Shown here: piece by piece, positions 1 through 64,000 of the stretch
How the letters are laid out: each line of letters starts with the position of its first letter
How positions within the stretch are numbered: the first letter of the stretch is position 1
Assembly (NCBI GenBank): GCA_038827615.1
Contig: JAWBNK010000001.1
Location: 744,290-808,289, forward strand
Direction of reading: 5' to 3'
DNA: 64,000 bases
Origin: Thermosphaera sp.
GTDB lineage: Archaea > Thermoproteota > Thermoprotei_A > Sulfolobales > Desulfurococcaceae
Notes under the pieces: generated by a model
The model's database searches: none
What the model saw: only the letters and a program-made list of their open reading frames with translations
What the model was told of the DNA's origin: nothing
Made by a program: the position numbers and the translations under genes

Positions 1-12
1 CAGTCAGGGATA

Positions 13-714
13 TTGCCTAGCCAACTAGAATTGATCAATAGGGTTTACTTTGAAAATCGCGTAAAACTGCTTGAAGATGAGGTATTTGAGCTTTTAAAAT
101 CCTATGGGATTCCTGTAGTACCTTACGAGGTGGCTAGAACAGTAGATGATATAAAAGTCTCCGCCGAGAAGATCGGTTTTCCACTAGTGATTAAAGTCAT
201 TTCGCCCGATATCATACATAAAACAGATATAGGAGGAGTGAAACTTAACATATGGTCCGTCGATGAAGCGGTTAAGTCTGCTAATGATATGATCAGTGAA
301 ATAAAGACCAAGTTCCCTGAGGCTCGTATAACCGGCTTTCTCCTTCAGCCGATGATGCCTAAGGGAGTCGAGGTAATAATCGGTGGCATTCACGATGCTG
401 TATTCGGAAGCGTAGTAATGTTTGGTGCAGGAGGCATATTCGTTGAGGTTTTCAGGGATGTATCCTTCAGAGTAGCACCTTTAAGCGTGGATGAAGCGTT
501 AGAAATGATTGAAGAGATCAGAACTTCACCTATATTGAATGGTTACAGGACTCAACCACCCGTGAATAAACATTCAATAGCAGAGATAATAGTGGCGGTG
601 GGAAAAATGCTTGAGGACTATCCTGAGATAGAGTCCATGGACTTAAATCCGGTTTTCGCATACCCTAACGGGGCATACGTTATCGATGGACGAATAATAT
701 TGAGGAAAAAGTAG
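13..714 (+). CDS. acdB: ADP-forming acetyl/acyl-CoA synthetase, beta (ATP-grasp) subunit
   Basis: Beta subunit of the archaeal NDP-forming acyl-CoA synthetase, which converts acyl-CoA, ADP and Pi to acid, CoA and ATP in peptide and sugar fermentation. The 233 residues match the usual length of separately encoded beta subunits. Seen: an ATP-grasp fold with IIHKTDIGGVKLNI near residue 70, VMFGAGGIFVEVFRDVSFRV near 135-155, and a C-terminal SMDLNPVFAY segment, all typical of AcdB. The start is a TTG preceded by CAGGGA. The frame stays open to the window edge, so a longer N-terminus cannot be excluded, but the N-terminal length already agrees with the family. The alpha subunit is not in the window. 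Family assignment is firm; substrate (acetyl versus branched or aryl acyl-CoA) is not decidable. Confidence 0.88.
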   Translation: MPSQLELINRVYFENRVKLLEDEVFELLKSYGIPVVPYEVARTVDDIKVSAEKIGFPLVIKVISPDIIHKTDIGGVKLNIWSVDEAVKSANDMISEIKTKFPEARITGFLLQPMMPKGVEVIIGGIHDAVFGSVVMFGAGGIFVEVFRDVSFRVAPLSVDEALEMIEEIRTSPILNGYRTQPPVNKHSIAEIIVAVGKMLEDYPEIESMDLNPVFAYPNGAYVIDGRIILRKK

Positions 715-819
715 TAATTCGCGGGACAATCCCACCATTTTACGTACTAAGTCCTACGCATTCAACACTTTCTCCTTTAAAATAACCATCACCCATTATT
801 TCAAAACGAGGTAGGTAAG

Positions 820-1458
820 GTGGAGAACAAAAGTCACGGCTACCAAGATTCAACCATGGTACCGAGTACCTCATGTGAGGGGGTTTCCGCCGAAATCAGG
901 CAAGTAATTGTAAAAGAAAGTGATGTAGTAATCGTATTGCTGAATAAGATAGAAAACTATATTGCCTCAAGCAATTGGGCGAGAGCATCCTCTCTATCAT
1001 ACTGCGCTCTGCTCTGGTCTTGTGAAAAAACCTCTCACACCACTCGTAGACTAGTTAATGAGTTGATCTACGGTCCCTTGAGCTTGTCCGTAGAGGCCGT
1101 ATTAGAATTTTTAAGTCTACTAAACAGAGAGGGTTTGCCTGACAAATGTATTGAATCCCTAGCAGGTATTCCACTCGGTATAATCTATAACCTACCAGTA
1201 GGGGACATACTTGATAATGAGACATTAAATAGTTCATTATTGGAGTTCATTGACAACCTGCTAGATTTGGTTTTAAATAGCAACACTCAGAAAGAAGTTC
1301 TAGAGGAAGTATATCGCGAAGTGAACACGTTCTTTTCAGAGTATTCAAAAATACTTGGAGGAAAAGGGTTGTCCTCCAAATTTAAGAAGCAGTTTGAGAG
1401 AATAGAGGATAAGTGGATTAGACTTGTGAACCTTCTCTCATTAAGTACCGATTACTAA
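820..1458 (+). CDS. Hypothetical protein, mostly alpha-helical
   Basis: I do not recognise this 212-residue protein. It has no signal peptide, no membrane segment and no cysteine motif. After a Ser/Thr-rich first 25 residues it looks almost wholly helical, with Leu/Glu/Lys-rich stretches that could form a helical bundle. The GTG start follows GAGGTAGG at good spacing, and an AT-rich TATA-like element (CTTTAAAATA, about 776-785) lies upstream, so the gene looks properly expressed. It is convergent with mpgP, which ends 4 bases inside its 3' end. A lineage-specific function is likely; none is proposed. Confidence 0.6.
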   Translation: MENKSHGYQDSTMVPSTSCEGVSAEIRQVIVKESDVVIVLLNKIENYIASSNWARASSLSYCALLWSCEKTSHTTRRLVNELIYGPLSLSVEAVLEFLSLLNREGLPDKCIESLAGIPLGIIYNLPVGDILDNETLNSSLLEFIDNLLDLVLNSNTQKEVLEEVYREVNTFFSEYSKILGGKGLSSKFKKQFERIEDKWIRLVNLLSLSTDY

Positions 1459-2258
1459 AGCCCCAGGTTTAAGAGTATTTTATCTAGGACGGGGTTGTTC
1501 GATAAAGGCTTATACGGGAGGGCGATGAAGGGGTACTTCCTAACACACGTTACATCACTGCCTAGAATTATTGGAATATCGGAAAGGCTGAGGAATTCGC
1601 AGTCAATCTCTGAGTCTCCGGCAGCAATTGTAAGGTGGGAGTAACTTCTTAGTTTTTCAAGCACTTTGGAGACTCCTAATCCTTTACTTCCAGTTGAGAC
1701 GTGTAAAACCCTCTTAGTCATGGACGTTTTAAGCCCTAGTTCCCTCAATCTCTGGGAGAGCCCTTTCAAGCAGTTCGCATCAGCTGAAAGAAATGCTTCG
1801 CTACATAATCTTTTAGTAGCTGCTAACGCCTCCTCGTAGGAGATGGTTAAGATGGACTTTAACTCCTCAGCTGTTAGTCTACTCATTCTACCAATTTTGC
1901 TACTACATGGATGGCTCTCTAAGGACAGTTCTATGATCTCGTCGATCTCACTCATCGGTTTGCACAGGATTCTCACATGATACCTATCCACTATGAAACT
2001 ATGCGCTGTATCCGGGAGAAGCCATTCATTTAATGAACTTATTACACATCCTCCCTCGGAGATTACTATGGGGAATTCGAAGTTTAGCATTCTAGACAAC
2101 AGTAGAACTTCGTCAAACGTTTTCATTGTGACAGGAATCACGAACGATTTCGCCTGAAGCCTCCGCAACAGAGTTTTCAACTCCTCTAAATTGTTACCAT
2201 CACTTGAAACTAACGTATCATCTAAATCGGTGAAGAATAAAACTGCCGAAGTCATCAT
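1455..2258 (-). CDS. mpgP: Mannosyl-3-phosphoglycerate phosphatase (HAD superfamily)
   Basis: Dephosphorylates mannosyl-3-phosphoglycerate to mannosylglycerate, a compatible solute of hyperthermophiles. Seen: HAD motif I FFTDLDDTLV near the N-terminus, and the C-terminal acidic motif AAGDSEID of the Cof/MPGP subfamily, in 267 residues, a normal length. The start ATG lies one base after the stop of mpgS on the same strand, so the two genes form a tightly coupled operon, synthase first. The neighbour makes the specific phosphatase call much stronger than the fold alone would. A general sugar phosphatase is the only realistic alternative. Confidence 0.88.
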   Translation of the reverse strand: MMTSAVLFFTDLDDTLVSSDGNNLEELKTLLRRLQAKSFVIPVTMKTFDEVLLLSRMLNFEFPIVISEGGCVISSLNEWLLPDTAHSFIVDRYHVRILCKPMSEIDEIIELSLESHPCSSKIGRMSRLTAEELKSILTISYEEALAATKRLCSEAFLSADANCLKGLSQRLRELGLKTSMTKRVLHVSTGSKGLGVSKVLEKLRSYSHLTIAAGDSEIDCEFLSLSDIPIILGSDVTCVRKYPFIALPYKPLSNNPVLDKILLNLGL

Positions 2259-2259
2259 T

Positions 2260-3423
2260 TCACATACCTAGAATGGTTGTCATCTTACTTCTAGCCTGAA
2301 GCTCATCCAACATCCTACGAGGATTGATGTCCGGATAGGAGTAGTAGGTGGGTTTTGGTGGCTCTTCGCTAAGTCCGAGGTCTCTTAGCGTCTTAACAAT
2401 GCTTTCCTTCAATTCCTGATCAGATAATTCCGAGTAGTAGAGCGTCCCGAGGCTTTCAGCTACCATTTCGAAAATGTGATGTTCACCTTTAACAGCATGG
2501 ATGTGGGGATTCAAGGACTCGACTTGATAATACTCGATCGCCTCCGGCAGGGTGGGACAAACCCCCTTTTCAAGCCCCGCGTAGCAGAGCTCCAACATTT
2601 TAACAAGCTCTCCTGCTTCAACGGAGAAACCGGATGAGAATCCTATTATACGGGCAAGGTCAATACTCATAGCGTGTTCTCCACTATTACTCGTTTTAAC
2701 TATATCGGTTTCATGTAACCGCCCCTTAGACAACATTTTATTGAATAGCCCGCTCACTAATCTTGAAACCCTGCCCATCCTTCGCAAGAACAATTCTCCA
2801 TCCGCCCACCCCTTATACCCCCAGTGAACTCTAACGGTAGTATATTTGGACTCGCTGAGTGAAAGTATTGTATAGTATATCAACACATATTCTGTTACGG
2901 AACCGGGGATCAGATTATCAGCATCAACAAAACCTACATACTTAGCTCTAACAGCGTCTGCAACCAACGTTCCGAGGAGCATGGCCTCTCCTTTTCCATA
3001 TTTGACAAGACCATTCTCATCGATGATCTCTGAAAATACCTCGCTTAGAAACTCTGCTAGAACAGGGTCCCTTTGATGAAGATGAAGTACAACGCGCCCA
3101 GTATGCCTATATATGTTTCTCACAATCGATCTTTCTTCGTTGAAAACGTTCAAAGGATACGTATTCGACGCTGAAACAATAATTAAAGGAGAGTCGTATG
3201 GAACCGCCTTCAAAACCTTCTCGAAAATAGATAAATCCTCGTTCTTGACTGGCACTACAATCGCTGTTGATTGCATTACCTCTTCAAGTTCTTTAAATGA
3301 AGATAGTGAAAGAGATTGCGAAAAACCCCTCCCAAAGCCAAACAAGTTAACGACCTTCATGGTGTCGTAAATTTTTAATGCGCCAAACACCTCGGATCTC
3401 AATGGAAGATTTATAAGCATCAT
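2260..3423 (-). CDS. mpgS: Mannosyl-3-phosphoglycerate synthase (GT55)
   Basis: Transfers mannose from GDP-mannose to 3-phosphoglycerate, the first step of the two-step mannosylglycerate pathway in the cytoplasm. Seen: the family N-terminus with EVFGALKIYD, the VVPVKNEDL nucleotide-binding strand, and a DxD-type motif in YVGFVDADNLIPGSV near residue 165, plus the His-rich segment HIHAVKGEHHIFE that is typical near the C-terminus. Length 387 agrees with archaeal MpgS. A purine-rich GGGGGTTA precedes the ATG. It is first in an operon with mpgP. Mannosylglycerate accumulates under heat or salt stress in related archaea, but no specific regulatory site was identified here. Confidence 0.93.
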   Translation of the reverse strand: MMLINLPLRSEVFGALKIYDTMKVVNLFGFGRGFSQSLSLSSFKELEEVMQSTAIVVPVKNEDLSIFEKVLKAVPYDSPLIIVSASNTYPLNVFNEERSIVRNIYRHTGRVVLHLHQRDPVLAEFLSEVFSEIIDENGLVKYGKGEAMLLGTLVADAVRAKYVGFVDADNLIPGSVTEYVLIYYTILSLSESKYTTVRVHWGYKGWADGELFLRRMGRVSRLVSGLFNKMLSKGRLHETDIVKTSNSGEHAMSIDLARIIGFSSGFSVEAGELVKMLELCYAGLEKGVCPTLPEAIEYYQVESLNPHIHAVKGEHHIFEMVAESLGTLYYSELSDQELKESIVKTLRDLGLSEEPPKPTYYSYPDINPRRMLDELQARSKMTTILGM

Positions 3424-3509
3424 TAACCCCCAATAACTCGCTCACATCAGATATCCTCACATAAAATATATATTTTGAAAAAACCCTAATAGGTTTCGGT
3501 GGAGAATCT

Positions 3510-4157
3510 GTGGATTACGGAAGCATCGTCCTCCAGGTACTACTCAGTGCAGGAATTGTCGCATTGTTAATAATCATTGGATACATTGCTGGCAGAATAG
3601 TTTACTACTTGTTTGTAAAAACTTTCAAACGCCTCGGTATAGATGACTGGTTTATGAAGTTTGGAATGGGAAAGGCCATTAGGAGGACCGGACTGTTCCC
3701 AGGAGAATTCTTCGGAAGTATTGGATCATGGATGGTGTACATCGCCTTTTCATTGTTAGGATTTTACATGGGTTTTCTGAACATGGAATTCACGGATGGT
3801 GCAGAACTCGCCAAGACCATGTTGACGGTTTATCTCTACGGCCTGGTTAAAGCATTAATCGTTATAATCATAGGATTCATTCTTGTTGACTCATTCGTCT
3901 CGTACGTCTATAGAAGTAGCGAGTTAAGAGCAGAGCTCAGATTCATAACCCCTGTTGCAGAGTATCTTAGGATACTATTCTATCTTGTTGTAGTAATATT
4001 TGCTCTGGAACAAGGGGGTATCGATGTTTCAATATTAACCACTTTGATCACACCTATTGTGTGGGGGCTGGCTTTTGCGATGATAGCCATAATAGTGATT
4101 CAATTAGTGGCCGATATCATGTCATCTCATAGAAAACAGACCTTAACAGAGTCTTGA
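3510..4157 (+). CDS. Small integral membrane protein, mechanosensitive-channel-type TM helices
   Basis: A 215-residue protein with about four or five hydrophobic segments (roughly residues 8-30, 68-90, 100-128, 148-165, 172-200). The first segment and the following IAGRIVYYLFVKTFKRLGIDDW resemble the conserved TM-helix repeat found N-terminal to MscS-type channels. The MscS beta domain itself is missing, so channel activity is only a guess. The GTG start has GGTGGAG at proper spacing. The next gene starts at or shortly after its stop. Confidence 0.6.
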   Translation: MDYGSIVLQVLLSAGIVALLIIIGYIAGRIVYYLFVKTFKRLGIDDWFMKFGMGKAIRRTGLFPGEFFGSIGSWMVYIAFSLLGFYMGFLNMEFTDGAELAKTMLTVYLYGLVKALIVIIIGFILVDSFVSYVYRSSELRAELRFITPVAEYLRILFYLVVVIFALEQGGIDVSILTTLITPIVWGLAFAMIAIIVIQLVADIMSSHRKQTLTES

Positions 4158-4237
4158 AAAGAAACGCCAGCTCTTCAACCTCCCTCCTCATTATTAGAAC
4201 AATAAGGTTTTTCAAACACGTTGAATATAACTACTGT

Positions 4238-4537
4238 ATGGGAGTTTCGTTGAATATATACTACAATGAGTACAAGGCCAGGAAGGGCTTGTATAAGGTC
4301 AAGATGAGCGTTGACGAGAATAATCTGATTAGGGATGTCGTGATAATGGGGGACTTCTTCATCTATCCAGAGGACGTCATATGGGAGATTGAAAGCAGGC
4401 TGAAAGGAACTCGTTTCTCATACTCAGATATTGCGGAGAAGGTGACTAATGTTTTGAAGGAGAAAGACGCTGTTCTTGTAGGATGTTCGCTGGAAGAGTT
4501 TATTAAAGTTTTTACGGAGGCGAGGCCTGTTGAGTGA
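4238..4537 (+). CDS. lplB: Lipoate-protein ligase accessory (C-terminal) domain, LplB-like
   Basis: Stand-alone version of the small domain that forms the C-terminus of bacterial LplA. Seen: the pattern KGLYKVKMSVDENNLIRDVVIMGDFFI followed by DVIWEIESRLKG, which matches that domain in charge and strand order. It lies directly before the catalytic gene, whose TTG start overlaps its last 8 bases. In Thermoplasma acidophilum the same split is known and both parts are needed to adenylate lipoate. A longer frame opens at TTG 4154, overlapping the upstream stop, but its first 28 residues look unlike the family, so ATG 4238 was chosen. Confidence 0.75.
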   Translation: MGVSLNIYYNEYKARKGLYKVKMSVDENNLIRDVVIMGDFFIYPEDVIWEIESRLKGTRFSYSDIAEKVTNVLKEKDAVLVGCSLEEFIKVFTEARPVE

Positions 4538-5303
4538 ACTCAGAGTCGTCTTCACAGAAACGCCTGAAAACCCTTGGATGAATCTCGCGTGGGAGGAGGC
4601 CTTCTTTCAGAGTAGGTGTAACGATATCTCAGATGATGTTCTAAGGATCTGGCGTAATAAGAGTGCGGTAGTAATCGGGGTTTTCCAAAAGGCTTCAGAG
4701 GAGGTTAACCTTGAATTCGCCGAACAGGTTAAAGCGGGAGTCGTGAGAAGGTTTACCGGTGGAGGCGCAGTTTATCATGACCTTGGAAACATCAATTTCG
4801 CCTTATCAGTTAAACCACGCGGTTTAAAAGTCAGCGTCGACTATCTCTACGGGGAACTCCTTTACGGAGTGGTAAAAGCCCTTGAGAGGCTGGGGTTTAA
4901 ACCAGAAGTTCAGAACGTTAACGACATAATCGTTGGAGATAGGAAAGTAGTCGGGATCGCGGCCAGCATGAAGCGGGAATCTAACTGCGGATTCATACAC
5001 GGTGCTGTCTTATACGACGTTAACTTGGACATTCTAGCAGGAGTCCTGAAGATTCCCTTGAAAAAACTTGCCGACAAGGGAATTTCAAGCGTAAAGTATA
5101 GGGTCACAAATATCACAGCATTAAAACCCGAGGTCAGGGAGAGGGATGTTATTCTATCTTTAATAGGATCGTTCATGGAGGTACTTGATAAGAAGTCGTG
5201 GTTTCCAGATATTCCTAAGAGAGTTGAGTTCGAGTTGGCTGAGAAATTATATATTGAAAAATACGTTACCAAAGAGTGGAATTTCGACAGGAAGCGACCG
5301 TAG
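4530..5303 (+). CDS. lplA: Lipoate-protein ligase A, catalytic subunit
   Basis: Attaches lipoate to a lysine of acceptor proteins such as the glycine-cleavage H protein. Seen: RRFTGGGAVYHDLGN (residues 73-87), the lipoate/AMP-binding signature, then NDIIVGDRKVVG with the expected catalytic Lys139, and KGISSVKYRVTN further on. The protein is 257 residues and lacks the usual C-terminal domain, which the preceding gene supplies. TTG start with GGAGGCGAG upstream. No 2-oxoacid dehydrogenase or gcvH gene is in the window, so the acceptor is unknown. Confidence 0.88.
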   Translation: MSELRVVFTETPENPWMNLAWEEAFFQSRCNDISDDVLRIWRNKSAVVIGVFQKASEEVNLEFAEQVKAGVVRRFTGGGAVYHDLGNINFALSVKPRGLKVSVDYLYGELLYGVVKALERLGFKPEVQNVNDIIVGDRKVVGIAASMKRESNCGFIHGAVLYDVNLDILAGVLKIPLKKLADKGISSVKYRVTNITALKPEVRERDVILSLIGSFMEVLDKKSWFPDIPKRVEFELAEKLYIEKYVTKEWNFDRKRP

Positions 5304-5322
5304 AAAACGGGTTAGTGAGACT

Positions 5323-6045
5323 ATGGGTTTATCACTTTTATTTCCCGTTGACGTGATTGTAGACTCCAGAGAGGTTTCAAAGCATCCCGAGGTTAAACCA
5401 AAATTATTGAACGCCGGATTAAAAGTAGCCGTCAAGAACCTCCCCGCTGGTGACTTCCTCTTGCTTGCCCCCGAGGGAAAAAACAGCGTGCTTATTGAGA
5501 GGAAATCCCTCGAGGATTTTGCAAACAGCATCCGCGACAACAGACTGTGGGAACAAGCTAATCTGTTAAAAGACGCGGCATTGAAAGACGGGCATAAACC
5601 TCTGATCATTATTGAGGGATGCATTAGAGATCTCGCCAGATTTAGAGAGTGGAGGGTTCAAAGCCTGTTGAGAATCATCGACACTCTCATCCTAGAGCTG
5701 GAGGTACCAGTTCTGAACACGCCCGGGATTGAGGAAACCGTTGATTGGATTATTTTGAAAGCAAAGAGTCTAGGGGAAACTTCTGGCAAAAGGTATTTTC
5801 GCATGAGAGTTGAGAAAAAGCCTTTGAACGTGAACGATAGAATATTATACGTAGCTGAAAGCATAGCGGGGCCCGCTACGGCTAGGAAGCTGCTTCGACA
5901 TTTCAAAACCCTAAGAAATTTGGCTAACGCATCAATCTCGGAATTGTTGAGGATAGAAGGAATCGGTGACAAGAGAGCGGAGGAAATTTACACCCTATTC
6001 AATACTCAGTGGAGGGCCGAGTCCAATGATCACAGACTACCTTGA
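5323..6045 (+). CDS. xpf: XPF/Mus81-family structure-specific endonuclease (short crenarchaeal form)
   Basis: Cuts 3'-flap and branched DNA in repair and replication-fork processing. Seen: an ERCC4 nuclease domain with VDSRE (residues 13-17), GDF (43-45) and IERKSLEDF (58-66), giving the ERKxxxD active site, then tandem helix-hairpin-helix motifs (ESIAGPATARKLLRHF, and LLRIEGIGDKRAEEIY near the C-terminus). The helicase domain of eukaryotic and euryarchaeal XPF is absent, as usual in crenarchaea, where PCNA activates the enzyme. Length is 240 residues from ATG 5323. An upstream in-frame start at 5185 would overlap lplA by over 100 bases and adds no family sequence, so it was not used. Confidence 0.9.
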   Translation: MGLSLLFPVDVIVDSREVSKHPEVKPKLLNAGLKVAVKNLPAGDFLLLAPEGKNSVLIERKSLEDFANSIRDNRLWEQANLLKDAALKDGHKPLIIIEGCIRDLARFREWRVQSLLRIIDTLILELEVPVLNTPGIEETVDWIILKAKSLGETSGKRYFRMRVEKKPLNVNDRILYVAESIAGPATARKLLRHFKTLRNLANASISELLRIEGIGDKRAEEIYTLFNTQWRAESNDHRLP

Positions 6046-7030
6046 GATACTGATTCCCTCGTTAATGTCAGGGTTATCTACATTCTTCCTTGTAAAATGG
6101 TGGATTCCGAAAGCTCTTCGACTAGGATTCAAAGGAAAAGACATGAACAAGTATGATCGTCCTGAAGTAAGTGAGGCCGGCGGAATATGGGTCGTATTAA
6201 GCACATCAATAGGAATACTTGGTTATATAATGATAGAAAGCGTGCTCGACAGAGATGCAGGAATTATTCAATATCTATCCATGACTCAGGTCCTTTTGCT
6301 ATCGGGAATGCTTGGATTCATCGATGACCTGCTCGGCTGGAAAAAAGGGATTTCCCCCTTAGCAAGAGTATTGTTCACGTTTCCAATAGCCCTCCCCTTA
6401 ATGGCTGTTAAAGCCGGTTTCTCAACCATCGAAATCCCGGTGATAGGTGTCGCAGACTTGGGCTTGATATATCCGCTCTTGATAGTCCCCCTGGGTATTG
6501 TTGGAGCCAGCAACGCATTCAATATGATTGCAGGCTATAATGGTTTGGAAACCCTCCAAGGCATCACACTCTTATCGTTCACATGCCTCTTCCTGCTGAA
6601 AAAAGGCTCATACCAGCTCATTCCAGTCGTGATACCCGTTCTGGCCTCACTCGCAGCATTCTACTATTTCAATAAGTATCCGGCTAAAGTGTTACCTGGG
6701 AATTCTTTGACTTACGGGATTGGCGCCTTCTACGCATCACTAGTCATTTATGGCAACTTCGAGAGATTCGGGTTATTCCTGTTCATTCCATACTTCGGAG
6801 AGTTATTGCTATTCCTACGGGGTTTGAAAAACAATGTGTACAAAGAGAATTTCGGAATCCCGGATGAACATAATCATCTCCAACCTCCATATCCGAAATC
6901 CTACAGCATAACACACCTGGCTATCAAGATCTTGATAAAAATTCGCGGACACGCGAGCGAAAAAGGAGTAGTGTATACTATATTATTGGTCCAAGTAATC
7001 GTGGGGACATTGGGATTATGCGTGTTCTAA
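6026..7030 (+). CDS. GlcNAc-1-phosphate transferase to dolichyl phosphate (MraY/WecA/ALG7 family)
   Basis: Polytopic membrane enzyme that starts the lipid-linked oligosaccharide for protein N-glycosylation by moving GlcNAc-1-phosphate (or a related sugar phosphate) to dolichyl phosphate. Seen: about ten hydrophobic segments in 334 residues, GFIDDLLGW with the paired Asp100/Asp101, SNAFNMIAGYNG, and the cytosolic PDEHNHLQPP loop, all family hallmarks. The ATG at 6026 follows GGAGGG and overlaps the XPF 3' end by 20 bases; a frame extension to 5966 was judged unlikely. Functionally it pairs with AglB at 37.8-40.3 kb. Confidence 0.85.
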   Translation: MITDYLEILIPSLMSGLSTFFLVKWWIPKALRLGFKGKDMNKYDRPEVSEAGGIWVVLSTSIGILGYIMIESVLDRDAGIIQYLSMTQVLLLSGMLGFIDDLLGWKKGISPLARVLFTFPIALPLMAVKAGFSTIEIPVIGVADLGLIYPLLIVPLGIVGASNAFNMIAGYNGLETLQGITLLSFTCLFLLKKGSYQLIPVVIPVLASLAAFYYFNKYPAKVLPGNSLTYGIGAFYASLVIYGNFERFGLFLFIPYFGELLLFLRGLKNNVYKENFGIPDEHNHLQPPYPKSYSITHLAIKILIKIRGHASEKGVVYTILLVQVIVGTLGLCVF

Positions 7031-7043
7031 AAAAAGATAAAAA

Positions 7044-10000
7044 TTATTTTCTCCTTACAAAACCGACATAACCTAGAATTCCTAGTATTAGTATAGACAG
7101 CCCTACTGAGGCTAAACCATAATTCGTAGTCATGCCCACGCTACCTTGAAGTTGCTCAACGTTATTTGCCACATTGTTGAGGGTGTTCTTGATATCAGAG
7201 ATGCCTGCACTTAGATCTTCAGTGGAAATCGGTAGCTTGTTATTCAAGATTTGTTTCAACGCATCGATCTCGATCAGTATGTTTCCACGAGTCGTATTAA
7301 CCAATCCATATATTCGCCCGCCCTCATCTCGAATCAAGGAGACTAGGGAAGCATTCATACTGGATAACATGGCCTGAAACTCGTTCACTGACACGTCTAT
7401 CTCACCAACCTTCGTTTTGATAAGGAGAACAGTTTGGTTTAGCAGGGAGATTTTGGCGTCTAAGAGACCTAAGTTCTCAATTAAAGTGTCAACCTTAGCG
7501 TTCACCAGGCCGAGGGAAGTATTGATCAACGCAGTATTGTCCCTAACACCAATGACCTCCATCTTGATTTCGTCAGCAACCTGTATGAGAGAAGCCAGTG
7601 AGACGTTTAGCAAGCCTATTTTAGTATCTATTAAGACGACGCTATCGTTCAACCCCACTATCTTAGCGTCAAGCGATGACAACATATTGAGAATTGTTTC
7701 TAATTTAGCGTTCACCAGGCCGAGGGAAGTATTGATCAACACAGTATTGTCCCTAACACCAATGATCTCGGCATTCAATGTCTCCAGCAAAGAGATCGCC
7801 TGTTGAGTATTAGCAAATATCATCTCTAACTTGCTCAGCGTGTTTACCGAACCAATCACTAGGGGTTCTCCGAGCAGATCTGTTATTGATATCTCGTGTA
7901 CTCCTTCATCAACGAGCGGAATGTTTAAGACAAGCGATCTGGCACCACTCATGTTAGCAGTGCTCACCGTTAGGAAGTTGGAATCAAGGTAAACATAGAA
8001 GGTTTGATGCGATGAAAGACCAGTTACTGTTAAGTGAACCCTTCCTGGGACAACAATGGCCTCGGGCTGTATCTCTAGCTTGGGAAGAACGGTGAAATCC
8101 ACGCTTCCATAATGTGTTTCATCTATATTGACTACCTCGAACAAGTGCATACCGCCTGGAATTAATGGAATTTCGCCAGAATATATTGCAGAACCATTTT
8201 CATCAGCCGTTGTCAAACCTATGATGTTTCCATCAATCATTATTAGTAAAGTATCATTAGGCAACGCCCCCGTGATGATTAGGGTGTATGAGTCGCCGAC
8301 GTGTAATAGTTTATTATCTATTGCTACATTCAAAGGTTTCATAATGATCCACCTAACCGAATTGTAAACTATGTTCCAGAAGTTAGGTGTGAAAGTATCT
8401 GGCGTGTTCCAACTCGTTATCGCGAAACTAGAGAGCAACACCCATTTAACTCCATTATCAAATTCTTTATAAGCGACTCCAGCGCCCCTCACTGAACCTC
8501 CTACGAGGATGGATCCTATGACGACTCCGCTAAAGTCAGAGAACCAAGAGAAGTCTGCACTACTATATGAATTAATCATTACCGTTGAGCCCGGCGGGTA
8601 TCCCCTGAATATTGGATGGGAGGCCTCTACAACCACATATACCTGTCCAGCTCCCCATGAAAAACCAACCGACGCTGGGTCCCCTAACTCTCGATTCAAC
8701 ACTTTAATTCCATATCCATACGAGCCGTAGCTATCCATCCAAACCACGCCTACCTTCCTGCTCATTGTCGCGTTGAGAAATGCTTGGAACTCGCTCGAGG
8801 TTGGAAATGGAACTCCATAGTCTCCGGAGTAAATTACAACGTCTATCAAGCCAGCCAACACATCCTCGGTTAATTGCGTTAGATTAGTATATGAGGCAGC
8901 ATACCATCCATTAGCTTCGAAGAAGTTCTTGAAAGATCCGGCATAATCCCACATTATCCCTATTCTCGGAAGTCTCTTAAGTACTATTTCTCCAAGGTTG
9001 ACAGTTGCGTTGACTAGGACTTCTACTTCGATATAGGCAGACCTGTATCCTGCTGCCTGGATGAGTAGAGTGTACGCCCCCTCAGGCAACCATGTAGAGA
9101 AGAACCCGTTCACGTCAGTCTTCACCTTCACTGGTGTTCCCAAAACTTGTATTATTGCATTAGAGAGAGGAATACCGTCAGAACCCAAGACGAATCCCTC
9201 TACGAAGCCGTGCGGCAACCTGTTTAGTGTCACATCGACTCGAGTGTAGATGTTTTTGACCACGCCACATTCGGCAACGAGACCTGGTTTTACTTCCCTG
9301 TTAGTTGCGAGCATTAAAGCCCGCGCAAGTTTTTCAAAGTCTCCTCTCACTCTGATAGATGTTGATGTAGCCTGGGACCAACCGAGCATTATGGCGTTCT
9401 CCAAGACTTTCTTCGTGTTACTACTATACATGCCATCCGCTCCCGGCTCCAGATACTGCATCCAATAGCTTTCAGCCCAACTACCCAAGTAGAACCATGA
9501 GACGTTGGAGTTGCTTACCCATTCAGCAACTCCTACACCAAAGTAGTGTGGATATTCTGTTCTCAAATCCCTCACGTAGCCTAGCAAGTTGAGCCTGCCC
9601 GTGGGATCTGTGAAATTGTAAACCACGTAATCTGCGTAACTACTTGTCAGCGTTGCAAGATAGAACTTATCCGGTGGAATGTCAGGCTCCACTCCATTAA
9701 ATATTGGATGAGTGGTGTTTAGCATTTCTACAACGACGTTCGAGGGGGTTGGGTAAGCAAATAGCCGTGATACTGGGGCCGGATAGCCGTTCGCCACCAG
9801 AGTGGAATTGTGAATCATCAGGACGTATATTCCAGGATATCCGGAGTAGCTAGTGCACAACCATATGAGGCTTGTGCCAGCGTAGTCTGCAAGCAAGTGG
9901 AAGGCGAGCAACGTGGTGTTCGTGGGATACGAGTATGGGGAGGGTTTAGTGTGATCAATAACTATCACTGCGGGATTTATAACTCCGTTAACCCAGTCCT

Positions 10001-12290
10001 GGACCAACACGTCCATGTCATTGTACTCGAGAACTGGCAAGCCTAGGTTTTCCACTATTAGCCTCAGGTGTGGAGAGGTGTCAAAGTCCACGTTAGCTAA
10101 GACGATCACGGATGGAGGAATACTTTCGAGATTAAAGTCCTGCCTCACCGCTACGAGAGGAGCAATGACTACCGTTACCTCCTTCTCAACGTATCCCGGT
10201 TTATACGCTCTAACCACGTACTGTCCTGAGGGAAGAGAGAGTTCGTAGTAACCACTGGAATCCGTTGTATTATAGACTAACGTATTGTTAACGAAAGTAT
10301 AAACTATTGCATCGGCAATCGGTTGAGACGTCGTAGCATCGTAAACATATCCCCATAGCGTTCCGTTGCCGAGGGGATATAGTGGGAAGTTTACAATTAC
10401 GATCTCTGCCTCGTCAACCGTCACACTCAACTGCAACGGTTGATAACCAACCGCTTCTGCTAGCAAGTCATACGTGCCGGGCGGGACTTTCACCGTGTAC
10501 AATCCGTCCTCATCTGTGAGCACTGTTAAATTCAACTCCATTACCGTGACTGTCGCATTAGCGATGGGATAGCCTGATAACGCATCTAATACTAGCCCAG
10601 TGATGGTTCCATTCAGTAAAACCACTTCGACCGTAGTGTTGAATGATTCATAACCCCATGCTTCAAACTGCAGTGTGTATGTCCCTGGGTCAAGAGGTAT
10701 CCTGTAGAATCCTGAGCCGTTGACGTAGAATGTTTGATTGGTTTCAAGGACCCTCACGAGCGCCCATGGAATCGGCTCCCCGCTCACGGAGTCCGTGACA
10801 AATCCCTCAACACCTGTTTTCTTAGCGTACTCTCTAGCTTTGCTCACTGCTTCGAGAGCATCTATTCTCCCCCATCCATACCTAGTGTCTAGTCCCGGAT
10901 CACCAAAATCCACTGCGGTTGAATTCAGGATTATGTAGACTTTCTCAGGTACGTCTGGAACATCGAAGTACATCCATCCAGCTGCTTGGAGAATAAGTGC
11001 TACAAGCCCGGAGACGTGTGGACACGCCATTGATGTTCCCGACCATGCTTCATATCCTCCTCCAGGTACTGAACTAACGATGGATACGCCTGGGGCGGAG
11101 AAATCTGGCTTGATGTAGGTTGAAGGATATGTGTCGAAGAATGGCCAGGATTCTGGTGGAGAGGGCCATGTAACTATTTTTCCACTACTCCAGGAGGCCA
11201 CGTTGTCATTAATGTCGGTGGCTCCTATCCCGAATACTCCCCAAATATTGCCCGGATTTCCGGATGTGCCTGGTCCACTATTTCCTATTGACGCTATGGG
11301 TATTATGTTCGCTAATAGCATGTTCTTAATGGCAGGGAGCAACTCGTTACCGTAGTATTCGTTGGCTCCGAAGCTCATGGATACGACGTGGGCTGGGAGT
11401 CCAGTGGGCACCGGTGTTCCCCCTACTAGGTAGAAGGGTTCAACGGTCCATTGCATTCCCGCCAAAACTTGTGCAAAAGTTCCGCCTCCCCCCGGGAGGA
11501 CCAATCCATGCATGAGGGTCGCTCCTGGGGCGACTCCAATTAATATGTTCTCAGTATTTCCTCCAAGCGCCGTTCCACTCGTGTGAGTGCCGTGCCCATC
11601 TGTGTCGTGAGGAACGCTTAAAACCGGATTACCGGCCGAGTCGAACTCCATCCAGCCTCCAGGATAGTAAGGACTTGAGGGATCAAGCGTGAGCATTTTT
11701 CCACTTAACGCCGGATGGGAAATGTCCACTCCTGTATCAAGCACAGCGATCCTTATTCCCTGGCCCGTGTATCCGAGAGCCCATGCTTCATTGGCTCTAA
11801 TCTTAAATATGCCCCAGCTTGACACCTGGCTCTCTATTACTTTCATCTTTTCAACCGGCTTAATGACTTCCACCTTAAAGTTTTCAAATATCTTTACCAC
11901 GTCTGGGTGAGTAGCTAAGAGCTTCACCATGGAGGCTGGGACTCTTGCTAGTACAACATTATCCAGCCAGAATCTATTCAACACGTAACCGCCCTTCGCA
12001 TTGATAAGCCTTACTATCGGTTCTTGAGTGATATACGCCCATGATTTTAGTGATGAGACAGCTAACTCGTATCGACCAGTTACACTAATCTTAGTTTCAT
12101 CCGGGAGAGGCTTGAGCCTTATAACTACTTCAACCAATTCCTCGGGAGGCATACTCTCAATGTTTTTCAACAGGTTCGGGTGGATTTTCTCAGTCGGCGA
12201 TGCGTTGACTGATGATGCTAGCACTGGATGGGCGAGATTGATTAGAAGGATCCCAATTATTAGAGATTCAAGTATGTATTTTTTTATCAA
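7044..12290 (-). CDS. Giant cell-surface S8 (subtilisin-like) protease with coiled-coil stalk and C-terminal anchor
   Basis: 1748-residue surface protease, similar in plan to pyrolysin and the tetrabrachion-bound STABLE protease of Staphylothermus. Signal peptide residues 1-26 (KK, then a hydrophobic core ending HPVLA), propeptide to about 160, S8 catalytic domain about 165-485 with Asp185 (LDTGVD), His233 (DGHGTH), oxyanion Asn337 and Ser420 (GTSMACPH). Then three carboxypeptidase-regulatory-like beta modules (about 496-725), a large alpha/beta domain (about 727-985), a fourth beta module (about 1035-1110), a second alpha/beta domain (about 1112-1300), Ig-like strands, a coiled-coil stalk with four 35-residue repeats (1511-1650), and a C-terminal TM helix ending GYVGFVRRK. 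Many NxS/T sites suggest N-glycosylation. It likely sits in the S-layer and degrades peptides for fermentation. Strong promoter upstream. Confidence 0.92.
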   Translation of the reverse strand: MIKKYILESLIIGILLINLAHPVLASSVNASPTEKIHPNLLKNIESMPPEELVEVVIRLKPLPDETKISVTGRYELAVSSLKSWAYITQEPIVRLINAKGGYVLNRFWLDNVVLARVPASMVKLLATHPDVVKIFENFKVEVIKPVEKMKVIESQVSSWGIFKIRANEAWALGYTGQGIRIAVLDTGVDISHPALSGKMLTLDPSSPYYPGGWMEFDSAGNPVLSVPHDTDGHGTHTSGTALGGNTENILIGVAPGATLMHGLVLPGGGGTFAQVLAGMQWTVEPFYLVGGTPVPTGLPAHVVSMSFGANEYYGNELLPAIKNMLLANIIPIASIGNSGPGTSGNPGNIWGVFGIGATDINDNVASWSSGKIVTWPSPPESWPFFDTYPSTYIKPDFSAPGVSIVSSVPGGGYEAWSGTSMACPHVSGLVALILQAAGWMYFDVPDVPEKVYIILNSTAVDFGDPGLDTRYGWGRIDALEAVSKAREYAKKTGVEGFVTDSVSGEPIPWALVRVLETNQTFYVNGSGFYRIPLDPGTYTLQFEAWGYESFNTTVEVVLLNGTITGLVLDALSGYPIANATVTVMELNLTVLTDEDGLYTVKVPPGTYDLLAEAVGYQPLQLSVTVDEAEIVIVNFPLYPLGNGTLWGYVYDATTSQPIADAIVYTFVNNTLVYNTTDSSGYYELSLPSGQYVVRAYKPGYVEKEVTVVIAPLVAVRQDFNLESIPPSVIVLANVDFDTSPHLRLIVENLGLPVLEYNDMDVLVQDWVNGVINPAVIVIDHTKPSPYSYPTNTTLLAFHLLADYAGTSLIWLCTSYSGYPGIYVLMIHNSTLVANGYPAPVSRLFAYPTPSNVVVEMLNTTHPIFNGVEPDIPPDKFYLATLTSSYADYVVYNFTDPTGRLNLLGYVRDLRTEYPHYFGVGVAEWVSNSNVSWFYLGSWAESYWMQYLEPGADGMYSSNTKKVLENAIMLGWSQATSTSIRVRGDFEKLARALMLATNREVKPGLVAECGVVKNIYTRVDVTLNRLPHGFVEGFVLGSDGIPLSNAIIQVLGTPVKVKTDVNGFFSTWLPEGAYTLLIQAAGYRSAYIEVEVLVNATVNLGEIVLKRLPRIGIMWDYAGSFKNFFEANGWYAASYTNLTQLTEDVLAGLIDVVIYSGDYGVPFPTSSEFQAFLNATMSRKVGVVWMDSYGSYGYGIKVLNRELGDPASVGFSWGAGQVYVVVEASHPIFRGYPPGSTVMINSYSSADFSWFSDFSGVVIGSILVGGSVRGAGVAYKEFDNGVKWVLLSSFAITSWNTPDTFTPNFWNIVYNSVRWIIMKPLNVAIDNKLLHVGDSYTLIITGALPNDTLLIMIDGNIIGLTTADENGSAIYSGEIPLIPGGMHLFEVVNIDETHYGSVDFTVLPKLEIQPEAIVVPGRVHLTVTGLSSHQTFYVYLDSNFLTVSTANMSGARSLVLNIPLVDEGVHEISITDLLGEPLVIGSVNTLSKLEMIFANTQQAISLLETLNAEIIGVRDNTVLINTSLGLVNAKLETILNMLSSLDAKIVGLNDSVVLIDTKIGLLNVSLASLIQVADEIKMEVIGVRDNTALINTSLGLVNAKVDTLIENLGLLDAKISLLNQTVLLIKTKVGEIDVSVNEFQAMLSSMNASLVSLIRDEGGRIYGLVNTTRGNILIEIDALKQILNNKLPISTEDLSAGISDIKNTLNNVANNVEQLQGSVGMTTNYGLASVGLSILILGILGYVGFVRRK
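7341..7760 (-). repeat. Four tandem 35-residue coiled-coil repeats within the protease stalk
   Basis: Codes for residues 1511-1650 of the S8 protease. The units start GVRDNTVLIN, GLNDSVVLID, GVRDNTALIN and LLNQTVLLIK and each is exactly 35 residues (105 bases), with a shared core of the form VLIxTxxGxxNxxL. Units 1 and 3 are nearly identical in DNA: bases 7495-7555 and 7705-7765 match over 61 bases with one difference, 210 bases apart, showing a recent two-unit duplication or gene conversion. Confidence 0.88.
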
Positions 12291-12295
12291 TATTT

Positions 12296-12338
12296 CCCAC
12301 CTATTTGATCCTTGTTATATACGAGTATCTTTTATAAA
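12296..12338 (-). promoter_or_regulatory. Promoter and ribosome binding site of the S8 protease
   Basis: On the minus strand a clear TATA box TTTATAAAAG (12330-12338) is preceded by a purine-poor BRE-like stretch, and AGGTGGG (about 12297-12303) sits 6-7 bases before the ATG at 12290. A start of transcription near 12308 would give a short leader. Positions are by eye. Confidence 0.6.
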
Positions 12339-12399
12339 CCTATCGCTGTGGAGAGAACAAGTAATGATGCTAATTACACGATATTCCCACGGATAAGTT

Positions 12400-13626
12400 T
12401 CAATATTTCAGAATTTTCATTAAATAAACCGTGCTAAATATGCCGATCATTGAGCACGTGAGTAATGCGTACCCGGGTAGCAGATTTACATACAGGTAGC
12501 CCGCTATGAGGGAGGATGCGGCCGCTCCAACATTCTCCATTATTCTCTGAATGCTTATCGCTCTTCCCCGTATCTGTTGGGGGAGTATGCTGGTTAGCTG
12601 CGATGATACCGCGGCCGATATGATGTTGTTGGATATTGATATGATTACGTTGCCGAGCAAAATCACCAGTAAAGCCTCCATCCTAAAGAAGAAGGGTATT
12701 GAGAGAATTGCAACTGCGGTTGATGCCAGAGTCGAAAATAATATGGTCGAATTACGAACCTCTGAGACGGCTCGTTTGAAAATTAACAAGGATCCAGTTA
12801 TGCTTGCTAGTGTTGAAATACTGTTGACAACCCCCCATTGCGGCTTGCTTATTCCTAAGACTTCTACCGCGTATATTGCTCCATAAGTGTTCAACACGCT
12901 CATTGACAACTGCCATAGAACAGCAGTGAAGATGTAGTATCTCAAAGCCTTTAGAAGAATTGGTCTATAACCCGAGAGTTCGAAGATTAGTTTACTGAAA
13001 TCCTTATCCTGCTTGGTGAAGGTCTCTCTAAACCCCTTCATCCTCAGGATTAAGACCACCAGGCTTATTATTCCCGAAAAAACGAAGCCGATCCTAATGC
13101 CTATAATCCCCAGGTTTTCATATAGTGTTCCACCCACTATTGGCATAAAAAGCCACGGTATGCTTGGAACGATGTTAAGGAAGACGAATCCTTTGAAGGT
13201 GCGGCCGCGAGGAAGGGAATCCATGACGATGGCGCTTAAAGCTGGCTGGTAGAAATGAAGCGCTGAGTCTAATACCCATATGACGGCGAATTCTCTCCAA
13301 TCTCGTGCAATCGCGTAGAGAAATTGGACTATTGTTATCCCCACAGTGCCTATCATAATAGTTTTCACACGTCCAATGTAGTCCGTTATCAAACCACCAG
13401 GGATCAGAGACAGTCCTAGGGATAGCATGCCAAGAGTCCTTATGAAGGCGAGCTCGAAGTCGCTTGCCCCCAACTCTTTCGCATATATGGAGAAGAACGG
13501 TTGTACTAGAGCGCCGCTGAGAGCGAATAGGAACCATGATAAAGCCATTACTCCTACGTTGCCCGCTAAAGTAGCCCGGACTTCTTCAATGTATTCTAGA
13601 ATAAATTCTCTAACCCTCTCTAGCAT
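12400..13626 (-). CDS. MFS transporter
   Basis: 408-residue member of the major facilitator superfamily with twelve predicted membrane helices. Seen: the loop 2-3 signature as GGLITDYIGRVKTIMIG near residue 80, and a related weaker copy in the second half, as expected for two six-helix halves. It lies 26 bases downstream of HMG-CoA reductase on the same strand and is probably co-transcribed. Substrate cannot be told; a drug- or metabolite-efflux role is common in this branch but is not shown here. Confidence 0.8.
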   Translation of the reverse strand: MLERVREFILEYIEEVRATLAGNVGVMALSWFLFALSGALVQPFFSIYAKELGASDFELAFIRTLGMLSLGLSLIPGGLITDYIGRVKTIMIGTVGITIVQFLYAIARDWREFAVIWVLDSALHFYQPALSAIVMDSLPRGRTFKGFVFLNIVPSIPWLFMPIVGGTLYENLGIIGIRIGFVFSGIISLVVLILRMKGFRETFTKQDKDFSKLIFELSGYRPILLKALRYYIFTAVLWQLSMSVLNTYGAIYAVEVLGISKPQWGVVNSISTLASITGSLLIFKRAVSEVRNSTILFSTLASTAVAILSIPFFFRMEALLVILLGNVIISISNNIISAAVSSQLTSILPQQIRGRAISIQRIMENVGAAASSLIAGYLYVNLLPGYALLTCSMIGIFSTVYLMKILKY

Positions 13627-13652
13627 CTACACCACTGAGTTCAGAACGTTCT

Positions 13653-14933
13653 CTAGTCTTTCTCTCCCCTTAAGTATTTCTCGAGAAGCTCCTTGGCGTA
13701 GTCGTATCGAATGCGTCCATCTTTAATCATTTTCTCCGCTATTTTCTCAATTAAGTCTCCTGAAGCACCCGCCATAATCGCGAGATTCCTCGCGTGAAGC
13801 CTCATGTGCCCTTTTTGTATTCCCTCGGTTACTAGGGCTTTCAAGGCTGCGAGGTTCTGAGCAAGTCCCACTGCCCCCATTACTTCTGACAACTCCTTGG
13901 CAGTCTTAACGCCGAGTATTTTCAAGGCGACTTTGGCAACCGGATGGACTTTCGTAGCCCCTCCTACAATCCCGACTTGCATCGGCATCTCTAAACTACC
14001 CACTAGGAATCCTTCCTCGTCTACCTCCCAGTAAGACAGCGGTTTATAGCTCCCTGATTTACTAGCGTAGGCGTGTGCTCCAGCCTCTATGGCTCTGTGG
14101 TCTTGGGCCGTTGCAAGGGCAACTGCGATCACTCCATTCATTATACCCTTATTATGCGTGACAGCCCTATACGGGTCGACTTCGGCAAGAATGCTTGCCT
14201 CCATTATCTTTCTCGCGACATCAATACCTCCTACTTCATCAGCCGGCGTTCTAGCCCAAGCCCTCACTACTCTCCTGGTCGCATAGTTTGATACGATCCT
14301 AAGCCTCGCTTGTCCCCCGGTTATTTTCTCAATTAAGGGCGCAATCGCCTCCGCCATCGTGTTGACCGTATTGGCCCCCATAGCGTCTCTAACATCCACT
14401 ATTAAATGGACTATTATGACTGGTCCCAACCGAGAGTCCACTATCCTTACTTCCAGATCTCTCGGTCCCCCACCGTACTTAAGAAGAGTGGGATCTTGTT
14501 GCCTCGCGTGCTCAAGGATCTCCTGCTTCGCCTCCAAAATTTTCATCGCCTTGTAGTAGGGAGCCTGGACGTTCACCAAGTGTATTTGACTAATCATCTC
14601 CTGGGGTCCGGCCTCAGCTATAATTCCCCTACCGTGTCTCAACATTCTAGCCGCATTACTGGCGGCCGCGACCACGCTGGTCTCTTCTATCACCATTGGA
14701 ATTAAGTAGTCTTTTCCATTTATCAGGAAATTTGTGGCAATAGCGAAAGGGTAAGTCATCCCGCCTATTACGTTCTCGATCATGCTGTCCGCTATGTCCT
14801 GGGGCAGGTTTCCAAGGTTGCTGAGCAACTTAACTTCTTCCTCATTAAGCTCCGAGTAATCGCGGACTAGTCTCAACCTCTCGCTAATAGGTAGCTTGTA
14901 AAACCCTTGTATCCTGCTTGACTTCTCGGTCAT
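13653..14933 (-). CDS. Hydroxymethylglutaryl-CoA reductase, class II type
   Basis: Converts HMG-CoA to mevalonate (or the reverse) for isoprenoid lipid synthesis. Seen: ENVIGGMTYPFAIATNF (catalytic Glu53), DAMGANTVNTMAEA, VTHNKGIMNG with the catalytic Lys, and GHMRLHARNLA, whose His is the C-terminal catalytic residue of class II enzymes. Length 426 also fits class II (Pseudomonas mevalonii type) rather than the class I enzyme found in most archaea. Class II enzymes are known from Archaeoglobus and several Desulfurococcales, where they serve biosynthesis. With mevalonate kinase at 34.6 kb it supports the mevalonate route. Confidence 0.92.
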   Translation of the reverse strand: MTEKSSRIQGFYKLPISERLRLVRDYSELNEEEVKLLSNLGNLPQDIADSMIENVIGGMTYPFAIATNFLINGKDYLIPMVIEETSVVAAASNAARMLRHGRGIIAEAGPQEMISQIHLVNVQAPYYKAMKILEAKQEILEHARQQDPTLLKYGGGPRDLEVRIVDSRLGPVIIVHLIVDVRDAMGANTVNTMAEAIAPLIEKITGGQARLRIVSNYATRRVVRAWARTPADEVGGIDVARKIMEASILAEVDPYRAVTHNKGIMNGVIAVALATAQDHRAIEAGAHAYASKSGSYKPLSYWEVDEEGFLVGSLEMPMQVGIVGGATKVHPVAKVALKILGVKTAKELSEVMGAVGLAQNLAALKALVTEGIQKGHMRLHARNLAIMAGASGDLIEKIAEKMIKDGRIRYDYAKELLEKYLRGEKD

Positions 14934-14948
14934 CGAAATCCCAAAACT

Positions 14949-14982
14949 CCTTATATTTGTCGCACAATATTAAATATTACTG
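14949..14982 (+). promoter_or_regulatory. Promoter of hypA-hypB
   Basis: TTATATTTG at about 14950-14958 is a TATA box placed so that transcription would begin at or next to the GTG at 14983. No ribosome binding site is visible, so the message is probably leaderless. This supports GTG 14983 as the hypA start. Confidence 0.5.
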
Positions 14983-15381
14983 GTGAGCACTCTGGTTCAT
15001 GAATGGGCTTTAGCCGAGTCCGTGGCTTTATATCTGGAGGCAAACAACCTTCGAAAAATAAAATCATTGAAAATAAGCCTAGGACTCCTCCAATCTGTTG
15101 ACAAGGAGATATTCGAGTTTAGTCTGCTAGAGCTGTTAAAGGAAAAAGGGATTACCGTTGAGACGCTTCAAATCATAGAGGAAGGTGCAAAACTAGTATG
15201 CAACACCTGCGGGTTTGCGTGGAACATTTCTTCAGACGAGTTTGACGAGTTCATCAGAGAATCCATACATTTTGTGCCTGAGTCTATCTGCGCGTTCACA
15301 AAATGTCCTCGGTGTAGGAGCAGGGATTTCAAGATAGCTGAAGGAAGAGGGTTGAACATAGTAGAGGTGATCCCTGCTTGA
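14983..15381 (+). CDS. hypA: Hydrogenase nickel-insertion metallochaperone HypA
   Basis: Delivers nickel to the large subunit of [NiFe] hydrogenase with HypB. Seen: VHEWALAES at the N-terminus, and a zinc-finger domain with Cys73/Cys76 (CNTCG) and Cys108/Cys111 (CPRCR), plus the insert ESIHFVPESICAF that is typical of Thermococcus HypA. The 132-residue length fits. Odd: the family motif Met-His-Glu normally stands at the very N-terminus, where the amino group and His2 bind nickel. Here the Met is replaced by Val (codon GTT, not a start), and the only good start gives MSTLV before His6. The stop overlaps the next gene. Confidence 0.9.
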   Translation: MSTLVHEWALAESVALYLEANNLRKIKSLKISLGLLQSVDKEIFEFSLLELLKEKGITVETLQIIEEGAKLVCNTCGFAWNISSDEFDEFIRESIHFVPESICAFTKCPRCRSRDFKIAEGRGLNIVEVIPA

Positions 15382-16103
15382 TGGTTGACCCAAGATTCTA
15401 TGGAGTTGTGAAGAGGCTTAGAGAGGTCTCAAAAGTTTACGTCATCTTGAGTAGCAAGGGGGGTGTCGGGAAATCCGTAATATCTGCCCTCTTGGCCTAC
15501 TACACTTCCTCGAAAGGTGTGGTTACAGGGCTGATTGACCTAGACTTCACAAATCCGTCGACACACATCATACTGGGATTGGATCCGGAGATCATAGTTT
15601 ATAGGGAGGATAAAGGTCTCGAGCCATTCTCCCTCGGCAATCTCCGATACTTCTCCATAGTCTCCTATACGAGGGACAATCCGCTAACGCTGAAAGGAGA
15701 CGAGGCAAGAAACATTATGAGAGAAGTCCTCAGCATTGTAAACTGGAGAGGTGTTGAAAAACTGTTCATTGACACTCCACCGGGAATGAGCGATGAGCAC
15801 TTAGAGTTAATCTATAATTTAAAAGGTCTGGTAAGACCCGTAGTCATTTCAACACCGGATCAACTATCAAGCAAGAGCGTGAAAAGGCTTCTCAGGGTTC
15901 TGAAAGATGCTGGATTACAAAATATTTATTTCCTTGAGAACATGGGCACCGGAGTCTTAAAACCATACGCTGATGAGGAGGGGATCAAGTACCTGGGATC
16001 TATCCCCCGCATAAACAACTTCGATGAGTGCATCGGATCCCTGGACAAGATAGAAAGTTGTAGCGCTAGAAGCTATTACTTAGATATTGCTGCTAAGTTA
16101 TAG
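15381..16103 (+). CDS. MinD/Mrp-type hydrogenase maturation ATPase (archaeal mmHypB)
   Basis: 240-residue deviant-Walker P-loop ATPase with SKGGVGKS (residues 24-31), LIDLDFTNPSTH and FIDTPPGMSDEH, as in Mrp/MinD proteins. It is translationally coupled to hypA (TGATG overlap). In Thermococcus kodakarensis the partner of HypA is exactly such a MinD/Mrp-family protein rather than the bacterial GTPase HypB, and it raises the nickel affinity of HypA on binding ATP. That assignment here rests on family plus context; a plain Mrp iron-sulfur carrier is the alternative. The second Mrp gene at 35.6 kb has the C-terminal CxxC of iron-sulfur carriers, which this one lacks, supporting the split in roles. 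Confidence 0.82.
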   Translation: MVDPRFYGVVKRLREVSKVYVILSSKGGVGKSVISALLAYYTSSKGVVTGLIDLDFTNPSTHIILGLDPEIIVYREDKGLEPFSLGNLRYFSIVSYTRDNPLTLKGDEARNIMREVLSIVNWRGVEKLFIDTPPGMSDEHLELIYNLKGLVRPVVISTPDQLSSKSVKRLLRVLKDAGLQNIYFLENMGTGVLKPYADEEGIKYLGSIPRINNFDECIGSLDKIESCSARSYYLDIAAKL

Positions 16104-16113
16104 GGTGAACCTC

Positions 16114-16755
16114 TCATATCTCCCCTGAACTCAGTGACCTGTCTCCGGCGTCCCCGATCCCCGGTATTATGAATAATTCTTTACTGAGGATCGGATCAAT
16201 ACTTAACGTGACGACCTTCACATCTGGAAACTTGCGCCATAAATTCTCCAACCCGGGGCGTGATGATATTATTGTGGCCACCATGTAATCTTTACACTTA
16301 GCTTCACTCAATTTCTCAAGAACCTTTATCATAGTATTACCCGTCGCTAGCGTCGGGTCGACGGCTACGACGGTGTAGTCTGAAAGGTCGTCAGGAATCC
16401 TATCATAGTATAGCTTAACCATCACTTTGTCCTCGATCTTGAACCTCCTAGCAGCAACAATTCCCAAACCCGCCCATGGCAGCATCTCCCATATTCCGTG
16501 CATTAGGGGAATGGAAGCCCCGAGTACTCCAACTATGTAGAGTTGTCTCCCAGGGAAAACGCCCTCCGCCTTAGCCGTTGAAGTCTCAACGAAGCCGGTT
16601 CTCCATTTGAGTAGCCTTGAAACTTCATACCCTATTATGTAGCCAATTTTTCTAACATATTCCCTGAAAAGATTCGGGGGAGTTTCTTTCCTCCTTAGAA
16701 ACGTTAGATAGTGTTTTGCAAGAGGGTTGTCGACTAGTATTAGATTGGAGTTCAA
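16114..16755 (-). CDS. upp: Uracil phosphoribosyltransferase
   Basis: Salvages uracil with PRPP to UMP. Seen: the PRPP-binding loop as VAVDPTLATGNTM, and the C-terminal uracil-binding IPGIGDAGDRSL. 213 residues, normal length. Convergent with the hypAB unit, only 10 bases between stops. Upstream on its own strand is an inverted repeat (see regulatory entry). It may act with the PreA-like and amidohydrolase genes further along in pyrimidine balance, but that is only context. Confidence 0.93.
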   Translation of the reverse strand: MNSNLILVDNPLAKHYLTFLRRKETPPNLFREYVRKIGYIIGYEVSRLLKWRTGFVETSTAKAEGVFPGRQLYIVGVLGASIPLMHGIWEMLPWAGLGIVAARRFKIEDKVMVKLYYDRIPDDLSDYTVVAVDPTLATGNTMIKVLEKLSEAKCKDYMVATIISSRPGLENLWRKFPDVKVVTLSIDPILSKELFIIPGIGDAGDRSLSSGEI

Positions 16756-16774
16756 CCCCTGTCCCTCTACTTAG

Positions 16775-16793
16775 AATAACCATAATCGTTATT
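16775..16793. promoter_or_regulatory. Inverted repeat upstream of upp
   Basis: AATAAC and GTTATT form a 6-base inverted repeat separated by 7 bases, 20-40 bases before the upp start, over the AT-rich promoter region. It could be an operator, but short AT-rich palindromes are common here. Confidence 0.25.
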
Positions 16794-16849
16794 AATGATT
16801 ACTTAATTAGAGTTGAGAAGTGACGATTTAACATACGTGATGGCCCGAT

Positions 16850-18997
16850 TTAGTCAACTACTTCGTAACCTCTCTTCCTCAACCACTCCTTAATGGAGCG
16901 GACCACTCTCTCTCCGAACCTGGGGAGAGACTCTAGCTTATTCGAGGGTGTTTCGGCCAGGTCCTTTATGCTTCTCACGCCGTTTTCGATCAGTATTCTT
17001 GCCCTTACTCTCCCAATGGTTTCCACGAGAGTTAACTCCAGGGCATCTTCTTTAACGCCGTTCTCCAGTCTCCGGGACAGCCTCTCAAGGTATTTATGCA
17101 TCCCCCTATCTCCCAGGACAGCCTCTACCTTCGCGATTGAGGACGTTATCCAGGCCGCAGTCTCTTTGAGGTTGAACAAATCACCAGGGCCGATCATATA
17201 CTTTTTAACTATCACATCCTCCATAGCTTCATTTATCCAATCAACCAGTATCATGGCATGTACATAGCCCACCAACCAGTCATCATAGTCAGCATCCACC
17301 CTGCCCGGGGAGATTGTCATCCCCCGCTTACTCGCCTGTAAGGCTGCTTCCTCGAACTCCTCGACAAGCTTGGCTGGAATATAGGGGGCACTCCTCGTAA
17401 AGTCGGGAGTTAAAGCAATGGTGTGAAGAACGTATAAGTCTGATGGCGTGGATGGTTTTGCTCTCCTCCACATATCGACTGAGGCGGGATCTAAGTACGT
17501 ATACGATGTTATTCTTCCAAGCATACTTGGCTTTATGACCTCTCCATCTTGAATGATCATCTCGGTATCAAGTAAGTAGCGGATGGTCTCTCCGGCAAGA
17601 GGTTCTAGTAGGTCTCCCGACCCCGCATAATAGCTGGAGAAAGTAGATGATAAGATCTCATATACATCCCTGAACGATTTTGCCTCTCCCGATGACAAGA
17701 GGGATAAGGTATGTATTCTCAAGTTCCTATGGCTTGCCAGCTTTCCGAGTACGTTCTCGGGTTGCCCTCTGAGAAAGTTCATCGCCTCCTTATCGGTAGT
17801 TGCATCTATGATGATGCTTTCCCCCAGCTTGTCGTACTTGGGTCTCCCAGCCCTGCCAGCCATTTGCTTGTACTCGCTAATAGTTATATTCACCATCCTC
17901 CCCCTGCTTGCATCATATCTCTTGATGGACACAACGACTCTTCTTGCGGGAAGATTGACCCCTGCAGCCAAGGTAGGAGTGGCAAATATTACTTTCAAAG
18001 CCCTCCTCCTAAAAGCTTCTTCGACCACACGTCTCCCAGTATTAGACAATCCTGCGTGGTGAAAAGCCACTCCCCTCCTTATAAGGCTTGACAAGGATTC
18101 TCTTTCGGCTGTAATGGGGTCATCTGAGAGTTCGGAAAGGTATTCCCCCACCTCGCTCTCCGGGATGACTGGAAGCTTCATGCTTATTTTCTCAGCGTAC
18201 TCCTCAACCTTTCTCCTATTGTGAATGAAAACCAACGTCTGATAGTCCATTGATAGATTGTGTAGAACAACGTCTAGTATCTTATCACCCGTGCTAGGTA
18301 TGATATCTTCCTCAACACCATTCTCGAAAACTATCTTACCACGATTCCTGGAATAGTACCCCTCGACAAGCCTCACTGGTCTCCAAGGAGTATTTACCAG
18401 CTCTCCTTTAATCCATTCTGCGAGCTGATTGGGATTGCCTATCGTTGCACTTAATCCCAGAATTTGCAGTCCCTGTCTCAGCGCTCTAGCAATGATCATT
18501 TCAATAATAGGTCCTCGCTCAGGGTCTCCGATAGTATGCATTTCATCCACAACAATAGTCTTTACTCTTTCCAACCACGATGGTTTTAATCTAAGGAGGC
18601 TGTCGAATCGCTCGTAAGTCGCGACAATCAGGTCATAATCTCCAAGTTCCTCGGCGGGATTGTCAAAATCACCTGTTGTGATACCCGCTTTCAGCCCTAT
18701 TTGTGAAAGTCTCTCGAACTCTCCATACTTCTCGCTGGCAAGAGCCCTCAGGGGAGTCAAGTATACTCCCAACCCCCCGTTTAGAAAAGTCTTGACGAGA
18801 CACATTTCAGCAATTAATGTCTTCCCACTGGCCGTTGGTGATGAGACAAGAATGTTTCTACCATCGAGCACTCCCTTCTCCACAGCTTTCGACTGCACAG
18901 GATTCAACTTAGTTATACCTTCTTTCAAGAGAAGCTTAACATAGGCCTCTGATAGACCCTTGTCAATCAATTTTTCAACCAACATTTTACTCATCAT
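16850..18997 (-). CDS. hel308: Hel308-family ATP-dependent DNA helicase
   Basis: Superfamily 2, 3'-5' helicase that unwinds lagging strands at stalled forks. Seen: Q-motif region NPVQSKAVEKG, Walker A SSPTASGKT (residues 52-60), DExH box as DEMHTI, SATIGN, FHHAGL, and QMAGRAGRP (motif VI), then a winged-helix and ratchet region and a C-terminal HhH domain (GRVRARILIENGVRSIKDLA; LESLPRFGERVVRSI). 715 residues, as expected. Start taken at the first of two adjacent ATGs. It stands alone, divergent from moeA. Confidence 0.94.
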   Translation of the reverse strand: MMSKMLVEKLIDKGLSEAYVKLLLKEGITKLNPVQSKAVEKGVLDGRNILVSSPTASGKTLIAEMCLVKTFLNGGLGVYLTPLRALASEKYGEFERLSQIGLKAGITTGDFDNPAEELGDYDLIVATYERFDSLLRLKPSWLERVKTIVVDEMHTIGDPERGPIIEMIIARALRQGLQILGLSATIGNPNQLAEWIKGELVNTPWRPVRLVEGYYSRNRGKIVFENGVEEDIIPSTGDKILDVVLHNLSMDYQTLVFIHNRRKVEEYAEKISMKLPVIPESEVGEYLSELSDDPITAERESLSSLIRRGVAFHHAGLSNTGRRVVEEAFRRRALKVIFATPTLAAGVNLPARRVVVSIKRYDASRGRMVNITISEYKQMAGRAGRPKYDKLGESIIIDATTDKEAMNFLRGQPENVLGKLASHRNLRIHTLSLLSSGEAKSFRDVYEILSSTFSSYYAGSGDLLEPLAGETIRYLLDTEMIIQDGEVIKPSMLGRITSYTYLDPASVDMWRRAKPSTPSDLYVLHTIALTPDFTRSAPYIPAKLVEEFEEAALQASKRGMTISPGRVDADYDDWLVGYVHAMILVDWINEAMEDVIVKKYMIGPGDLFNLKETAAWITSSIAKVEAVLGDRGMHKYLERLSRRLENGVKEDALELTLVETIGRVRARILIENGVRSIKDLAETPSNKLESLPRFGERVVRSIKEWLRKRGYEVVD

Positions 18998-19055
18998 AAA
19001 ATACTATTTTACCCACAACTCCATAAATGATGCATGGTTTTAAAAGGGATTGAGT

Positions 19056-21035
19056 ATGTCTCGCAAGATCTTTCACACGCTCGCAGACCCGGATACTGCT
19101 ATTAACTTAGTTGTTGAAAAACTAAATCCTAAACCCAATGGAGTTGAAAGAGTGAATTTATCAGACGCGTTGTATAGAGTTTTGGCAAATGATGTTTACG
19201 CCCCTTTGGATTATCCTCCTTTTGACCGTAGTGAAGTCGACGGTTATGCTGTGAGAAGCGTAGATGTTGAGTGGAGTGATGAGCTTTCCCCTTCGTTGTT
19301 AAAGATAAAGGGGTTTGTAAAACCCGGTACTCAACCCGTTGTTGAAGCCGGGGAAAAAGACGCTGTTGAAGTCGCCACAGGAGCCATGATACCCCCGGGT
19401 TATGATGCCGTGATCATGGAGGAATATGTTGAAAAGATGGGCGATTTTATAAAAGTGTTTCGAGCAGTTACGCCGGGGGAAAACGTTTCAACTATTGGTA
19501 GCGATATATCCTCAGGTGATCTTCTATTAGTCAAGGGGACTCTTTTAAAGCATCAACAGCTCTCCGTACTAGCGGGTGTTGGAATCAACGAGGTGGACGT
19601 CTACGTTCAGCCCAGAGCGGTGGTTTTTTCAACCGGCGAGGAGATCGTAGAGCCCGGCCAGCCCTTGCCCACTGGAAAAGTTTACGATGTGAACGGAATT
19701 CTAATAACTTCATTTCTAAGAGAGCATGGCGTTAATGCCGTATATGGTGGCCTCTTACCCGATGATTACAACGTCGTCAAAGAGAGGATCCAAGATTCTT
19801 TAACAAAGTTCGACATGGTTTTCACGAGCGGCGGAACAAGCGCTGGGCTTTCCGATGTTACATACAAGGTTTTCTCAGACTTAGGGGAACTGATAGTTCA
19901 CGGTTTAAAGACAAAGCCTGGCAAGCCGACAGTGATAGCTTCTAGTAAAGGAAAGCTTCTAGTCGGACTCCCCGGTTTTCCTTTGTCATGCTATATGATT
20001 CTAGTGAGGGTTGTGAAGAAAATACTTCAATTCTACACGGGGGCAGTATATGAAGACTATATTGTTGAGTCTAAACTCCCCGTTCAAATCAGAAAGAACG
20101 TGGGGAAAGTTTGGCTGATACCCGCAATGCTGGTCGAATCTGGCGAGACATACTCAGCATACCCCGTTTCAATGAGCAGTGGAGCAATATCGCCGTTAAT
20201 TCTCAGCGATGGTTTCATCGAACTCGGCGACAACGTTGATGTTGCCTTGGAGGGGGAACCAGTCAAGGTTTACTTATTCAGGGATCTGCCCCCTAGAAAC
20301 CTTTTAAACATAATCGGAAGCAATGACCCCCTTCTTGTCGAGCTTCTAAGGTTCGAAGGACTAATTACTTCGTCCAGAGCGTTGAACCTTGGAAGCCTGG
20401 GAGGCTGGAAGGCAGTAGCAAGGGGGGAGGCTGATATCGCCCCTACTCATTTACTTGATGAGAAGACAAGATGCTATAACACACCCTTCCTGGATAAATT
20501 TGGACTTAAAGAGAGGGCGGTTTTGATCAAAGGGTATGAAAGGTTGATCGGAATTGTAGTTGAAACCGGTAATCCGAAAAAGATTCGCGGGCTTCAAGAT
20601 TTCCTGAGAGGCGATGTAAGAATCGTCAATAGGTCGAAGGGCTCGGGGATAAGAGTTTTCCTTGACATGTCATTGAGGCAAATAGCTGTTGAAAAAGGGT
20701 TGGACCCCTTACGACTAGAGAGATTTGTGAAGGGATACACTTACGAGGTGAAAACCCACACTGCCGTCGCAACAGCTATAAGGCAGGGAAGAGCCGACGC
20801 TGGCTTAGCAGTCGGCTATGTAGCGGAGATAATGGGATTAGACTTCATACCTCTCACGTGGGAGGAATACGATTTCCTAATACTCAAAGAGAATTTGAAG
20901 AAGAGGTCTGTAATGAAATTTATAGATGGTCTCAAACATTTGCCCTCAAAACTGGAGTCGTTTGGGAACATCTTTGCTAAATACTACAGGGCTAGCGGAG
21001 AGACTGGTTCTGAAAAAACTGTTTGCCTCACTTGA
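19056..21035 (+). CDS. moeA: MoeA molybdenum cofactor synthesis protein fused to a PBP-like domain
   Basis: Residues 1 to about 410 form the MoeA molybdenumtransferase, which inserts Mo or W into molybdopterin-AMP. Seen: DRSEVDGYAVR, ATGAMIPPGYDAVIMEEY, FTSGGTSAGLSDV and KPGKPTV, all MoeA hallmarks. Residues about 415-659 form a second domain, starting NIIGSNDPLLVELL, of the periplasmic-binding-protein type (GGWKAVARGEADIAPTHL; VNRSKGSGIRVFLD), known as an archaeal MoeA fusion and likely a sensor or carrier for molybdate, tungstate or a cofactor precursor. ATG 19056 has AAGGGATTG upstream; a TTG 6 bases earlier is the alternative. Its 3' end overlaps the convergent DUF72 gene by 8 bases. In this organism tungsten may be the true metal. 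Confidence 0.9.
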   Translation: MSRKIFHTLADPDTAINLVVEKLNPKPNGVERVNLSDALYRVLANDVYAPLDYPPFDRSEVDGYAVRSVDVEWSDELSPSLLKIKGFVKPGTQPVVEAGEKDAVEVATGAMIPPGYDAVIMEEYVEKMGDFIKVFRAVTPGENVSTIGSDISSGDLLLVKGTLLKHQQLSVLAGVGINEVDVYVQPRAVVFSTGEEIVEPGQPLPTGKVYDVNGILITSFLREHGVNAVYGGLLPDDYNVVKERIQDSLTKFDMVFTSGGTSAGLSDVTYKVFSDLGELIVHGLKTKPGKPTVIASSKGKLLVGLPGFPLSCYMILVRVVKKILQFYTGAVYEDYIVESKLPVQIRKNVGKVWLIPAMLVESGETYSAYPVSMSSGAISPLILSDGFIELGDNVDVALEGEPVKVYLFRDLPPRNLLNIIGSNDPLLVELLRFEGLITSSRALNLGSLGGWKAVARGEADIAPTHLLDEKTRCYNTPFLDKFGLKERAVLIKGYERLIGIVVETGNPKKIRGLQDFLRGDVRIVNRSKGSGIRVFLDMSLRQIAVEKGLDPLRLERFVKGYTYEVKTHTAVATAIRQGRADAGLAVGYVAEIMGLDFIPLTWEEYDFLILKENLKKRSVMKFIDGLKHLPSKLESFGNIFAKYYRASGETGSEKTVCLT

Positions 21036-21747
21036 AATCTGTGTCCAAGGGACCATGGTTTTCCAGCATGATTTTCATCAATCTAGCATTCTCGAGCATC
21101 CAGTGATTATTATTGAAAAAGACATAAATGGCCTCGGGTTCTAATCTCTCCAACTCAGCTCGTATCTCCTCAAGCTCCTCTCGAGAATAATCGTGCCCAT
21201 ACCATACATGACTACCGTGGAGGCGAAGATAAACGATTTTGTTAGACGACACAATCCACCTCGCTATTGGTGAATCTATGGAGACTAGGGTAATTCCGAA
21301 CTCCTCGGCCCATTTAACAATATCATCTTTGAAGCATGAAGGGTGACGAAACTCGATTGCGAACCTTTTTCCCAGGTCTGTGTACAGGTAAAACCTTTCA
21401 ATATTTTTCAGGCTCTCCTCCCTACAGGAGTAGTTTGGAGGGAGTTGAAACAGGTAGAAATCTATCAAGTCTTCTAAGGGATTGAACAAGTTTTTAAACT
21501 TGTCCCAGATACCATACGCTCTTTCCCCGAATTTTCTCAAATGTGTAATACTCCTGTGTACTTTAATAGCCCATCTAAGACTCTTTGACTTTCTCTTCCA
21601 AGATTTGACCTGGTTTTGAAATGGAAAACGGTAGAAACTAGCATTTAACTCGACAGCGTTCAACCCGCTATTCTCCACATACCAGTCCAGCGTTCCATCC
21701 TCGTTCCAATCATAAAGCCATCCACTGGTTCCCACGAAAACCTTCAT
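21028..21747 (-). CDS. DUF72 family protein (YecE-like TIM barrel)
   Basis: 239-residue DUF72 protein. Seen: VGTSGWLYDWN at the N-terminus, LNAVELNASFYRFP, FAIEFRHPSCF, and IVYLRLHGSHVWYGHDYS, the set of conserved blocks in this TIM-barrel family. Function is not established; members are often near DNA-repair or iron-sulfur genes. Convergent with moeA. Confidence 0.88.
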   Translation of the reverse strand: MKVFVGTSGWLYDWNEDGTLDWYVENSGLNAVELNASFYRFPFQNQVKSWKRKSKSLRWAIKVHRSITHLRKFGERAYGIWDKFKNLFNPLEDLIDFYLFQLPPNYSCREESLKNIERFYLYTDLGKRFAIEFRHPSCFKDDIVKWAEEFGITLVSIDSPIARWIVSSNKIVYLRLHGSHVWYGHDYSREELEEIRAELERLEPEAIYVFFNNNHWMLENARLMKIMLENHGPLDTDFK

Positions 21748-21807
21748 TAAAACTCCTCATATAATATTATCGTAGTTCTAATAATTAGTTATGCGAGTTG
21801 ACCGGAT

Positions 21808-22353
21808 ATGGGCATCACGCTTTGCATAGGCTCGTCAAATCCTGTGAAGATCCGAGGAGTCAGAGAGGCTTTTGAAAAATTCTTCCCAATCGACATGGTT
21901 CGTTATAAAAGAGTGACTACTTCGGTGCGCATCCAACCAATGAACCTTGATGAGATAGTGAGAGGAGCTAGGGAGAGAGCACTGGGCGTGATGGATCCAA
22001 GTTGTGATTATGGAGTGGGGGTGGAGGCAGGTTTCTACATATACGAGGGTGAACCATTTGACGTTGAGGCTTCCTACATCATTGACAAGGATGGACATTG
22101 CTCGCTAGGGTTTTCGCCGTCCTTCCCTGTACCTAAAAAAGTGTATGAATGGATCGTTGAAGGAAGATATGTTGAGCTCGAAGAAGCCGTCGAAGCTATT
22201 ACAGGGATAAACAAAATCGGCGAGAGAGAGGGATTTATCGGCTTTTTATCTAGAGGAAAGCTTGAAAGATATGTTTTAAGCTATACGGCAACGATAATGG
22301 CTCTTGTAAAGTTGTTAAATAGGGAGCTGTACGAGTTAGCGAGCAAGAGGTGA
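21808..22353 (+). CDS. Non-canonical purine NTP phosphatase (DUF84, YjjX-like)
   Basis: Hydrolyses inosine and xanthosine triphosphate so that deaminated purines do not enter DNA or RNA. Seen: SSNPVKIRGVREAF at the N-terminus, GARERALGVMDPSCDYGVGVEAGFY and the C-terminal YVLSYTATIMALVKL, typical of the DUF84 family. 181 residues. The downstream P-loop gene begins within or just after its stop, so the two are co-transcribed. Confidence 0.85.
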   Translation: MGITLCIGSSNPVKIRGVREAFEKFFPIDMVRYKRVTTSVRIQPMNLDEIVRGARERALGVMDPSCDYGVGVEAGFYIYEGEPFDVEASYIIDKDGHCSLGFSPSFPVPKKVYEWIVEGRYVELEEAVEAITGINKIGEREGFIGFLSRGKLERYVLSYTATIMALVKLLNRELYELASKR

Positions 22354-22358
22354 ACTAC

Positions 22359-23225
22359 ATGACGAGTAAAATCATTCTCATTAACGGATTACTTCCCTAT
22401 GAATCAGGTAAGACCTGGTTTACAATAAGCCTTTATAAAACTCTCATGAAAAGCAAGGTAAAGTCAATCATGTACAAGCCTGTTGCCGCTCACAATTTAT
22501 GGTACAGCGTCAAACCCCTAGCCCACTCTATTAAGCTTAGACTTCTTCTCGGAAACGATGCCTACGCTTACTATAAGGAGACCAGAGTATCGCCAACTAT
22601 TCTCAACCCTATTGCAATGGCGTCAGCACCGCTAGATCCAGAGAAATACGGTCACAATATCGAAAAATACATGGAGGATTCGACGATGTTTCTCCCCCAG
22701 TTGGTAATGGCTAGATTTAGCAATCCAGCAAAGGATCGAACGATCCACTATATCGTGAGGGAGAATGTTGAGAAAACCATCTCCGCAGCCAGGAAAGTAA
22801 TAGATTTACTAGAGAAGACTCTAGCCCCTATTGAAACAAGTCTAGGAGAAATGAGCCGATTCCTTACAAGTCGTGAAATAGATGATTTACTTCAATCAAC
22901 CCTAACTATACTCCAGGGGGAATACGACGTGGTTTTGCTGGAGAGCTTCAACGATGCAATAGTCCCAAGCATGGGATTAATAAATAGCGTAGACCTAATG
23001 ATAACGATTGCCCCTGGGAAGGCCTTCCTATATGACAAGGAGTCTTCAAAGAGAATTATCAAATACGTTCAAGAAGAAATAAAAGATCCTGGATCGCTCA
23101 TAGTCTCAAATGTTTTCGCAAAGTTTAGGCCAAGCCATTCATTCAATATTCCGCTTCTAACCAAACCAGCGCCCCGCGAAGAATTTAAAACCATATCCCA
23201 GTTTTTAACCAAATGGATTCAGTAG
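22359..23225 (+). CDS. Orphan P-loop ATPase, dethiobiotin synthetase-like
   Basis: Not a family I can name. The N-terminus has a strand followed by a P-loop GLLPYESGKTWFTISLYK and then SIMYKPVAAHN, the layout of BioD-type and CobB-type SIMIBI ATPases. A later strand DVVLLESFNDA resembles their Walker B region. The middle (about residues 60-170) is helical and unlike biotin enzymes. The final 289-residue protein starts at ATG 22359 with GAGGTG upstream; a GTG 9 bases earlier overlaps the previous stop. No biotin genes are nearby. Coupling to the house-cleaning NTPase hints at nucleotide metabolism, but this is weak. Confidence 0.6.
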   Translation: MTSKIILINGLLPYESGKTWFTISLYKTLMKSKVKSIMYKPVAAHNLWYSVKPLAHSIKLRLLLGNDAYAYYKETRVSPTILNPIAMASAPLDPEKYGHNIEKYMEDSTMFLPQLVMARFSNPAKDRTIHYIVRENVEKTISAARKVIDLLEKTLAPIETSLGEMSRFLTSREIDDLLQSTLTILQGEYDVVLLESFNDAIVPSMGLINSVDLMITIAPGKAFLYDKESSKRIIKYVQEEIKDPGSLIVSNVFAKFRPSHSFNIPLLTKPAPREEFKTISQFLTKWIQ

Positions 23226-23277
23226 CTAATTAACGGATTCACGCTCTGAATCGATTTTATTAGCATAATTTACCTAA

Positions 23278-23328
23278 GTGAAGTTTTTTAACTAATTTGT
23301 AATTAAATTATATTAACAAGGTGTTATA
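23278..23328 (+). promoter_or_regulatory. Promoter and RBS of the ferredoxin gene
   Basis: TATA-like TTTTTTAA (23284-23291) with GTGAAG before it, about 27 bases ahead of a start near 23316, and AAGGTG (23318-23323) 5 bases before the ATG. The whole leader is strongly AT-rich, as for highly expressed small genes. Confidence 0.45.
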
Positions 23329-23574
23329 ATGGCTAAATATAGAATCATCGTAGACCGTGTCAACTGCCTAGGATGTGGGGCTGCTCCCGCAGCGTGTTCA
23401 GAGATATTTGAACTGGGCGATGACACAGGTAAGAATCGTGTGGTAGCGAAATACAGCGTTGAGACCACTCGAGACGTGTCTATTGGCGAAATACCAGAGG
23501 AGCTTTACGAGTGTGCTAAAAGCGGGGCCGACGTCTGTCCGGTCGGCGCTATCCGAATTGAGAAAATCGAGTAA
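23329..23574 (+). CDS. Single-cluster ferredoxin with unusual cysteine pattern
   Basis: 81-residue electron carrier of the monocluster archaeal type (Pyrococcus furiosus ferredoxin-like). Cysteines are at 13, 16, 23, 62 and 70. Compared with the P. furiosus protein (ligands Cys11, Asp14, Cys17, Cys56; disulfide Cys21-Cys48), the Asp position is Cys16 but the third ligand position is Ala19, so the N-terminal motif is CxxCxxAxxxC. Either a 3Fe-type cluster or a rearranged ligand set with Cys23 is implied. Such ferredoxins feed hydrogenase and oxidoreductases in these anaerobes. Stand-alone gene with its own promoter and terminator. Confidence 0.85.
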   Translation: MAKYRIIVDRVNCLGCGAAPAACSEIFELGDDTGKNRVVAKYSVETTRDVSIGEIPEELYECAKSGADVCPVGAIRIEKIE

Positions 23575-23595
23575 TCATTGCCAGCAGAACATTCG

Positions 23596-23616
23596 GTTTT
23601 TTAATCGATTTTTTGC
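23596..23616 (+). terminator. T-run terminator after ferredoxin
   Basis: Two T6 tracts (23597-23602 and 23609-23614) shortly after the ferredoxin stop, the usual form of intrinsic archaeal termination. Confidence 0.5.
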
Positions 23617-23686
23617 ATTATTAAATATGTTATCTTGCAGGCAGTTTTATACTTTTTAAAATATCCTTATCTATGTGGGAGACCTG

Positions 23687-25006
23687 ATGCTTATCGCGCA
23701 CTTTGCAGACACCCACTTAGGTAAGAAGCTATACGGTATACAGCAGACTATGATTCAATTCATGAATCACTTCCAACAAGCCGTGGAATTGGCTCTAAAG
23801 GAGCACGTGGACGCTTTCGTTTTCGCTGGAGACTTCTTTGACGAATCACACCCTCCCAATATAGTTCTCAGGAAAGCAATAGATGTTATCGACAAGATGA
23901 CCGAGAAGTCATCGAAAGTCTATATCGTTACAGGAGATCATGATAGGGTCAAAAGATCAGACTTGTCACCCATACATGTGTTAACAAAAGCTCGGGTTCC
24001 ATGGAGTGAAAACTACTTCATTGATAAAACGGTCAAGAATGGTGTTGAATATCATATCGTCGGAATCAACAATTTCAATTTAAGAGCCAACGAGAGATTG
24101 AGAGCTGAGTTGTCTAAGCAACTCCGAGTCCTTAGTCAACGTGCTGGAAGGAACAGCATTATCATCCTTCACCAGAACATTTTAAATCTGTTCCCCATAG
24201 AGAGGTATGGTTTAACATTCGATGATATACCTCAAACACCAAAATACATTGCTATGGGGCACTTGCACAGGAGAATAGTACACAAAAGGACTGGCGAGAA
24301 GGGGGTTCAAGTAATAGCTTATCCTGGAAGCATAGACATTTTCTCAAGGGACGAGCTCGAAGAGGCTAAGACCCAGGGAAAGGGATTCTACATTGTGGAT
24401 ATATCACGTGATGAACCCATAGTGCATAAGATTAATGTTGAGACCACTCCTTTTGAGTATGTTGAGTCAGGTACTCACGAGTCAGAGCTCGTAGCCAATT
24501 TAACGCATGCATTATCCAGCTTGTCAGGACTAGTAAGGGAGGATAATAAAGGAATAATTTACCTGTCCTTAAAGATGAGAACCACCGATAGGGTTAACTT
24601 AAACGCTATAAATGATTTGATAAAAAGATTGGCGTCCAAATACCTGCCTCACCCTGATCTCGTTTTTCCAAAAATAGAGAGACGCTACGTAGGCGATGAG
24701 GGAAAGGAAGCCCTGTCTCGCACAACATTTAAAGAATTGAATGAATTGAACATATTAATCCATATATTTACGAGAGAACTCGGTATAAAAGAAGAAGAGG
24801 CTAAGGTGTTAAGTGAACAAATCCTAAGATTGAAGGATTCTATTGTGAATGAAGACAATGAAGGGCTTTTAAAAGTCATTGACGATATCTCCAAAGCAAC
24901 CTTCTGGAAGAAAATCAACATTCGCGATGACTACATTACACTGGTCAGTGAGGACGCAGTCAACGCAAAAGGTCAGACCCTGGAGTCATGGTTCAAGAGG
25001 GGTTAG
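23687..25006 (+). CDS. mre11: DNA double-strand break repair nuclease Mre11
   Basis: Mn-dependent 3'-5' exonuclease and endonuclease of the Mre11-Rad50 complex that starts end resection. Seen phosphoesterase motifs: FADTHLG (Asp8, His10), AGDFFDE (Asp49), VTGDHDR (Asp84, His85), LHQNIL, and AMGHLHRR. 439 residues. ATG 23687 is preceded by GGGAGA at good spacing; a GTG 12 bases upstream (23675) is less likely. A TATA-like CTTTTTAAA at about 23652-23660 lies upstream. First gene of mre11-rad50-nurA, with herA next. Confidence 0.94.
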   Translation: MLIAHFADTHLGKKLYGIQQTMIQFMNHFQQAVELALKEHVDAFVFAGDFFDESHPPNIVLRKAIDVIDKMTEKSSKVYIVTGDHDRVKRSDLSPIHVLTKARVPWSENYFIDKTVKNGVEYHIVGINNFNLRANERLRAELSKQLRVLSQRAGRNSIIILHQNILNLFPIERYGLTFDDIPQTPKYIAMGHLHRRIVHKRTGEKGVQVIAYPGSIDIFSRDELEEAKTQGKGFYIVDISRDEPIVHKINVETTPFEYVESGTHESELVANLTHALSSLSGLVREDNKGIIYLSLKMRTTDRVNLNAINDLIKRLASKYLPHPDLVFPKIERRYVGDEGKEALSRTTFKELNELNILIHIFTRELGIKEEEAKVLSEQILRLKDSIVNEDNEGLLKVIDDISKATFWKKINIRDDYITLVSEDAVNAKGQTLESWFKRG

Positions 25007-25008
25007 CC

Positions 25009-27792
25009 GTGAACTCTAAGAGTTATCCTTTAATCATTAGGAGAGTAATCCTAGAAGACTTCTTAAGCCACAAAGACTCAAACATCCAGTTCGATGAAGG
25101 AGTAAACGTCATTATAGGGGAGAATGGGGCTGGAAAATCGAGCATCCTGGAAGCCATTTACTATGCTCTCACAAGCGAAAAGTGGCGGGCTGGGAAGATA
25201 GAAGATTTAGTGAACAAGAATTCTCAAAACGCTAGAGTAATACTAGAATTCGAGTACGAGGGACACGAGTTTAGAATCGAGAAAGAGATTGGAAGGGACA
25301 GAAAGGCTTTCCTTTTCAAAGACGGAAAGCTGATTGCTGACCGTGTTGAAAGTGTAAAGAAGACCCTAAAGGAGTTGATAAGATTAGATCCTGAAAAGCT
25401 TAACGGAGTCGCAATAGTGGCGCAAGGAGGCTTAACTGAGTTGTTCACCCAAACCAAACCCTCGGAGAGGAAGGAAAGAGTTGACGAGCTATTGGGATTA
25501 AATGTTTACGAAGAGATCGGTGAAAAGATTAAAGAAATATGCCTAGAAGTCTCAGAGGACATTGGTACATTTTGCCCCTCGCAAAGCGATATTAATCGGT
25601 TGGAGACAGTAAAAAAGAGGTTTACGGAGGCTTACAAAGAACTGTTGAAAAAGAGGAGGGAGAAAGATGAAGCCATTGCTAGGTGCGAAAGGATCATCAC
25701 TGAAGTTAAGAATAAAATAATCGCCGAGGGCCTTCGCGAGAAAGCCTCAAGGCTGGACGAATTATCACGTGAACGAGATGAGCTGGTCCAAGTAAAATCG
25801 AGGGTTGAGGAAAGCATCTTTCGTCTAAGGGAAGATAAGAAAGAGCTCGAGAAAGAAATACTAGCTAATGAAAATGCTCTGAGAGAAATAAACGCGGAGT
25901 TGAAGGATCTCGAGGAGGCCTCCGCCTTAGCCTCGGTGATCGACAAGTTCGAAACCCTCGTTAAAATTTACGGAGAAATCAGAAGCAGGAAACAAATCCT
26001 CGAGTCAAAGGAAAGGGAGTTAAGCAATCTTAACCGCATTGAGCATCGTTACCGAGAATTAGCTGGAAAATACGGTAGCTTAGAGGCCCTGGAAGACCTC
26101 ATATTGGGGCTCGAGGGGAACCTTGATGAAGCGAGGAGACGCCTAGGGGAGTTGAATGATGAGATAGGGAGGGAGAGAGGGCTCCTTGAGAAGTTGAAGA
26201 CAGATATTGAGAAGTATAAAAGAGAGTTCACGAGATTGGCCAAGGAGGCACTTTTCGATGGTAATGAAGCCCTCATGAATATAGACTACCTCGAAAAGAT
26301 TCATGAGGAGATAAAGAATGCTCTCTCGCAACTAAAAGAAGATCTTCGGAGGCTAATGGAGAGAGAGTCCGATACAAGAAGCCGGCTGGGGGATTATGAG
26401 AACAAAATTTTGATTCTATCAAAGTCTACGGAGCCCAAGTGCCCAGTTTGCGGAAGGCCTTTAGATGATGATCACAGGAGAAGGCTACTCGAAGAATTGG
26501 AAAAAATGGTAGAAGAAGCTCGCTCACTGTTGACTAAGCTAGAAAGTGATCGAAAGAGGATTGAAACCAGGGATCTCCCAGAGATCGAGAGTAAACTCGA
26601 CATCATCGAGAAGATTAAAGAAACTTTGAAATCCCTCCTAGATAATCAGGAAGCTCTCAAAGAACACGAAAGGAGGGTTGATGAGTTATCCAAGCTCAAA
26701 GCAAACCTAGAGCAAAGCGTCAGAGAACTTGAGAACAGAATTAAAACTCTGGAGAAAGATAGAAGCGAATGGCGAAATCTCTCCCAAATATATGACTCCG
26801 AATATCACTCTCGCTTAAGGGAAGAGGTTGAAACCCTAAGGCAGGACATAAGGAACCTCGAGGATAAAGCCGGACTATTTAAGAAAGACCTGGCAATGAT
26901 ATTGAGAATTCCTCTCGAAATCTTTGACTCGCAATTCGAATCTATCGAGAGGAGGTTTAGAGAAGCCGCGGAGGCTAGGGAAAGATTAATTCTATTAAGA
27001 CATAAAAAGGAGACGATAGAAAACAACTTGATAAATAGCCGTGAGAAGCTTAAGAAGAAGAATGAAGAGTTAAAGCTTCTGGAGACTGAGCTAGAAAGAA
27101 TTTGCGACAAGCTTGAAGCTGTTGAAAAGGAGGTGAAAAACGCTGAGAACGCTAGGGAATTGTTGAGCAAACTCGAATACGAGATAAAGAGTAATGAAAT
27201 GCTCCTCCAACAGCATCGTTTGGATAGGGAAGAAATCGATGAGGAGTTGAAAAAACTCCGTGAAAAAGCGTTTAAAGCTAACGACGCAATTAAGAAGTTA
27301 CTCATTCTCTACTGGCTTAAGAATAATTTGTTCCACAAGGACGGTTTGCCAAAATACTTGCGGAAGCACTACGTAGAGGTTATGAGCAGGATAATGGAAA
27401 GTCTAAGTGACGTTTTCGACCTAGGATTTGAATCAATTCAAATAGATGAAGAATACAGTATAAGGGTTAAACTATCAAGAATCCGTGGAGAGTTTACAGT
27501 AGGACAGCTGAGTGGGGGCGAGAAGGTGGCTATTAGCATCCTAGCATTGCTGGCCATAAACCAGATAGTAACTCAGGGCAACATAGGATTCTTAGCACTG
27601 GACGAACCGACCGAGTACCTTGATGAAGAGAGGAGACGAGACCTTGTGGAGTTGTTGAAAAAGTTTAGAAGAGGGGAAAACATCCCTCAAATAATAGTTG
27701 TCACTCACGACAACGAACTGGTTGAAGCAGCAAATATTGTGTATAGAGTAGTGAAAGTTGAATTCTCAAAAGTAGTGAGGGAGGAATCTTGA
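25009..27792 (+). CDS. rad50: DNA double-strand break repair ATPase Rad50
   Basis: SMC-like ATPase that tethers DNA ends and gates Mre11. Seen: Walker A GENGAGKSS near residue 40, Q-loop VAQGGLTELF, long coiled coil with the zinc hook KCPVCGRPL (Cys478 and Cys481) near its middle, ABC signature QLSGGEKVAIS, Walker B FLALDEPTEYLD and the H-loop VVTHD. 927 residues from GTG 25009, which has AGAGGGG upstream; ATG 24988 would overlap mre11 by 19 bases and is the alternative. Last codons overlap the TTG start of nurA. Confidence 0.94.
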   Translation: MNSKSYPLIIRRVILEDFLSHKDSNIQFDEGVNVIIGENGAGKSSILEAIYYALTSEKWRAGKIEDLVNKNSQNARVILEFEYEGHEFRIEKEIGRDRKAFLFKDGKLIADRVESVKKTLKELIRLDPEKLNGVAIVAQGGLTELFTQTKPSERKERVDELLGLNVYEEIGEKIKEICLEVSEDIGTFCPSQSDINRLETVKKRFTEAYKELLKKRREKDEAIARCERIITEVKNKIIAEGLREKASRLDELSRERDELVQVKSRVEESIFRLREDKKELEKEILANENALREINAELKDLEEASALASVIDKFETLVKIYGEIRSRKQILESKERELSNLNRIEHRYRELAGKYGSLEALEDLILGLEGNLDEARRRLGELNDEIGRERGLLEKLKTDIEKYKREFTRLAKEALFDGNEALMNIDYLEKIHEEIKNALSQLKEDLRRLMERESDTRSRLGDYENKILILSKSTEPKCPVCGRPLDDDHRRRLLEELEKMVEEARSLLTKLESDRKRIETRDLPEIESKLDIIEKIKETLKSLLDNQEALKEHERRVDELSKLKANLEQSVRELENRIKTLEKDRSEWRNLSQIYDSEYHSRLREEVETLRQDIRNLEDKAGLFKKDLAMILRIPLEIFDSQFESIERRFREAAEARERLILLRHKKETIENNLINSREKLKKKNEELKLLETELERICDKLEAVEKEVKNAENARELLSKLEYEIKSNEMLLQQHRLDREEIDEELKKLREKAFKANDAIKKLLILYWLKNNLFHKDGLPKYLRKHYVEVMSRIMESLSDVFDLGFESIQIDEEYSIRVKLSRIRGEFTVGQLSGGEKVAISILALLAINQIVTQGNIGFLALDEPTEYLDEERRRDLVELLKKFRRGENIPQIIVVTHDNELVEAANIVYRVVKVEFSKVVREES

Positions 27793-29027
27793 GAGATTAT
27801 CTCCTCGAGCTAGCCTTGCGCAGATGGAATAAGATATCCACCTACATAAACACGATAAGTCTCGAAGACTACAGGGAGATTGCAAAGAGACTATGGATGG
27901 ATTATAAACCCGTGTCAAGAGACGTTGAAAGTTTCATAGCTGTCGATGGAAGCAGTAATTTATTGAACCTAAGAGACTTCAGTGTGTACAGTGTTATCGG
28001 TTATGGAGTTGAGAAGACGTCAAAAGGCATTGCTCAAAGAATGGTTGGGGATATAGGAGTCTTAGCATTCCCCAGAACCTCTGATATCGCCAGAGTGCTA
28101 CGGGAGATATGTGAGTTGAAAACAGCTTTGATGAGCGATCAGGAAAGAGTATTAGTTGATGGGAGCCTAACATCTCTTCTCATAAATCCTGAACCCATGG
28201 CAGGATTCATCAAGTTCGAAGATGCTTATGCCGGAACCATCAAAGAGCTTGGAGAGGAGGTGTTTGACGAGCTCTGGTCACGTCTTCGTGTCCAGGTCGA
28301 AGAATTAAAAGAGAGCACAGTGTACTATGAAGATCCTTTTGTGTCAAGACTTATTCTCGAGAATAAAAATATAGACCGATCAACCGGCGAGATGGCCCTC
28401 GTCCTTTTAGTATTCATTGAAAAATTACTCTCACTCCGTATCCTGTTGGAGAAGACTGTCGGTAAAGAACCCGATGGCTCTGTGGTATTTATCTCTAAAA
28501 CAAGCAGAAGTAAACTATATTATGAGAGGTTCATTAAACAAGACCTGAGTAAAGCCAGCATTGCTGGTGGTAAAACGATCACTCCTAGCGACATGTCGAT
28601 CTTCGGAGAGCTAATTATAAATGAAGGCTTCTCTCGGCCAATCATATTGGAAGAAGTAGGATTCGTTAAAACCCTGCCGTCTAAAGGAGTGCTTAAATCA
28701 TTGATAGGGGATTTCTACAGCAACGTTGGACTCATTCTATCCTATGTTCGTTTACTGCGGGGAGGTCCTGTCGTGAAATTGGAGATACCATTCAGCAACA
28801 AATATAAAATGGATGAGGAAAAGGCGGCGGCCATCGTTAAAAACGTGGTTGACCACGTATATCCACTATCTTACAACGGATATCCCTATCCCCTTCTACA
28901 GGCAGATAAGTTGAGCAAAATCACTAGAGATGACATTATAGCTATAGCCTACACTCTCAAGGTTCTTCCACATTGGAGCGGGAGAGAAGTTCTTGGTGAA
29001 TGGGTCCTATATTATGATGAGGATTAG
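27789..29027 (+). CDS. nurA: NurA 5'-3' nuclease
   Basis: Nuclease partner of HerA, which together resect DNA ends after Mre11-Rad50 action to make 3' tails for RadA. Seen: the N-terminal metal-site strand FIAVDGSSNLLNL and RVLVDGSLTSL, the conserved Asp residues of the NurA RNase H-like fold, and a C-terminal PYPLLQADKLSKI motif. 412 residues. TTG start with GGGAGGA, overlapping the rad50 stop by 4 bases. Confidence 0.9.
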   Translation: MRDYLLELALRRWNKISTYINTISLEDYREIAKRLWMDYKPVSRDVESFIAVDGSSNLLNLRDFSVYSVIGYGVEKTSKGIAQRMVGDIGVLAFPRTSDIARVLREICELKTALMSDQERVLVDGSLTSLLINPEPMAGFIKFEDAYAGTIKELGEEVFDELWSRLRVQVEELKESTVYYEDPFVSRLILENKNIDRSTGEMALVLLVFIEKLLSLRILLEKTVGKEPDGSVVFISKTSRSKLYYERFIKQDLSKASIAGGKTITPSDMSIFGELIINEGFSRPIILEEVGFVKTLPSKGVLKSLIGDFYSNVGLILSYVRLLRGGPVVKLEIPFSNKYKMDEEKAAAIVKNVVDHVYPLSYNGYPYPLLQADKLSKITRDDIIAIAYTLKVLPHWSGREVLGEWVLYYDED

Positions 29028-29035
29028 ATTTTTCC

Positions 29036-29078
29036 CAATTTTTAAGATTAGCTTACTATTGGAAAATGGTGTGATAGC
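29036..29078 (+). promoter_or_regulatory. Internal promoter before herA
   Basis: AATTTTTAAG (about 29038-29047) is a TATA-like box, and GGTGTG (29066-29071) precedes the ATG by about 7 bases. It would allow herA to be transcribed apart from mre11-rad50-nurA. Confidence 0.35.
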
Positions 29079-30632
29079 ATGAAAATAATTGGAAATGTAA
29101 TTGGTGAGACGACCCATTCACGCGTAGTATTCACTTCGCTCGAGCCTCCAAGAGTTGGGGAATACGTCCTAGTCTCATACAGGAATGGGGAGAGAGAGGA
29201 TTTGGCCCTTGCAATGGTTGAGGTGTCGAAAATTGGAAACCCGTTACTCTCTGTTCCCCATATAAAGCCTGACTACGTTGCTAAAGCATCCGCTCTCGGC
29301 GCTGACATGGTTGAATATAATATTGGAGTCGCAAGGATATTGAGCTGGGTAGATTCTCTCATAGAGAGGGGGGTAGTGGAAACCCCAAAATATCCTCCAA
29401 AACCGGGGACCCCAGTGTATAAAGCCGAGAGCAAGATCCTGGAAGAAATATTTTCGAGGAACGGGGATGGATGGGTTAGGATAGGGGTGTTGGTCAATCA
29501 TCCCGAGGTGAAGGTTTCAATAGATGTAAACGCCATAATCTCTAGGCACCTGGCAATTCTCGCTGTAACAGGTGCAGGAAAGTCTAACACCGTTGGTGTC
29601 TTAGTTGACCGCATTGTCAATGAGTTGAACGGTACGATTGTTTTATTTGATATGCACAACGAGTATGGGGAAATAGCAGGCGAGAATACAAACATTGTCG
29701 AGCCAAAGATTCATCCAAGCAAGATAAGGCTCGGCGAATTATTTAAGCTGTTGAATCTCGATGAGAAAGCACATAAGCAGAGAATGTATCTTAGAAGAGC
29801 CTTTAATGAGGTGAAAAAGAAGGGGATTGATTCGAAGGAACCAGAGAAGTTTCTCGAAGAGATTGCTGGGACTCTTATGGGTTTCTTGAATAGCTCTGAG
29901 GGGTCTTCAATAGTTAGTAGAGATAAGGCGAGCGTGTTAGATGTGATCTCGAAGCTTGAAGATTTTAGAGACGAGTATGAGGGGAGAGTCATTACTGTAG
30001 ATGCTCCTCCTGATATCACGGATGCGATCAAACCAGGAAAGGCAAATATTTTCAGATTGGGAGGAGTTAGTGAGGAAGTCGCTGATGTAATCGTTTACCA
30101 TTATCTGAGCTGGCTCCTCGAAGAGAGGAAGCGCTACACGTCGACTGGGAAAGGATATCCAGTCCCTGTTTTAGGAATAATTGAGGAAGCACACATACTC
30201 TTGCCAGCGGACAGGGCGACCATGGCAAAAAGCATAGCTAGCAAAATAGCGAGAGAAGGGAGGAAGTTCGGCATTGGACTCTGCCTTGTGAGCCAACGCC
30301 CAAAGAAGCTCGATGAAGACTCGCTAAGCCAGACCAATAATAAAATTATTCTCCGGCTTATTGAACCCGGGGACCAGAGCTACGTTCAACAGGCCAGCGA
30401 AGCTTTGAGCGATGAGCTACTTGAACTTCTACCAAGCTTGAATGTAGGCGAGGCCGTCGTACTAGGTATGATGACGCCTTTGCCAGCTATAGTCAAAATA
30501 GATAGAGCATCACGAAAGATCGGCGGAGGTGATATTAAAGCCCATTTCGAGTGGAAAAAATATGTGGAAGCGGCAGAAAGCGCGTCGAAAGAGGCCAGTA
30601 GGTACATCATAGTACCTGTAACGTTTGATTAA
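29079..30632 (+). CDS. herA: HerA bipolar DNA helicase/translocase
   Basis: Hexameric FtsK/VirB4-like motor that drives NurA on DNA. Seen: an N-terminal HAS-barrel (about residues 1-130), Walker A AVTGAGKSNTVG near residue 165, Walker B-type VLGIIEEAHILLP, and the arginine-finger region SQRPKKLDEDSLSQTNNKIILR. 517 residues, typical. Same strand as nurA, with a 51-base gap that carries a possible promoter. Confidence 0.94.
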   Translation: MKIIGNVIGETTHSRVVFTSLEPPRVGEYVLVSYRNGEREDLALAMVEVSKIGNPLLSVPHIKPDYVAKASALGADMVEYNIGVARILSWVDSLIERGVVETPKYPPKPGTPVYKAESKILEEIFSRNGDGWVRIGVLVNHPEVKVSIDVNAIISRHLAILAVTGAGKSNTVGVLVDRIVNELNGTIVLFDMHNEYGEIAGENTNIVEPKIHPSKIRLGELFKLLNLDEKAHKQRMYLRRAFNEVKKKGIDSKEPEKFLEEIAGTLMGFLNSSEGSSIVSRDKASVLDVISKLEDFRDEYEGRVITVDAPPDITDAIKPGKANIFRLGGVSEEVADVIVYHYLSWLLEERKRYTSTGKGYPVPVLGIIEEAHILLPADRATMAKSIASKIAREGRKFGIGLCLVSQRPKKLDEDSLSQTNNKIILRLIEPGDQSYVQQASEALSDELLELLPSLNVGEAVVLGMMTPLPAIVKIDRASRKIGGGDIKAHFEWKKYVEAAESASKEASRYIIVPVTFD

Positions 30633-30660
30633 GCCTCCCGCACACGTATTAATAACACAG

Positions 30661-32037
30661 TTATTTTATCCTTGAGTATTCCGTAGCTGCAACGATGAGT
30701 ATTCCTACTGAGAAAGCAATAGGGGCGAAATAGAACATTGTTTCATCAAGAAACATGGATGCCAAATAGTAGGACGACCACACGGGTATAAAGAGGAGAA
30801 GGTACGCTACAATATAAACGAAAATGGTTCGAGACAGCTTCATGTAGAATGAACCGGTGAAAACCCTTTCTCCTTCGAGCTTGAAGAGCAACCATAATTC
30901 GAGCAGGATGAGACCTGGTACATGGAGTAATGTGAACACGGTATTCAAGACCTCTAGGCTTACCCTGGAAATTCTAGCGGAGATTAAAACAAAATAAGAA
31001 AGATAGGTGAAGAAATACTCTAATATTCCCATTATTGCCAAAGTCTTAAAGATTGTCCTTAATGTTAGTGGTAATGTTCTCATATACTCATGCCCGAACG
31101 CTTCAACGCTCAAGATGATCGGGGAAAACCATCATCCCCAGTGATATAGTTTGAACGCCCAGAACCGGATTACCGGGGTAAGTCAAACTACTGATTAGTG
31201 CAAGAGCAAACGGCAAGAAAAACGCTATAGAGTAACCTGGAAACCTAAGAATCGTTTTTAAGTATTTTCTCAACAACGCTATCGTCAATGATTGCTGGGA
31301 AAAACCTTATACAGAGGCTTTGATTCTTGAAACTTTGACCTTTGTTACCTACTCTTGAAGACGTTGATAATCTCGCTAATTCCTTGTATATGTTTATCAG
31401 GCTGAGAAAACCCAGCAAGATATATCCGATAGAGAAGAGCGCGGATATGGCAGTTGACAATCCATCTCTGACATTTGAATAGAAGTTGAAAGGAAAAAAT
31501 AGCGCTTAGTAACAGGTTATTATCAATAACATGCGTAAAGAACCATGTAGTCACCCACTTACTAAAACTTTCAATATAAAATTTGAGCGAGATCAAAAGA
31601 GTGATGGATAATGCATAGACAGAAGATACGACATACCTTGCTCTTACGCTTCCAACTTTTCCGAGTAAGAGATAAAATGCCTTGGATATGAGCATTGACA
31701 TTCCTAGCTCATATGATATTGTTAGAAAACTGACCAGGAGTTGAATCATCACGATGCTTAAACTCCTGGTTGAAAGCAGAATTGCTATCGTGGTGGATCC
31801 GAGAAACGAGATTACTATTTTATCGTATAATCTTAGGTGCAACAGCGATAGAATAAATCGTATGTGATTACTATTCAGAGGTAGTGTTCCAAAAATTTCG
31901 GAAATCCCCAACACATATAATCCTACCATGTTTTGAACTTCAAGGAAATCAATTATGACAATAGTGATCAAAGAGGTTAATGATGCAAAGTTTGCCCACA
32001 GGGTAAATAAATGGATAGCCTCAGTGTCCTTAGCCAT
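30661..32037 (-). pseudogene. Frameshifted ABC-2-type permease
   Basis: About 457 codons of hydrophobic membrane protein, read only if three single-base shifts are corrected. The frame changes lie at a T-run (minus strand, near 31494-31499), an A-run (near 31254-31258) and a C-run (31121-31124); removing one base at each gives a continuous protein with about ten membrane segments. Fragments read MAKDTEAIHLF..., ...STAISALFSIGYILLGFL, ...LRFPGYSIAFFLPFALAL, and ...SVEAFGHEYMRTLPL to the end. With the ATPase remnant upstream it was most likely the permease of an exporter. Either genuine decay or homopolymer sequencing errors; loss of the ATPase favours decay. Confidence 0.7.
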
Positions 32038-32039
32038 GA

Positions 32040-32218
32040 TCCGTTTCCCGCTCTAGGCTTTTGTGGGTTTTCCATGGGGCGGGTTGTGCCTCCTACCCCG
32101 CGGTCCACCGTGGTCACCGACCACTCCACGCAGGAGTCATGAGCACCCTTCGAGCCCAACGGCACGGGGCTCACATCTAGATGTCTTGAAACACTTCTCA
32201 TCATCGTGAAGAAATCCC
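32040..32218 (-). mobile_element. Relic of transposon tnpB 3' end (IS607-like)
   Basis: On the minus strand a frame of about 58 codons (SVSRHLDVSPVPLGSKG..., ...TTRPMENPQKPRAGNG) runs into the permease out of frame. The Pro/Gly/Arg-rich tail resembles C-terminal tails of archaeal TnpB proteins, and the stretch is far richer in G+C than its surroundings. No catalytic part of TnpB remains. The right end of the element would lie near 32040. The call depends largely on the neighbouring resolvase relic. Confidence 0.45.
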
Positions 32219-32228
32219 ACGAAAACCT

Positions 32229-32351
32229 TCATAAACCAAACGCATCAAAACAGTTGCACACCCTGTAGGCAACAACCAGGACGTCGAACTCATGCTTCTT
32301 AGCCATATCAAGAGCCTTCCTCGGTCCTCTCCTATCTCGTTCAACCCGCTG
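32229..32351 (-). mobile_element. Relic of IS607-family serine recombinase (tnpA)
   Basis: Minus-strand translation gives RRGPRKALDMAKKHEFDV followed by LVVAYR, then degenerate sequence and a stop. This matches the central part of IS607 TnpA resolvases (the segment before the conserved DRLTRFG motif, which is corrupted here). The N-terminal helix-turn-helix and the rest are missing. It lies upstream of the tnpB relic in the expected order and strand. Confidence 0.55.
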
Positions 32352-32592
32352 GCAACATCCCTATCTTGTTCTTCACCCTGAAATCAACCCAGGGGTTCAC
32401 ACACAGAACTTTCACTTCACCCGTCTCCGGCTTATGTATCCCTACAATACTCTTGATAATCGACGTTTTCCCAGCTCCATTAGATCCGAGTATGCAGTAG
32501 ACGTCTCCGGCACAGATACGTAGCAATACCGTATTAACTGCGGTAAAACTACCATATTTGACTACGAGGTTCGAACGGATAGCAAAGGACCC
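32341..32592 (-). pseudogene. Truncated ABC transporter ATP-binding protein
   Basis: About 83 codons of an ABC ATPase N-terminus: the A-loop region LVVKYGSFTAVN, then Walker A GSNGAGKTS, and ETGEVKVLC, ending at IGMLPAG where it runs into the resolvase relic and a stop. No start codon in frame (a TAG lies at 32593-32595), and Q-loop, signature and Walker B are gone. It was the ATPase of the exporter whose permease lies downstream. Confidence 0.8.
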
Positions 32593-32673
32593 CTACACAT
32601 GCCACTCCACTTTGCTGTTTTATTAAGTCGATGATTTAAAAACAGTTCAACTCTTATTTCGAGGGCATTGACA

Positions 32674-33105
32674 CTAATGTTCATTAGGATCAGCAAGTCT
32701 GCTGATCTTGGATAGAAACCGGCTTTTCTTAACAGTATCTTGATCTACCCATACCAGTTGTCCATTGATATACACGAGATGCCTTCTCTCGCATTTTGGT
32801 TTACACGTCTTGAATACTTCTTCAACCATCCAGTGAATCTGCGTGCAGTGCATGCTTCCGTCGACTGTTAACACAGCTAATTCGTCGTACTCTCCACGAG
32901 CTAATATACCCGCAAGCTTAAACCCTACCATATTAACATGTTCGGCCTCTGGACACACAGATAATAAACAATATTCTCTCTCAAACTCTTTGAGAACGCT
33001 TGGATGCTCCTCCTGCATGCATCTGCTGAATATCATAATTTTCTTCTTATCCCTGATAACCCGGCTTTTGGCATTAGTGTCTAAAAGTCTTGGATACCTA
33101 TCCAA
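32674..33105 (-). CDS. Conserved hypothetical protein with several cysteines
   Basis: 143 residues, function unknown. It has alternating strands and helices (KKIMIFSRCM, CLLSVCPEAEHVNMVGFKLAGI, ELAVLTVDGSMHCTQ, RHLVYINGQL) that look like a small Rossmann-type fold, with six Cys, some possibly metal ligands, and a His-rich spot HCTQIHWMVEE. The pattern looks conserved rather than degenerate, unlike the pseudogenes just downstream. TTG start with GGAGGT upstream. Divergent from the nitrilase gene. Redox or sulfur-related function is a guess. Confidence 0.6.
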   Translation of the reverse strand: MDRYPRLLDTNAKSRVIRDKKKIMIFSRCMQEEHPSVLKEFEREYCLLSVCPEAEHVNMVGFKLAGILARGEYDELAVLTVDGSMHCTQIHWMVEEVFKTCKPKCERRHLVYINGQLVWVDQDTVKKSRFLSKISRLADPNEH

Positions 33106-33204
33106 ATAATCCTACCTCCACTGAGGTTATTGGCTTTCAAGGTTTATTTCATCACACTATTTAATAAACTATGAGACAAATATGTATCGAAAAGGGAGCC
33201 AGTG

Positions 33205-34044
33205 ATGGAGTTAGTTATCGGGATTGTCCAAGCAGACTTTAATGGTACTCCTTTAGAGAACTCCGAGAAAACTTTCAGAATAGTGACAAGTAAGCATAAG
33301 GAGGCAGAACTCGTTATCCTTCCCGAATACAGCATGTTAAATCCATTGAAATTCAACACGCCCGAGGAAGTTTATGCTTACAGTGAGGTTATCGAGAGAA
33401 GCACTTTTTTAGATAAAATTAAAAGACTCGCTGAAACCCTAAGCATACACATTATTGCCAATATAATTGAGAAAACTGACAAACCTCCTCTATCCAGAAA
33501 CACAAGCGTTTTAGTTAAAAACGATGGAGAAGTTGTTCCCCTGTACAGCAAGATCCACTTGTTCGATGCTCTAGGTTACAGAGAGTCGAAATATTTCTTG
33601 CCGGGAGACGCGCCTAGCAAGTTCTTGAATATACGAAACTTCAGGATCTCCGTCGCTGTATGCTATGACTTGAGGTTCCCAGAACTATTTAGGTTTTACG
33701 CATTGAACGGGGCTGACGCGGTGTTTGTTCAAGCGGGATGGGTTAAGGGATTGTTGAAAGAAGAGGTTCTCGACAAGCTTTCCTCGGTGAGAGCCCACGA
33801 AAATACCATGTACTTGGTGCTAGCGGATCAGGTGGGAGATTTCTTCGTTGGCAGGAGCGGCGTCTTCAACCCATTAGGCTATAGGGAGTTAGATATGGGA
33901 GTGATTGAGGATTACAGAGAGTTTACGCTGGAGCTTGATAAGGTTAAGATGGCAAGAGAGAGACTACCGGTCATTAATCAGTCGAAGAAAAGGTGGGAGG
34001 TAAGAATGAAAGAACTTCATGAAAACCATTCTTCCGTGGAATGA
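33205..34044 (+). CDS. Carbon-nitrogen hydrolase (nitrilase superfamily)
   Basis: Amidase-type hydrolase with the Glu-Lys-Cys triad: Glu41 (LVILPEYSM), Lys116 (LYSKIHLFD) and Cys153 (VAVCYDLRFPEL). 279 residues. The CYDLRFPE block is closest to the Nit/omega-amidase branch, which removes ammonia from ketoacid amides such as alpha-ketoglutaramate, but the substrate is not proven. ATG 33205 follows AAGGGAG; a GTG lies one codon earlier. Confidence 0.87.
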   Translation: MELVIGIVQADFNGTPLENSEKTFRIVTSKHKEAELVILPEYSMLNPLKFNTPEEVYAYSEVIERSTFLDKIKRLAETLSIHIIANIIEKTDKPPLSRNTSVLVKNDGEVVPLYSKIHLFDALGYRESKYFLPGDAPSKFLNIRNFRISVAVCYDLRFPELFRFYALNGADAVFVQAGWVKGLLKEEVLDKLSSVRAHENTMYLVLADQVGDFFVGRSGVFNPLGYRELDMGVIEDYREFTLELDKVKMARERLPVINQSKKRWEVRMKELHENHSSVE

Positions 34045-34113
34045 TATTTCCATAAATCAGATGCGTATCAAGCTAAAGAACTCAATTACTCTACGTGTTA
34101 GCGAGTAACTAAG

Positions 34114-34533
34114 TTATTGCTGGCTCAGCTTCTCATAGATCAGCTTGAAAAGCTCTTCACTCGAGAACACTAACTCCACATAGTCTTCATATTGCTTAAT
34201 GACTAAACCTTCCACAGGGTTGGCAGGAGGGTCGGGAAGACTCGGGTCCGGTTTCTCCCTACCCTTATATATCCACCTTACCTTACTGGGAGCACTAGTC
34301 TTCTGGAGAGAATACCAGTACCTGCCGTAGTAATAGTACTTTACGCTCCCACCATCAGGCGTTCTACGCACGACCACGTGTACAGGTTTCAAGTAGTAAT
34401 TTTTATCCTTTATTAAAGAATTATATGAATAAAATGCTGTCAAATATTCTGAGAGCAATAAGCTGATTTTCCTTAAAACCTCTGGTTTCTCCCTCACTCT
34501 TATCGAGTTCTTACGTGTACGGTCAACAATCAT
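34114..34533 (-). CDS. Hypothetical protein
   Basis: 139 residues, unrecognised. N-terminal half basic and helical (KPEVLRKISLLLSEYLTAF), middle with tyrosine-rich strands (SVKYYYYGRYWYSLQ) then a proline-rich segment (DPSLPDPPANP) and an acidic helical C-terminus. No membrane segment or metal motif. Stands alone between nitrilase (convergent) and mevalonate kinase. Tyr/Arg-rich strands could bind nucleic acid, but nothing supports a name. Confidence 0.5.
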   Translation of the reverse strand: MIVDRTRKNSIRVREKPEVLRKISLLLSEYLTAFYSYNSLIKDKNYYLKPVHVVVRRTPDGGSVKYYYYGRYWYSLQKTSAPSKVRWIYKGREKPDPSLPDPPANPVEGLVIKQYEDYVELVFSSEELFKLIYEKLSQQ

Positions 34534-34614
34534 TTTAGTCAGCCCATGGGAGTTTAATCATCAATATCATTGACCACTATTTACATCATCCCTATTAAAG
34601 AATTGCGTACACCC

Positions 34615-35562
34615 TTAATTATCCTGAACTATCTTCACTCCTTCATAATCGGGTATAACCCTGAATGCTAGAAAACCTTCTTCTGCGAGCTCGTCAATAA
34701 TGGCCGTGGATACTGTCCTATCAGCTAATCCTATAACAATGCCACCTCTTCCAGCACCACTCAGCTTGGCTCCATAGCATCCTTTATCCAATAGTCTGTG
34801 GACAAGCATGTCATTGGACTTGTGCGAGACTCCTATGCTCCACAATAACCCGTGATTAATAAGCATTAATCGTCCAAGAGATTCATAATCGCCATCGATA
34901 AGAGACCTCAATGATTCTTCGACTAGATGTGAAGCGGCTTCGTATACATGATCAAATATTTCCGGATACCTATCGTAAAGTTTCAATACATCTTCAACGA
35001 TATTGCCCGTAACTCTCCTAATGTTCGTGTTAACAATTACGAAGTCTACATCCTCCTTCAATTTTGCATTGATTCTGTGGAAAACCCCTCCCTGATACTT
35101 AATGAATCCTCCATATGTTGCCAATGTGTTATCAATACCGCTCGGCTTTGAATGAATTTCTTTCTCTCCTTCGAAGGCGATGCCGTTGACGAGTTCTTTA
35201 TCCGGTTTCAAACCACATAACGTGAAATAAGCATGTGTGAAGGCCACGTTGATAGCGGCTGATGAACCCATTCCACTACCTATTGGGATCTCCGAGTCGA
35301 TCGACACCCTGATTTTATCACTGCACTTGTAGTTCTCTCGGACGATTAACGTGATTTTCATCAATGCTCTATAGAGCGGGGAGTCCTGCCTTATTAACCC
35401 AAGCTGCCTCGACATGATCTCTGATTCTCCTTCTTCAATGCACACTTTAACGTATTTTGATACTGCGAGCCCTATCGCGGGAGCTCCTTTGACAACAAAG
35501 TGCTCTCCCACCAGGATTATTTTGCCCGGCGCTACGCTACAGATCATCCTTCTCAGCTCCAA
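34615..35562 (-). CDS. mvk: Mevalonate kinase (GHMP family)
   Basis: Phosphorylates mevalonate, the next step after HMG-CoA reductase in isoprenoid synthesis. Seen: VAPGKIILVGEHFVVKGAPA at the N-terminus, the GHMP ATP loop PIGSGMGSSAAIN, SGIDNTLATYGG and the C-terminal KLSGAGRGGIVIGL. 315 residues. Divergent from the Mrp ATPase gene. A second internal ATG five codons on is possible. Confidence 0.94.
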   Translation of the reverse strand: MELRRMICSVAPGKIILVGEHFVVKGAPAIGLAVSKYVKVCIEEGESEIMSRQLGLIRQDSPLYRALMKITLIVRENYKCSDKIRVSIDSEIPIGSGMGSSAAINVAFTHAYFTLCGLKPDKELVNGIAFEGEKEIHSKPSGIDNTLATYGGFIKYQGGVFHRINAKLKEDVDFVIVNTNIRRVTGNIVEDVLKLYDRYPEIFDHVYEAASHLVEESLRSLIDGDYESLGRLMLINHGLLWSIGVSHKSNDMLVHRLLDKGCYGAKLSGAGRGGIVIGLADRTVSTAIIDELAEEGFLAFRVIPDYEGVKIVQDN

Positions 35563-35634
35563 CCATTATAACATTGATATAGATATTTAAGACATTAACT
35601 AAATACTTCTAAACAGTTAATATAGGCTGAGAAA

Positions 35635-36471
35635 ATGAGTGATTATAAGAAAATACCTTTTAAACCTGCGTTCAACCTGGTAAACGAGGTAGAGAGAAAA
35701 CTCAGAAACTACAAGTATAAAATATTGATTCTTAGTGGAAAGGGAGGCGTGGGTAAAACCTTCTTATCTTCAATGTTATCCCTAGCGCTTGCTGAAAAAG
35801 GGCGAAAGGTTGCCCTCTTGGACGGTGATATTCACGGATCATCAGTACCATCAGTCCTAGGGTTGCATGGAACCAGACATTATGCTGATGAAGAAGGCAA
35901 TATCTTGCCAGTTATTGGTCCTCTTGGAATCAAGGTCGTCGCAGTGAATCTAATGCTAGACTCTCCAGACCTTCCAGTTGTCTGGAGGGGGCCGCTCGTC
36001 TCGAAGGCGATTGTAGAACTGTTAAGCAAGGTTAGGTGGGATAGCGGGGATTATCTCATAGTCGACTTGCCCCCGGGTACAGGAGATGTTATAATAACCC
36101 TTACTCAGTCAATACCGTCGATTACGGGCGCGATTATAGTGACTGCTCCGAACATGTTGTCTGAAACAATAGTCGCAAAAGCAATCAATTTCGTTGCCAA
36201 ATACAATGTGAGAATGCTTGGAATAGTCGAGAACATGAGCTATTTTAAGTGTCCTCATTGCGGAAGAATTTCACAGGTATTAGGCAAGTCCACGGGCGAG
36301 GAGTTGGCGGCTAAGTACGGAACAAGGCTATTGGCTAAGATCCCCATAGACCCCTTAATAAATGAGTCAATCGACAAAGGCATGCCTTACATTCTAATCA
36401 ACCATGAAGGGGAGGCATCAAAAGCCATAAAAAGTCTAGCAGATGAATTAATAAGGATAGTCGAATCATAA
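35635..36471 (+). CDS. Mrp/NBP35-type iron-sulfur carrier ATPase
   Basis: Scaffold or carrier for [4Fe-4S] clusters (ApbC/Mrp/NBP35). Seen: deviant Walker A LSGKGGVGKTF (residues about 33-43), LLDGDIHGSSVPS, VDLPPGTGD, and the C-terminal cluster-binding CPHC in MSYFKCPHCGRIS. 278 residues. The next gene starts 3 bases after its stop, so they form an operon. Confidence 0.92.
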   Translation: MSDYKKIPFKPAFNLVNEVERKLRNYKYKILILSGKGGVGKTFLSSMLSLALAEKGRKVALLDGDIHGSSVPSVLGLHGTRHYADEEGNILPVIGPLGIKVVAVNLMLDSPDLPVVWRGPLVSKAIVELLSKVRWDSGDYLIVDLPPGTGDVIITLTQSIPSITGAIIVTAPNMLSETIVAKAINFVAKYNVRMLGIVENMSYFKCPHCGRISQVLGKSTGEELAAKYGTRLLAKIPIDPLINESIDKGMPYILINHEGEASKAIKSLADELIRIVES

Positions 36472-36473
36472 TA

Positions 36474-37184
36474 ATGAATTCGAAGCGAATGAGATGCAAT
36501 GGGGAGGTTCTAGTGGAAGCCTCAGAGAGTTTCAACAAGAAGCCAAATTGGGTGTTAATAAAGGAAGTTGCTGAGGAATTATATAGATCGGGTAAAATAG
36601 CCTTCACCAGAAAAGAGTTGGCTTCAAAAGCGCATGAAAAGGATCCCTCAAGATCCGAGATGAGCCTTGATTTCGAGGTAGACTTAGTAACTGTGAATAG
36701 TAGCAGTAAGGACAAGTACAAAGATCCCGAAAAATTGTTCTTATTCAGGCTAGATAGAGGAAGGTACACGTTATACAACCCAGAAGAACATGGTGAATTA
36801 GACAAGTACACTGGGATTCAACGCGTATCCGCCACTAGGAAGCAGGTCTTGAAAGAAGTTCTCGAAGAATTGGAGAGGCTCGGATACGAGGCGAGCGAAA
36901 ATAAATATGCGAAAGCTCTTCAACCAGACATCATAGCTTCAACAGATGATAGCAAAACCGGAGTGTGGGTTATTGATCCAGGAGTTGACACGGCTTCCCA
37001 GTATAAGAGCCTAGCCTACGCAATAGGATCCTGCATGCTTAATAGAGGCTACAATGAATATCTCATAGTACTACCGGAGGATCTTCACAAGAGGATTACA
37101 CAAGATATTATTGATGCTCTCAAACCATTCAACGTTAGATTCGTACCTATAAGAGAAGAGAGAAAATACACGCTTCAAATTTAA
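36474..37184 (+). CDS. Hypothetical protein with N-terminal HTH-like and C-terminal alpha/beta domain
   Basis: 236 residues. Residues about 25-105 resemble a winged-helix module (LIKEVAEELYRSGKIAFTRK, later FRLDRGRYTLYNPEEHG) seen fused to various nuclease or restriction-like partners. Residues about 120-236 form an alpha/beta domain (VWVIDPGVDTASQYKSLAYA, YLIVLPEDLHKR) that could be a small nuclease-like or Rossmann fold, without a PD-ExK motif I can confirm. Operon with the Mrp ATPase; its end overlaps the CdvB-like gene by 4 bases, convergent. Confidence 0.6.
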   Translation: MNSKRMRCNGEVLVEASESFNKKPNWVLIKEVAEELYRSGKIAFTRKELASKAHEKDPSRSEMSLDFEVDLVTVNSSSKDKYKDPEKLFLFRLDRGRYTLYNPEEHGELDKYTGIQRVSATRKQVLKEVLEELERLGYEASENKYAKALQPDIIASTDDSKTGVWVIDPGVDTASQYKSLAYAIGSCMLNRGYNEYLIVLPEDLHKRITQDIIDALKPFNVRFVPIREERKYTLQI

Positions 37185-37720
37185 ACAGTCAAATCTACTT
37201 CCAATCTCTTCTTCATAACCTCTCGAGCCTCCTCAAGAATTTTCCTCACATCCTGCGGGTTTGCCTCTACTGGTCCAGAATAACTTGAAGAGCCAATGTG
37301 GCTTATCTCGCTCATTTCCCGAACAGATTCCTCAAGGCCCATCATTATCATGTTCAATTCTGGGAGGTTTGCCTCGGGCAAGCTTTTGAGCTCACCGACG
37401 ATAGAAGTTAGCTCTTTTGATAGATCGTTAAACTCTCTCATGTTAATAGCATATTGAAGCGATAAATCTATTTTTTCAACCACTAGCTTGATCGTCGTTA
37501 GACGTGAAATCAGCTTATCTAGACGGGCTATTTCCTCAGCATATTTTTTCGACAGGTATTTCTCATTTCTTGACTGTAGATCAACCATTCTCTCAAATAA
37601 TGCGTTTCTCCGCTCGCTAATTCTGTCAACCAACACCTCTAACCTGTTACCTAGAAGCCTGACCTTGTATAGTGTTTCAATAGCGTTTTTTAAAGGATCT
37701 CTAGGCTTCGCTCTAAACAC
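37181..37720 (-). CDS. CdvB/ESCRT-III-like (Snf7 family) protein
   Basis: 179-residue helical protein with the charge pattern of archaeal ESCRT-III: basic N-terminal helix (FRAKPRDPLKNAIETLYKVR), long helical hairpin (RISERRNALFERMVDLQSRN; AEEIARLDKLISRL), and an acidic C-terminal part. The winged-helix domain and the proline-rich MIM2 motif that mark the main CdvB are missing, so it is more like the paralogues CdvB1-3, which help membrane constriction and scission in crenarchaeal division. No cdvA or cdvC is nearby. GTG start with GGTG upstream and its own promoter. Confidence 0.75.
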   Translation of the reverse strand: MFRAKPRDPLKNAIETLYKVRLLGNRLEVLVDRISERRNALFERMVDLQSRNEKYLSKKYAEEIARLDKLISRLTTIKLVVEKIDLSLQYAINMREFNDLSKELTSIVGELKSLPEANLPELNMIMMGLEESVREMSEISHIGSSSYSGPVEANPQDVRKILEEAREVMKKRLEVDLTV

Positions 37721-37730
37721 TTCGCTGCAC

Positions 37731-37766
37731 CGAGATTATAATCGTTAAAGAACGATTTAAAAACCG
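37731..37766 (-). promoter_or_regulatory. Promoter of the CdvB-like gene with a palindrome
   Basis: TATA-like TTTTTAAAT (about 37755-37763, minus strand) followed by the inverted repeat ATCGTT-4-AACGAT (37741-37756), which overlaps the region between TATA and transcription start. A repressor there would block initiation. Seen in sequence; function inferred. Confidence 0.35.
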
Positions 37767-37775
37767 TGGGATAAG

Positions 37776-40256
37776 CTACGGGGGTATCCCCACTTCATAG
37801 ACAAATCCAACACTGTAGAGAACGCCCTCGAGAGTTCCATATGGGTTATCAGGATCGCGGACGCCGACTTTCACGATCTCCCCTGTCCTTGGATCGTAGA
37901 ATGGTTCAGCTATTATTGAGAACGGTTTAAAATATGTATCGTTGAGTAAGGGCCTCTCCTGTATTTTAATGATTATTGGGTTTGAAATGCCGAGAGTTAT
38001 GTCGAGCCCCAGAACCTCCTTAATCCTGTTAACGTTGGATGTGCTTAACGGGGATGCCGTCCCCCCGTACCACGCGAAGATGCTTGTCTTGTTCCTTGAC
38101 CCTGCCCAATAGAGCATTCCGTCAACCATCATTTTGTACAAGAGGGGTAGCTTCTGGGGTTCATCGAACCTGGGGGTTATGTATTGATTACCCAGTAAGA
38201 CCAGGTATTCTGATGTCAGCGGGTAAGAAATATCCACGCCGTTTAAACGCAATACATCAACGGTTGCATTACCGATTCTAATCATCCAAACACTCTTCGG
38301 AATATCTATTCCACCCGGCATACTTGAACCTGGGAATAGAACCGGCCACACGATTATTCTCTCATTATCTTCATATACCGCGAAAAGTTCTAAAGTTAAG
38401 ACGTATGTTTTACCTGGCGGGGCGTTGAAGAGAGTTGCCAATTCAGCCGCTTTAGTGGTGTTAACAGATGTCAAGAACAAGCCTAGAATGCCTATCTGAG
38501 TAAAGTTTAATGTAGAACCATCAGCAACCGATGCCCTTCCCCCATCTACACTTATCCCATACCCATAGTCCCACCACGAAATCACTAAACCGTCTTCCGG
38601 GATTTCGTTTCGCAAAGTCTCAACGATCTTGTACCATGAATCGCTTTTCAAAGCAAGATTGGAGTTACCTGCTCTAAGAGTGTATACTACTGAAGAGTTA
38701 GCTTGATAATCTAAGTAAGCTATGTGGGAAGCGTTGACGAGGAATAAAATCAAGGCAGCGAGAATTATTACTCTGTTTGATCTAGCTGTCAACCTAACTC
38801 TTCCTCTCTTGAAGTCCGCGAGTTCCTGTGGAGTCGGAATAAGTCTGCTGATTAGTAAGCCTAGAAATACTCCAGACACGATCGTACCTAGATACGATGC
38901 TATGGCTATCATATACGCGGCGTTAAGATACGAATAAAACGCTAGCAAGAAGCCAAGGGATATGAGCAGTGTTTGAGGACGCGGCTTATATAGAATCATG
39001 TACAGAGCACCTATGACTGAAAGAAATAGAGGAGATAAGGGAAACAGTAGGGACCATGGAAACACTGGGTCAAGTCCCCAGCTTCTAAGCATTTGAAGCA
39101 TTGATCCAGCACTGGATAAGGGAGACTGGTGTTCCGCAATGCTCTGAACAAGGGGATCGGCAGGGATGAATCTAAGCCCAAGGGCCCATGCCCATCTACC
39201 ACCTACATCTAAGACCCCCATTGTAATAGCTAGAGCACCCCCTATCACTAGAAAAATCAGCAACAGAAAGTATCTTTTCTTAGAGAGCACTGGTTTTTTA
39301 AACCCAAGTCTTTTGAAGTCTATCGATAGGTAGTAATAGATAGTTGGTATAGCGCAACCTGCTAGAATCGGCCAACCAATTCCTGAGAACCTTAGTGGAT
39401 AAAAACCTAGTTGATTAAAGGTGGATGGTGATGGAATTGTGAGTATCATCGACAATACTATTATGAACCAGTGTATTTGTATAAACTTCGGATCGAAATC
39501 CTTCCCTGCGAATAATGGATAAAGGATAAAATACGCAACAAATACTCCGAGCAAAAATACGTATCCTCCCCACAACCATCCAACAATACTTAAGAATAAG
39601 GCGCTTAGAGAACCATACAAGAATATTTTTCCACGATTAGATTCTGCGATACAGGAGATGGTTTTACCATAGAAGTAAAGGAACATAAATATGAAGAATA
39701 TTGATATACCCTCCTTCTCGACGAAACCTATTAACGTCCTATCGTTGGCAGCCGGAAGGAATGCTAAGAGGAGCGACGTCATCAATCCAGCGATCTTATT
39801 CCCACCGGACAACTGTGTTGCAGCCAAGTAAGCCGCGATTATTCCGAGAAATGTGAATATCAAAGGTTGAATAACGGCCCATTGTTTGAGGGTCAATCCC
39901 GTGTGCTGGACTAGGTAATACGTCCCTCCTATCCACATGGGCAGGAATGGGTAGCTGGAATATATTATATCTCTGCCCCATGGATACCAGAATATGTGTG
40001 TTGCAGGATTTTCCCTAGTCAAAGTATACCATGAAAGGATGCCGTTTTCATAAACGTACTTCGCCTGCCAGTACTCGATATAGGAGTCGTATTCAAAGAA
40101 TTCAAAACCATTGGTATAGTAGGGGACAAACCTAACGTATATTCCATAGGTTAAAATAAATGCTAGAAGACTGATCAGCAATAAGGTGTTTAGGCGAGGT
40201 TTCAAGGAGATTAAACCGTAAACCCGGTAAATGAACTTATTAATTTTCATGCTCAA
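37776..40256 (-). CDS. aglB: Oligosaccharyltransferase AglB (STT3 family)
   Basis: Membrane enzyme that moves the lipid-linked glycan onto Asn of NxS/T sequons outside the cell. Seen: about 11-13 N-terminal membrane segments (to about residue 530), external Asp-containing loop FFEYDSYIEYWQAKYV, and the soluble-domain signature SWWDYGYGI (about residues 556-564). 826 residues, in the archaeal range. It follows argF by 70 bases on the same strand and precedes the CdvB-like gene. Confidence 0.94.
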   Translation of the reverse strand: MSMKINKFIYRVYGLISLKPRLNTLLLISLLAFILTYGIYVRFVPYYTNGFEFFEYDSYIEYWQAKYVYENGILSWYTLTRENPATHIFWYPWGRDIIYSSYPFLPMWIGGTYYLVQHTGLTLKQWAVIQPLIFTFLGIIAAYLAATQLSGGNKIAGLMTSLLLAFLPAANDRTLIGFVEKEGISIFFIFMFLYFYGKTISCIAESNRGKIFLYGSLSALFLSIVGWLWGGYVFLLGVFVAYFILYPLFAGKDFDPKFIQIHWFIIVLSMILTIPSPSTFNQLGFYPLRFSGIGWPILAGCAIPTIYYYLSIDFKRLGFKKPVLSKKRYFLLLIFLVIGGALAITMGVLDVGGRWAWALGLRFIPADPLVQSIAEHQSPLSSAGSMLQMLRSWGLDPVFPWSLLFPLSPLFLSVIGALYMILYKPRPQTLLISLGFLLAFYSYLNAAYMIAIASYLGTIVSGVFLGLLISRLIPTPQELADFKRGRVRLTARSNRVIILAALILFLVNASHIAYLDYQANSSVVYTLRAGNSNLALKSDSWYKIVETLRNEIPEDGLVISWWDYGYGISVDGGRASVADGSTLNFTQIGILGLFLTSVNTTKAAELATLFNAPPGKTYVLTLELFAVYEDNERIIVWPVLFPGSSMPGGIDIPKSVWMIRIGNATVDVLRLNGVDISYPLTSEYLVLLGNQYITPRFDEPQKLPLLYKMMVDGMLYWAGSRNKTSIFAWYGGTASPLSTSNVNRIKEVLGLDITLGISNPIIIKIQERPLLNDTYFKPFSIIAEPFYDPRTGEIVKVGVRDPDNPYGTLEGVLYSVGFVYEVGIPP

Positions 40257-40326
40257 CTCAAATCACCGGTCAAACCATTCGGTTTAGGAAATATATGGGT
40301 TGTAATTTAAAAAATCTATTCCACCA

Positions 40327-41271
40327 TCAAGGGATAGTAAGGGCTAGAATGGCTTTTTGTGCATGTTTTCTATTCTCGGCTTGATCCCATACAACACTCC
40401 ATTTGCCATCGATAACCTCGTTAACAACTTCCTCACCCCTGTGCGCTGGGAGACAGTGCATGAAAATTGCATCGGGCTTTGCCTTGCTCATCAGGTCGAC
40501 AGTGACCCTGTATGGTTCGAGATCTCTCACCCTCCTCTCTCGCTCCTTATCTTGTCCCATACTCACCCAGACGTCTGTGTAAACCACGTCAGCATTTTCA
40601 ACGGCCTCGTAAGGATCTCGGATTATTTCATAGGACCCGCCGTTGGGTGTTGCGAATTCATTAAACAATTTTACAACACTAGGATGCGGGTCATATCCCT
40701 TGGGAGATGCGATAATCGTCTTCCCACCCAGAATGCCAACAGCCAACATCAAACTATGTAGCACATTGTCTCCTCCGTCGCCAACGAACACTATTTTCAA
40801 CCTTGAGATGTCTCTTCCCTTCTTCTCAATGATTGTCAATACGTCACTCAACGCCTGAGCGGGATGGTGTAAATCGCTTAATCCATTGATCACTGGTACG
40901 CGTGAATATTCGGCAAGCTTCTCAATCTTCTGGTGCTCAAACACTCTAGCCATGATTCCGTCGACATATCTTGATAACACTCTCGCCGTATCTTCTATGG
41001 TTTCTCCGCGGGCTAGTTGGAGCTCGTTTGAACTTAGGTATAAAGCGTCTCCACCCAGTTCCTTCATCGCCGTTTCAAAGCTTATCCTAGTCCTTGTACT
41101 TGGTTTCTCAAAGATCATGGCTAAGTGGCGTCCAACGAGCACAGGTATGACTCGCTCCCCTGCAAGGTATCGTTGTTTTAGTTGAAGTGCTGTATCAATC
41201 ATGAACCATAATTCTTCCTTAGTGTACTCAGTTAGAGTTAGAAAATCTCTCCCTTTGAGACTGGTCACCAT
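40327..41271 (-). CDS. argF: Ornithine carbamoyltransferase
   Basis: Makes citrulline from ornithine and carbamoyl phosphate, or runs in reverse in the arginine deiminase route. Seen: carbamoyl-phosphate loop EKPSTRTRISFE, DGIMARVFEHQ, HPAQALSD, VYTDVWVSMGQ, and the ornithine loop HCLPAHRGEEV. The start chosen, ATG 41271 (MVTSLKGRDFL), matches the N-terminus of other archaeal enzymes. A longer frame to 41436 would overlap the divergent gene and is not family-like; ATG 41292 is possible. 314 residues. Confidence 0.93.
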   Translation of the reverse strand: MVTSLKGRDFLTLTEYTKEELWFMIDTALQLKQRYLAGERVIPVLVGRHLAMIFEKPSTRTRISFETAMKELGGDALYLSSNELQLARGETIEDTARVLSRYVDGIMARVFEHQKIEKLAEYSRVPVINGLSDLHHPAQALSDVLTIIEKKGRDISRLKIVFVGDGGDNVLHSLMLAVGILGGKTIIASPKGYDPHPSVVKLFNEFATPNGGSYEIIRDPYEAVENADVVYTDVWVSMGQDKERERRVRDLEPYRVTVDLMSKAKPDAIFMHCLPAHRGEEVVNEVIDGKWSVVWDQAENRKHAQKAILALTIP

Positions 41272-41346
41272 GGGGACACCAATATCTCTCATCCTAGGGA
41301 AGACTAATATATTTGAATCAATCTTAAAGCTTCTAAGGGCTTGAAC

Positions 41347-42411
41347 ATGGAGGATCTTACGGTTAGAGCTGTAACCTATTTTGCAACCTCGAACCACTTC
41401 AACACCGCATTGAGTGAGTTCGAAGAAGCTAGTCATCTACTCCGTTCCGTTGAAAAGCTCATTGTACGTCATGGATTTAGCGTTTTCACCAAGCGTGTCT
41501 CTTTTCCAACCCTCACCATTGACGTTGCAGAAAAACTTGTTGAGTACGTCTCAGGTTCAGACATGCTGGTGTCAATAGGGTATCAGAGTATTAAAAAACT
41601 CCGTGTAGAAGACGCAGTACACTTTACAAGTAATGGGGCATACTTGCCTATACTGTATAGTGGCGAAGACCCTATCGAATTCGCTGACAAGTCATCTAAA
41701 ATCATCGTGAAATCAGCCGAGAACCATCCCTTAAACGCCACCAGGATAGCCTTGGGATTCCATACAAAGAAGTTCGTTACCCCATATTTCCCTGATTCCT
41801 CGAGTGATAGAAACGTTAAATTAGCACTAGCTTTTCTATATCCGAACGCTATTTTAAGAGAGATTGAATCCGGGAAAACGCTTGAGGAATCCTTCAGAAA
41901 GGTTTTCTTGGTTTTCGAAGAGTTATCCAGCATAGTGGAGGGGGAACTAGGTTTACCAGTTAAGGTAGACTATAGCTTGTCTCCTTGGATGGATCACAGC
42001 GTTGCGAGATTAATAGAACAACTTGGATGTAGGGTAAATGCTCCAGGGGTTAATTATTCTATTTTCAAAGTCAACGATATGATATTGAAACACTTGAATA
42101 AGCAACGGGCCGTAGGGTTCAACGAGGTAATGTTACCTTACGCTGAGGACTCTCTTCTGATAACCTATGGTTCCAAAGGATTAATTAGAGCGAGAGATTT
42201 CCTTTTATACGCATCAACATGCGTAGCAGGGGTTGACATGGTTGTTGTCCCAAGTGACCTGGAAAAACTTAGAAATTTAATACTCGATAGTCTTTCCATT
42301 AGAATGGTTAAGAAAAAACCTTTCTCTTTCAGAGCCATCCCCGTCTCAGGGAAGCCTGGCGAGTGGGTGAAGCTTGGAAAATTTGGAGATGCCGTAATAC
42401 TCGAGTATTGA
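41347..42411 (+). CDS. DUF711 (UPF0210) family protein
   Basis: 354-residue member of an uncharacterised family whose fold is related to anaerobic glycyl/PFL-like proteins. Seen: TYFATSNHFNTALSEFE, SIGYQ, DYSLSPWMDHSVARLIEQLG and the C-terminal AIPVSGKPGEWVKLG, in the order found in DUF711 proteins. ATG 41347 is preferred to TTG 41341. Divergent from argF. No known function; adjacency to carbamoyltransferase genes may be coincidental. Confidence 0.8.
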   Translation: MEDLTVRAVTYFATSNHFNTALSEFEEASHLLRSVEKLIVRHGFSVFTKRVSFPTLTIDVAEKLVEYVSGSDMLVSIGYQSIKKLRVEDAVHFTSNGAYLPILYSGEDPIEFADKSSKIIVKSAENHPLNATRIALGFHTKKFVTPYFPDSSSDRNVKLALAFLYPNAILREIESGKTLEESFRKVFLVFEELSSIVEGELGLPVKVDYSLSPWMDHSVARLIEQLGCRVNAPGVNYSIFKVNDMILKHLNKQRAVGFNEVMLPYAEDSLLITYGSKGLIRARDFLLYASTCVAGVDMVVVPSDLEKLRNLILDSLSIRMVKKKPFSFRAIPVSGKPGEWVKLGKFGDAVILEY

Positions 42412-42465
42412 ATTTTATTATGCAATCATATTCATTAGGAGCAATACTGGGTTAAGATTTCGCTA

Positions 42466-42525
42466 CTATATTTATATATTGTGCAAAAACGTATTATATA
42501 AGTGTAATAAATTGGTGAAATGTGA
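42466..42525 (+). promoter_or_regulatory. Promoter and RBS of the YgeW-type carbamoyltransferase
   Basis: Two TATA-like elements, TTTATATA (42471-42478) and ATTATATA (about 42492-42499), and GGTGA (42514-42518) 7 bases before the ATG. The first TATA fits a short leader. The strong AT content suggests high expression. Confidence 0.45.
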
Positions 42526-43599
42526 ATGGGCAGAGGAAAGCCTTGGTTCGTTGGTCTTCTGCACGGACAAGACTGGCTGTCAAACTACGACCACGACATT
42601 GATACTGTATTTAAAGTGTTGAAAGCGGCCCGAGAGTTAAGAGAAATGTATCATAATGGGATAAGGAAGGTCACGTGGCTAGATGGAAAAATGCTGTATC
42701 TCATCTTCTACAACAAGAGCCTCAGGACGAGAAACAGTTTCCAGACGGGCATATATCAGCTTGGGGGACAGGCTACATACATCAGCCCCGATCAAGTATA
42801 TGCCCCCACCTTACCAGAAGACATGGTTCCATATCAAACCGAGGCTATTAGCGACGTAGCCAGAGTGTTAAGCAGGTATGGTGATGGCATCGCAATAAGG
42901 ATTTACGGAGATGCCGCAAAATGGATCATTGGAAGGGGTCACAAGATCATTAGAGAGTTTGCAAAATGGGCAGACATACCTGTTCTCAACATGGAAGATG
43001 ACGTCTGGCATCCATTCCAAGCCTTAGCAGATGCTCAGGCGGCTTTTGATGCACTTGGATGGCCGAAAGACCTTAGGGGAAAGAAGGTTGTTGTGAGCTA
43101 TGCATATAGTGGAGGGTTGAAGCCCCTCGCAGTTCCGCAGGACGTGGCCGCCATGTTTGCTATGATGGGTGCTGATGTATACGTTGCTCATCCGCCAGGT
43201 TTCGAGTTAATGGATGAGGCTATGAACAAGGCGAGGGAATATGCGAAACACTGGGGCTCTGAGTTCAAGATCGTCTACGACATGGATGAAGCCTTCGAGG
43301 GGGCAACCATAGTGTATCCAAAAGCGTGGAGCCCGAAGGGATTCTTCCCACCCTATAATAGCGTTGTCGACAAAGAAGGTGCTAAGGCTTATCAAGATAA
43401 GTTTAAGAATTGGATCGTGACAAGAGAGAGGCTTGAGAAGGCTGGTAAACCTTACTATATGCACTGTGGACCTGCTGATAGAGGGCAAGAAGTTACCGAC
43501 GAGGTATTGGACTCGTACGAGAAAAGTCTGTACTTCGAGGAAGCCGAAAACAGGCTCCATGTTCAGAAGGCCGTCATGGCAATGACTCTAGGAGAGTAA
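42526..43599 (+). CDS. Knotted carbamoyltransferase, YgeW-like
   Basis: 357-residue carbamoyltransferase distinct from argF. Seen: carbamoyl-phosphate loop KSLRTRNSF (Ser65-Arg69), WHPFQALADAQ (HPxQ motif), KPLAVPQDVAAMF and ATIVYPKAWSPKGFF, which match the YgeW/N-acetylornithine-type knotted subgroup, and HCGPADRGQEV in place of the HCLP motif. The acceptor substrate of YgeW proteins is not settled; in bacteria they sit in purine-catabolism operons with carbamate kinase and SsnA. Relatives of both occur downstream here. Own promoter. Confidence 0.8.
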   Translation: MGRGKPWFVGLLHGQDWLSNYDHDIDTVFKVLKAARELREMYHNGIRKVTWLDGKMLYLIFYNKSLRTRNSFQTGIYQLGGQATYISPDQVYAPTLPEDMVPYQTEAISDVARVLSRYGDGIAIRIYGDAAKWIIGRGHKIIREFAKWADIPVLNMEDDVWHPFQALADAQAAFDALGWPKDLRGKKVVVSYAYSGGLKPLAVPQDVAAMFAMMGADVYVAHPPGFELMDEAMNKAREYAKHWGSEFKIVYDMDEAFEGATIVYPKAWSPKGFFPPYNSVVDKEGAKAYQDKFKNWIVTRERLEKAGKPYYMHCGPADRGQEVTDEVLDSYEKSLYFEEAENRLHVQKAVMAMTLGE

Positions 43600-43673
43600 T
43601 CATTCATTCATAATTGTTTTTATATCTCTCTCCTTCTATTCTTTTCTAACATACTTCTAGTGCCTGATGGAAT

Positions 43674-44594
43674 ATGAAGATAAAGGGAATACATTATGGT
43701 TTAACACTATTGTACTCTTATCTACTGCCCTTCTTCGATATCCGAGAAACCCGTTACGGATTCGAATTCGTTAAACGCTACGGAAGCCTCCAAGGAATTA
43801 AATGCCAATTTAACGAAGATGACTTGCTCACCCAGTGCGAGATTCCTCCAAACATCGGGATAGGAACAGAAGTATTAAACGATGCTTTAGGCTTATCCAT
43901 GAAAAAACCTTTTGAACAATTGTGTTACATGGCTGATCTATATGAGGGCGAATGTTTAGCGAATCAACTCACGTTAATGTTTAATCCTTTAGATGCCAGA
44001 GATGTACTCAAAGTTATAGTTCTATCGCGTAATACTGATTACTATTATAATACAGTAAGATGGGCTAGACAGATATTTTCAGGAAAGATGTCACCAGAGG
44101 ATTTTTCTTCTTACATCCCCAAAACCCTTTCACATCTAAATGGAAACCTAGATCGATTATCGTTCAATGCCCCCACTCCAAGACTGATAAGAGGTTTACT
44201 GTCAATTGAAAGCATTGGCCCTAAGACTGTATCAGCCCTCCTTCTCCACGGGTATGGAAAAACCCGTTATGCCCCTATAGACAGGCACTTTGAGAAGATG
44301 CTTTCTAACCTTCTGAAAGTACGTCAGCCTTCGAAGAAGTATTGCATAGAGAATTCATTGCGGTGTGAAAAATGTTCAATAAGTGCAAAGTGCAAGTACG
44401 GAGTATCCTTAAAACTGTTCGGAGAGTACAATGGTATCATTCAATCTATGTCCTACGTTGCTGCTAGATTGAAAACCCGTAGGAGCCCTCTAGAAAAAAC
44501 GCTCGTTAAGAACGTGAAAGACTTTAAGTCTATAGACAGGTTCTTAAGCATTTTAGTGAAGAAATTTACTGGGAGAGCTTGTGAAAGAGATTGA
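43674..44594 (+). CDS. DNA glycosylase of the HhH-GPD superfamily with [4Fe-4S] cluster
   Basis: 306 residues. Residues 1-90 form an N-terminal domain (GIKCQFNEDDLLTQCEIPPN) like that of AlkA/OGG-type enzymes. Residues about 95-220 are the helical core with the hairpin and catalytic positions LSIESIGPKTVSALL (Lys184) and APIDRHFEKML (Asp203), both the lysine and aspartate of bifunctional EndoIII. A cluster loop follows: Cys224, 231, 234, 240, exactly C-x6-C-x2-C-x5-C. So base removal with possible AP-lyase activity is likely; the lesion is unknown. The radical SAM gene starts 7 bases downstream, same strand. Confidence 0.82.
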   Translation: MKIKGIHYGLTLLYSYLLPFFDIRETRYGFEFVKRYGSLQGIKCQFNEDDLLTQCEIPPNIGIGTEVLNDALGLSMKKPFEQLCYMADLYEGECLANQLTLMFNPLDARDVLKVIVLSRNTDYYYNTVRWARQIFSGKMSPEDFSSYIPKTLSHLNGNLDRLSFNAPTPRLIRGLLSIESIGPKTVSALLLHGYGKTRYAPIDRHFEKMLSNLLKVRQPSKKYCIENSLRCEKCSISAKCKYGVSLKLFGEYNGIIQSMSYVAARLKTRRSPLEKTLVKNVKDFKSIDRFLSILVKKFTGRACERD

Positions 44595-44600
44595 TACGAG

Positions 44601-45380
44601 ATGAGAGGTTACAATCCTATAGAGCTTTCAGACATTACCAGGAGGTTAGTGTGTAGAGTGACCCAAAAGGGCGAGGAGAGAAAATACTACAGGTTTAGGG
44701 GAGGACGGTGGTATGGCGGGGTCGCCACTGGTGACGTTGTTGGATGTAATCTCAGATGTAAATTCTGCTGGAGCTGGAGGTTCAGCCACTCCACAACAGG
44801 AGGCTGGTTTGAATCCATTGATTCAGCTTTCAGTAAACTCGTTCACATAGCGGAGAAAAACAATTATTACTACGTGAGACTGAGTGGCGGGGAACCTACA
44901 TTATCAAGGGAGCATTTATTGGGTCTCATGAAGCTCCTCTCAGAGACAAAATACACGTTCATTCTAGAGACAAACGGCATTCTATTGGGATATGACGAAT
45001 CTTACGCTGCCGAGATATCTAGATTTTCAAATATTGCTGTGAGAGTTAGTTTTAAAGGCACAACACCTGACGAGTTTCACCTTTTGACTGGCGCAAACCC
45101 TAGTTTTTTCTCCATTCAACTTAGAAGTCTCGAAAACTTAATTACAAGTGGTCTTCAGCCATGTAAAGACTTTTATCCAGCCGTGATGCTTAGTTTCTCG
45201 AAACCAGAGTCTTATGTCGAGTTTAAGGAGAGACTTAAAGCGCTGTCTCCGAGACTAGCTTCTTGCATAGACGAAGAGTATGTAATACTATATCCTCATG
45301 TAGTGGAGGTCTTAAGAAAATATAATTTAAAACCAACAATATCCTATTCCCCTGGCAGCGTCCCGGATTTCATGATTTAA
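44601..45380 (+). CDS. Radical SAM protein
   Basis: 259 residues with the [4Fe-4S]-SAM motif CNLRCKFC (Cys49, 53, 56), then RLSGGEPTLSREH, ETNGILLG and AVRVSFKGTTPDEFH, the usual (beta/alpha)6 barrel. No second cluster or C-terminal specificity domain is obvious, so the reaction is unknown. It is in an operon with a DNA glycosylase, and its product may act with it or be merely co-transcribed. Confidence 0.8.
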   Translation: MRGYNPIELSDITRRLVCRVTQKGEERKYYRFRGGRWYGGVATGDVVGCNLRCKFCWSWRFSHSTTGGWFESIDSAFSKLVHIAEKNNYYYVRLSGGEPTLSREHLLGLMKLLSETKYTFILETNGILLGYDESYAAEISRFSNIAVRVSFKGTTPDEFHLLTGANPSFFSIQLRSLENLITSGLQPCKDFYPAVMLSFSKPESYVEFKERLKALSPRLASCIDEEYVILYPHVVEVLRKYNLKPTISYSPGSVPDFMI

Positions 45381-45424
45381 AAGCCAATTGATAGATGAAT
45401 ATTGATATTAATGAAGGTGAAAAC

Positions 45425-46393
45425 GTGGACTCTGGAGAAGTCGTAGTTGTAGCATTAGGGGGGAACGCGTTCCAAAGCAAGAACGATAAGGGCACTGTAG
45501 AAGAGTACTGGAACAACGCGTATAAGTCAGCTGAATTCATAACTAGACTCATTGAGGAAGGCTACAGAGTAGTGGTGACTCATGGAAATGGTCCACAAGT
45601 AGGGATCATCGCGGAATGGATGATGGCTGGTTTAAAGGAAAAGAATCTGCCTCCAATGAGCTTGGACATAGCAGGCGCTATGTCGCAAGGATGGCTAGGC
45701 TACTTGTTACAGCAAGCCCTTTACAATAAATTATTGGATAGGAAGCTTCTCGGTGAGAAAATTAAAGGAGTAGTAACAGTTGTCACGCAGACACTCGTGG
45801 ACCGGAACGACCCAGCCTTCAAGGACCCCACTAAGTATATCGGACCATGGTATGAAAAAGATGAGGTCGAGAAGCTTGCAAAAGAGTTTGGTTGGACCTT
45901 TAAACCGGATCCCAGGGGAGGTTATAGAAGAGTAGTGCCCTCTCCTGACCCAGTGAGACAGATAGAAATCGATGCCATCAAAACACTGGTGTCTAACGGA
46001 TTCATCGTCATTGCTGACGGTGGCGGTGGAATTCCAGTGTATGTTGAAGAGGACGGTAAGCTCAAAGGGATTGAGGCAGTCATAGATAAAGACCTTGGAG
46101 CAGAAAGAATGGCGGCCGCAGTGGGTGCCGACGTATTATTAATTTTGACTGATGTTGAAAAAGTATACCTCAACCACGGAAAACCCGATGCTAAACCCAT
46201 TGATGAGATGACCGCCAGCGAAGCCTTAAAATATTATAAAGAGGGACATTTCAAACCTGGAAGCATGGGACCAAAAGTCCTAGCCGGAATAAGGTTCGTT
46301 CAAAACGGTGGAAAATTGGCAATCATTGCTCACTTAAGCCAGGCTTACGAGGCAATAAAAGGGAAGGCGGGCACAAGGATCCTCCCAGGATAA
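45425..46393 (+). CDS. arcC: Carbamate kinase
   Basis: Interconverts carbamoyl phosphate plus ADP with carbamate plus ATP. Seen: VVVALGGNAFQ, VVTHGNGPQVG, DIAGAMSQGWLGYLLQQAL, DKDLGAERMAAAVGADVLLILTDV, and GSMGPKVLAGIRF. 322 residues from GTG 45425, which has GAAGGTG upstream and gives the family N-terminus; ATG 45395 is an alternative that adds ten residues. It follows the radical SAM gene by 44 bases. With the two carbamoyltransferases it may make ATP from carbamoyl phosphate or supply it. Confidence 0.93.
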   Translation: MDSGEVVVVALGGNAFQSKNDKGTVEEYWNNAYKSAEFITRLIEEGYRVVVTHGNGPQVGIIAEWMMAGLKEKNLPPMSLDIAGAMSQGWLGYLLQQALYNKLLDRKLLGEKIKGVVTVVTQTLVDRNDPAFKDPTKYIGPWYEKDEVEKLAKEFGWTFKPDPRGGYRRVVPSPDPVRQIEIDAIKTLVSNGFIVIADGGGGIPVYVEEDGKLKGIEAVIDKDLGAERMAAAVGADVLLILTDVEKVYLNHGKPDAKPIDEMTASEALKYYKEGHFKPGSMGPKVLAGIRFVQNGGKLAIIAHLSQAYEAIKGKAGTRILPG

Positions 46394-46411
46394 GACTGTT
46401 TTATACAACTT

Positions 46412-46422
46412 GCTTTTTTCTT
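46412..46422 (+). terminator. T-run after carbamate kinase
   Basis: A T6 tract (46414-46419) 20 bases after the stop, followed by AT-rich sequence containing the likely promoter of the next gene. Confidence 0.4.
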
Positions 46423-46480
46423 TATAACTCTTCTATTATATCTCATAATGTTTAGTAATTAATGATAAGAGTGATAACGA

Positions 46481-47365
46481 ATGCTCGACATAAACCGTAT
46501 TTTAAAACTAAAAGGCTTTTTCTTCCTCGTCATGACGACCATCTTGTGGGGTACGTCTTTTTCTTTCATTAAACTATCTGTTGAGGAAATCTCGGGTTTC
46601 TCATATACGTTTTACCGCGGTATGTTTTCTCTCCTATTTCTGACACCACTGGTCACTAGAAAACTGCGAAAACGAGAATTCCATTTTAAAAGTTTGATAA
46701 ATGGAATGTATACCGGAGTCGCTTATACCTCAGGACTTATGCTTCAGGGATTGGGGACCGCATACGTATCTCCCTCGACAAGTGCGTTCATCACTGGGCT
46801 TAATACGCTACATGTTCATCTCTATTCCGGAATTATAGCTAGAAAATATGGACTTACCCATGCTATCTCATTAGCCCTAGCCCTCTCTGGTCTTTACATT
46901 TTAACCAAGCCCCAGGACAGTGGAGGTTGGGGCGAGTTCCTCGTTTTCATAGGATCCATTGCATGGGCAGCTCAGATCATCCTAGTGAGCAAGTACAGCA
47001 GCGCTTCAATGCTCGAGTATCTTTATGGAATGTTCACTCCAACTCTCCTAATAGGTCCATACGTCCTGTTTTTTGAAAGAGGCGGGAGCCTGTCACCCTC
47101 CACGATGATCTACTTAGCTTACCTGGCGGCGGCGTGTTCTCTTGGAGCCACCTATTTCCAGGTCAAAGGACAGAAGTATGTCTCAGCTAGCTCTGCTGCA
47201 ATAGTATTCTTGCTAGAACCGGTGTTTGCACTCTTATTCTCACTCCTCCTCGGCCTCGAAGCTCTAGCGTTGTACAAAGTGATTGGGGGGAGTCTCATAG
47301 TTCTTGCAACGTACGTGACCACCGTCGGCGAGATCAAAAGCGTGAATAAGACACAGCAGACTTAA
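46481..47365 (+). CDS. DMT-superfamily (EamA) transporter
   Basis: 294 residues with ten predicted membrane helices in two five-helix EamA repeats (WGTSFSFIKLSVEEISGF in the first; ASSAAIVFLLEPVFALLFSL in the second). Family members export or import amino acids, nucleobases and other metabolites. It lies just before the SsnA-like amidohydrolase, 36 bases apart on the same strand, and could supply its substrate. Confidence 0.82.
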   Translation: MLDINRILKLKGFFFLVMTTILWGTSFSFIKLSVEEISGFSYTFYRGMFSLLFLTPLVTRKLRKREFHFKSLINGMYTGVAYTSGLMLQGLGTAYVSPSTSAFITGLNTLHVHLYSGIIARKYGLTHAISLALALSGLYILTKPQDSGGWGEFLVFIGSIAWAAQIILVSKYSSASMLEYLYGMFTPTLLIGPYVLFFERGGSLSPSTMIYLAYLAAACSLGATYFQVKGQKYVSASSAAIVFLLEPVFALLFSLLLGLEALALYKVIGGSLIVLATYVTTVGEIKSVNKTQQT

Positions 47366-47401
47366 AAACGCAGTGTCGGAAAAATATACAAGGTGGGATG
47401 A

Positions 47402-48790
47402 TTGCGGGAAAAAGTCGATATTCTAATATCCAATGGATTGATAGTTACAATGGATAAGGAGAGAAGAATCATTGATAATGGATTCATAGCAATTAGCGGT
47501 GGACGAATCCTCGACATTGGGATTGGGGATGGACAAAACAAGTATATTGCCGAAGAACATATTGATGCCAAAAAACACGTAGTTATGCCTGGCCTTATGT
47601 GCGCTCACACACACTTCTATGGCCTGTTATTGACCGGTAGTCCATGGTTTTCCAGGATCGATCCGCCGACGGACTTTCAGCAAAATCTTCAAAGAATATG
47701 GTGGGCGCTTGACGTTCTACTCTCTCATGAGGATGCGTACGCTTCTGCTCTTATGGGGGCTATCGAGTTCGTGAAAACCGGGGTTACATTTTTCTTCGAC
47801 AACATAAGTGCCCCTAACTCGATACACGGAGTTCTCGACTATATCGAGAAGGCCGTTAATGAAGTCGGAATACGTGGATACCTTAGTTTCGAGGCAACAC
47901 AGAGACGAAAAATTGAAGAAGGCATTGAAGGTCTGAAAGAAAACGAGAGGTTTATTTTAAAGAATAACCTTGACGAGTCCAAAAAAGTAAAAGGAGCGAT
48001 TTACCTCCACGCGAGTTTCACGGTATCAAACGACTTGTTCATTAAAGCGAGAGAGATGGCTGATAAGTATAACGCTCTTCTAGCAATACACGCCGAGGAA
48101 GGGTTGGTTGATGTCTACCATAATATTGAGAGATACGGTTTGCGCCCCATTGAAAGAATGTATAAACTGGGGTTCTTAAAGGACGATGTCATCCTTGTTC
48201 ACGCTGTAAACACGACTGAAGACGAGCTGGATCTTGTCAAAAAAACTGGGGCACATGTTGCTCACAACCCGTTAAGCAATATGTTGAATGCCGTGGGAGT
48301 TGCGAAAATACCTGAGATGATCGAGAGAGGCATCAACGTAGGAATCGGGAACGATGGTTACATATTTGACCAATTCGAAAATATTCGTGCGACTTACCTA
48401 TTACATAAGCTTTGGAAGAGAGACCCGAGAATAATGTCGCCTATGCAGGTCATTGAAATGGCTACTGTAAACGTCGCGAGGATGTTCAGGGTCGACTCCC
48501 AACTGGGGAGTCTGGAGAAGGGTAAAAAAGCTGATATTGTATTAATAAAGCCCGAGCTACCCTCAACTCCCGTCAACTCTCAAACCGTCTATGGACACTT
48601 GGTAAACTCCGTCAATAGTAGAGATGTCAAAAGCGTTATCGTCGACGGAAAATTGGTCATGAAAAACCGCGTCCTTCTAAATGTTGATGAAGAAAAGTCA
48701 ATAGAGTATGTTCACAAGGTTGTTGAGAGGCTTTGGGATAGACTCTTGGAAAAAGGAGAGTACCAGATAGACGTTTTGGAAGCGATATGA
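47402..48790 (+). CDS. SsnA-like amidohydrolase/deaminase
   Basis: 462-residue metal-dependent hydrolase of the TRZ/ATZ-SsnA branch of the amidohydrolase superfamily, which includes guanine, cytosine and s-triazine deaminases. Seen metal site: CAHTHFYG (HxH), LLAIHAEEG, LVHAVNTTEDE and the Asp in GIGNDGYIFDQFEN, which is close to SsnA. The N-terminal and C-terminal beta domains (LIVTMDKE; LVNSVNSRDVKSVIVDGKLV) are also present. TTG start with AGGTGGG at proper spacing. In bacteria ssnA is part of the xanthine/purine degradation operons that hold ygeW. Substrate unknown. Confidence 0.82.
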   Translation: MREKVDILISNGLIVTMDKERRIIDNGFIAISGGRILDIGIGDGQNKYIAEEHIDAKKHVVMPGLMCAHTHFYGLLLTGSPWFSRIDPPTDFQQNLQRIWWALDVLLSHEDAYASALMGAIEFVKTGVTFFFDNISAPNSIHGVLDYIEKAVNEVGIRGYLSFEATQRRKIEEGIEGLKENERFILKNNLDESKKVKGAIYLHASFTVSNDLFIKAREMADKYNALLAIHAEEGLVDVYHNIERYGLRPIERMYKLGFLKDDVILVHAVNTTEDELDLVKKTGAHVAHNPLSNMLNAVGVAKIPEMIERGINVGIGNDGYIFDQFENIRATYLLHKLWKRDPRIMSPMQVIEMATVNVARMFRVDSQLGSLEKGKKADIVLIKPELPSTPVNSQTVYGHLVNSVNSRDVKSVIVDGKLVMKNRVLLNVDEEKSIEYVHKVVERLWDRLLEKGEYQIDVLEAI

Positions 48791-48872
48791 GGGCTTAGTA
48801 TAGTAGTTTCCAGTGTCTTAAATTTCCACAAGATGTTAAAGTGTTCAATATTCTTTTATTTTTTAAAAAGTA

Positions 48873-48918
48873 AAGTTATAAAAGCTTTCACAGTCTAAAT
48901 ATTCATGTGGTGAAAACC
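48873..48918 (+). promoter_or_regulatory. Promoter and RBS of cren7
   Basis: BRE-like AAAG followed by the TATA box TTATAAAA (48876-48883), the best match in this window, predicts a start near 48906. GGTGA (48909-48913) is 5 bases before ATG 48919. This fits an abundant chromatin protein. Confidence 0.6.
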
Positions 48919-49104
48919 ATGCCTTGCGATAAGCCAGTAAAGGTTAAGACTGCAAGCGGGAAAGAGTTAGAGTTAATCCCAAAAAAAGTTTGGCAACTCA
49001 ACCCGCGCGGCAAAAAAGGAGTAAAGGTCGGCTTGTTCCAGGACCCTGAAACTGGGGCTTTCTTCAGAGCTAAAGTTCCTGAGGACTATCCATTATGTGG
49101 TTAA
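48919..49104 (+). CDS. cren7: Chromatin protein Cren7
   Basis: 61-residue crenarchaeal DNA-bending chromatin protein, an SH3-like barrel. Seen: KPVKVKTASGKELELIPKKVW, GKKGVKVGLFQDPETG and the C-terminal DYPL, nearly identical in layout to Sulfolobus Cren7. Two cysteines (residues 3 and 60) at the ends are unlike the Sulfolobus protein and might pair. ATG 48919 is favoured by the RBS; GTG 48907 would add four residues. Marker for Thermoproteota (Crenarchaeota). Confidence 0.95.
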   Translation: MPCDKPVKVKTASGKELELIPKKVWQLNPRGKKGVKVGLFQDPETGAFFRAKVPEDYPLCG

Positions 49105-49120
49105 CTTTTTTGGGTTTTTG
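49105..49120 (+). terminator. T-run terminator after cren7
   Basis: T6 (49106-49111) and T5 (49115-49119) tracts directly after the cren7 stop. Confidence 0.5.
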
Positions 49121-49204
49121 ACTCAATTACACACTTTCTTCTGGTTTCATAAAAGTTTTTTTACTTTTAAGATAAGGATTATCACAGCATAGTGGGTGAA
49201 ATGT

Positions 49205-50416
49205 GTGGTTGATCTATCAGTAGAAATAGCTGGCTTGAAAATGAAGAATCCTATTATGAATGCTGCCTGCCCAATATCCCGCGACGCGGAAACAATGAAA
49301 CTACTGATTGACAACGGGGTCGGAGGAGTTGTTGCTAAAACAATTAGCGTTAAACCAGCTATTGTTCCAAGGCCGAGTATGGGCGTTGTAGACAGAGGGC
49401 TCGGCCGATTCCACATGCTCAAACCCGTTAAGCCTGGTGAAACAAGGGTTACTCCTGTCGACTCTGGAAACTACAGATTCATATACGCTCTTCTCAACGC
49501 TGAATTATGGAGTGACATCCCCGCCGAACACTACCTGGAGCGTGAATACCCTATAGTGAAGAACTATTGCAAAGACCATGGGGTGGCTTTCTTCGTAAGC
49601 ATCGGTTATAAGCCTGAAGAATTGTCCCTGCTTGGACCTAAGGTTGAGAAGGCAGGAGCTGAGGCAATAGAGTTCTCGACACATTACATAGGCAAAGACT
49701 ATCGACCAGTTATCGAAGCAGCTAAAGCCCTCAGAGAGTCGGTTTCGATCCCAATATTTGCAAAATTAAGCCCCTTCACGCCTAACATTCCTGATTTAGT
49801 CAAAGAACTCGAGGCTGTAAAGGTCGATGGAATAGTGGCTACTAATACTATAGGTCCAGCCTTGAGTATCGATGTAGAGACCGGCCTGCCGATCGTCGGC
49901 GGACCACTAGGATACGGGTGGATGAGTGGTCCGGCTTTAAAACCTCTATCGCTCGCAGTAGTAGCCGAAGTGGCGAGAAATACGAAACTCCCGGTGATAG
50001 GTGTCGGAGGAATATCGAGAGGGGTCGATGTTATAGAGTACTTCATGGCGGGTGCCTCGGCTGTACAAATTTGCACTGCCGCACTAGTAGAAGGGTTCAG
50101 CGTTTTTCAACGAATTATTAGCGAAACAAAATCGTGGCTTGAGAAGCATGGGTACTCAAGTATTCTAGATGTGAAGGGTTTAGCACTTAAATATTTAAAA
50201 CCTGAGCCGAGAAGGGTTTGGGCGAAATCACCTGTTGTTGAGGAGAAAAAGTGCATTGGCTGCGGATTCTGTGAGCAAGTATGCGACTACGACGCAGTTC
50301 ATATAGAAGAATCGGAGAAAGGGAGGAGGGTTGCGGTTGTAAATGGAGCAAAATGCTACGGGTGTGGATTGTGCACCACAGTATGTCCTACTAGGGCGAT
50401 CCACTTCATTGAATAA
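49205..50416 (+). CDS. Dihydroorotate/dihydropyrimidine dehydrogenase-like flavoprotein with two [4Fe-4S] (PreA-type)
   Basis: 403 residues. An FMN TIM barrel (NPIMNAACPISRDAETM; VVAKTIS; KLSPFTPNI; VGGISRGVDVIEYFMAGASA) is followed by a ferredoxin domain with CIGCGFCEQVC and CYGCGLCTTVCP. This is the layout of PreA, the pyrimidine-reducing half of bacterial NAD-dependent dihydropyrimidine dehydrogenase. The PreT partner is not in the window, and ferredoxin could be the electron partner instead. Start GTG 49205 with GGGTGA upstream; GTG 49196 is possible. Role in pyrimidine reduction or in another cyclic-amide route is inference. Confidence 0.83.
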   Translation: MVDLSVEIAGLKMKNPIMNAACPISRDAETMKLLIDNGVGGVVAKTISVKPAIVPRPSMGVVDRGLGRFHMLKPVKPGETRVTPVDSGNYRFIYALLNAELWSDIPAEHYLEREYPIVKNYCKDHGVAFFVSIGYKPEELSLLGPKVEKAGAEAIEFSTHYIGKDYRPVIEAAKALRESVSIPIFAKLSPFTPNIPDLVKELEAVKVDGIVATNTIGPALSIDVETGLPIVGGPLGYGWMSGPALKPLSLAVVAEVARNTKLPVIGVGGISRGVDVIEYFMAGASAVQICTAALVEGFSVFQRIISETKSWLEKHGYSSILDVKGLALKYLKPEPRRVWAKSPVVEEKKCIGCGFCEQVCDYDAVHIEESEKGRRVAVVNGAKCYGCGLCTTVCPTRAIHFIE

Positions 50417-50434
50417 CTTTTTCTTTATTTTTTA
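50417..50434 (+). terminator. T-run terminator after the PreA-like gene
   Basis: T5 and T6 tracts (50418-50422, 50428-50433) directly after the stop. Confidence 0.45.
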
Positions 50435-50504
50435 AATATTTGTTTAAACTGCGATTAATTAAATTACGTTGTATTTATTAAAATATTTAATTAAAGAGTT
50501 CCAT

Positions 50505-50552
50505 GGAAACTTATAACCTCATATTTCCATACGATATTAATGGTGTGTATTT
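50505..50552 (+). promoter_or_regulatory. Promoter of pgk-gap
   Basis: GGAAAC then TTATAA (50511-50516) is a good BRE/TATA pair, with start predicted near 50540. GGTG (50542-50545) precedes the GTG by about 7 bases. Confidence 0.5.
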
Positions 50553-51788
50553 GTGACAATAAATATACCGAGATTGCCCACTATAAAAGATTTAGAGATC
50601 AATGGTAAGAAAATACTCATGAGAATCGACATTAATTCACCAATTGATCCAGAGACCGAGGAGATTATGGATGATAAAAGGATAAGTGTTCACGGAAAGC
50701 ATGTAAAGGAAATCTTAGAGAAATACAACCCTGCAATAATACTCATCTCTCATCAAGGACGCCCGGGTGAAAGCGATTTTATTAGTTTGGAAAAACACTC
50801 CCTTCTCCTTTCAAAGTACATGGGGATTCCTGTGAAATTCGTAGACGATATTATTGGTCCTAAAGCAAGGGAAGAGATACGTGAATTAAAGCCTGGTGAA
50901 GTATTGCTTCTTGAGAATTTGAGGATATTATCCGAGGAAATCATCGAAGCTGCTCCCGAAAAACAGGCACTGACCATGCTCGTGAAAAAACTCTCCAGCA
51001 ATGTGGACGTATACGTTAATGACGCCTTTGCAACAGCTCATCGGAGCCAGCCAAGCATCGTTGGATTCCCCCTATCTCTACCTAGCTGTATCGGCCCTGT
51101 TTTCGAGAAAGAGATCCAAGCAATAACTAGAATACTGGATTCTTTCGAATCACCCAGGATATATGTGCTGGGGGGTTCCAAGGTTAGAGAGCTACTCAGA
51201 GTCATGGAAAACCTAATGAGGAATAAATTAGCTGATAGGATATTAACTACTGGACTCCTTGCACACCTGTTTTTAGTAGCAAAGGGAATCAACATTGGAG
51301 TCGAGAACATGAAAGTACTCGAGGAAAAGGGTCTTCTACCACTTGTGCCAAGAGCTAGACACATTCTAATGAGGGGGGCGCCAATCGAGACCCCAATAGA
51401 TTTCAAATCAAAATTGAATGGAGAAGTTAAAAATGTTTACGTTGGCGAAATTCGTGGAGTAATTAAAGACATAGGCGAAAATACCGTTAAGATTTACGGC
51501 GACCTCCTCAGGGATGCAAAAATCATAGTCATGAGGGGGCCTGCCGGAGTCATCGAAGAGGAGGAATTTAGAGCTGGAACAACGAATCTTCTCGAATACG
51601 TATATAGCAGTAACGCATTCACGCTCATAGCAGGTGGACATTTAGGGTCAATGGTTGATGAGAATAGGGTTAACAATAAGATCCACGTTTCGACTGGTGG
51701 AAACGCCTTACTATTATTTCTGTCAGGTGAAGAGTTGCCTGCGCTAAAAGCCATGGAGCTCTCATCAAAAATGTTCCTGGGATGGTGA
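50553..51788 (+). CDS. pgk: Phosphoglycerate kinase
   Basis: Interconverts 1,3-bisphosphoglycerate and 3-phosphoglycerate with ADP/ATP. Seen: LMRIDINSPIDPE, SHQGRPGE, VNDAFATAHRSQPS, and the C-terminal LIAGGHLGSM. 411 residues. Overlaps gap by 7 bases. In Desulfurococcales sugar breakdown usually bypasses this step with GAPOR/GAPN, so the pair pgk-gap probably serves gluconeogenesis and also mannosylglycerate, whose precursor is 3-phosphoglycerate. Confidence 0.95.
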   Translation: MTINIPRLPTIKDLEINGKKILMRIDINSPIDPETEEIMDDKRISVHGKHVKEILEKYNPAIILISHQGRPGESDFISLEKHSLLLSKYMGIPVKFVDDIIGPKAREEIRELKPGEVLLLENLRILSEEIIEAAPEKQALTMLVKKLSSNVDVYVNDAFATAHRSQPSIVGFPLSLPSCIGPVFEKEIQAITRILDSFESPRIYVLGGSKVRELLRVMENLMRNKLADRILTTGLLAHLFLVAKGINIGVENMKVLEEKGLLPLVPRARHILMRGAPIETPIDFKSKLNGEVKNVYVGEIRGVIKDIGENTVKIYGDLLRDAKIIVMRGPAGVIEEEEFRAGTTNLLEYVYSSNAFTLIAGGHLGSMVDENRVNNKIHVSTGGNALLLFLSGEELPALKAMELSSKMFLGW

Positions 51789-52822
51789 CTTTGATATCCA
51801 TCGGTATTAACGGGTATGGAACAATAGGTAAGCGAATCGCTGACGCTGTGCTGAAAAATCCTAATTTCAAACTAGTAGGAGTGGCCAAGTATTCCCCGGA
51901 TTATGCCTCTAAAGTCGCGTCTCGGAGAGGAATTGACATCTTCGTTCCAGAAGAAAAATGGGGAGATTTTGAAAAAATAGGAGTAACCCCAAAGGGCACG
52001 ATAGAAGATTTCCTCAATATGTCATCCATAATAATTGACGCTTCTCCTGGGGGAAAGGGTTTAATAAACCTTGCATTATATAAGGGAGCCGGAAAGCGGG
52101 CTATATTTCAAGGAGGGGAAAAGCCCGAAGTAGCTGAAGTCAGCTATAGTTCATACTGTAACTTCTATGACGCGGTAGGGAAGAGATACGTAAGAGTCGT
52201 CAGTTGCAATACTACTGGATTACTTAGGGTAGTATGTATCCTTCACAGAGAGTTCCATGTTAGAACCGTGAAAGCGCTCATCATAAGGAGAGGCGCAGAT
52301 CCAAGGGAAGACTCTAGGGGGCCAATAAATTCTATCAAACTTGAAACGCTGGAAGAAATCAGTCATCATGCGAGAGACGCTAATACCGTTGTTCCAAGTC
52401 TCCACATAGAAACCCAGGCGGTCGTGGTTCCTACTACTCTAATGCACGTTCAATACCTCGATATAGAGTTTGAAACCCCTGTCAGTAAGTCGAAAATTAT
52501 TGAAACATTAAGCAGTTATAACCGGTTCCTGATAATTGATCCCAAAAAGTCTGGCGTAGACTCAACCAGCAAGATCATCGAAGTCGCGAGAGACGTTAGT
52601 CGTTCTAGAAATGATATTTATGAAAATATTGTGTTCGAAAACACGGTAAGGGTCTCAGGAAACAATCTTTCATTGATACAAGCAATACACCAAGAATCAA
52701 TAGTTATTCCGGAAAACATAGACGCGGTTTACGCGATATCGAACGCGGGACTCTCGATGGAACAGGCTTTAGCTGAAACTGACAGGTATCTGGGTGTTGG
52801 GTCGTTAAAGGATGTTTTTTAA
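51782..52822 (+). CDS. gap: Glyceraldehyde-3-phosphate dehydrogenase, archaeal type II
   Basis: NAD(P)-dependent, phosphorylating. Seen: Rossmann INGYGTIGKRIADA at the N-terminus, VVSCNTTGLLR with catalytic Cys142, and IRRGADPREDSRGPIN in the catalytic domain. 346 residues. ATG start overlapping pgk. Gluconeogenic role inferred. Confidence 0.95.
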   Translation: MVTLISIGINGYGTIGKRIADAVLKNPNFKLVGVAKYSPDYASKVASRRGIDIFVPEEKWGDFEKIGVTPKGTIEDFLNMSSIIIDASPGGKGLINLALYKGAGKRAIFQGGEKPEVAEVSYSSYCNFYDAVGKRYVRVVSCNTTGLLRVVCILHREFHVRTVKALIIRRGADPREDSRGPINSIKLETLEEISHHARDANTVVPSLHIETQAVVVPTTLMHVQYLDIEFETPVSKSKIIETLSSYNRFLIIDPKKSGVDSTSKIIEVARDVSRSRNDIYENIVFENTVRVSGNNLSLIQAIHQESIVIPENIDAVYAISNAGLSMEQALAETDRYLGVGSLKDVF

Positions 52823-52863
52823 TAGGATTTCCTCTAATAACGTATTTTGGAGGTATTCTACTC

Positions 52864-53286
52864 TTGATCGGTGAAGAACCCTCTTATAGAATCAGTTTCA
52901 TATACAGGAAGATTCTAGTTCCCGTTGATGGGAGCGAATCTAGCCTAAAAGCGCTCGAGATCGCGATTGATCTAGCGAAACACTATGGCTCAAAAATAAC
53001 CGTAGTCTTCGTAAAAAGCAGGCACGATAAGGATGATTCTGAACCCTTAAGCAAGGCTAAATCGAGAATCGCTAAGGAACCCGTCAACGTGTCCTACAAG
53101 CTTATTGAATATGATCACGAGACTGAGAGCGTGAGCTATCGTTTGGTAAAAGAAATAATTGAAGAAGGATACGATTTAGTCATCATGGGTGCGAGGGGAA
53201 AAACCCTTTACGGAGAACTCCCGATAGGGAGCATCGCTCTCTCAGTGGTGATAAACGCCCCCATATCTGTCCTCATCGTTCGATAA
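52864..53286 (+). CDS. Universal stress protein, UspA family
   Basis: 140 residues. Seen: KILVPVDGSESSLKALEIA, VTVVF-type second strand, and the ATP-binding motif GARGKTLYGELPIGSIA (G-2x-G-9x-GS), so an ATP-binding Usp. TTG start after GGAGG (about 52850). Follows gap by 41 bases on the same strand. Convergent with the phosphorylase gene, 3 bases between. Confidence 0.87.
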   Translation: MIGEEPSYRISFIYRKILVPVDGSESSLKALEIAIDLAKHYGSKITVVFVKSRHDKDDSEPLSKAKSRIAKEPVNVSYKLIEYDHETESVSYRLVKEIIEEGYDLVIMGARGKTLYGELPIGSIALSVVINAPISVLIVR

Positions 53287-53289
53287 TCC

Positions 53290-54810
53290 TCAATCTTGAA
53301 TGTAATATTTTTTAAGAGCCCTCTTAATATCGACTTTCTCCGGGGTTGTTTTCAGACTATTAAACGCTACCTCCCAGTACCTTGAAGGATCCCTATTAAA
53401 CATGTCGATAATCCACAGCAACTTGTTCCGAAAGTCTGAATAGTCTTTTTCATCAATTTCTCTAGCCCGTTGATCAGTGTATATATTTATGAAATCTGAG
53501 ACTTCGCTTCCAAACAACCAACTGTTGTAGCCGTCCTCTACTACCTCGGGTACTCCTCCATCTCTACTTGAAAGCACGGGAACCCCGTTCACCATGGCCT
53601 TCATATAGCTGGTTCCGCATGCTTCCCATCCTGGGAAAGGTGTGAACAACAATAGGTCGACTCCTTGAAGAATAGTCTTCGCTACTTCCATACTATATTC
53701 CGGAATATATGCTACATTAGTGAGTTTTAGGTCGAGATCTCTGAACTTCTTCAAATAACTTATTCCATCCGAGTCTCTCGGATGCGGCTTTCCCGCGACA
53801 ATAAAGAACGCATTGACGTCTGGATTTTCTTCAATGAACCTGGAGACAAAATAGGGTCGTTTGTATCTGGCTAATCTTCTTGTCCACGCTATTATCATTT
53901 TTCCATCCACGTTTACATTATCTTTGTATTTCCTAACAAGTGAGTATAGTTTATCGCGAGCATCCTGCCTAGCCTTTTTCAATAGGTCCACGTTTACCTC
54001 TCCTTTATTCACAGCCTCGTAAAGCACAGGGTGCATCCATCTTCCAAGATGTATTCCGTTCGTAATAGCGACGATTTTATCCTTATATTTAGGGAATATT
54101 GTAGCTACTACGGATTCTTGTTTCTTTGAAACAACTATGGCTTTTTCCAGCTTGGACAGAGAGTACTCGGTCAGATTTATATAATCACCAAGGAAGACTC
54201 CGAATTCTCGGACAATAAATTCACCGGGAAAACTTGGGTGCCCCCAAGGTCCCGGAGTGTGGATGATTATGCGTGATAGCTTTGATACATCCATCACGTT
54301 GAGAATCATGGATGTGTAGCTCTCTTCTAAGTCGATAATGCTTATCTTGTCTAATCCCACGTAGTTTTTCAAGTAGTATCCAGAGGCCTTGGCCAGCAAC
54401 GCGTATTTGTAGAACGTCTCCTCCATGCTGTTCTCATAATAAACTCTATCAGTCAGCCTCCTAGCCCAAAGAGGGCAAACGGCCTCGAAGAGGACGGCTC
54501 TGGCAGTTTTATACCTATAGACCCAAGGTCTTACAATGATGTCTTCTCCACGCAATTGAATTGTGAACTCTTTCTCCTGTGATAGTGAAGAGATAAAGCT
54601 CGTTTCTTGCTCCTCCGGGGAGATCGATGGTTCGGTTCCCTTGAATGATATGCTTGCATATCCTTGACGATAGTAAAGCGATAAAGCGATATAATCCAAC
54701 CCTAAATCCCCGGCCCCTAATAACTTATCCCCCTCTAGGACTCCGAGGCCTCCAGCATAAGTTCTTCCCCTTTCGATCGCTATCTCCGGAGTAATGCTAA
54801 CAATCACCAT
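53290..54810 (-). CDS. Alpha-glucan (glycogen) phosphorylase, short crenarchaeal GT35 form
   Basis: Releases glucose-1-phosphate from glycogen or maltodextrin. Seen: GGLGVLEGDKLLGAGDLGL, ITNGIHLGRWMHP, RRLARYKRP, AGKPHPRD, and EACGTSYMKAMVNGVPVLSS, whose Lys matches the pyridoxal-phosphate lysine of phosphorylases. It is only 506 residues against 800 or more in bacteria, as in other crenarchaeal forms. The last part (SRDGGVPEVVEDGYNSWLFG) resembles GT4/GT5 glycosyltransferases. ATG start. Convergent with the Usp gene. Confidence 0.8.
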   Translation of the reverse strand: MVIVSITPEIAIERGRTYAGGLGVLEGDKLLGAGDLGLDYIALSLYYRQGYASISFKGTEPSISPEEQETSFISSLSQEKEFTIQLRGEDIIVRPWVYRYKTARAVLFEAVCPLWARRLTDRVYYENSMEETFYKYALLAKASGYYLKNYVGLDKISIIDLEESYTSMILNVMDVSKLSRIIIHTPGPWGHPSFPGEFIVREFGVFLGDYINLTEYSLSKLEKAIVVSKKQESVVATIFPKYKDKIVAITNGIHLGRWMHPVLYEAVNKGEVNVDLLKKARQDARDKLYSLVRKYKDNVNVDGKMIIAWTRRLARYKRPYFVSRFIEENPDVNAFFIVAGKPHPRDSDGISYLKKFRDLDLKLTNVAYIPEYSMEVAKTILQGVDLLLFTPFPGWEACGTSYMKAMVNGVPVLSSRDGGVPEVVEDGYNSWLFGSEVSDFINIYTDQRAREIDEKDYSDFRNKLLWIIDMFNRDPSRYWEVAFNSLKTTPEKVDIKRALKKYYIQD

Positions 54811-54880
54811 GTAACAAGCACCCCACAGTTTCTAAGATTATTAATATAATTGACAATATAATGTTTACCTTGGAGGAAAA

Positions 54881-56515
54881 ATGATTCGAGAAATATCGGA
54901 TACGTATTCCAAATACCTTTACCAATCCATGACTGAGGATGTTTTAAGCATTATTACCAGATACAACCGAGTTCAGGGCTCGAAGGAACTGAACCTTACC
55001 GTGGAGGAGTTGAAGGAAATAGTAGAGGGCTTCGGTTTACCAACTAAGATACTTAAGATAACACCGGGTGGGACTAAAGGCTATATGGAGATACCTCATG
55101 GATGGAATCTTCATGAAGGACTGTTGGAGATCAAACTAGGGAGTACTGTAATAGAGAAGTATTATTCAAGAGACCATCCAACTATAGTTGCAGCACATTC
55201 GCCCTCCGGAGAGGGGTGCGGTGAACTAACCCTCTGTACAACCGAAAAATGTGAAGGAGACGTGGTACTCGCTAAGGGGTACGTTTACGACCTTTATAAG
55301 AACATTGACGCTCAACTCATCCTAGTTTACGATCCAAAGAGATATCAAGATGCTGTTCCTTATACAGGCTTATTCATAGATAGAAGCGAGGTCCTCGGCA
55401 AAGTGGTCATGAACATACCTTACACTACTGCACTTAGGCTACAATCGATGATCGTTGAGAATCCAACTAGAAAAATAACTATTTGCTGGAAGGTCAAGAG
55501 CGAGTTTAACGAAGAACCGATCACAGCGTTAGTAGCATGTAATTCAGACGAACCAGAGATCCTCTTTACAAGTCACATTTGTCACCCTAAACCGGGAGCC
55601 CACGATAATGCTAGCGGTAGCGTTGCGAATCTGCTAATAGCTTTCGCGATAGCTTTATCGGGAAAAACCAAGGAAGTTCCTGCATGCCATGCATGGATAC
55701 CAGAGTATACTGGAACAATATTCCTTAAGAGTGCTTTGAAAAATCCCCCGAAAGCCGTTATTAATCTTGATATGATTGGAAGTAATCAAGCCGTGACCGG
55801 GTCAACATTGAATATTGTCATACCCCCTCTCTTCATGGATTCAACAATATCTCCTTATACCTATTTAGCAGTGAAGTATGTGATGGATACTGCACCTTCA
55901 TTCAGCGGATTCAAGCTTCCGGGATTAAAATACAGTATATCACCTTACACAGCTGGTAGCGATCACGACGTAACGCTTGCATGGGGATGGGACAGCATTA
56001 TGCTTAACGAGTGGCCTAGCAAGTACTATCACACAGATATGGATAGTCCTTCAACCCTTTCAATAAGCAATATAATCCGAATATCCCTTGCTTCGCTCCT
56101 TGCAGCAAGCCTTTTCCATCAGAAATACAAGGCTGAACAAGTAAAAAGCAAGTTTAAGGAATATCTCAGAGTTTGGTATGCCATTGAATCTTTTAAGAGC
56201 GGTGTAGACCTCCCTCATCTCGAATATCTTATAGAATCTCAAAGGCCTTTGACGCCCGGAGACTTGAATGCTCTAGAAACGCCTATATCTCTAAGGTATT
56301 TGTACAAAAAACTAGATAGAAAACAATTCCTCAGACTTAGAGAGATAAGGGGCGCCAGCACGTTCCTATCAGTTTACGCTCCACTAGCCTATAAAAGTGG
56401 TATTGAGAAAATATCTGACCTATTTAAACAAGAGAACCTCCTTGCGTGGACAAAGGACGAGGAAATCGTTATTAATGAAGCCTGGGCTATTATAAGAGAT
56501 GAACTACTGAAGTAA
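54881..56515 (+). CDS. M28-like metallopeptidase with DUF4910
   Basis: 544 residues. Seen: zinc-binding type motifs SHICHPKPGAHDNASGS, INLDMIGSNQ, YTAGSDHDVTL and the Tyr/His-rich KYYHTDMDSPS, as in M28 aminopeptidases and DUF4910 proteins. The N-terminal 200 residues form a protease-associated-type insertion domain (GVYDL-like strands). No signal peptide, so an intracellular aminopeptidase acting on peptides brought in after the surface protease has acted is likely. Followed by pheT. Confidence 0.75.
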   Translation: MIREISDTYSKYLYQSMTEDVLSIITRYNRVQGSKELNLTVEELKEIVEGFGLPTKILKITPGGTKGYMEIPHGWNLHEGLLEIKLGSTVIEKYYSRDHPTIVAAHSPSGEGCGELTLCTTEKCEGDVVLAKGYVYDLYKNIDAQLILVYDPKRYQDAVPYTGLFIDRSEVLGKVVMNIPYTTALRLQSMIVENPTRKITICWKVKSEFNEEPITALVACNSDEPEILFTSHICHPKPGAHDNASGSVANLLIAFAIALSGKTKEVPACHAWIPEYTGTIFLKSALKNPPKAVINLDMIGSNQAVTGSTLNIVIPPLFMDSTISPYTYLAVKYVMDTAPSFSGFKLPGLKYSISPYTAGSDHDVTLAWGWDSIMLNEWPSKYYHTDMDSPSTLSISNIIRISLASLLAASLFHQKYKAEQVKSKFKEYLRVWYAIESFKSGVDLPHLEYLIESQRPLTPGDLNALETPISLRYLYKKLDRKQFLRLREIRGASTFLSVYAPLAYKSGIEKISDLFKQENLLAWTKDEEIVINEAWAIIRDELLK

Positions 56516-56534
56516 GATAGAATATGTGATTTCC

Positions 56535-58202
56535 ATGCCAACAATTAAAGTCAGCATAAGCGACCTTGAAAGGTTGATAGGCAAGAGGTTAAATGCTGAT
56601 GAAATTAAAAAATATCTGGCCCTTCTGAAATGCGAAGTAGAGAAAATAGATGGAGACATTCTAGAGTATGAGGCAAATCAAGACAGGCCTGACATTTTTA
56701 GCGTAGAAGGGTTAGCAAGAAGCCTGCGCAATTTTATGAACTTGCCCTTGAAACAACTGAATTTCAAGATATCTACCATTAAGGGGTATGCCGAGGAAAT
56801 CCCGGAGAGACCCTACATAGCATTAGCAATCGTTAAAGACCTGGTGTTGGATGATGAAGCAGTAAGACAAATTATGCAATTACAGGAAAAACTAGCAACA
56901 ACCTATGGAAGAGAGAGAAGGAAAGCCAGCATAGGTGTCTACGACCTCGATAAGGTGCAACCACCAATATATTATAAAACAATGGATCCAGATTCGTCCT
57001 TCTTTACTCCACTAAACACCACACGTAAGATGAGCTTAAGGGATGCACTAACAGAGACCGATCAAGGACAATTATATGGTAAGATCATTTCAAACATGAA
57101 GAGATATCCGGTATTAATGGACTCCTCGGGTCAAATACTGAGCTTAGCGCCTATTGTTAATGGAGAATCTTCAAAAGTGGATGTTTCAACAAAAAACATT
57201 TTGATCGATTCTACTAGCATTGACAAGGATACTGCAGTCGACATGGTAACCATAATGGCAGTCAACATAGCGGAAAGATCTCGTAGTGGGACTATTGAAG
57301 CGGTAGAAGTTTTTTATCCAGATGCAGAGAAGGTTGTAGCCCCCAGAATGGAAAAAACCGTTATGGAGATCAACATAGATGACGTGAACAGCTTGATAGG
57401 AACTTCGATAAGTGTAGCCGAGACTCTTGATCTATTAAAACGACATTATTATGAAGCTGTGGAGATTGGGGAGAAGTATTTGAGGTTGAAAATACCGGTC
57501 TTTAGAATAGATGTTAAGTCATGGGTCGATATCGCGGAAGATATTTCGATTTCCCTTGGATACCATAACATCGGTTCAGAAGCTGACTCACTTCCATTTT
57601 CAACCCATCCGGGTAGAATCCATCCAATTGAAGCGTTTTCGAGGAAAGTACGAGATCTCCTTTTAGGAATGAGTTTTATAGAGGTAGCAAACTACATGAT
57701 GAGTAATGAACAGGTTCAATTGGGGATTTTCGGCTTGAATGAAAAAATGTTCACGGTTGCCAACCCAAGGTCTGAGAGATTCACGGGGGTAAGGATATGG
57801 CTTGCTCCAGGATTATTAGAGACGGTTGCCGAAAACTCGGGCAAACGAGCCATGATAAAAATCTTTGAGATAGGGGATGTTGCTATTCCAGGGGACTTGT
57901 CGAATCATGTTCAGGTCGAAAGACACCTAGGTATTGCAATATCTCATGATAAGGCCACCTTAACGGACGGCTTATCCGCTGTGGCTAGTATGCTTGAGCA
58001 CTTCAAAGTGGCTCACAAGTTCATCAAGGGGAGGAAAAATGGGTTCCTCGAGGAGAGAACCAGCTATATAGAAGTTAACGATACATATGTAGGCTTCGTT
58101 GGAGAGGTTCACCCAGCTATTCTCCACCGCAATAGAATACCTCATCCGGTTGTAATCAGCGAGATAAACTTGTCCAAGCTTATTAAGTTAGTCCACCATT
58201 AA
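56535..58202 (+). CDS. pheT: Phenylalanine-tRNA ligase, beta subunit
   Basis: Non-catalytic subunit of the (alpha-beta)2 enzyme. Seen: NQDRPDIFSVEGLARSLRNFM (B1/B3 region), the B3/B4 segment VNGESSKV, and EDISISLGYHNI with the C-terminal catalytic-like core (ANPRSERFTGVRIWLAPGLLE; FVGEVHPAIL). 555 residues, the archaeal length. ATG 56535 was preferred to GTG 56526. pheS is on the other strand 3.6 kb away, so the two subunits are not co-transcribed. Confidence 0.93.
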   Translation: MPTIKVSISDLERLIGKRLNADEIKKYLALLKCEVEKIDGDILEYEANQDRPDIFSVEGLARSLRNFMNLPLKQLNFKISTIKGYAEEIPERPYIALAIVKDLVLDDEAVRQIMQLQEKLATTYGRERRKASIGVYDLDKVQPPIYYKTMDPDSSFFTPLNTTRKMSLRDALTETDQGQLYGKIISNMKRYPVLMDSSGQILSLAPIVNGESSKVDVSTKNILIDSTSIDKDTAVDMVTIMAVNIAERSRSGTIEAVEVFYPDAEKVVAPRMEKTVMEINIDDVNSLIGTSISVAETLDLLKRHYYEAVEIGEKYLRLKIPVFRIDVKSWVDIAEDISISLGYHNIGSEADSLPFSTHPGRIHPIEAFSRKVRDLLLGMSFIEVANYMMSNEQVQLGIFGLNEKMFTVANPRSERFTGVRIWLAPGLLETVAENSGKRAMIKIFEIGDVAIPGDLSNHVQVERHLGIAISHDKATLTDGLSAVASMLEHFKVAHKFIKGRKNGFLEERTSYIEVNDTYVGFVGEVHPAILHRNRIPHPVVISEINLSKLIKLVHH

Positions 58203-58261
58203 TAATTTTGAAGGATGAAGCTTGGAAGGGATGACCATTTAGATGGGATGAATTGACGGGC

Positions 58262-59428
58262 CTAACTGATTCTCATCTTTTCGTGTAGACCACTAGTCGA
58301 AATCATGGCGAACAGGCTGGTTAAAACGGACGCGGCTAGTACCGTGTTGACCATGTCATCATGTAATAATCCCAAGTTCATAGCATACATAACTAACACC
58401 ATCTCTAGAACACCTCGTCCACTCATACAAATCCCCGCCAAGACCGCGTTGTTCTTAAATCGCTTATCTCTAAACATGAAGAAGAAATACGGTATAAATT
58501 TTCCGATAACAGCACCTGTGAAAACCACCACGACAAGAAACATGTTTATTCCAGGTTTAATTACGAAGAGGGATACGTATAGGAGGAACATTGGAATGAA
58601 CATTGAATCAATAAAACTGTCAAGCATTATGCTGAAATCTATTATCTTGGACCTAAATCGAAGGAAGGGATCTTTAATAGAAGAACCCATAGACAAAAAT
58701 AAGCCCGCTAGGTATCCAGCTATCAACCCACTTCCCTTGAATATAATAAACAATACTACTAAGCCAGTTAGTATCAGAATGGTTGAATCAACAAACGTCT
58801 CATAAGATTTCGATATTTTTGCGAAGAATCCGGTTACCAAATCTCTTCGCATACCCAATTGTAATACTAATGCAAAGACTCCAATAGAAATACTCAAAGA
58901 GGTTATAAGATCTACATAACCTACACCTCTCAATAAGTTGAAATAAACTATCGCGAGAAACAGTACGATAACATCATCAATAAAACTGGCAGATATTAAC
59001 AAGTTCTTTAACTCAAGCCCGAGTTTTTCTAAAACAAGCGCTGTAGTCTCAGTAGCGGTGTTCGAAAATAGAATCGCGATCATTAACGAAACTTCCAGTG
59101 GAAGACCAAGGTAATATAGCGAGGAGAAAATTATTGCGAAGGTGAAACCGACGGCCGTAACAGAAATAAATAATGCCTTCTTGAGATTTCCGAGAACTTC
59201 ACTGAAATCGCTAGTTAAACCCGCGTGGAATACTATCAAAATGGAGGATATCTCAGCGATTAATTCAAGCTCCTTGGGGTCTACTGAACCGTAAAAAAAT
59301 AATGCTAGAATGATAGATGCGAGGATGTATCCTGCTAGTTCACCCACTCTTCTCGTTTTGAAGTACGCTCCAACGATCTTTAATACCATGATGCCGACGA
59401 ATACGTACAGCAACACGTAACTAGACAC
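58262..59428 (-). CDS. Cation/proton antiporter (CPA2, NapA/KefB type)
   Basis: 388 residues, about 12 hydrophobic segments. Seen: HAGLTSDF in the early half, FSNTATETTALVLEKLGL, SASFIDDVIVLFLAIVYF with the paired Asp residues of electrogenic antiporters, and CMSGRGVLEMVLVMYAMNLG near the C-terminus. Exchanges Na+ or K+ for H+. No TrkA-N domain. Convergent with pheT. Confidence 0.87.
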   Translation of the reverse strand: MSSYVLLYVFVGIMVLKIVGAYFKTRRVGELAGYILASIILALFFYGSVDPKELELIAEISSILIVFHAGLTSDFSEVLGNLKKALFISVTAVGFTFAIIFSSLYYLGLPLEVSLMIAILFSNTATETTALVLEKLGLELKNLLISASFIDDVIVLFLAIVYFNLLRGVGYVDLITSLSISIGVFALVLQLGMRRDLVTGFFAKISKSYETFVDSTILILTGLVVLFIIFKGSGLIAGYLAGLFLSMGSSIKDPFLRFRSKIIDFSIMLDSFIDSMFIPMFLLYVSLFVIKPGINMFLVVVVFTGAVIGKFIPYFFFMFRDKRFKNNAVLAGICMSGRGVLEMVLVMYAMNLGLLHDDMVNTVLAASVLTSLFAMISTSGLHEKMRIS

Positions 59429-59487
59429 TATACTTATACCCCTCTATGTTTTTATTCTCCCTGAGCTTAATCATAAAAACTTGGTTA

Positions 59488-59643
59488 ATGAAAATGTCCA
59501 TTGATGAGCTCCATCTAGTATTGTTGATCTGCTTGACACTCTCACTGATGGCTTTAATCTTGAAAATCGCGCAAAGATTTTTTTCCGAAAATCGCGCAAA
59601 ACTAAATAACTCCCCGGTAAAACACCTTCTTCTCCCATGCTAG
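59488..59643 (+). CDS. Possible small membrane protein
   Basis: 51 codons from ATG 59488 with one hydrophobic helix (LHLVLLICLTLSLMALIL) followed by a basic tail. It overlaps the 3' end of the radical SAM gene on the other strand. No RBS is visible and the region also carries a DNA-level repeat, so this may be a chance frame. Listed as possible only. Confidence 0.22.
   Translation: MKMSIDELHLVLLICLTLSLMALILKIAQRFFSENRAKLNNSPVKHLLLPC
59562..59600. repeat. 14-base direct repeat between antiporter and radical SAM genes
   Basis: GAAAATCGCGCAAA occurs at 59562-59575 and again at 59587-59600, 25 bases apart and in different reading frames, so it is a DNA-level repeat. It lies just beyond the stop of the minus-strand radical SAM gene and could be part of its 3' untranslated region or a protein-binding site. 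Confidence 0.6.
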
Positions 59644-60549
59644 TTTAAATGCTTTTCCCATCGTAACAAGGTTTTCTGCTGAAATTACTCCCTTGTCTCC
59701 GTAAATGTTTTTTATTTCTTCATAACTCAGCGGTTTCCGCAAAATGTGATTGTATAATAGCCTGATTAAATTTGGTATCTGAAGATTGAGATCGACATCG
59801 ACCTTGTTTTCGCAGATAGTTGGATTCAGATTAAACCTCTCCAGGAGACTGGCATACTCTTCTAAAAGTCTCGATGAAACACTATGAATTCTTTCACTAA
59901 CCGGTCTATTAACAGTTTTCAGGTAAATCCTCTCTGGACGAATCTTCGTCATGTAATTTGCTATTTCGTGCATGTCGTGAATAGAAGGGTAAGTCCCACC
60001 AGCGAGTTTGAAAATAGTAATCTCTAGACTTACCTTTTCAGGGTACTTTTTACTAACCTCTGAAAGTATGGACGAGAATGTTGAGATTGATACGGAGTTT
60101 TCCCATCCAAGTTCCATCATGCCACCTCTTGTCCATTCGAATGGTATTATGAATTCGTCGACCAGTTCGAAGAGCCCAGAGGTATAGTATTTTGGGAATA
60201 ATAATCCGGAGGTATGAACAATTATTTTGTTCATCATGTTTGCTTCTTTCATGACCTTTAAAACGGACACTATTTTATTGTTCAATAATGGATCCCCAGA
60301 ACCCCATATATAAAGGGTTTTTAGATCTAGGCCTTGTCTGCCGAGTAATTTTTTAAAGGCGTCTATCTCGTCCAACCCTTTGATGTCTGCCTCGACGAGA
60401 TTTCTCGTTTTCACCACCGTCTTGCCCATTGGACACCATGTGCAGTCTAGTGGACATTTTTTAGGAGGAAATAGTAGATCTAAACCGGCCGTTAATCCAT
60501 GACACCTGCTATAGTGGACTCCGTATATTTTATCAATGCCAAGTTGCAT
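59602..60549 (-). CDS. Radical SAM protein (COG0731-like)
   Basis: 315 residues. Seen: YGVHYSRCHGLTAGLDLLFP followed by the cluster motif CPLDCTWC (Cys32, 36, 39), YIWGSGDPLL, and a C-terminal region with a winged-helix look (LSYEEIKNIYGDKGVI). The N-terminal block is like COG0731 proteins, some of which modify tRNA, but function is not fixed. Third gene of the pheS-NSUN-radical SAM operon (1-base gap), which favours an RNA-modification role. Confidence 0.78.
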   Translation of the reverse strand: MQLGIDKIYGVHYSRCHGLTAGLDLLFPPKKCPLDCTWCPMGKTVVKTRNLVEADIKGLDEIDAFKKLLGRQGLDLKTLYIWGSGDPLLNNKIVSVLKVMKEANMMNKIIVHTSGLLFPKYYTSGLFELVDEFIIPFEWTRGGMMELGWENSVSISTFSSILSEVSKKYPEKVSLEITIFKLAGGTYPSIHDMHEIANYMTKIRPERIYLKTVNRPVSERIHSVSSRLLEEYASLLERFNLNPTICENKVDVDLNLQIPNLIRLLYNHILRKPLSYEEIKNIYGDKGVISAENLVTMGKAFKLAWEKKVFYRGVI

Positions 60550-60550
60550 T

Positions 60551-61774
60551 TTAACTCCCTCTGATAATGGCTATGAAAAATCCTTGTCCATCAACTCTAT
60601 GGGGTCTTATCCGGTGCGTTTTTTGCGATACTCTATATGATGGGTATGATGGGTCAAGATACGGATAGTTGAGCCTCACTAGTTCAACACCATATTTATC
60701 TACAAGTTTTTGAACAACTATTTCTCCCTCAAGAGGTATGATGCTACAAGTAGCATATATGATATCATATCCATTCTTCAAAGCATTATTCAAAAGCCTG
60801 TACTGGATTTCGTGATATCTTTCAAGTTCGCTCTTTGACAACCGCAGTTTAACACTAGGATCTCCATAAACCGCTCCAGAGCCTGAACAGGGAGCGTCAA
60901 GAATAATGGTTGAGAAACGCCTACCATATTCAATAATCCTAGAATCGCCATGTATTATTATTGATTTCAAATCGCCCTCCAGATATCTCAATAAACTCCT
61001 AACATATAGAAGTCTCTTCAATGAATAATCAACAATCACAACACTCGAAATTCTTCTTCGAGATAATAAGTGGAGAAGCTTGACACCAGGTGCTGAACAA
61101 GCATCAAGCAAGTCCTGGCCTACTAATTGTTGAATACTCTCAACCATAATATAAGACCCTATATCCTCGGGGATCAAATACCCTTTCTTCACGCAATTCG
61201 ACTTCCCAATCGGATAGAATGGGTCATCGATCTTGAAAAGGTCTTCAAACTCACTATGAGGATGAAATTCGATCTCTTCATCATTAAGGCATTTCATAGC
61301 TTCTTCGACTTTTACTGTCAATGTATTCACGCGAACCCAGCGTTTCTTCTCGTTCAAGCTTTTAAGGGTCTTCTCGGTCTCTTCCACACCTATAAGTCCT
61401 ATAAGTTTCTTCACCAGCCATGAGGGGTAACTGTATCTTAAAGAAAGTTTCAACGTTATCGGGTAATCACTCGTTAATTCAATTATTCTTCTCCGATATT
61501 CTTCAAAGTCAAACCTTATTGATTCTAAATATTCTGCAATTGATGCAGCACTTACTCCGAAACCCCTATTTTTTGCCAACATTTTAAGTCCATAGAAGTT
61601 GACGAGGGTTTCATAACCTATGCGATATGAAATCGCTCTGTCTTCCTTACTCAAAGATGATTTTTTTATGGCTATTCTTACGGCTTGATCAAATCCAAGT
61701 CTAGACTTTAAAAGTTTTTCCAGCAATATTGTGATGAAAACCTTCAGAGAAGAAGTGCCATACTTATTAATCAT
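60551..61774 (-). CDS. NOL1/NOP2/Sun-family RNA m5C methyltransferase
   Basis: SAM-dependent RNA cytosine-5 methyltransferase. Seen: N-terminal NusB-like helical domain (residues about 1-140), LDACSAPGVKLLHLLS (SAM site), LDAPCSGSGAVY with one catalytic Cys and YATCSIIPLEGE with the other. 407 residues. It lies 18 bases after pheS. rRNA or tRNA as target is not decidable. Confidence 0.9.
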   Translation of the reverse strand: MINKYGTSSLKVFITILLEKLLKSRLGFDQAVRIAIKKSSLSKEDRAISYRIGYETLVNFYGLKMLAKNRGFGVSAASIAEYLESIRFDFEEYRRRIIELTSDYPITLKLSLRYSYPSWLVKKLIGLIGVEETEKTLKSLNEKKRWVRVNTLTVKVEEAMKCLNDEEIEFHPHSEFEDLFKIDDPFYPIGKSNCVKKGYLIPEDIGSYIMVESIQQLVGQDLLDACSAPGVKLLHLLSRRRISSVVIVDYSLKRLLYVRSLLRYLEGDLKSIIIHGDSRIIEYGRRFSTIILDAPCSGSGAVYGDPSVKLRLSKSELERYHEIQYRLLNNALKNGYDIIYATCSIIPLEGEIVVQKLVDKYGVELVRLNYPYLDPSYPSYRVSQKTHRIRPHRVDGQGFFIAIIRGS

Positions 61775-61792
61775 CAGTAAACCTACACCATG

Positions 61793-63340
61793 TTACTCCG
61801 GGTACTCGTATACTTTAACACTTTTTCCATCCGTCTTTGTGAACTTGTAAGGTAATCCCGCATACGTCAGTCTCTCTAGCATATCGAGGTCTCTTGAAAA
61901 CAGCAACCGTATGTCGTCTATTCCAAGAACTTGCATAGCCAGCCTGTCCACACCGATGCCCCATGCAACAGCCCTGGTATTAGGAGCGCCCAGAATCTCC
62001 ATTACTTCAGGCCTAAAGACCCCTCCGGGGAACACTTCCACCCATCCCAGACTAGGGTGTCTAATATAGCCCTCAACACTGGGCTCCGTGAATGGGAAAT
62101 ATCCAGGTTTGAACCAAACCTCCTTTATACCCAGTGCTGCTGACAGTTCCTTAAAGAAGTACAGTAGATGTTTAAAGTTAACGTTCTTACCAACAATAAT
62201 ACCATCCAACTGGTAAAATTCCATACTGTGTTTCGCATCAAGGTTTTCCGGACGAAATACTCGATCAATAGTGAATACCCGGTATTCCCCCTCTCCTCTT
62301 TCAAATATTGTCCTCGCAGAGACCGCTGTGGTCTGGCTGCGTAGGACGAGTCTCACGGCTCTTTCAGGACTCCATTTATACTTCCACCCACTCTCATGAA
62401 TTCTTCTAGCTCTCTCCAGCAACTCAGGAGGGATAATAGCTCTTGCTTCGTCCTTTATGTAGAAGGTATCATGGATCTCCCTAGCAGGGTGGTCTTGAGC
62501 TTGGTAGAGAACGTCGAAATTCCAAAACTCAGCTTCAACATGAGGTCCCTTTACTTCTTCGAACCCAAGTGCAACCATGATGTCCCTTAGATCATCAATG
62601 AACTCCATGAAAGGGTGTTTTCTAACCACTGGCACCCTCGGTAATGGGACCGATAGATCAAATTCCTTGATAGCATACTTTTGAAGATTCGATGCCATTG
62701 ACGGTCTTACGATAGTGATTAACTCTTTCTCCTTGACTAACCCCTTACTAAACAAATCTAAGAGAAAACTTGATGGCCTCAGCTTGATCACTTTTCTCTC
62801 AACTACTTCGATCATTTTTCTTTTTTTCAACTCCAGTGCTTCATCTTCCCGGATATCTTCATTGCTCTCTATCTTTTTCAGTAAATCTCTAATTACTCCT
62901 GCCTTCGAATCGATCTCCCTGCAAGCTTCTTGGTTTATCATAATCAATGTGTCATTCATTATTTTGGCACAACCGGATTTTATCAAATACTGTACTCCAA
63001 TTGAAATCTCGCCTGGATTCATACCTGTTAACTCAGCTATACACCTAACTAGATTCGATAACATCTTCTCAGGGCATTTATCATAGTTCAACAGGATCAA
63101 TCTTTCTGGAACATCCTTCTCTAAGTATAGTTTTCCAATCCTAGATAGCCTGTATTTTTTCTCTACAATTTTCTCCACGTAGATCAAACCTTTATTGTTT
63201 AGCTCGGTTACATCCCTCATTAGATCGTCGGGTTTAAGCCCCATTTTCTCCGCAACTTTTTCTAGAGACTCGACACCATCTAGAATGTACAAGACTATTC
63301 TGTATTGCTTTGCAGGTAAATACACTTCACTAAGGCTCAT
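61793..63340 (-). CDS. pheS: Phenylalanine-tRNA ligase, alpha subunit
   Basis: Catalytic subunit. Seen: N-terminal winged-helix tRNA-binding repeats (about residues 1-190), motif 2 and substrate regions DHPAREIHDTFYI, FTIDRVFRPENLD, and GVFRPEVMEILGAPNTRAVAWGIGVDRLAM (motif 3). 515 residues, as in archaea. First gene of the operon with the methyltransferase and radical SAM genes. Confidence 0.94.
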   Translation of the reverse strand: MSLSEVYLPAKQYRIVLYILDGVESLEKVAEKMGLKPDDLMRDVTELNNKGLIYVEKIVEKKYRLSRIGKLYLEKDVPERLILLNYDKCPEKMLSNLVRCIAELTGMNPGEISIGVQYLIKSGCAKIMNDTLIMINQEACREIDSKAGVIRDLLKKIESNEDIREDEALELKKRKMIEVVERKVIKLRPSSFLLDLFSKGLVKEKELITIVRPSMASNLQKYAIKEFDLSVPLPRVPVVRKHPFMEFIDDLRDIMVALGFEEVKGPHVEAEFWNFDVLYQAQDHPAREIHDTFYIKDEARAIIPPELLERARRIHESGWKYKWSPERAVRLVLRSQTTAVSARTIFERGEGEYRVFTIDRVFRPENLDAKHSMEFYQLDGIIVGKNVNFKHLLYFFKELSAALGIKEVWFKPGYFPFTEPSVEGYIRHPSLGWVEVFPGGVFRPEVMEILGAPNTRAVAWGIGVDRLAMQVLGIDDIRLLFSRDLDMLERLTYAGLPYKFTKTDGKSVKVYEYPE

Positions 63341-63384
63341 TACCTTTCTCCAGCATTATTTCTATTTGGTTGAACATTTAAAAC

Positions 63385-64000
63385 TTATAATGAAGCCCTA
63401 TAGCTTGCAATCAATAAACGAGTGTAATCGTGAGATGGTGACAAGAGTATTTTACCAATCTCTCCTTCTTCGACAATCCTCCCCTTATATAGTATTATCC
63501 CCCTGTCACCCAGGTATTGGGCAATCGCTAGGTCATGGGTCACGGTTAACATTGCTAGTTCGAGCTTCCTGTGAATTGAGTTTAACAAATTAATAACTTG
63601 AGCTTGTATCGAGACGTCTAACGCGGAAGTGGGTTCATCTAGGATTAGAATCTCCGGATCGTGTACGATAGCTCTCGCTATCAATACTCTCTGTAACATC
63701 CCGCCGCTCAACTGCATTGGGTAGTAGTCAAGTATTTTCTCATGTAGTTGTACAAGTCTGATCGCGTCCATCACTCTTTGAAGTTTCTCGGACTCGGATA
63801 GATTCGTTTTCTCCAAGGGCTCCATTATTACGGTTCTTATTTTTACACGAGGATTTAACGACCTATAAGGGTCTTGGGGAACATAACCTATCTGTTTAGT
63901 AATTTTTCTTCGCTCCTTGGCGGATAAGTCATATATGCTCTTACCTAATACGTAAACCTTACCTTTGAATGGTGGTAGAATCCCGAGTATCGTTTTTAGA
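63385..64000 (-). CDS. Oligopeptide-type ABC transporter ATP-binding protein (partial)
   Basis: C-terminal 204 codons; the frame is open at the window edge and the Walker A region lies outside. Seen: Q-loop region YVPQDPYRSLNPR, the ABC signature QLSGGMLQRV, Walker B ILILDEPTSALD, the H-loop TVTHD and the C-terminal SPSHDYTRLLI typical of OppD/OppF and DppF. The shadow ATG at 63825 is internal, as conserved sequence continues upstream. Imports peptides, in line with surface proteolysis. Confidence 0.88.
   Translation of the reverse strand, partial: LKTILGILPPFKGKVYVLGKSIYDLSAKERRKITKQIGYVPQDPYRSLNPRVKIRTVIMEPLEKTNLSESEKLQRVMDAIRLVQLHEKILDYYPMQLSGGMLQRVLIARAIVHDPEILILDEPTSALDVSIQAQVINLLNSIHRKLELAMLTVTHDLAIAQYLGDRGIILYKGRIVEEGEIGKILLSPSHDYTRLLIASYRASL

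Follow-up and report, generated by a model that had tools for sequence, protein, structure and literature searches.

Within the window, that is, the whole stretch of 64,000 nucleotides of Thermosphaera sp. DNA analyzed here, one open reading frame encodes a protease of 1748 residues whose membrane-proximal part carries four tandem units of 35 residues, two of which share almost the same DNA sequence over 61 nucleotides. This raises the questions of what kind of surface protein is encoded and of whether the shared DNA betrays an array whose number of units changes by recombination, as a preliminary description of the locus had proposed.

A subtilase with Ig-like domains, a stalk and a membrane anchor in one chain

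The protein is an S8 subtilase, as judged by its domain and its Asp/His/Ser triad: PF00082 matches with E=1.8e-44 and is covered over the whole model, and the catalytic residues D185, H233 and S420 stand in the canonical motifs DTGVD, HGTH and GTSM (coordinates of this and the other features are collected in Table 1). Pfam further recognizes four CarboxypepD_reg stretches in the protease and no family above the cut-off in its C-terminal 400 residues; an NCBIfam scan of the protease gave nothing over any family cut-off, and a phmmer search of the PDB with the window C-terminus found no match up to E=1. Head and stalk are joined by two domains that AlphaFold2 models as Ig-like beta-sandwiches and for which Foldseek returns Ig/Fn3-like arrays as well as SlaB (8qox_B). 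The stalk contains seven N-glycosylation sequons. Within the head, positions 8300-10145 of the window (residues ~716-985 and ~1101-1330) encode two related domain copies without a Pfam match (24% identity, E=2e-6), and similar domains recur in a 2206-residue protein of genome G016 (L122).

Table 1. Features of the protease gene, with positions in the window
Feature	Position	Strand	Basis or remark
S8 protease ORF, 1748 aa	7044..12290	(-)	TTG start, N-terminal hydrophobic segment, C-terminal transmembrane helix, RRK tail
Two Ig-like beta-sandwich domains, residues ~1330-1478, joining protease head to stalk	7857..8303	(-)	AlphaFold2 pLDDT ~90-95; Foldseek
Unit 1 (type A), residues 1505-1539, LNAEIIGVRDNTVLINTSLGLVNAKLETILNMLSS	7674..7778	(-)	
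Unit 2 (type B), residues 1540-1574, LDAKIVGLNDSVVLIDTKIGLLNVSLASLIQVADE	7569..7673	(-)	
Unit 3 (type A), residues 1575-1609, IKMEVIGVRDNTALINTSLGLVNAKVDTLIENLGL	7464..7568	(-)	
Unit 4 (type B), residues 1610-1644, LDAKISLLNQTVLLIKTKVGEIDVSVNEFQAMLSS	7359..7463	(-)	
61-nt probable conversion tract in unit 1	7705..7765	(-)	one mismatch to unit 3
61-nt probable conversion tract in unit 3	7495..7555	(-)	
Conserved hendecad-like segment, residues 1645-1681, MNASLVSLIRDEGGRIYGLVNTTRGNILIEIDALKQI	7248..7358	(-)	alignment A3; period 3.67 better than 3.5
LPISTEDL, residues ~1688-1695, the LP[IV]DTxTL motif common to it and the order's S-layer-type stalk proteins	7206..7229	(-)	
C-terminal transmembrane helix and positively charged tail, YGLASVGLSILILGILGYVGFVRRK	7047..7145	(-)	sequence

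The array consists of four five-heptad units

The four tandem units of 35 residues follow one another without gaps, as had been described, and are best read in the register 7359-7778 on the minus strand (residues 1505-1644); the span noted earlier, 7341-7760, likewise covers exactly 140 residues (1511-1650), but in a poorer register. At the amino acid level units 1 and 3 are the closest pair with 22 of 35 residues identical, followed by 2/4 (15/35), 1/2 (13/35), 1/4 (11/35), 2/3 (10/35) and 3/4 (6/35), and the 35-residue blocks flanking the array on both sides match at background level, with 1-5 of 35. Tandem Repeats Finder missed the array because the units are too diverged at the DNA level. 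Assembly collapse or expansion is an unlikely source of the array: the longest exact runs common to two units measure 36 nt in the window gene and 45 nt in the orthologue of a same-genus relative (G001), and runs this short do not collapse when ordinary reads are assembled.

Both the heptad statistics and the spectrum show that the 35-residue unit of the array is genuinely made of five heptads. Core positions are hydrophobic in 37 of 40 cases compared with 24 of 100 elsewhere (Fisher p=3e-14, a somewhat optimistic value as the core positions were chosen by inspecting the same units), and the hydrophobic power over residues 1490-1682, which is free of that choice, amounts to 12.7 at a period of 3.5 and 0.64 at 11/3, with none of 2000 shuffles reaching 12.7 at period 3.5. 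The earlier remark that the 35-residue period equals five heptads, unlike the hendecad coil of tetrabrachion, holds for the array but not for residues 1645-1690 directly after it, where the hendecad gives the better fit (5.15 versus 2.53 for the heptad). Along the stalk as a whole, a search for hendecad periodicity of the tetrabrachion type found only these residues to favor 11/3. The hendecad-like segment is also the part of the stalk that is kept in distant relatives from other families, where its consensus reads hNxSLxxLIxxxxGxIxAxINTxxGxI.

Units 1 and 3 are homogenized within each species at constant unit number

Direct comparison bore out that a 61-nt stretch of unit 1 recurs in unit 3, at a distance of 210 bp and with a single mismatch. 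The shared stretch has one occurrence in the whole genome, and the sole direct repeat at the DNA level within 6800-8200 is a 74-nt pair around it (7486-7559 and 7696-7769, 92% identical, spacing 210). Where units 1 and 3 agree in amino acid, 19 of 22 positions use the same codon, where the gene's codon usage predicts 7.2 (P ~1e-7); for units 2 and 4 the same holds for 3 of 15.

A search of 60 related genomes yielded one full-length orthologue from the same genus, that of G001 (67% identity), and more distant orthologues (38-62%) elsewhere in the order, from other genera and from other families. In G001 the protein likewise carries these four units at this position, and units 1 and 3 have been homogenized there too, over 45 identical nucleotides whose sequence differs from that in the window. 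When codons 13-26 of units 1 and 3 are compared, pairs from one species agree at 38 and 42 of 42 nt, and pairs across species at 29-30. Identical amino acids of units 1 and 3 share their codon in 16 of 19 cases in G001 (P ~1e-5), and over the whole gene 37.5% of the amino-acid-identical codons are the same between the window and G001. Position-wise orthology of units 1 and 3 is rejected by the AU test (p=0.004), the preferred tree grouping these units by species; in a tree of 14 units, by contrast, units 2 and 4 group by position across the two species, with bootstrap values of 81 and 95. As units 2 and 4 are orthologous between the species, the four-unit array predates the species split, and since these non-converted units keep their orthology, conversion can be separated from a change in copy number. 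Such a pattern, in which paralogous units of one species resemble each other more closely than orthologous units of the two species do, with four units in both, constitutes concerted evolution. The DNA that units 1 and 3 have in common is best accounted for by intragenic gene conversion that leaves the copy number constant, and not by copy-number change. With G001 also possessing four units, its units 1 and 3 homogenized separately and units 2 and 4 orthologous by position, the earlier reading of the 61-nt identity as itself a sign of changing repeat number is not supported in that form.

A recent tandem duplication of a 210-bp block, and hence a change in copy number, would account for the spacing of exactly 210 bp, and a six-unit 210-bp super-repeat indeed exists in Thermosphaera sp. 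Bin P8 (see below). Such a duplication would, however, have left units 2 and 4 as alike as units 1 and 3, but units 2 and 4 share 47 of 105 nt, and each has its orthologue at the same position in G001 (bootstrap 81-95). The tract moreover begins and finishes inside a unit, and both species have four units, so we consider this explanation improbable; a fresh 210-bp duplication as the origin of the 61-nt identity was rejected on account of the divergence and between-species orthology of units 2 and 4. Convergence or strong selection on the amino acid sequence could in principle keep units 1 and 3 alike without recombination, and INTSLG is present in every one of the four A units that the two species have together, with TCC CTC conserved even at the codon level. 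We give this reading next to no weight, as synonymous positions are identical within species and different between them (P ~1e-7 and ~1e-5), which contradicts an explanation by selection only. Intragenic conversion, the preferred reading, would make the locus a clean small case of this process in a hyperthermophilic archaeon, with tracts of ~45-60 nt; a literature search for gene conversion among surface proteins of archaea turned up no direct precedent, which does not prove that none exists.

Unit number differs among relatives and the gene is lost in one of them

The proposal that the repeat number changes by recombination retains support of another kind, namely that the number differs among relatives, with four units in the window and in G001, six in Bin P8, and a remnant of the lost gene in G002. 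The count of six comes from one 3.5-kb MAG contig of Bin P8, on which a C-terminal fragment (L152) carries the six 35-residue units ahead of the conserved segment. They form a 70-residue A/B super-repeat, corresponding to a 210-bp super-period, with 66% identity at an offset of 210 and 55% at 105.

In G002, which was matched to T. aggregans, the syntenic locus contains an open remnant of 120 residues in which residues ~133-194 are joined to ~1688-1747, and the gene is therefore dispensable there. The remnant, at 1501-1863 of L019 (G002:C1:305025-308213), is internally deleted and flanked by genes for an MFS transporter and an MraY-like glycosyltransferase. No regular S-layer was seen in T. aggregans M11TL (PMC3035292); G002 retains a SlaB-like protein, and we claim no causal link between the missing S-layer and the loss of the protease.

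Fixed non-repetitive sequence at this place in relatives had been named as an observation that would refute the earlier proposal. The stalks in other families are mostly non-repetitive, and the array is therefore a local expansion. In stalk arrays of this kind, successive [IVL]xTxxG motifs mostly lie 21, 28 or 35 residues apart. A Sulfolobales MAG protein (L158, G062:C21) contains a 105-residue (315-bp) stalk duplication with 249 of 315 nt identical, so that the length of its stalk changes by a different and larger unit than the 35-residue array.

Structure models of the stalk

The two AlphaFold2 models of the stalk were calculated for monomers and are of low confidence, with stalk pLDDT values mostly of 20-65 over both, mostly of 20-60 in the model of residues 1330-1748, and a mean of 57.6 in that of a two-unit fragment. 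In both, a unit consists of a beta-hairpin or three-stranded part together with a short helix, and no continuous helix is formed. The array could accordingly be a beta-rich fiber, in which every unit forms a hairpin (EIIGVR-DN-TVLINT) or a three-stranded meander, closed by a TxxG turn cap and followed by a helix of 10-15 residues, such that layers of strands alternate with helical bundles. The topology is the same in successive units of both models, each unit has an invariant Gly and D/N/G (DG/ND) at the predicted turn, the positions flanking the turn have a high beta propensity, and in some relatives a Pro stands just ahead of the first strand; a constant core of ~21 residues extended by whole heptads would also explain the spacings of 21, 28 and 35. 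We nevertheless find the fiber doubtful, although it deserves more weight than any other alternative considered here: apart from the low confidence of the models, monomer models of obligate oligomers are unreliable, and the heptad pattern runs unbroken through the supposed strands. Alpha/beta coiled coils carry a beta-layer motif within their heptads, for example [aliphatic]-A-T-K-[polar]-[DE] (PMC4786415), and by inspection this consensus is not visible in the units, other layer sequences being possible. Rather unlikely, in our view, is the more far-reaching idea that this self-contained protease stands on a modular alpha/beta fiber with a strand layer and a helix per 35 residues, the height of which would be set in 70-residue steps by recombination in the 210-bp register, so that the enzyme is kept at a defined height with respect to the S-layer.

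The stalk shares a module with S-layer-type proteins

The likeness to stalk segments of archaeal S-layer proteins that had been noted from the repeat core extends to motif, order of elements and profile match, and the stalk represents a module common to archaeal S-layer-type stalk proteins. As in the Desulfurococcales stalk module, the hendecad-like segment of the window protein is followed by an LPxDTxTL-type motif. Near ORF ends, 12 of 13 matches to this motif lie in stalks of such proteins after the hendecad-like segment, the 13th being an unrelated ORF in L149, and elsewhere there is 1 match in ~775,000 residues, a background that omits the last 300 residues of each ORF. The carriers are the proteins of the window, G001 and Bin P8 and those of L031, L111, L112, L113, L115, L116, L121 and L158. 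In other Desulfurococcaceae, S-layer-type stalk proteins of ~870 residues (L111, L112, L113, L121) adjoin genes for STABLE-type proteases; like the window protein they combine IxTxxG units, the hendecad-like segment, the LPxDTxTL-type motif and a membrane helix, but they have no protease head, and their units differ in number and length.

A profile of the protease C-termini (A3) matches the S-layer-type stalk proteins with an hhalign probability of 97.7%. Its best match in the PDB is SlaB (8qox_B, E=1.2e-7), with unrelated helical proteins following from 5.8e-6 (ApoA-IV), an E-value about fifty-fold worse. SlaB of S. acidocaldarius is a membrane-anchored trimer (PMC10903991). Its beta-sandwich/Ig domains, C-terminal coil and C-terminal membrane helix (PDB 8qox) have their counterparts in the window protein, where the Ig-like domains modeled by AlphaFold2 are followed by the heptad stalk and then by the transmembrane tail; SlaB differs in having no enzyme head, and its C-terminal helix of 132 residues is described as a single long one, with no 35-residue array reported (PMC10903991). 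We regard the sequence homology of the stalk to SlaB as suggestive, and the likeness of the predicted architectures as the firmer point. The window genome also encodes a SlaB-like protein of its own, with 1046 residues (L149:3554-6691, G000:C2), Ig-like domains recognized by inspection, a coil and a membrane helix, which is conserved in G001 and G002.

Relation to STABLE and tetrabrachion

STABLE of Staphylothermus marinus, from the same archaeal family, is a subtilase bound to the coiled-coil stalk of the S-layer (PMC5744192), and like the window protein it is a subtilisin-family protease placed on an S-layer-type stalk at the surface of a hyperthermophile. These parallels would allow the window protein to be the organism's STABLE protease, docking on a tetrabrachion-type stalk by means of its own coiled coil. 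A separate S8 gene of 1392 residues in the window genome, however, aligns with the S. marinus STABLE candidate over ~1100 residues (E=2e-80), and the window protein resembles this candidate chiefly over the catalytic core (E=6e-14). The candidate is a 1349-residue ORF that we take to be STABLE from its length, STABLE having 1345 residues, and its genome (G023) was identified as that of S. marinus by the tetrabrachion coiled-coil sequence, which was confirmed against PDB 1ybk and 1fe6. The candidate ends without a stalk or membrane helix, and the tetrabrachion coiled-coil sequence has no match in the window genome. We therefore rate this explanation as very unlikely; orthology of the window protein to STABLE is rejected because the alignment lies mainly in the core and does not extend over the whole length of 1345-1349 residues, and homology to tetrabrachion because of the missing match in the genome.

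The right-handed coiled coil of tetrabrachion (PDB 1fe6, 1ybk) is likewise the long stalk of a surface protein in the same archaeal family, but it is a hendecad coil, whereas the window array is based on heptads with no 11/3 signal and only a short hendecad-like stretch after it. STABLE resides on a separate stalk protein (PMC5744192), whereas the window protease carries stalk and anchor in its own chain.

Proposed working of the protein

Taken together, we favor, with a probability of roughly 70%, a membrane-anchored cell-surface subtilase fused to its own SlaB-like stalk of coiled-coil type, in which units 1 and 3 undergo conversion at constant number while pairs of units are gained or lost over longer times. 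The chain would be arranged as a head (the S8 domain, carboxypeptidase-regulatory-like domains and two related domains of unknown function), two Ig-like domains, the coiled-coil-type stalk and the C-terminal membrane helix. The upper stalk would be made up mostly of the four five-heptad units, with the short conserved hendecad-like segment below. In the membrane orientation that we infer, three or four chains may associate through their stalks and keep the protease raised above the membrane, where it could sit among or above the S-layer and cut peptides or surface proteins. Tandem duplication probably gave rise to the units before the window species separated from its same-genus relative; the type-A units 1 and 3 would since have been homogenized in each lineage by conversion tracts of ~45-60 nt that leave the unit number unchanged, and in the longer term recombination in the 210-bp register may add or remove pairs of units.

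According to a review, STABLE is the only known enzymatic component of an S-layer (PMC5744192). The window protease would represent a second subtilase lineage, with stalk and anchor in the same chain, whereas STABLE relies on another protein for its stalk. A C11 (clostripain) protease from a different genus of the family (G005, L120:1453-3636) combines its head with IxTxxG units (spacing 28) and a C-terminal membrane helix in one chain as the window protein does, although the two belong to unrelated protease families. That a subtilase and a C11 enzyme should both be borne on this type of stalk suggests a module that can be reused to display enzymes. Among the bacterial S8 homologues whose ends were seen, the stalk is absent. 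An S8 protease from Bathyarchaeota (L050) ends in IxTxxG units spaced 28, 35 and 21 residues by hand count, followed by a membrane helix.

Follow-up and report, generated by a model that had tools for sequence, protein, structure and literature searches.

The locus raises the question of why a gene for a DNA glycosylase and a gene for a radical SAM enzyme should stand side by side in an archaeal genome. In the 64,000-nucleotide stretch of DNA analysed (the window), the first gene (306 aa, 43674-44594) and the second (259 aa, 44601-45380) lie on the plus strand, as do all residues discussed below. Six bases separate the glycosylase stop from the radical SAM start, and the second ATG thus starts on the seventh, which is the sense in which an earlier, sequence-only reading had placed it seven bases later. 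A separate promoter is unlikely in so short a gap, and a TATA-like stretch, recognised by eye only, occurs about 50 bases 5' of the glycosylase start (43616-43625). The host genome comprises 1.36 Mb and is rated 99.98% complete. As set out below, the gene pair is real and no local accident, and the link between the two enzymes points to an undescribed two-enzyme handling of a DNA lesion or modification. No description of the archaeal pair was found in the literature by title or abstract start among the matches listed, nor was any biochemistry of either family found. The link is strong, occurs widely and can be put to direct tests, and both proteins are easy to assay in purified form.

Searched as a single sequence, the glycosylase gives weak matches only, to HHH_5 in Pfam (E 0.01) and to ogg (0.049) and mutY (0.16) in NCBIfam. 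The profile of its 62 members matches solved OGG1/AlkA-type and EndoIII chains (4ejy, E 1.2e-6), and along residues 1-269 the AlphaFold2 model (mean pLDDT 95.9) superposes on OGG1 structures (4ejy_A, Z 18.7, rmsd 3.0, 233 aligned), with the OGG1 A-domain present. The HhH-GPD identity proposed from the letters alone is thus borne out by both profile and model, as is the additional AlkA/OGG-like N-terminal domain. Lys184 (44223..44225; K in 62/62 members) is taken to be the catalytic Lys of the HhH motif, a role assigned from known HhH-GPD lyases, and is accompanied by the catalytic Asp203 (44280..44282; D in 62/62). In the last OGG1-type helix, Gln257 and Tyr261 (44442..44456; Q in 62/62, residue 261 Y in 60 and F in 2) align with the OGG1 positions Gln315 and Phe319. 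According to PMC3397491, the Gln and Phe of this last helix hold the flipped 8-oxoguanine in OGG1.

A four-Cys loop (C224-C231-C234-C240, 44343..44393; Cys in 62, 61, 62 and 62 of 62) is located 17-25 residues past Asp203 and 15-16 residues ahead of Gln257, preceding the last OGG1 helix in 62/62 members. Judged from its sequence, it probably holds a [4Fe-4S] cluster. The 6-2-5 Cys spacing of EndoIII occurs in 19 of the 62 members, a 4-2-5 spacing in 23, and the remainder differ; zinc is kept as a possible alternative because the EndoIII spacing is found in only these 19. The family has, in short, an OGG1 body and an EndoIII-like Cys loop at another place. An HhH-GPD core and a four-Cys loop are also features of the Endonuclease III, MutY and MIG FeS glycosylases, whereas EndoIII is devoid of the OGG1 N-terminal domain. 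The Nth-like protein L261 differs from the pair's glycosylase in having its Cys loop close to the C-terminus, behind an additional segment that does not align; the pair's enzyme is set apart from Endonuclease III by a loop position ahead of the Gln257 helix in 62/62 members and by the presence of the OGG1 A-domain.

The likeness to OGG1 (human OGG1, CacOGG1 and MBOgg1) covers the fold over residues 1-269, the catalytic Lys and Asp, the last-helix Gln and the aromatic residue at the Phe319 place. Gly42 is described as strictly conserved across OGG1 in PMC3397491, whereas residues 15-17 of the glycosylase are Ser (59/62), Phe/Tyr (58/62) and Leu/Thr/Val and others; a local profile alignment pairs Ser15 with OGG1 Gly42 in an uncertain register, gaps fall here in the global alignment, and one unrelated ORF had been included by mistake among the OGG1 sequences aligned. 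The OGG1-defining Gly appears to be missing from the family in these alignments, and the glycosylase is not filed as OGG1 for this reason; the additional four-Cys loop is a further difference.

Other assignments were likewise compared. PF09171, the mark of AGOG, is absent among the Pfam matches of the glycosylase up to E 1, as are UDG and DUF4130. Sis-HhH-GPD of Saccharolobus islandicus is, like the present protein, a Thermoproteota HhH-GPD protein with a Cys loop, and PMC11754123 describes it as a bifunctional glycosylase which groups with MpgII, MagIII and Mja-UDG; it carries Glu134 and Ser152 where the pair's family has invariant Lys and Asp (PMC11754123). A catalytic Lys and no Glu in 62/62 members place the pair's glycosylase outside the Sis-HhH-GPD/MpgII/MagIII group, and the word "radical" does not occur in the text of PMC11754123. 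The host genome also has AGOG, together with one Nth-like and one MutY-like HhH-GPD protein (both below NCBIfam cut-offs), so the pair's glycosylase is at least the fourth enzyme of the superfamily there. A role as AGOG stand-in is unlikely, as AGOG occurs in the host genome and in 53 of the 85 curated glycosylase genomes. Five OGG1-like proteins with a CGQ motif and no Cys loop (L254, L255, L256, L257 and L258) come from genomes that are without the pair's glycosylase and outside the AGOG list, and these look like ordinary OGG1 replacing AGOG.

The second gene encodes a radical SAM protein, as had been read from the letters: PF04055 is matched at E 1.7e-15 (58 bits against a cut-off of 29.5), and the CxxxCxxC motif (C49, C53 and C56; 44745..44768) is invariant in 84/84 members. 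The family also has a signature RFRxx[RK]WYGG (residues 31-40, 44691..44720), in which R31, F32, R33, W37, Y38, G39 and G40 are invariant in 84/84 and R36 varies. The charged residues R93, H105, R148, K152 and E226 are among those invariant in the 84 members, whose mean column identity is 55%. No sequence sign of DNA binding was seen in the protein, and charge is uninformative as a clue to its function, its median pI of 9.0 being near the 8.7 of neighbouring genes.

The model of the radical SAM protein (pLDDT 96.3) has its best fold match in PFL-activating enzyme (PFL-AE; 3cb8_A, Z 19.4, rmsd 2.9, 213 aligned), followed by QueE (Z 16.6), viperin-like enzymes (Z 15.8) and spore photoproduct lyase (SPL; 4k9r, Z 13.3, rmsd 3.6, 228 aligned). 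A radical SAM core is common to this protein and to PFL-AE, NrdG2, QueE, MoaA and viperin, yet the best of 62 NCBIfam families reaches 49.7 bits, and the cut-offs among the 25 best of the 62 are at least 131 bits; SPL is not among these 25. By these sequence comparisons, the protein belongs to no named family, whether PFL-AE, NrdG2, QueE, MoaA, viperin or SPL. A function as activase of pyruvate formate-lyase or ribonucleotide reductase was rejected, since the PF01228 glycyl-radical domain has no match in the host genome and its NrdD is followed by its own NrdG2. In a tree of 139 distinct sequences, the main clade, which holds the glycosylase-adjacent proteins, is apart from 16 paralogues, and the glycosylase is absent from the fetched stretch of all 16 (L214-L223 and L225-L230). 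The neighbours of the paralogue clade vary by lineage and include metallo-beta-lactamase, ARMT1-like and DUF362 genes.

Whether the arrangement in the window is a peculiarity of one genome was answered by the distribution of both families in 299 Thermoproteota genomes. At thresholds of E <= 1e-20 for the radical SAM protein and E <= 1e-8 for the glycosylase, the former was found in 110 genomes, the latter in 92 and both in 88, against 34 expected; Fisher p-values for this co-occurrence overstate significance because the genomes are related, and some of the glycosylase matches counted are fragments. The two genes are within 6 kb of each other in 65 of the 88 genomes, where about 0.7 would be expected if both places in a 1.6-Mb genome were drawn at random, and 53 of the 65 close pairs are no more than 300 bases apart, with touching or overlapping genes in several lineages. 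The conservation across Thermoproteota on which the sequence-only reading had staked its proposal is therefore found. Counted from the family codes, the 65 pairs span 18 families and occur in four orientations (glycosylase then radical SAM gene 26, the reverse order 19, convergent 7, divergent 13), for which reason one inherited ancestral operon was rejected as the whole explanation. The remaining 23 of the 88 have the two genes on separate contigs or at distances above 6 kb.

Hand curation changed these counts to 102 genomes with the radical SAM gene, 85 with the glycosylase and 84 with both, by dropping seven weak glycosylase matches (G037, G065, G072, G107, G286, G309 and G325) and eight genomes taken as paralogue-only (G042, G043 and G052 by the tree; G065, G072, G093, G107 and G304 by score alone). 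An initial set of 61 genomes had the glycosylase in 40 of them, and its radical SAM count of 60 takes in unrelated radical SAM proteins. Among 80 named radical SAM loci, from Desulfurococcales, Ignisphaera, Thermofilum, Thermoproteus, Bathyarchaeota, Brockarchaeota, Geocrenenecus, Culexarchaeum and others, the fetched stretch contains the glycosylase in 43 (31 with the glycosylase gene first, 6 convergent, 5 with the radical SAM gene first and 1 divergent) and is without it in 37, some stretches being short.

The dependence between the two genes runs one way. A glycosylase without the radical SAM gene was found in four genomes before curation (G157, G286, G309 and G325, three of them weak matches) and in 1 of 85 after it, while the radical SAM gene stands without the glycosylase in 22 genomes, or 18 of 102 after curation, several of which are complete. 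A more diverse glycosylase profile run on 28 genomes gave at most 43 bits in the 22 uncurated radical-SAM-only genomes. Missed glycosylases were rejected as an explanation, as the matches inspected among eight fetched ones are Nth-like or Cys-free OGG1-like. Stages of loss can be seen: within one genus G011 has both genes, G029 the radical SAM gene only and G021 neither, and G015 has an intact radical SAM gene with glycosylase fragments only (G015:C1:540373-540748). At another locus, an intact radical SAM gene has nearby a glycosylase gene broken into two ORFs (L120:1292-2235). This one-way dependence fits a glycosylase that handles what the radical SAM reaction makes or leaves behind, and is an argument against a dedicated maturase. 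With median identities of 53% versus 28%, the radical SAM protein is also much better conserved than the glycosylase, so its main task may be another one. A distance correlation of both proteins (Spearman 0.42, 56 loci), obtained without a control, was not used as evidence.

The reading we favour, at a little short of an even chance, is that the two genes together make up a module for processing DNA bases: the radical SAM enzyme would change a base, and the product would be excised by the glycosylase. It starts from the observed glycosylase fold and catalytic residues, the radical SAM motif, the linkage in four orientations and the one-way dependence, and from these we infer that both enzymes act on one DNA substrate, the radical SAM enzyme first. 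The 5'-deoxyadenosyl radical would alter a damaged or modified DNA base or its sugar, the OGG1-fold glycosylase would then flip out the product of this step and cut its glycosidic bond via Lys184 and Asp203, and would probably nick the strand after excision. The retained equivalent of OGG1 Gln315 and the aromatic residue at the Phe319 place suggest as the probable substrate a purine whose Watson-Crick face is intact. It would not simply be 8-oxoguanine, because the Gly that reads N7-H seems to be missing and AGOG is already in the genome. If both enzymes do act on one DNA base, the radical step would make a lesion or mark ready for the glycosylase. An action of the radical SAM enzyme on a DNA lesion, which the sequence-only reading had considered on a par with RNA or cofactor modification, is the likeliest reading, and RNA, nucleotides, cofactors or proteins are also possible substrates. 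Against the module count a radical SAM sequence with no sign of DNA binding, the nearest radical SAM fold, that of a protein-modifying activase (PFL-AE), the genes apart in 23 of 88 genomes and the glycosylase outside the stretch at 37 of 80 loci, and the higher conservation of the radical SAM protein.

A more specific form of this proposal, which might be called radical base excision repair, has the radical SAM enzyme unlock a glycosylase-resistant lesion that the OGG1-fold glycosylase then excises; so narrowly defined, it is quite unlikely to be right. MoaA is a GTP 3',8-cyclase, in which radical SAM chemistry joins the C8 of a purine to a sugar carbon. The putative lesion that fits best is 5',8-cyclopurine, a base bound twice to its sugar, which in humans is repaired by nucleotide excision repair (NER) and which seven purified BER proteins, human OGG1 included, neither bind nor excise, according to PMC6628319. 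Hyperthermophilic archaea have no UvrABC and no conventional NER, as stated in PMC4471258. A shared action of both enzymes on one DNA base, if true, would bear directly on how such archaea treat glycosylase-resistant lesions.

In the best surviving alternative, RNA, a cofactor or a nucleotide is the substrate of the radical SAM enzyme, and the glycosylase clears the resulting DNA lesions, caused by stray radical damage or by a misincorporated modified purine. It is consistent with the radical SAM gene standing alone in 22 genomes (18 curated) and being the more conserved of the two, with the presence among the nearest folds of QueE and viperin, whose substrates are small and nucleotide-like, and with the position of the pair among purine-degradation-like genes in the lineage of the window. 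What weighs on the other side is the company the pair keeps: no known RNA-modification or cofactor gene recurs beside it among the neighbours identified, and other neighbour clusters are common to at most 17 loci. We consider this alternative unlikely, though it retains real weight.

A maturase role, in which the glycosylase would be modified at one of its residues in the way PFL-activating enzyme modifies its partner, would account for PFL-AE as the best fold match (3cb8_A) and for a glycosylase that hardly ever occurs without the radical SAM gene. The radical SAM gene is kept without its supposed client in the 22 genomes mentioned (18 curated), several of them complete, and casual inspection of the glycosylase alignment revealed no conserved Gly-radical-like or peptide substrate motif, which renders a maturase improbable. 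The linkage might also reflect nothing beyond shared regulation or lifestyle in anaerobic, FeS-rich thermophiles, with no common substrate. The 23 genomes with separated genes agree with this, and the unlinked AGOG co-occurs with the pair's glycosylase as well (53/85 versus 25 expected), indicating that shared lifestyle or ancestry alone yields a sizeable co-occurrence; adjacency in four orientations, its spread over 18 families and the near-strict dependence nevertheless make a link of this kind very improbable. Least probable of all, and hardly to be expected, is the removal of a DNA mark, in which the radical SAM enzyme would alter a methylated or otherwise modified base for excision as an oxygen-independent analogue of TET and TDG: the two-step logic fits and genomes with COX1 have the pair less often (13 with the glycosylase versus 33.5 expected), but that correlation is confounded by phylogeny (large clades have COX1 and no pair, and COX1 genomes of the families f8, f18 and f19 do carry it), no recurring DNA methyltransferase neighbour was noticed among the neighbours identified, and the OGG1-like Gln/aromatic pocket fits a purine better than 5-methylcytosine.

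For the favoured processing of one DNA base by both enzymes, a loose and predicted precedent is offered by bacteria, in the association of SplB-like proteins, uracil-DNA glycosylases and DUF4130 which we take to be TIGR03914-TIGR03916; the logic is common and the glycosylase family is different. According to PMC3765255, bacterial SplB-like radical SAM photolyases are associated with uracil-DNA glycosylases and DUF4130, and there too a radical SAM gene adjoins DNA glycosylase genes with a predicted function in base modification or repair. The bacterial system combines a UDG-superfamily glycosylase with an SplB-like protein, whereas the archaeal pair consists of an OGG1-fold HhH-GPD protein and a small protein with its best fold match in PFL-AE; as SPL folds match this protein at Z 13, some likeness to SplB is possible. 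Spore photoproduct lyase likewise is a radical SAM enzyme acting on DNA damage, by direct reversal and with no glycosylase, and its fold match to the present protein (Z 13.3) is weaker than that of PFL-AE or QueE. Regardless of mechanism, the pair comprises a glycosylase family whose FeS-type loop sits elsewhere in the OGG1 fold, together with a Thermoproteota family of radical SAM proteins that is highly conserved and uncharacterised.

The surroundings of the pair differ between lineages. In the window, its neighbours are a carbamoyltransferase of the N-acetylornithine/YgeW-like type on one side and a carbamate kinase on the other; an aminohydrolase resembling SsnA and a dehydrogenase resembling PreA lie further along, and of these four only the carbamate kinase passes its cut-off. 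Together, the genes at 42526-50416 around the pair resemble an anaerobic purine/urate degradation cluster, and ygeW and ssnA are named in a paper on a reductive urate pathway (PMC12507026). The SsnA-like protein also matches models of 5'-deoxyadenosine deaminase and 8-oxoguanine deaminase, with scores under their cut-offs. Of the 80 named loci, 13 have the carbamate kinase cluster and 9 that of the carbamoyltransferase, so these surroundings are particular to a lineage whereas the pair itself is not, and no constant third partner was found among the named loci.

A second radical SAM protein accompanies 9 of the 80 loci (L160:1399-2268, L178:3994-4911, L136, L146, L150, L129, L134, L163 and L165); it is nearest the PA0069 and Rv2578c families and weakly resembles spore photoproduct lyase. 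In L160 it is 63 bases from the radical SAM gene, and in L220 it adjoins a paralogue (L220:4393-5514). A DUF488 gene is directly 3' of the radical SAM gene in two stretches that hold no glycosylase (L131:3306-3848 and L132:3870-4403), and L146 has a third copy close to the pair.

Mobile elements were also searched. The radical SAM protein gave generic viperin-like matches only among known defence proteins and short generic matches only among phages, and the glycosylase had no match among plasmids. A plasmid relative of the radical SAM protein is encoded by one Halobacterium gene between QueD- and QueC-type genes. Viral contigs contributed three distant radical SAM matches, one of which (L251:4289-5738, 31% over residues 29-164) adjoins an ORF that by eye resembles an ASCH domain.
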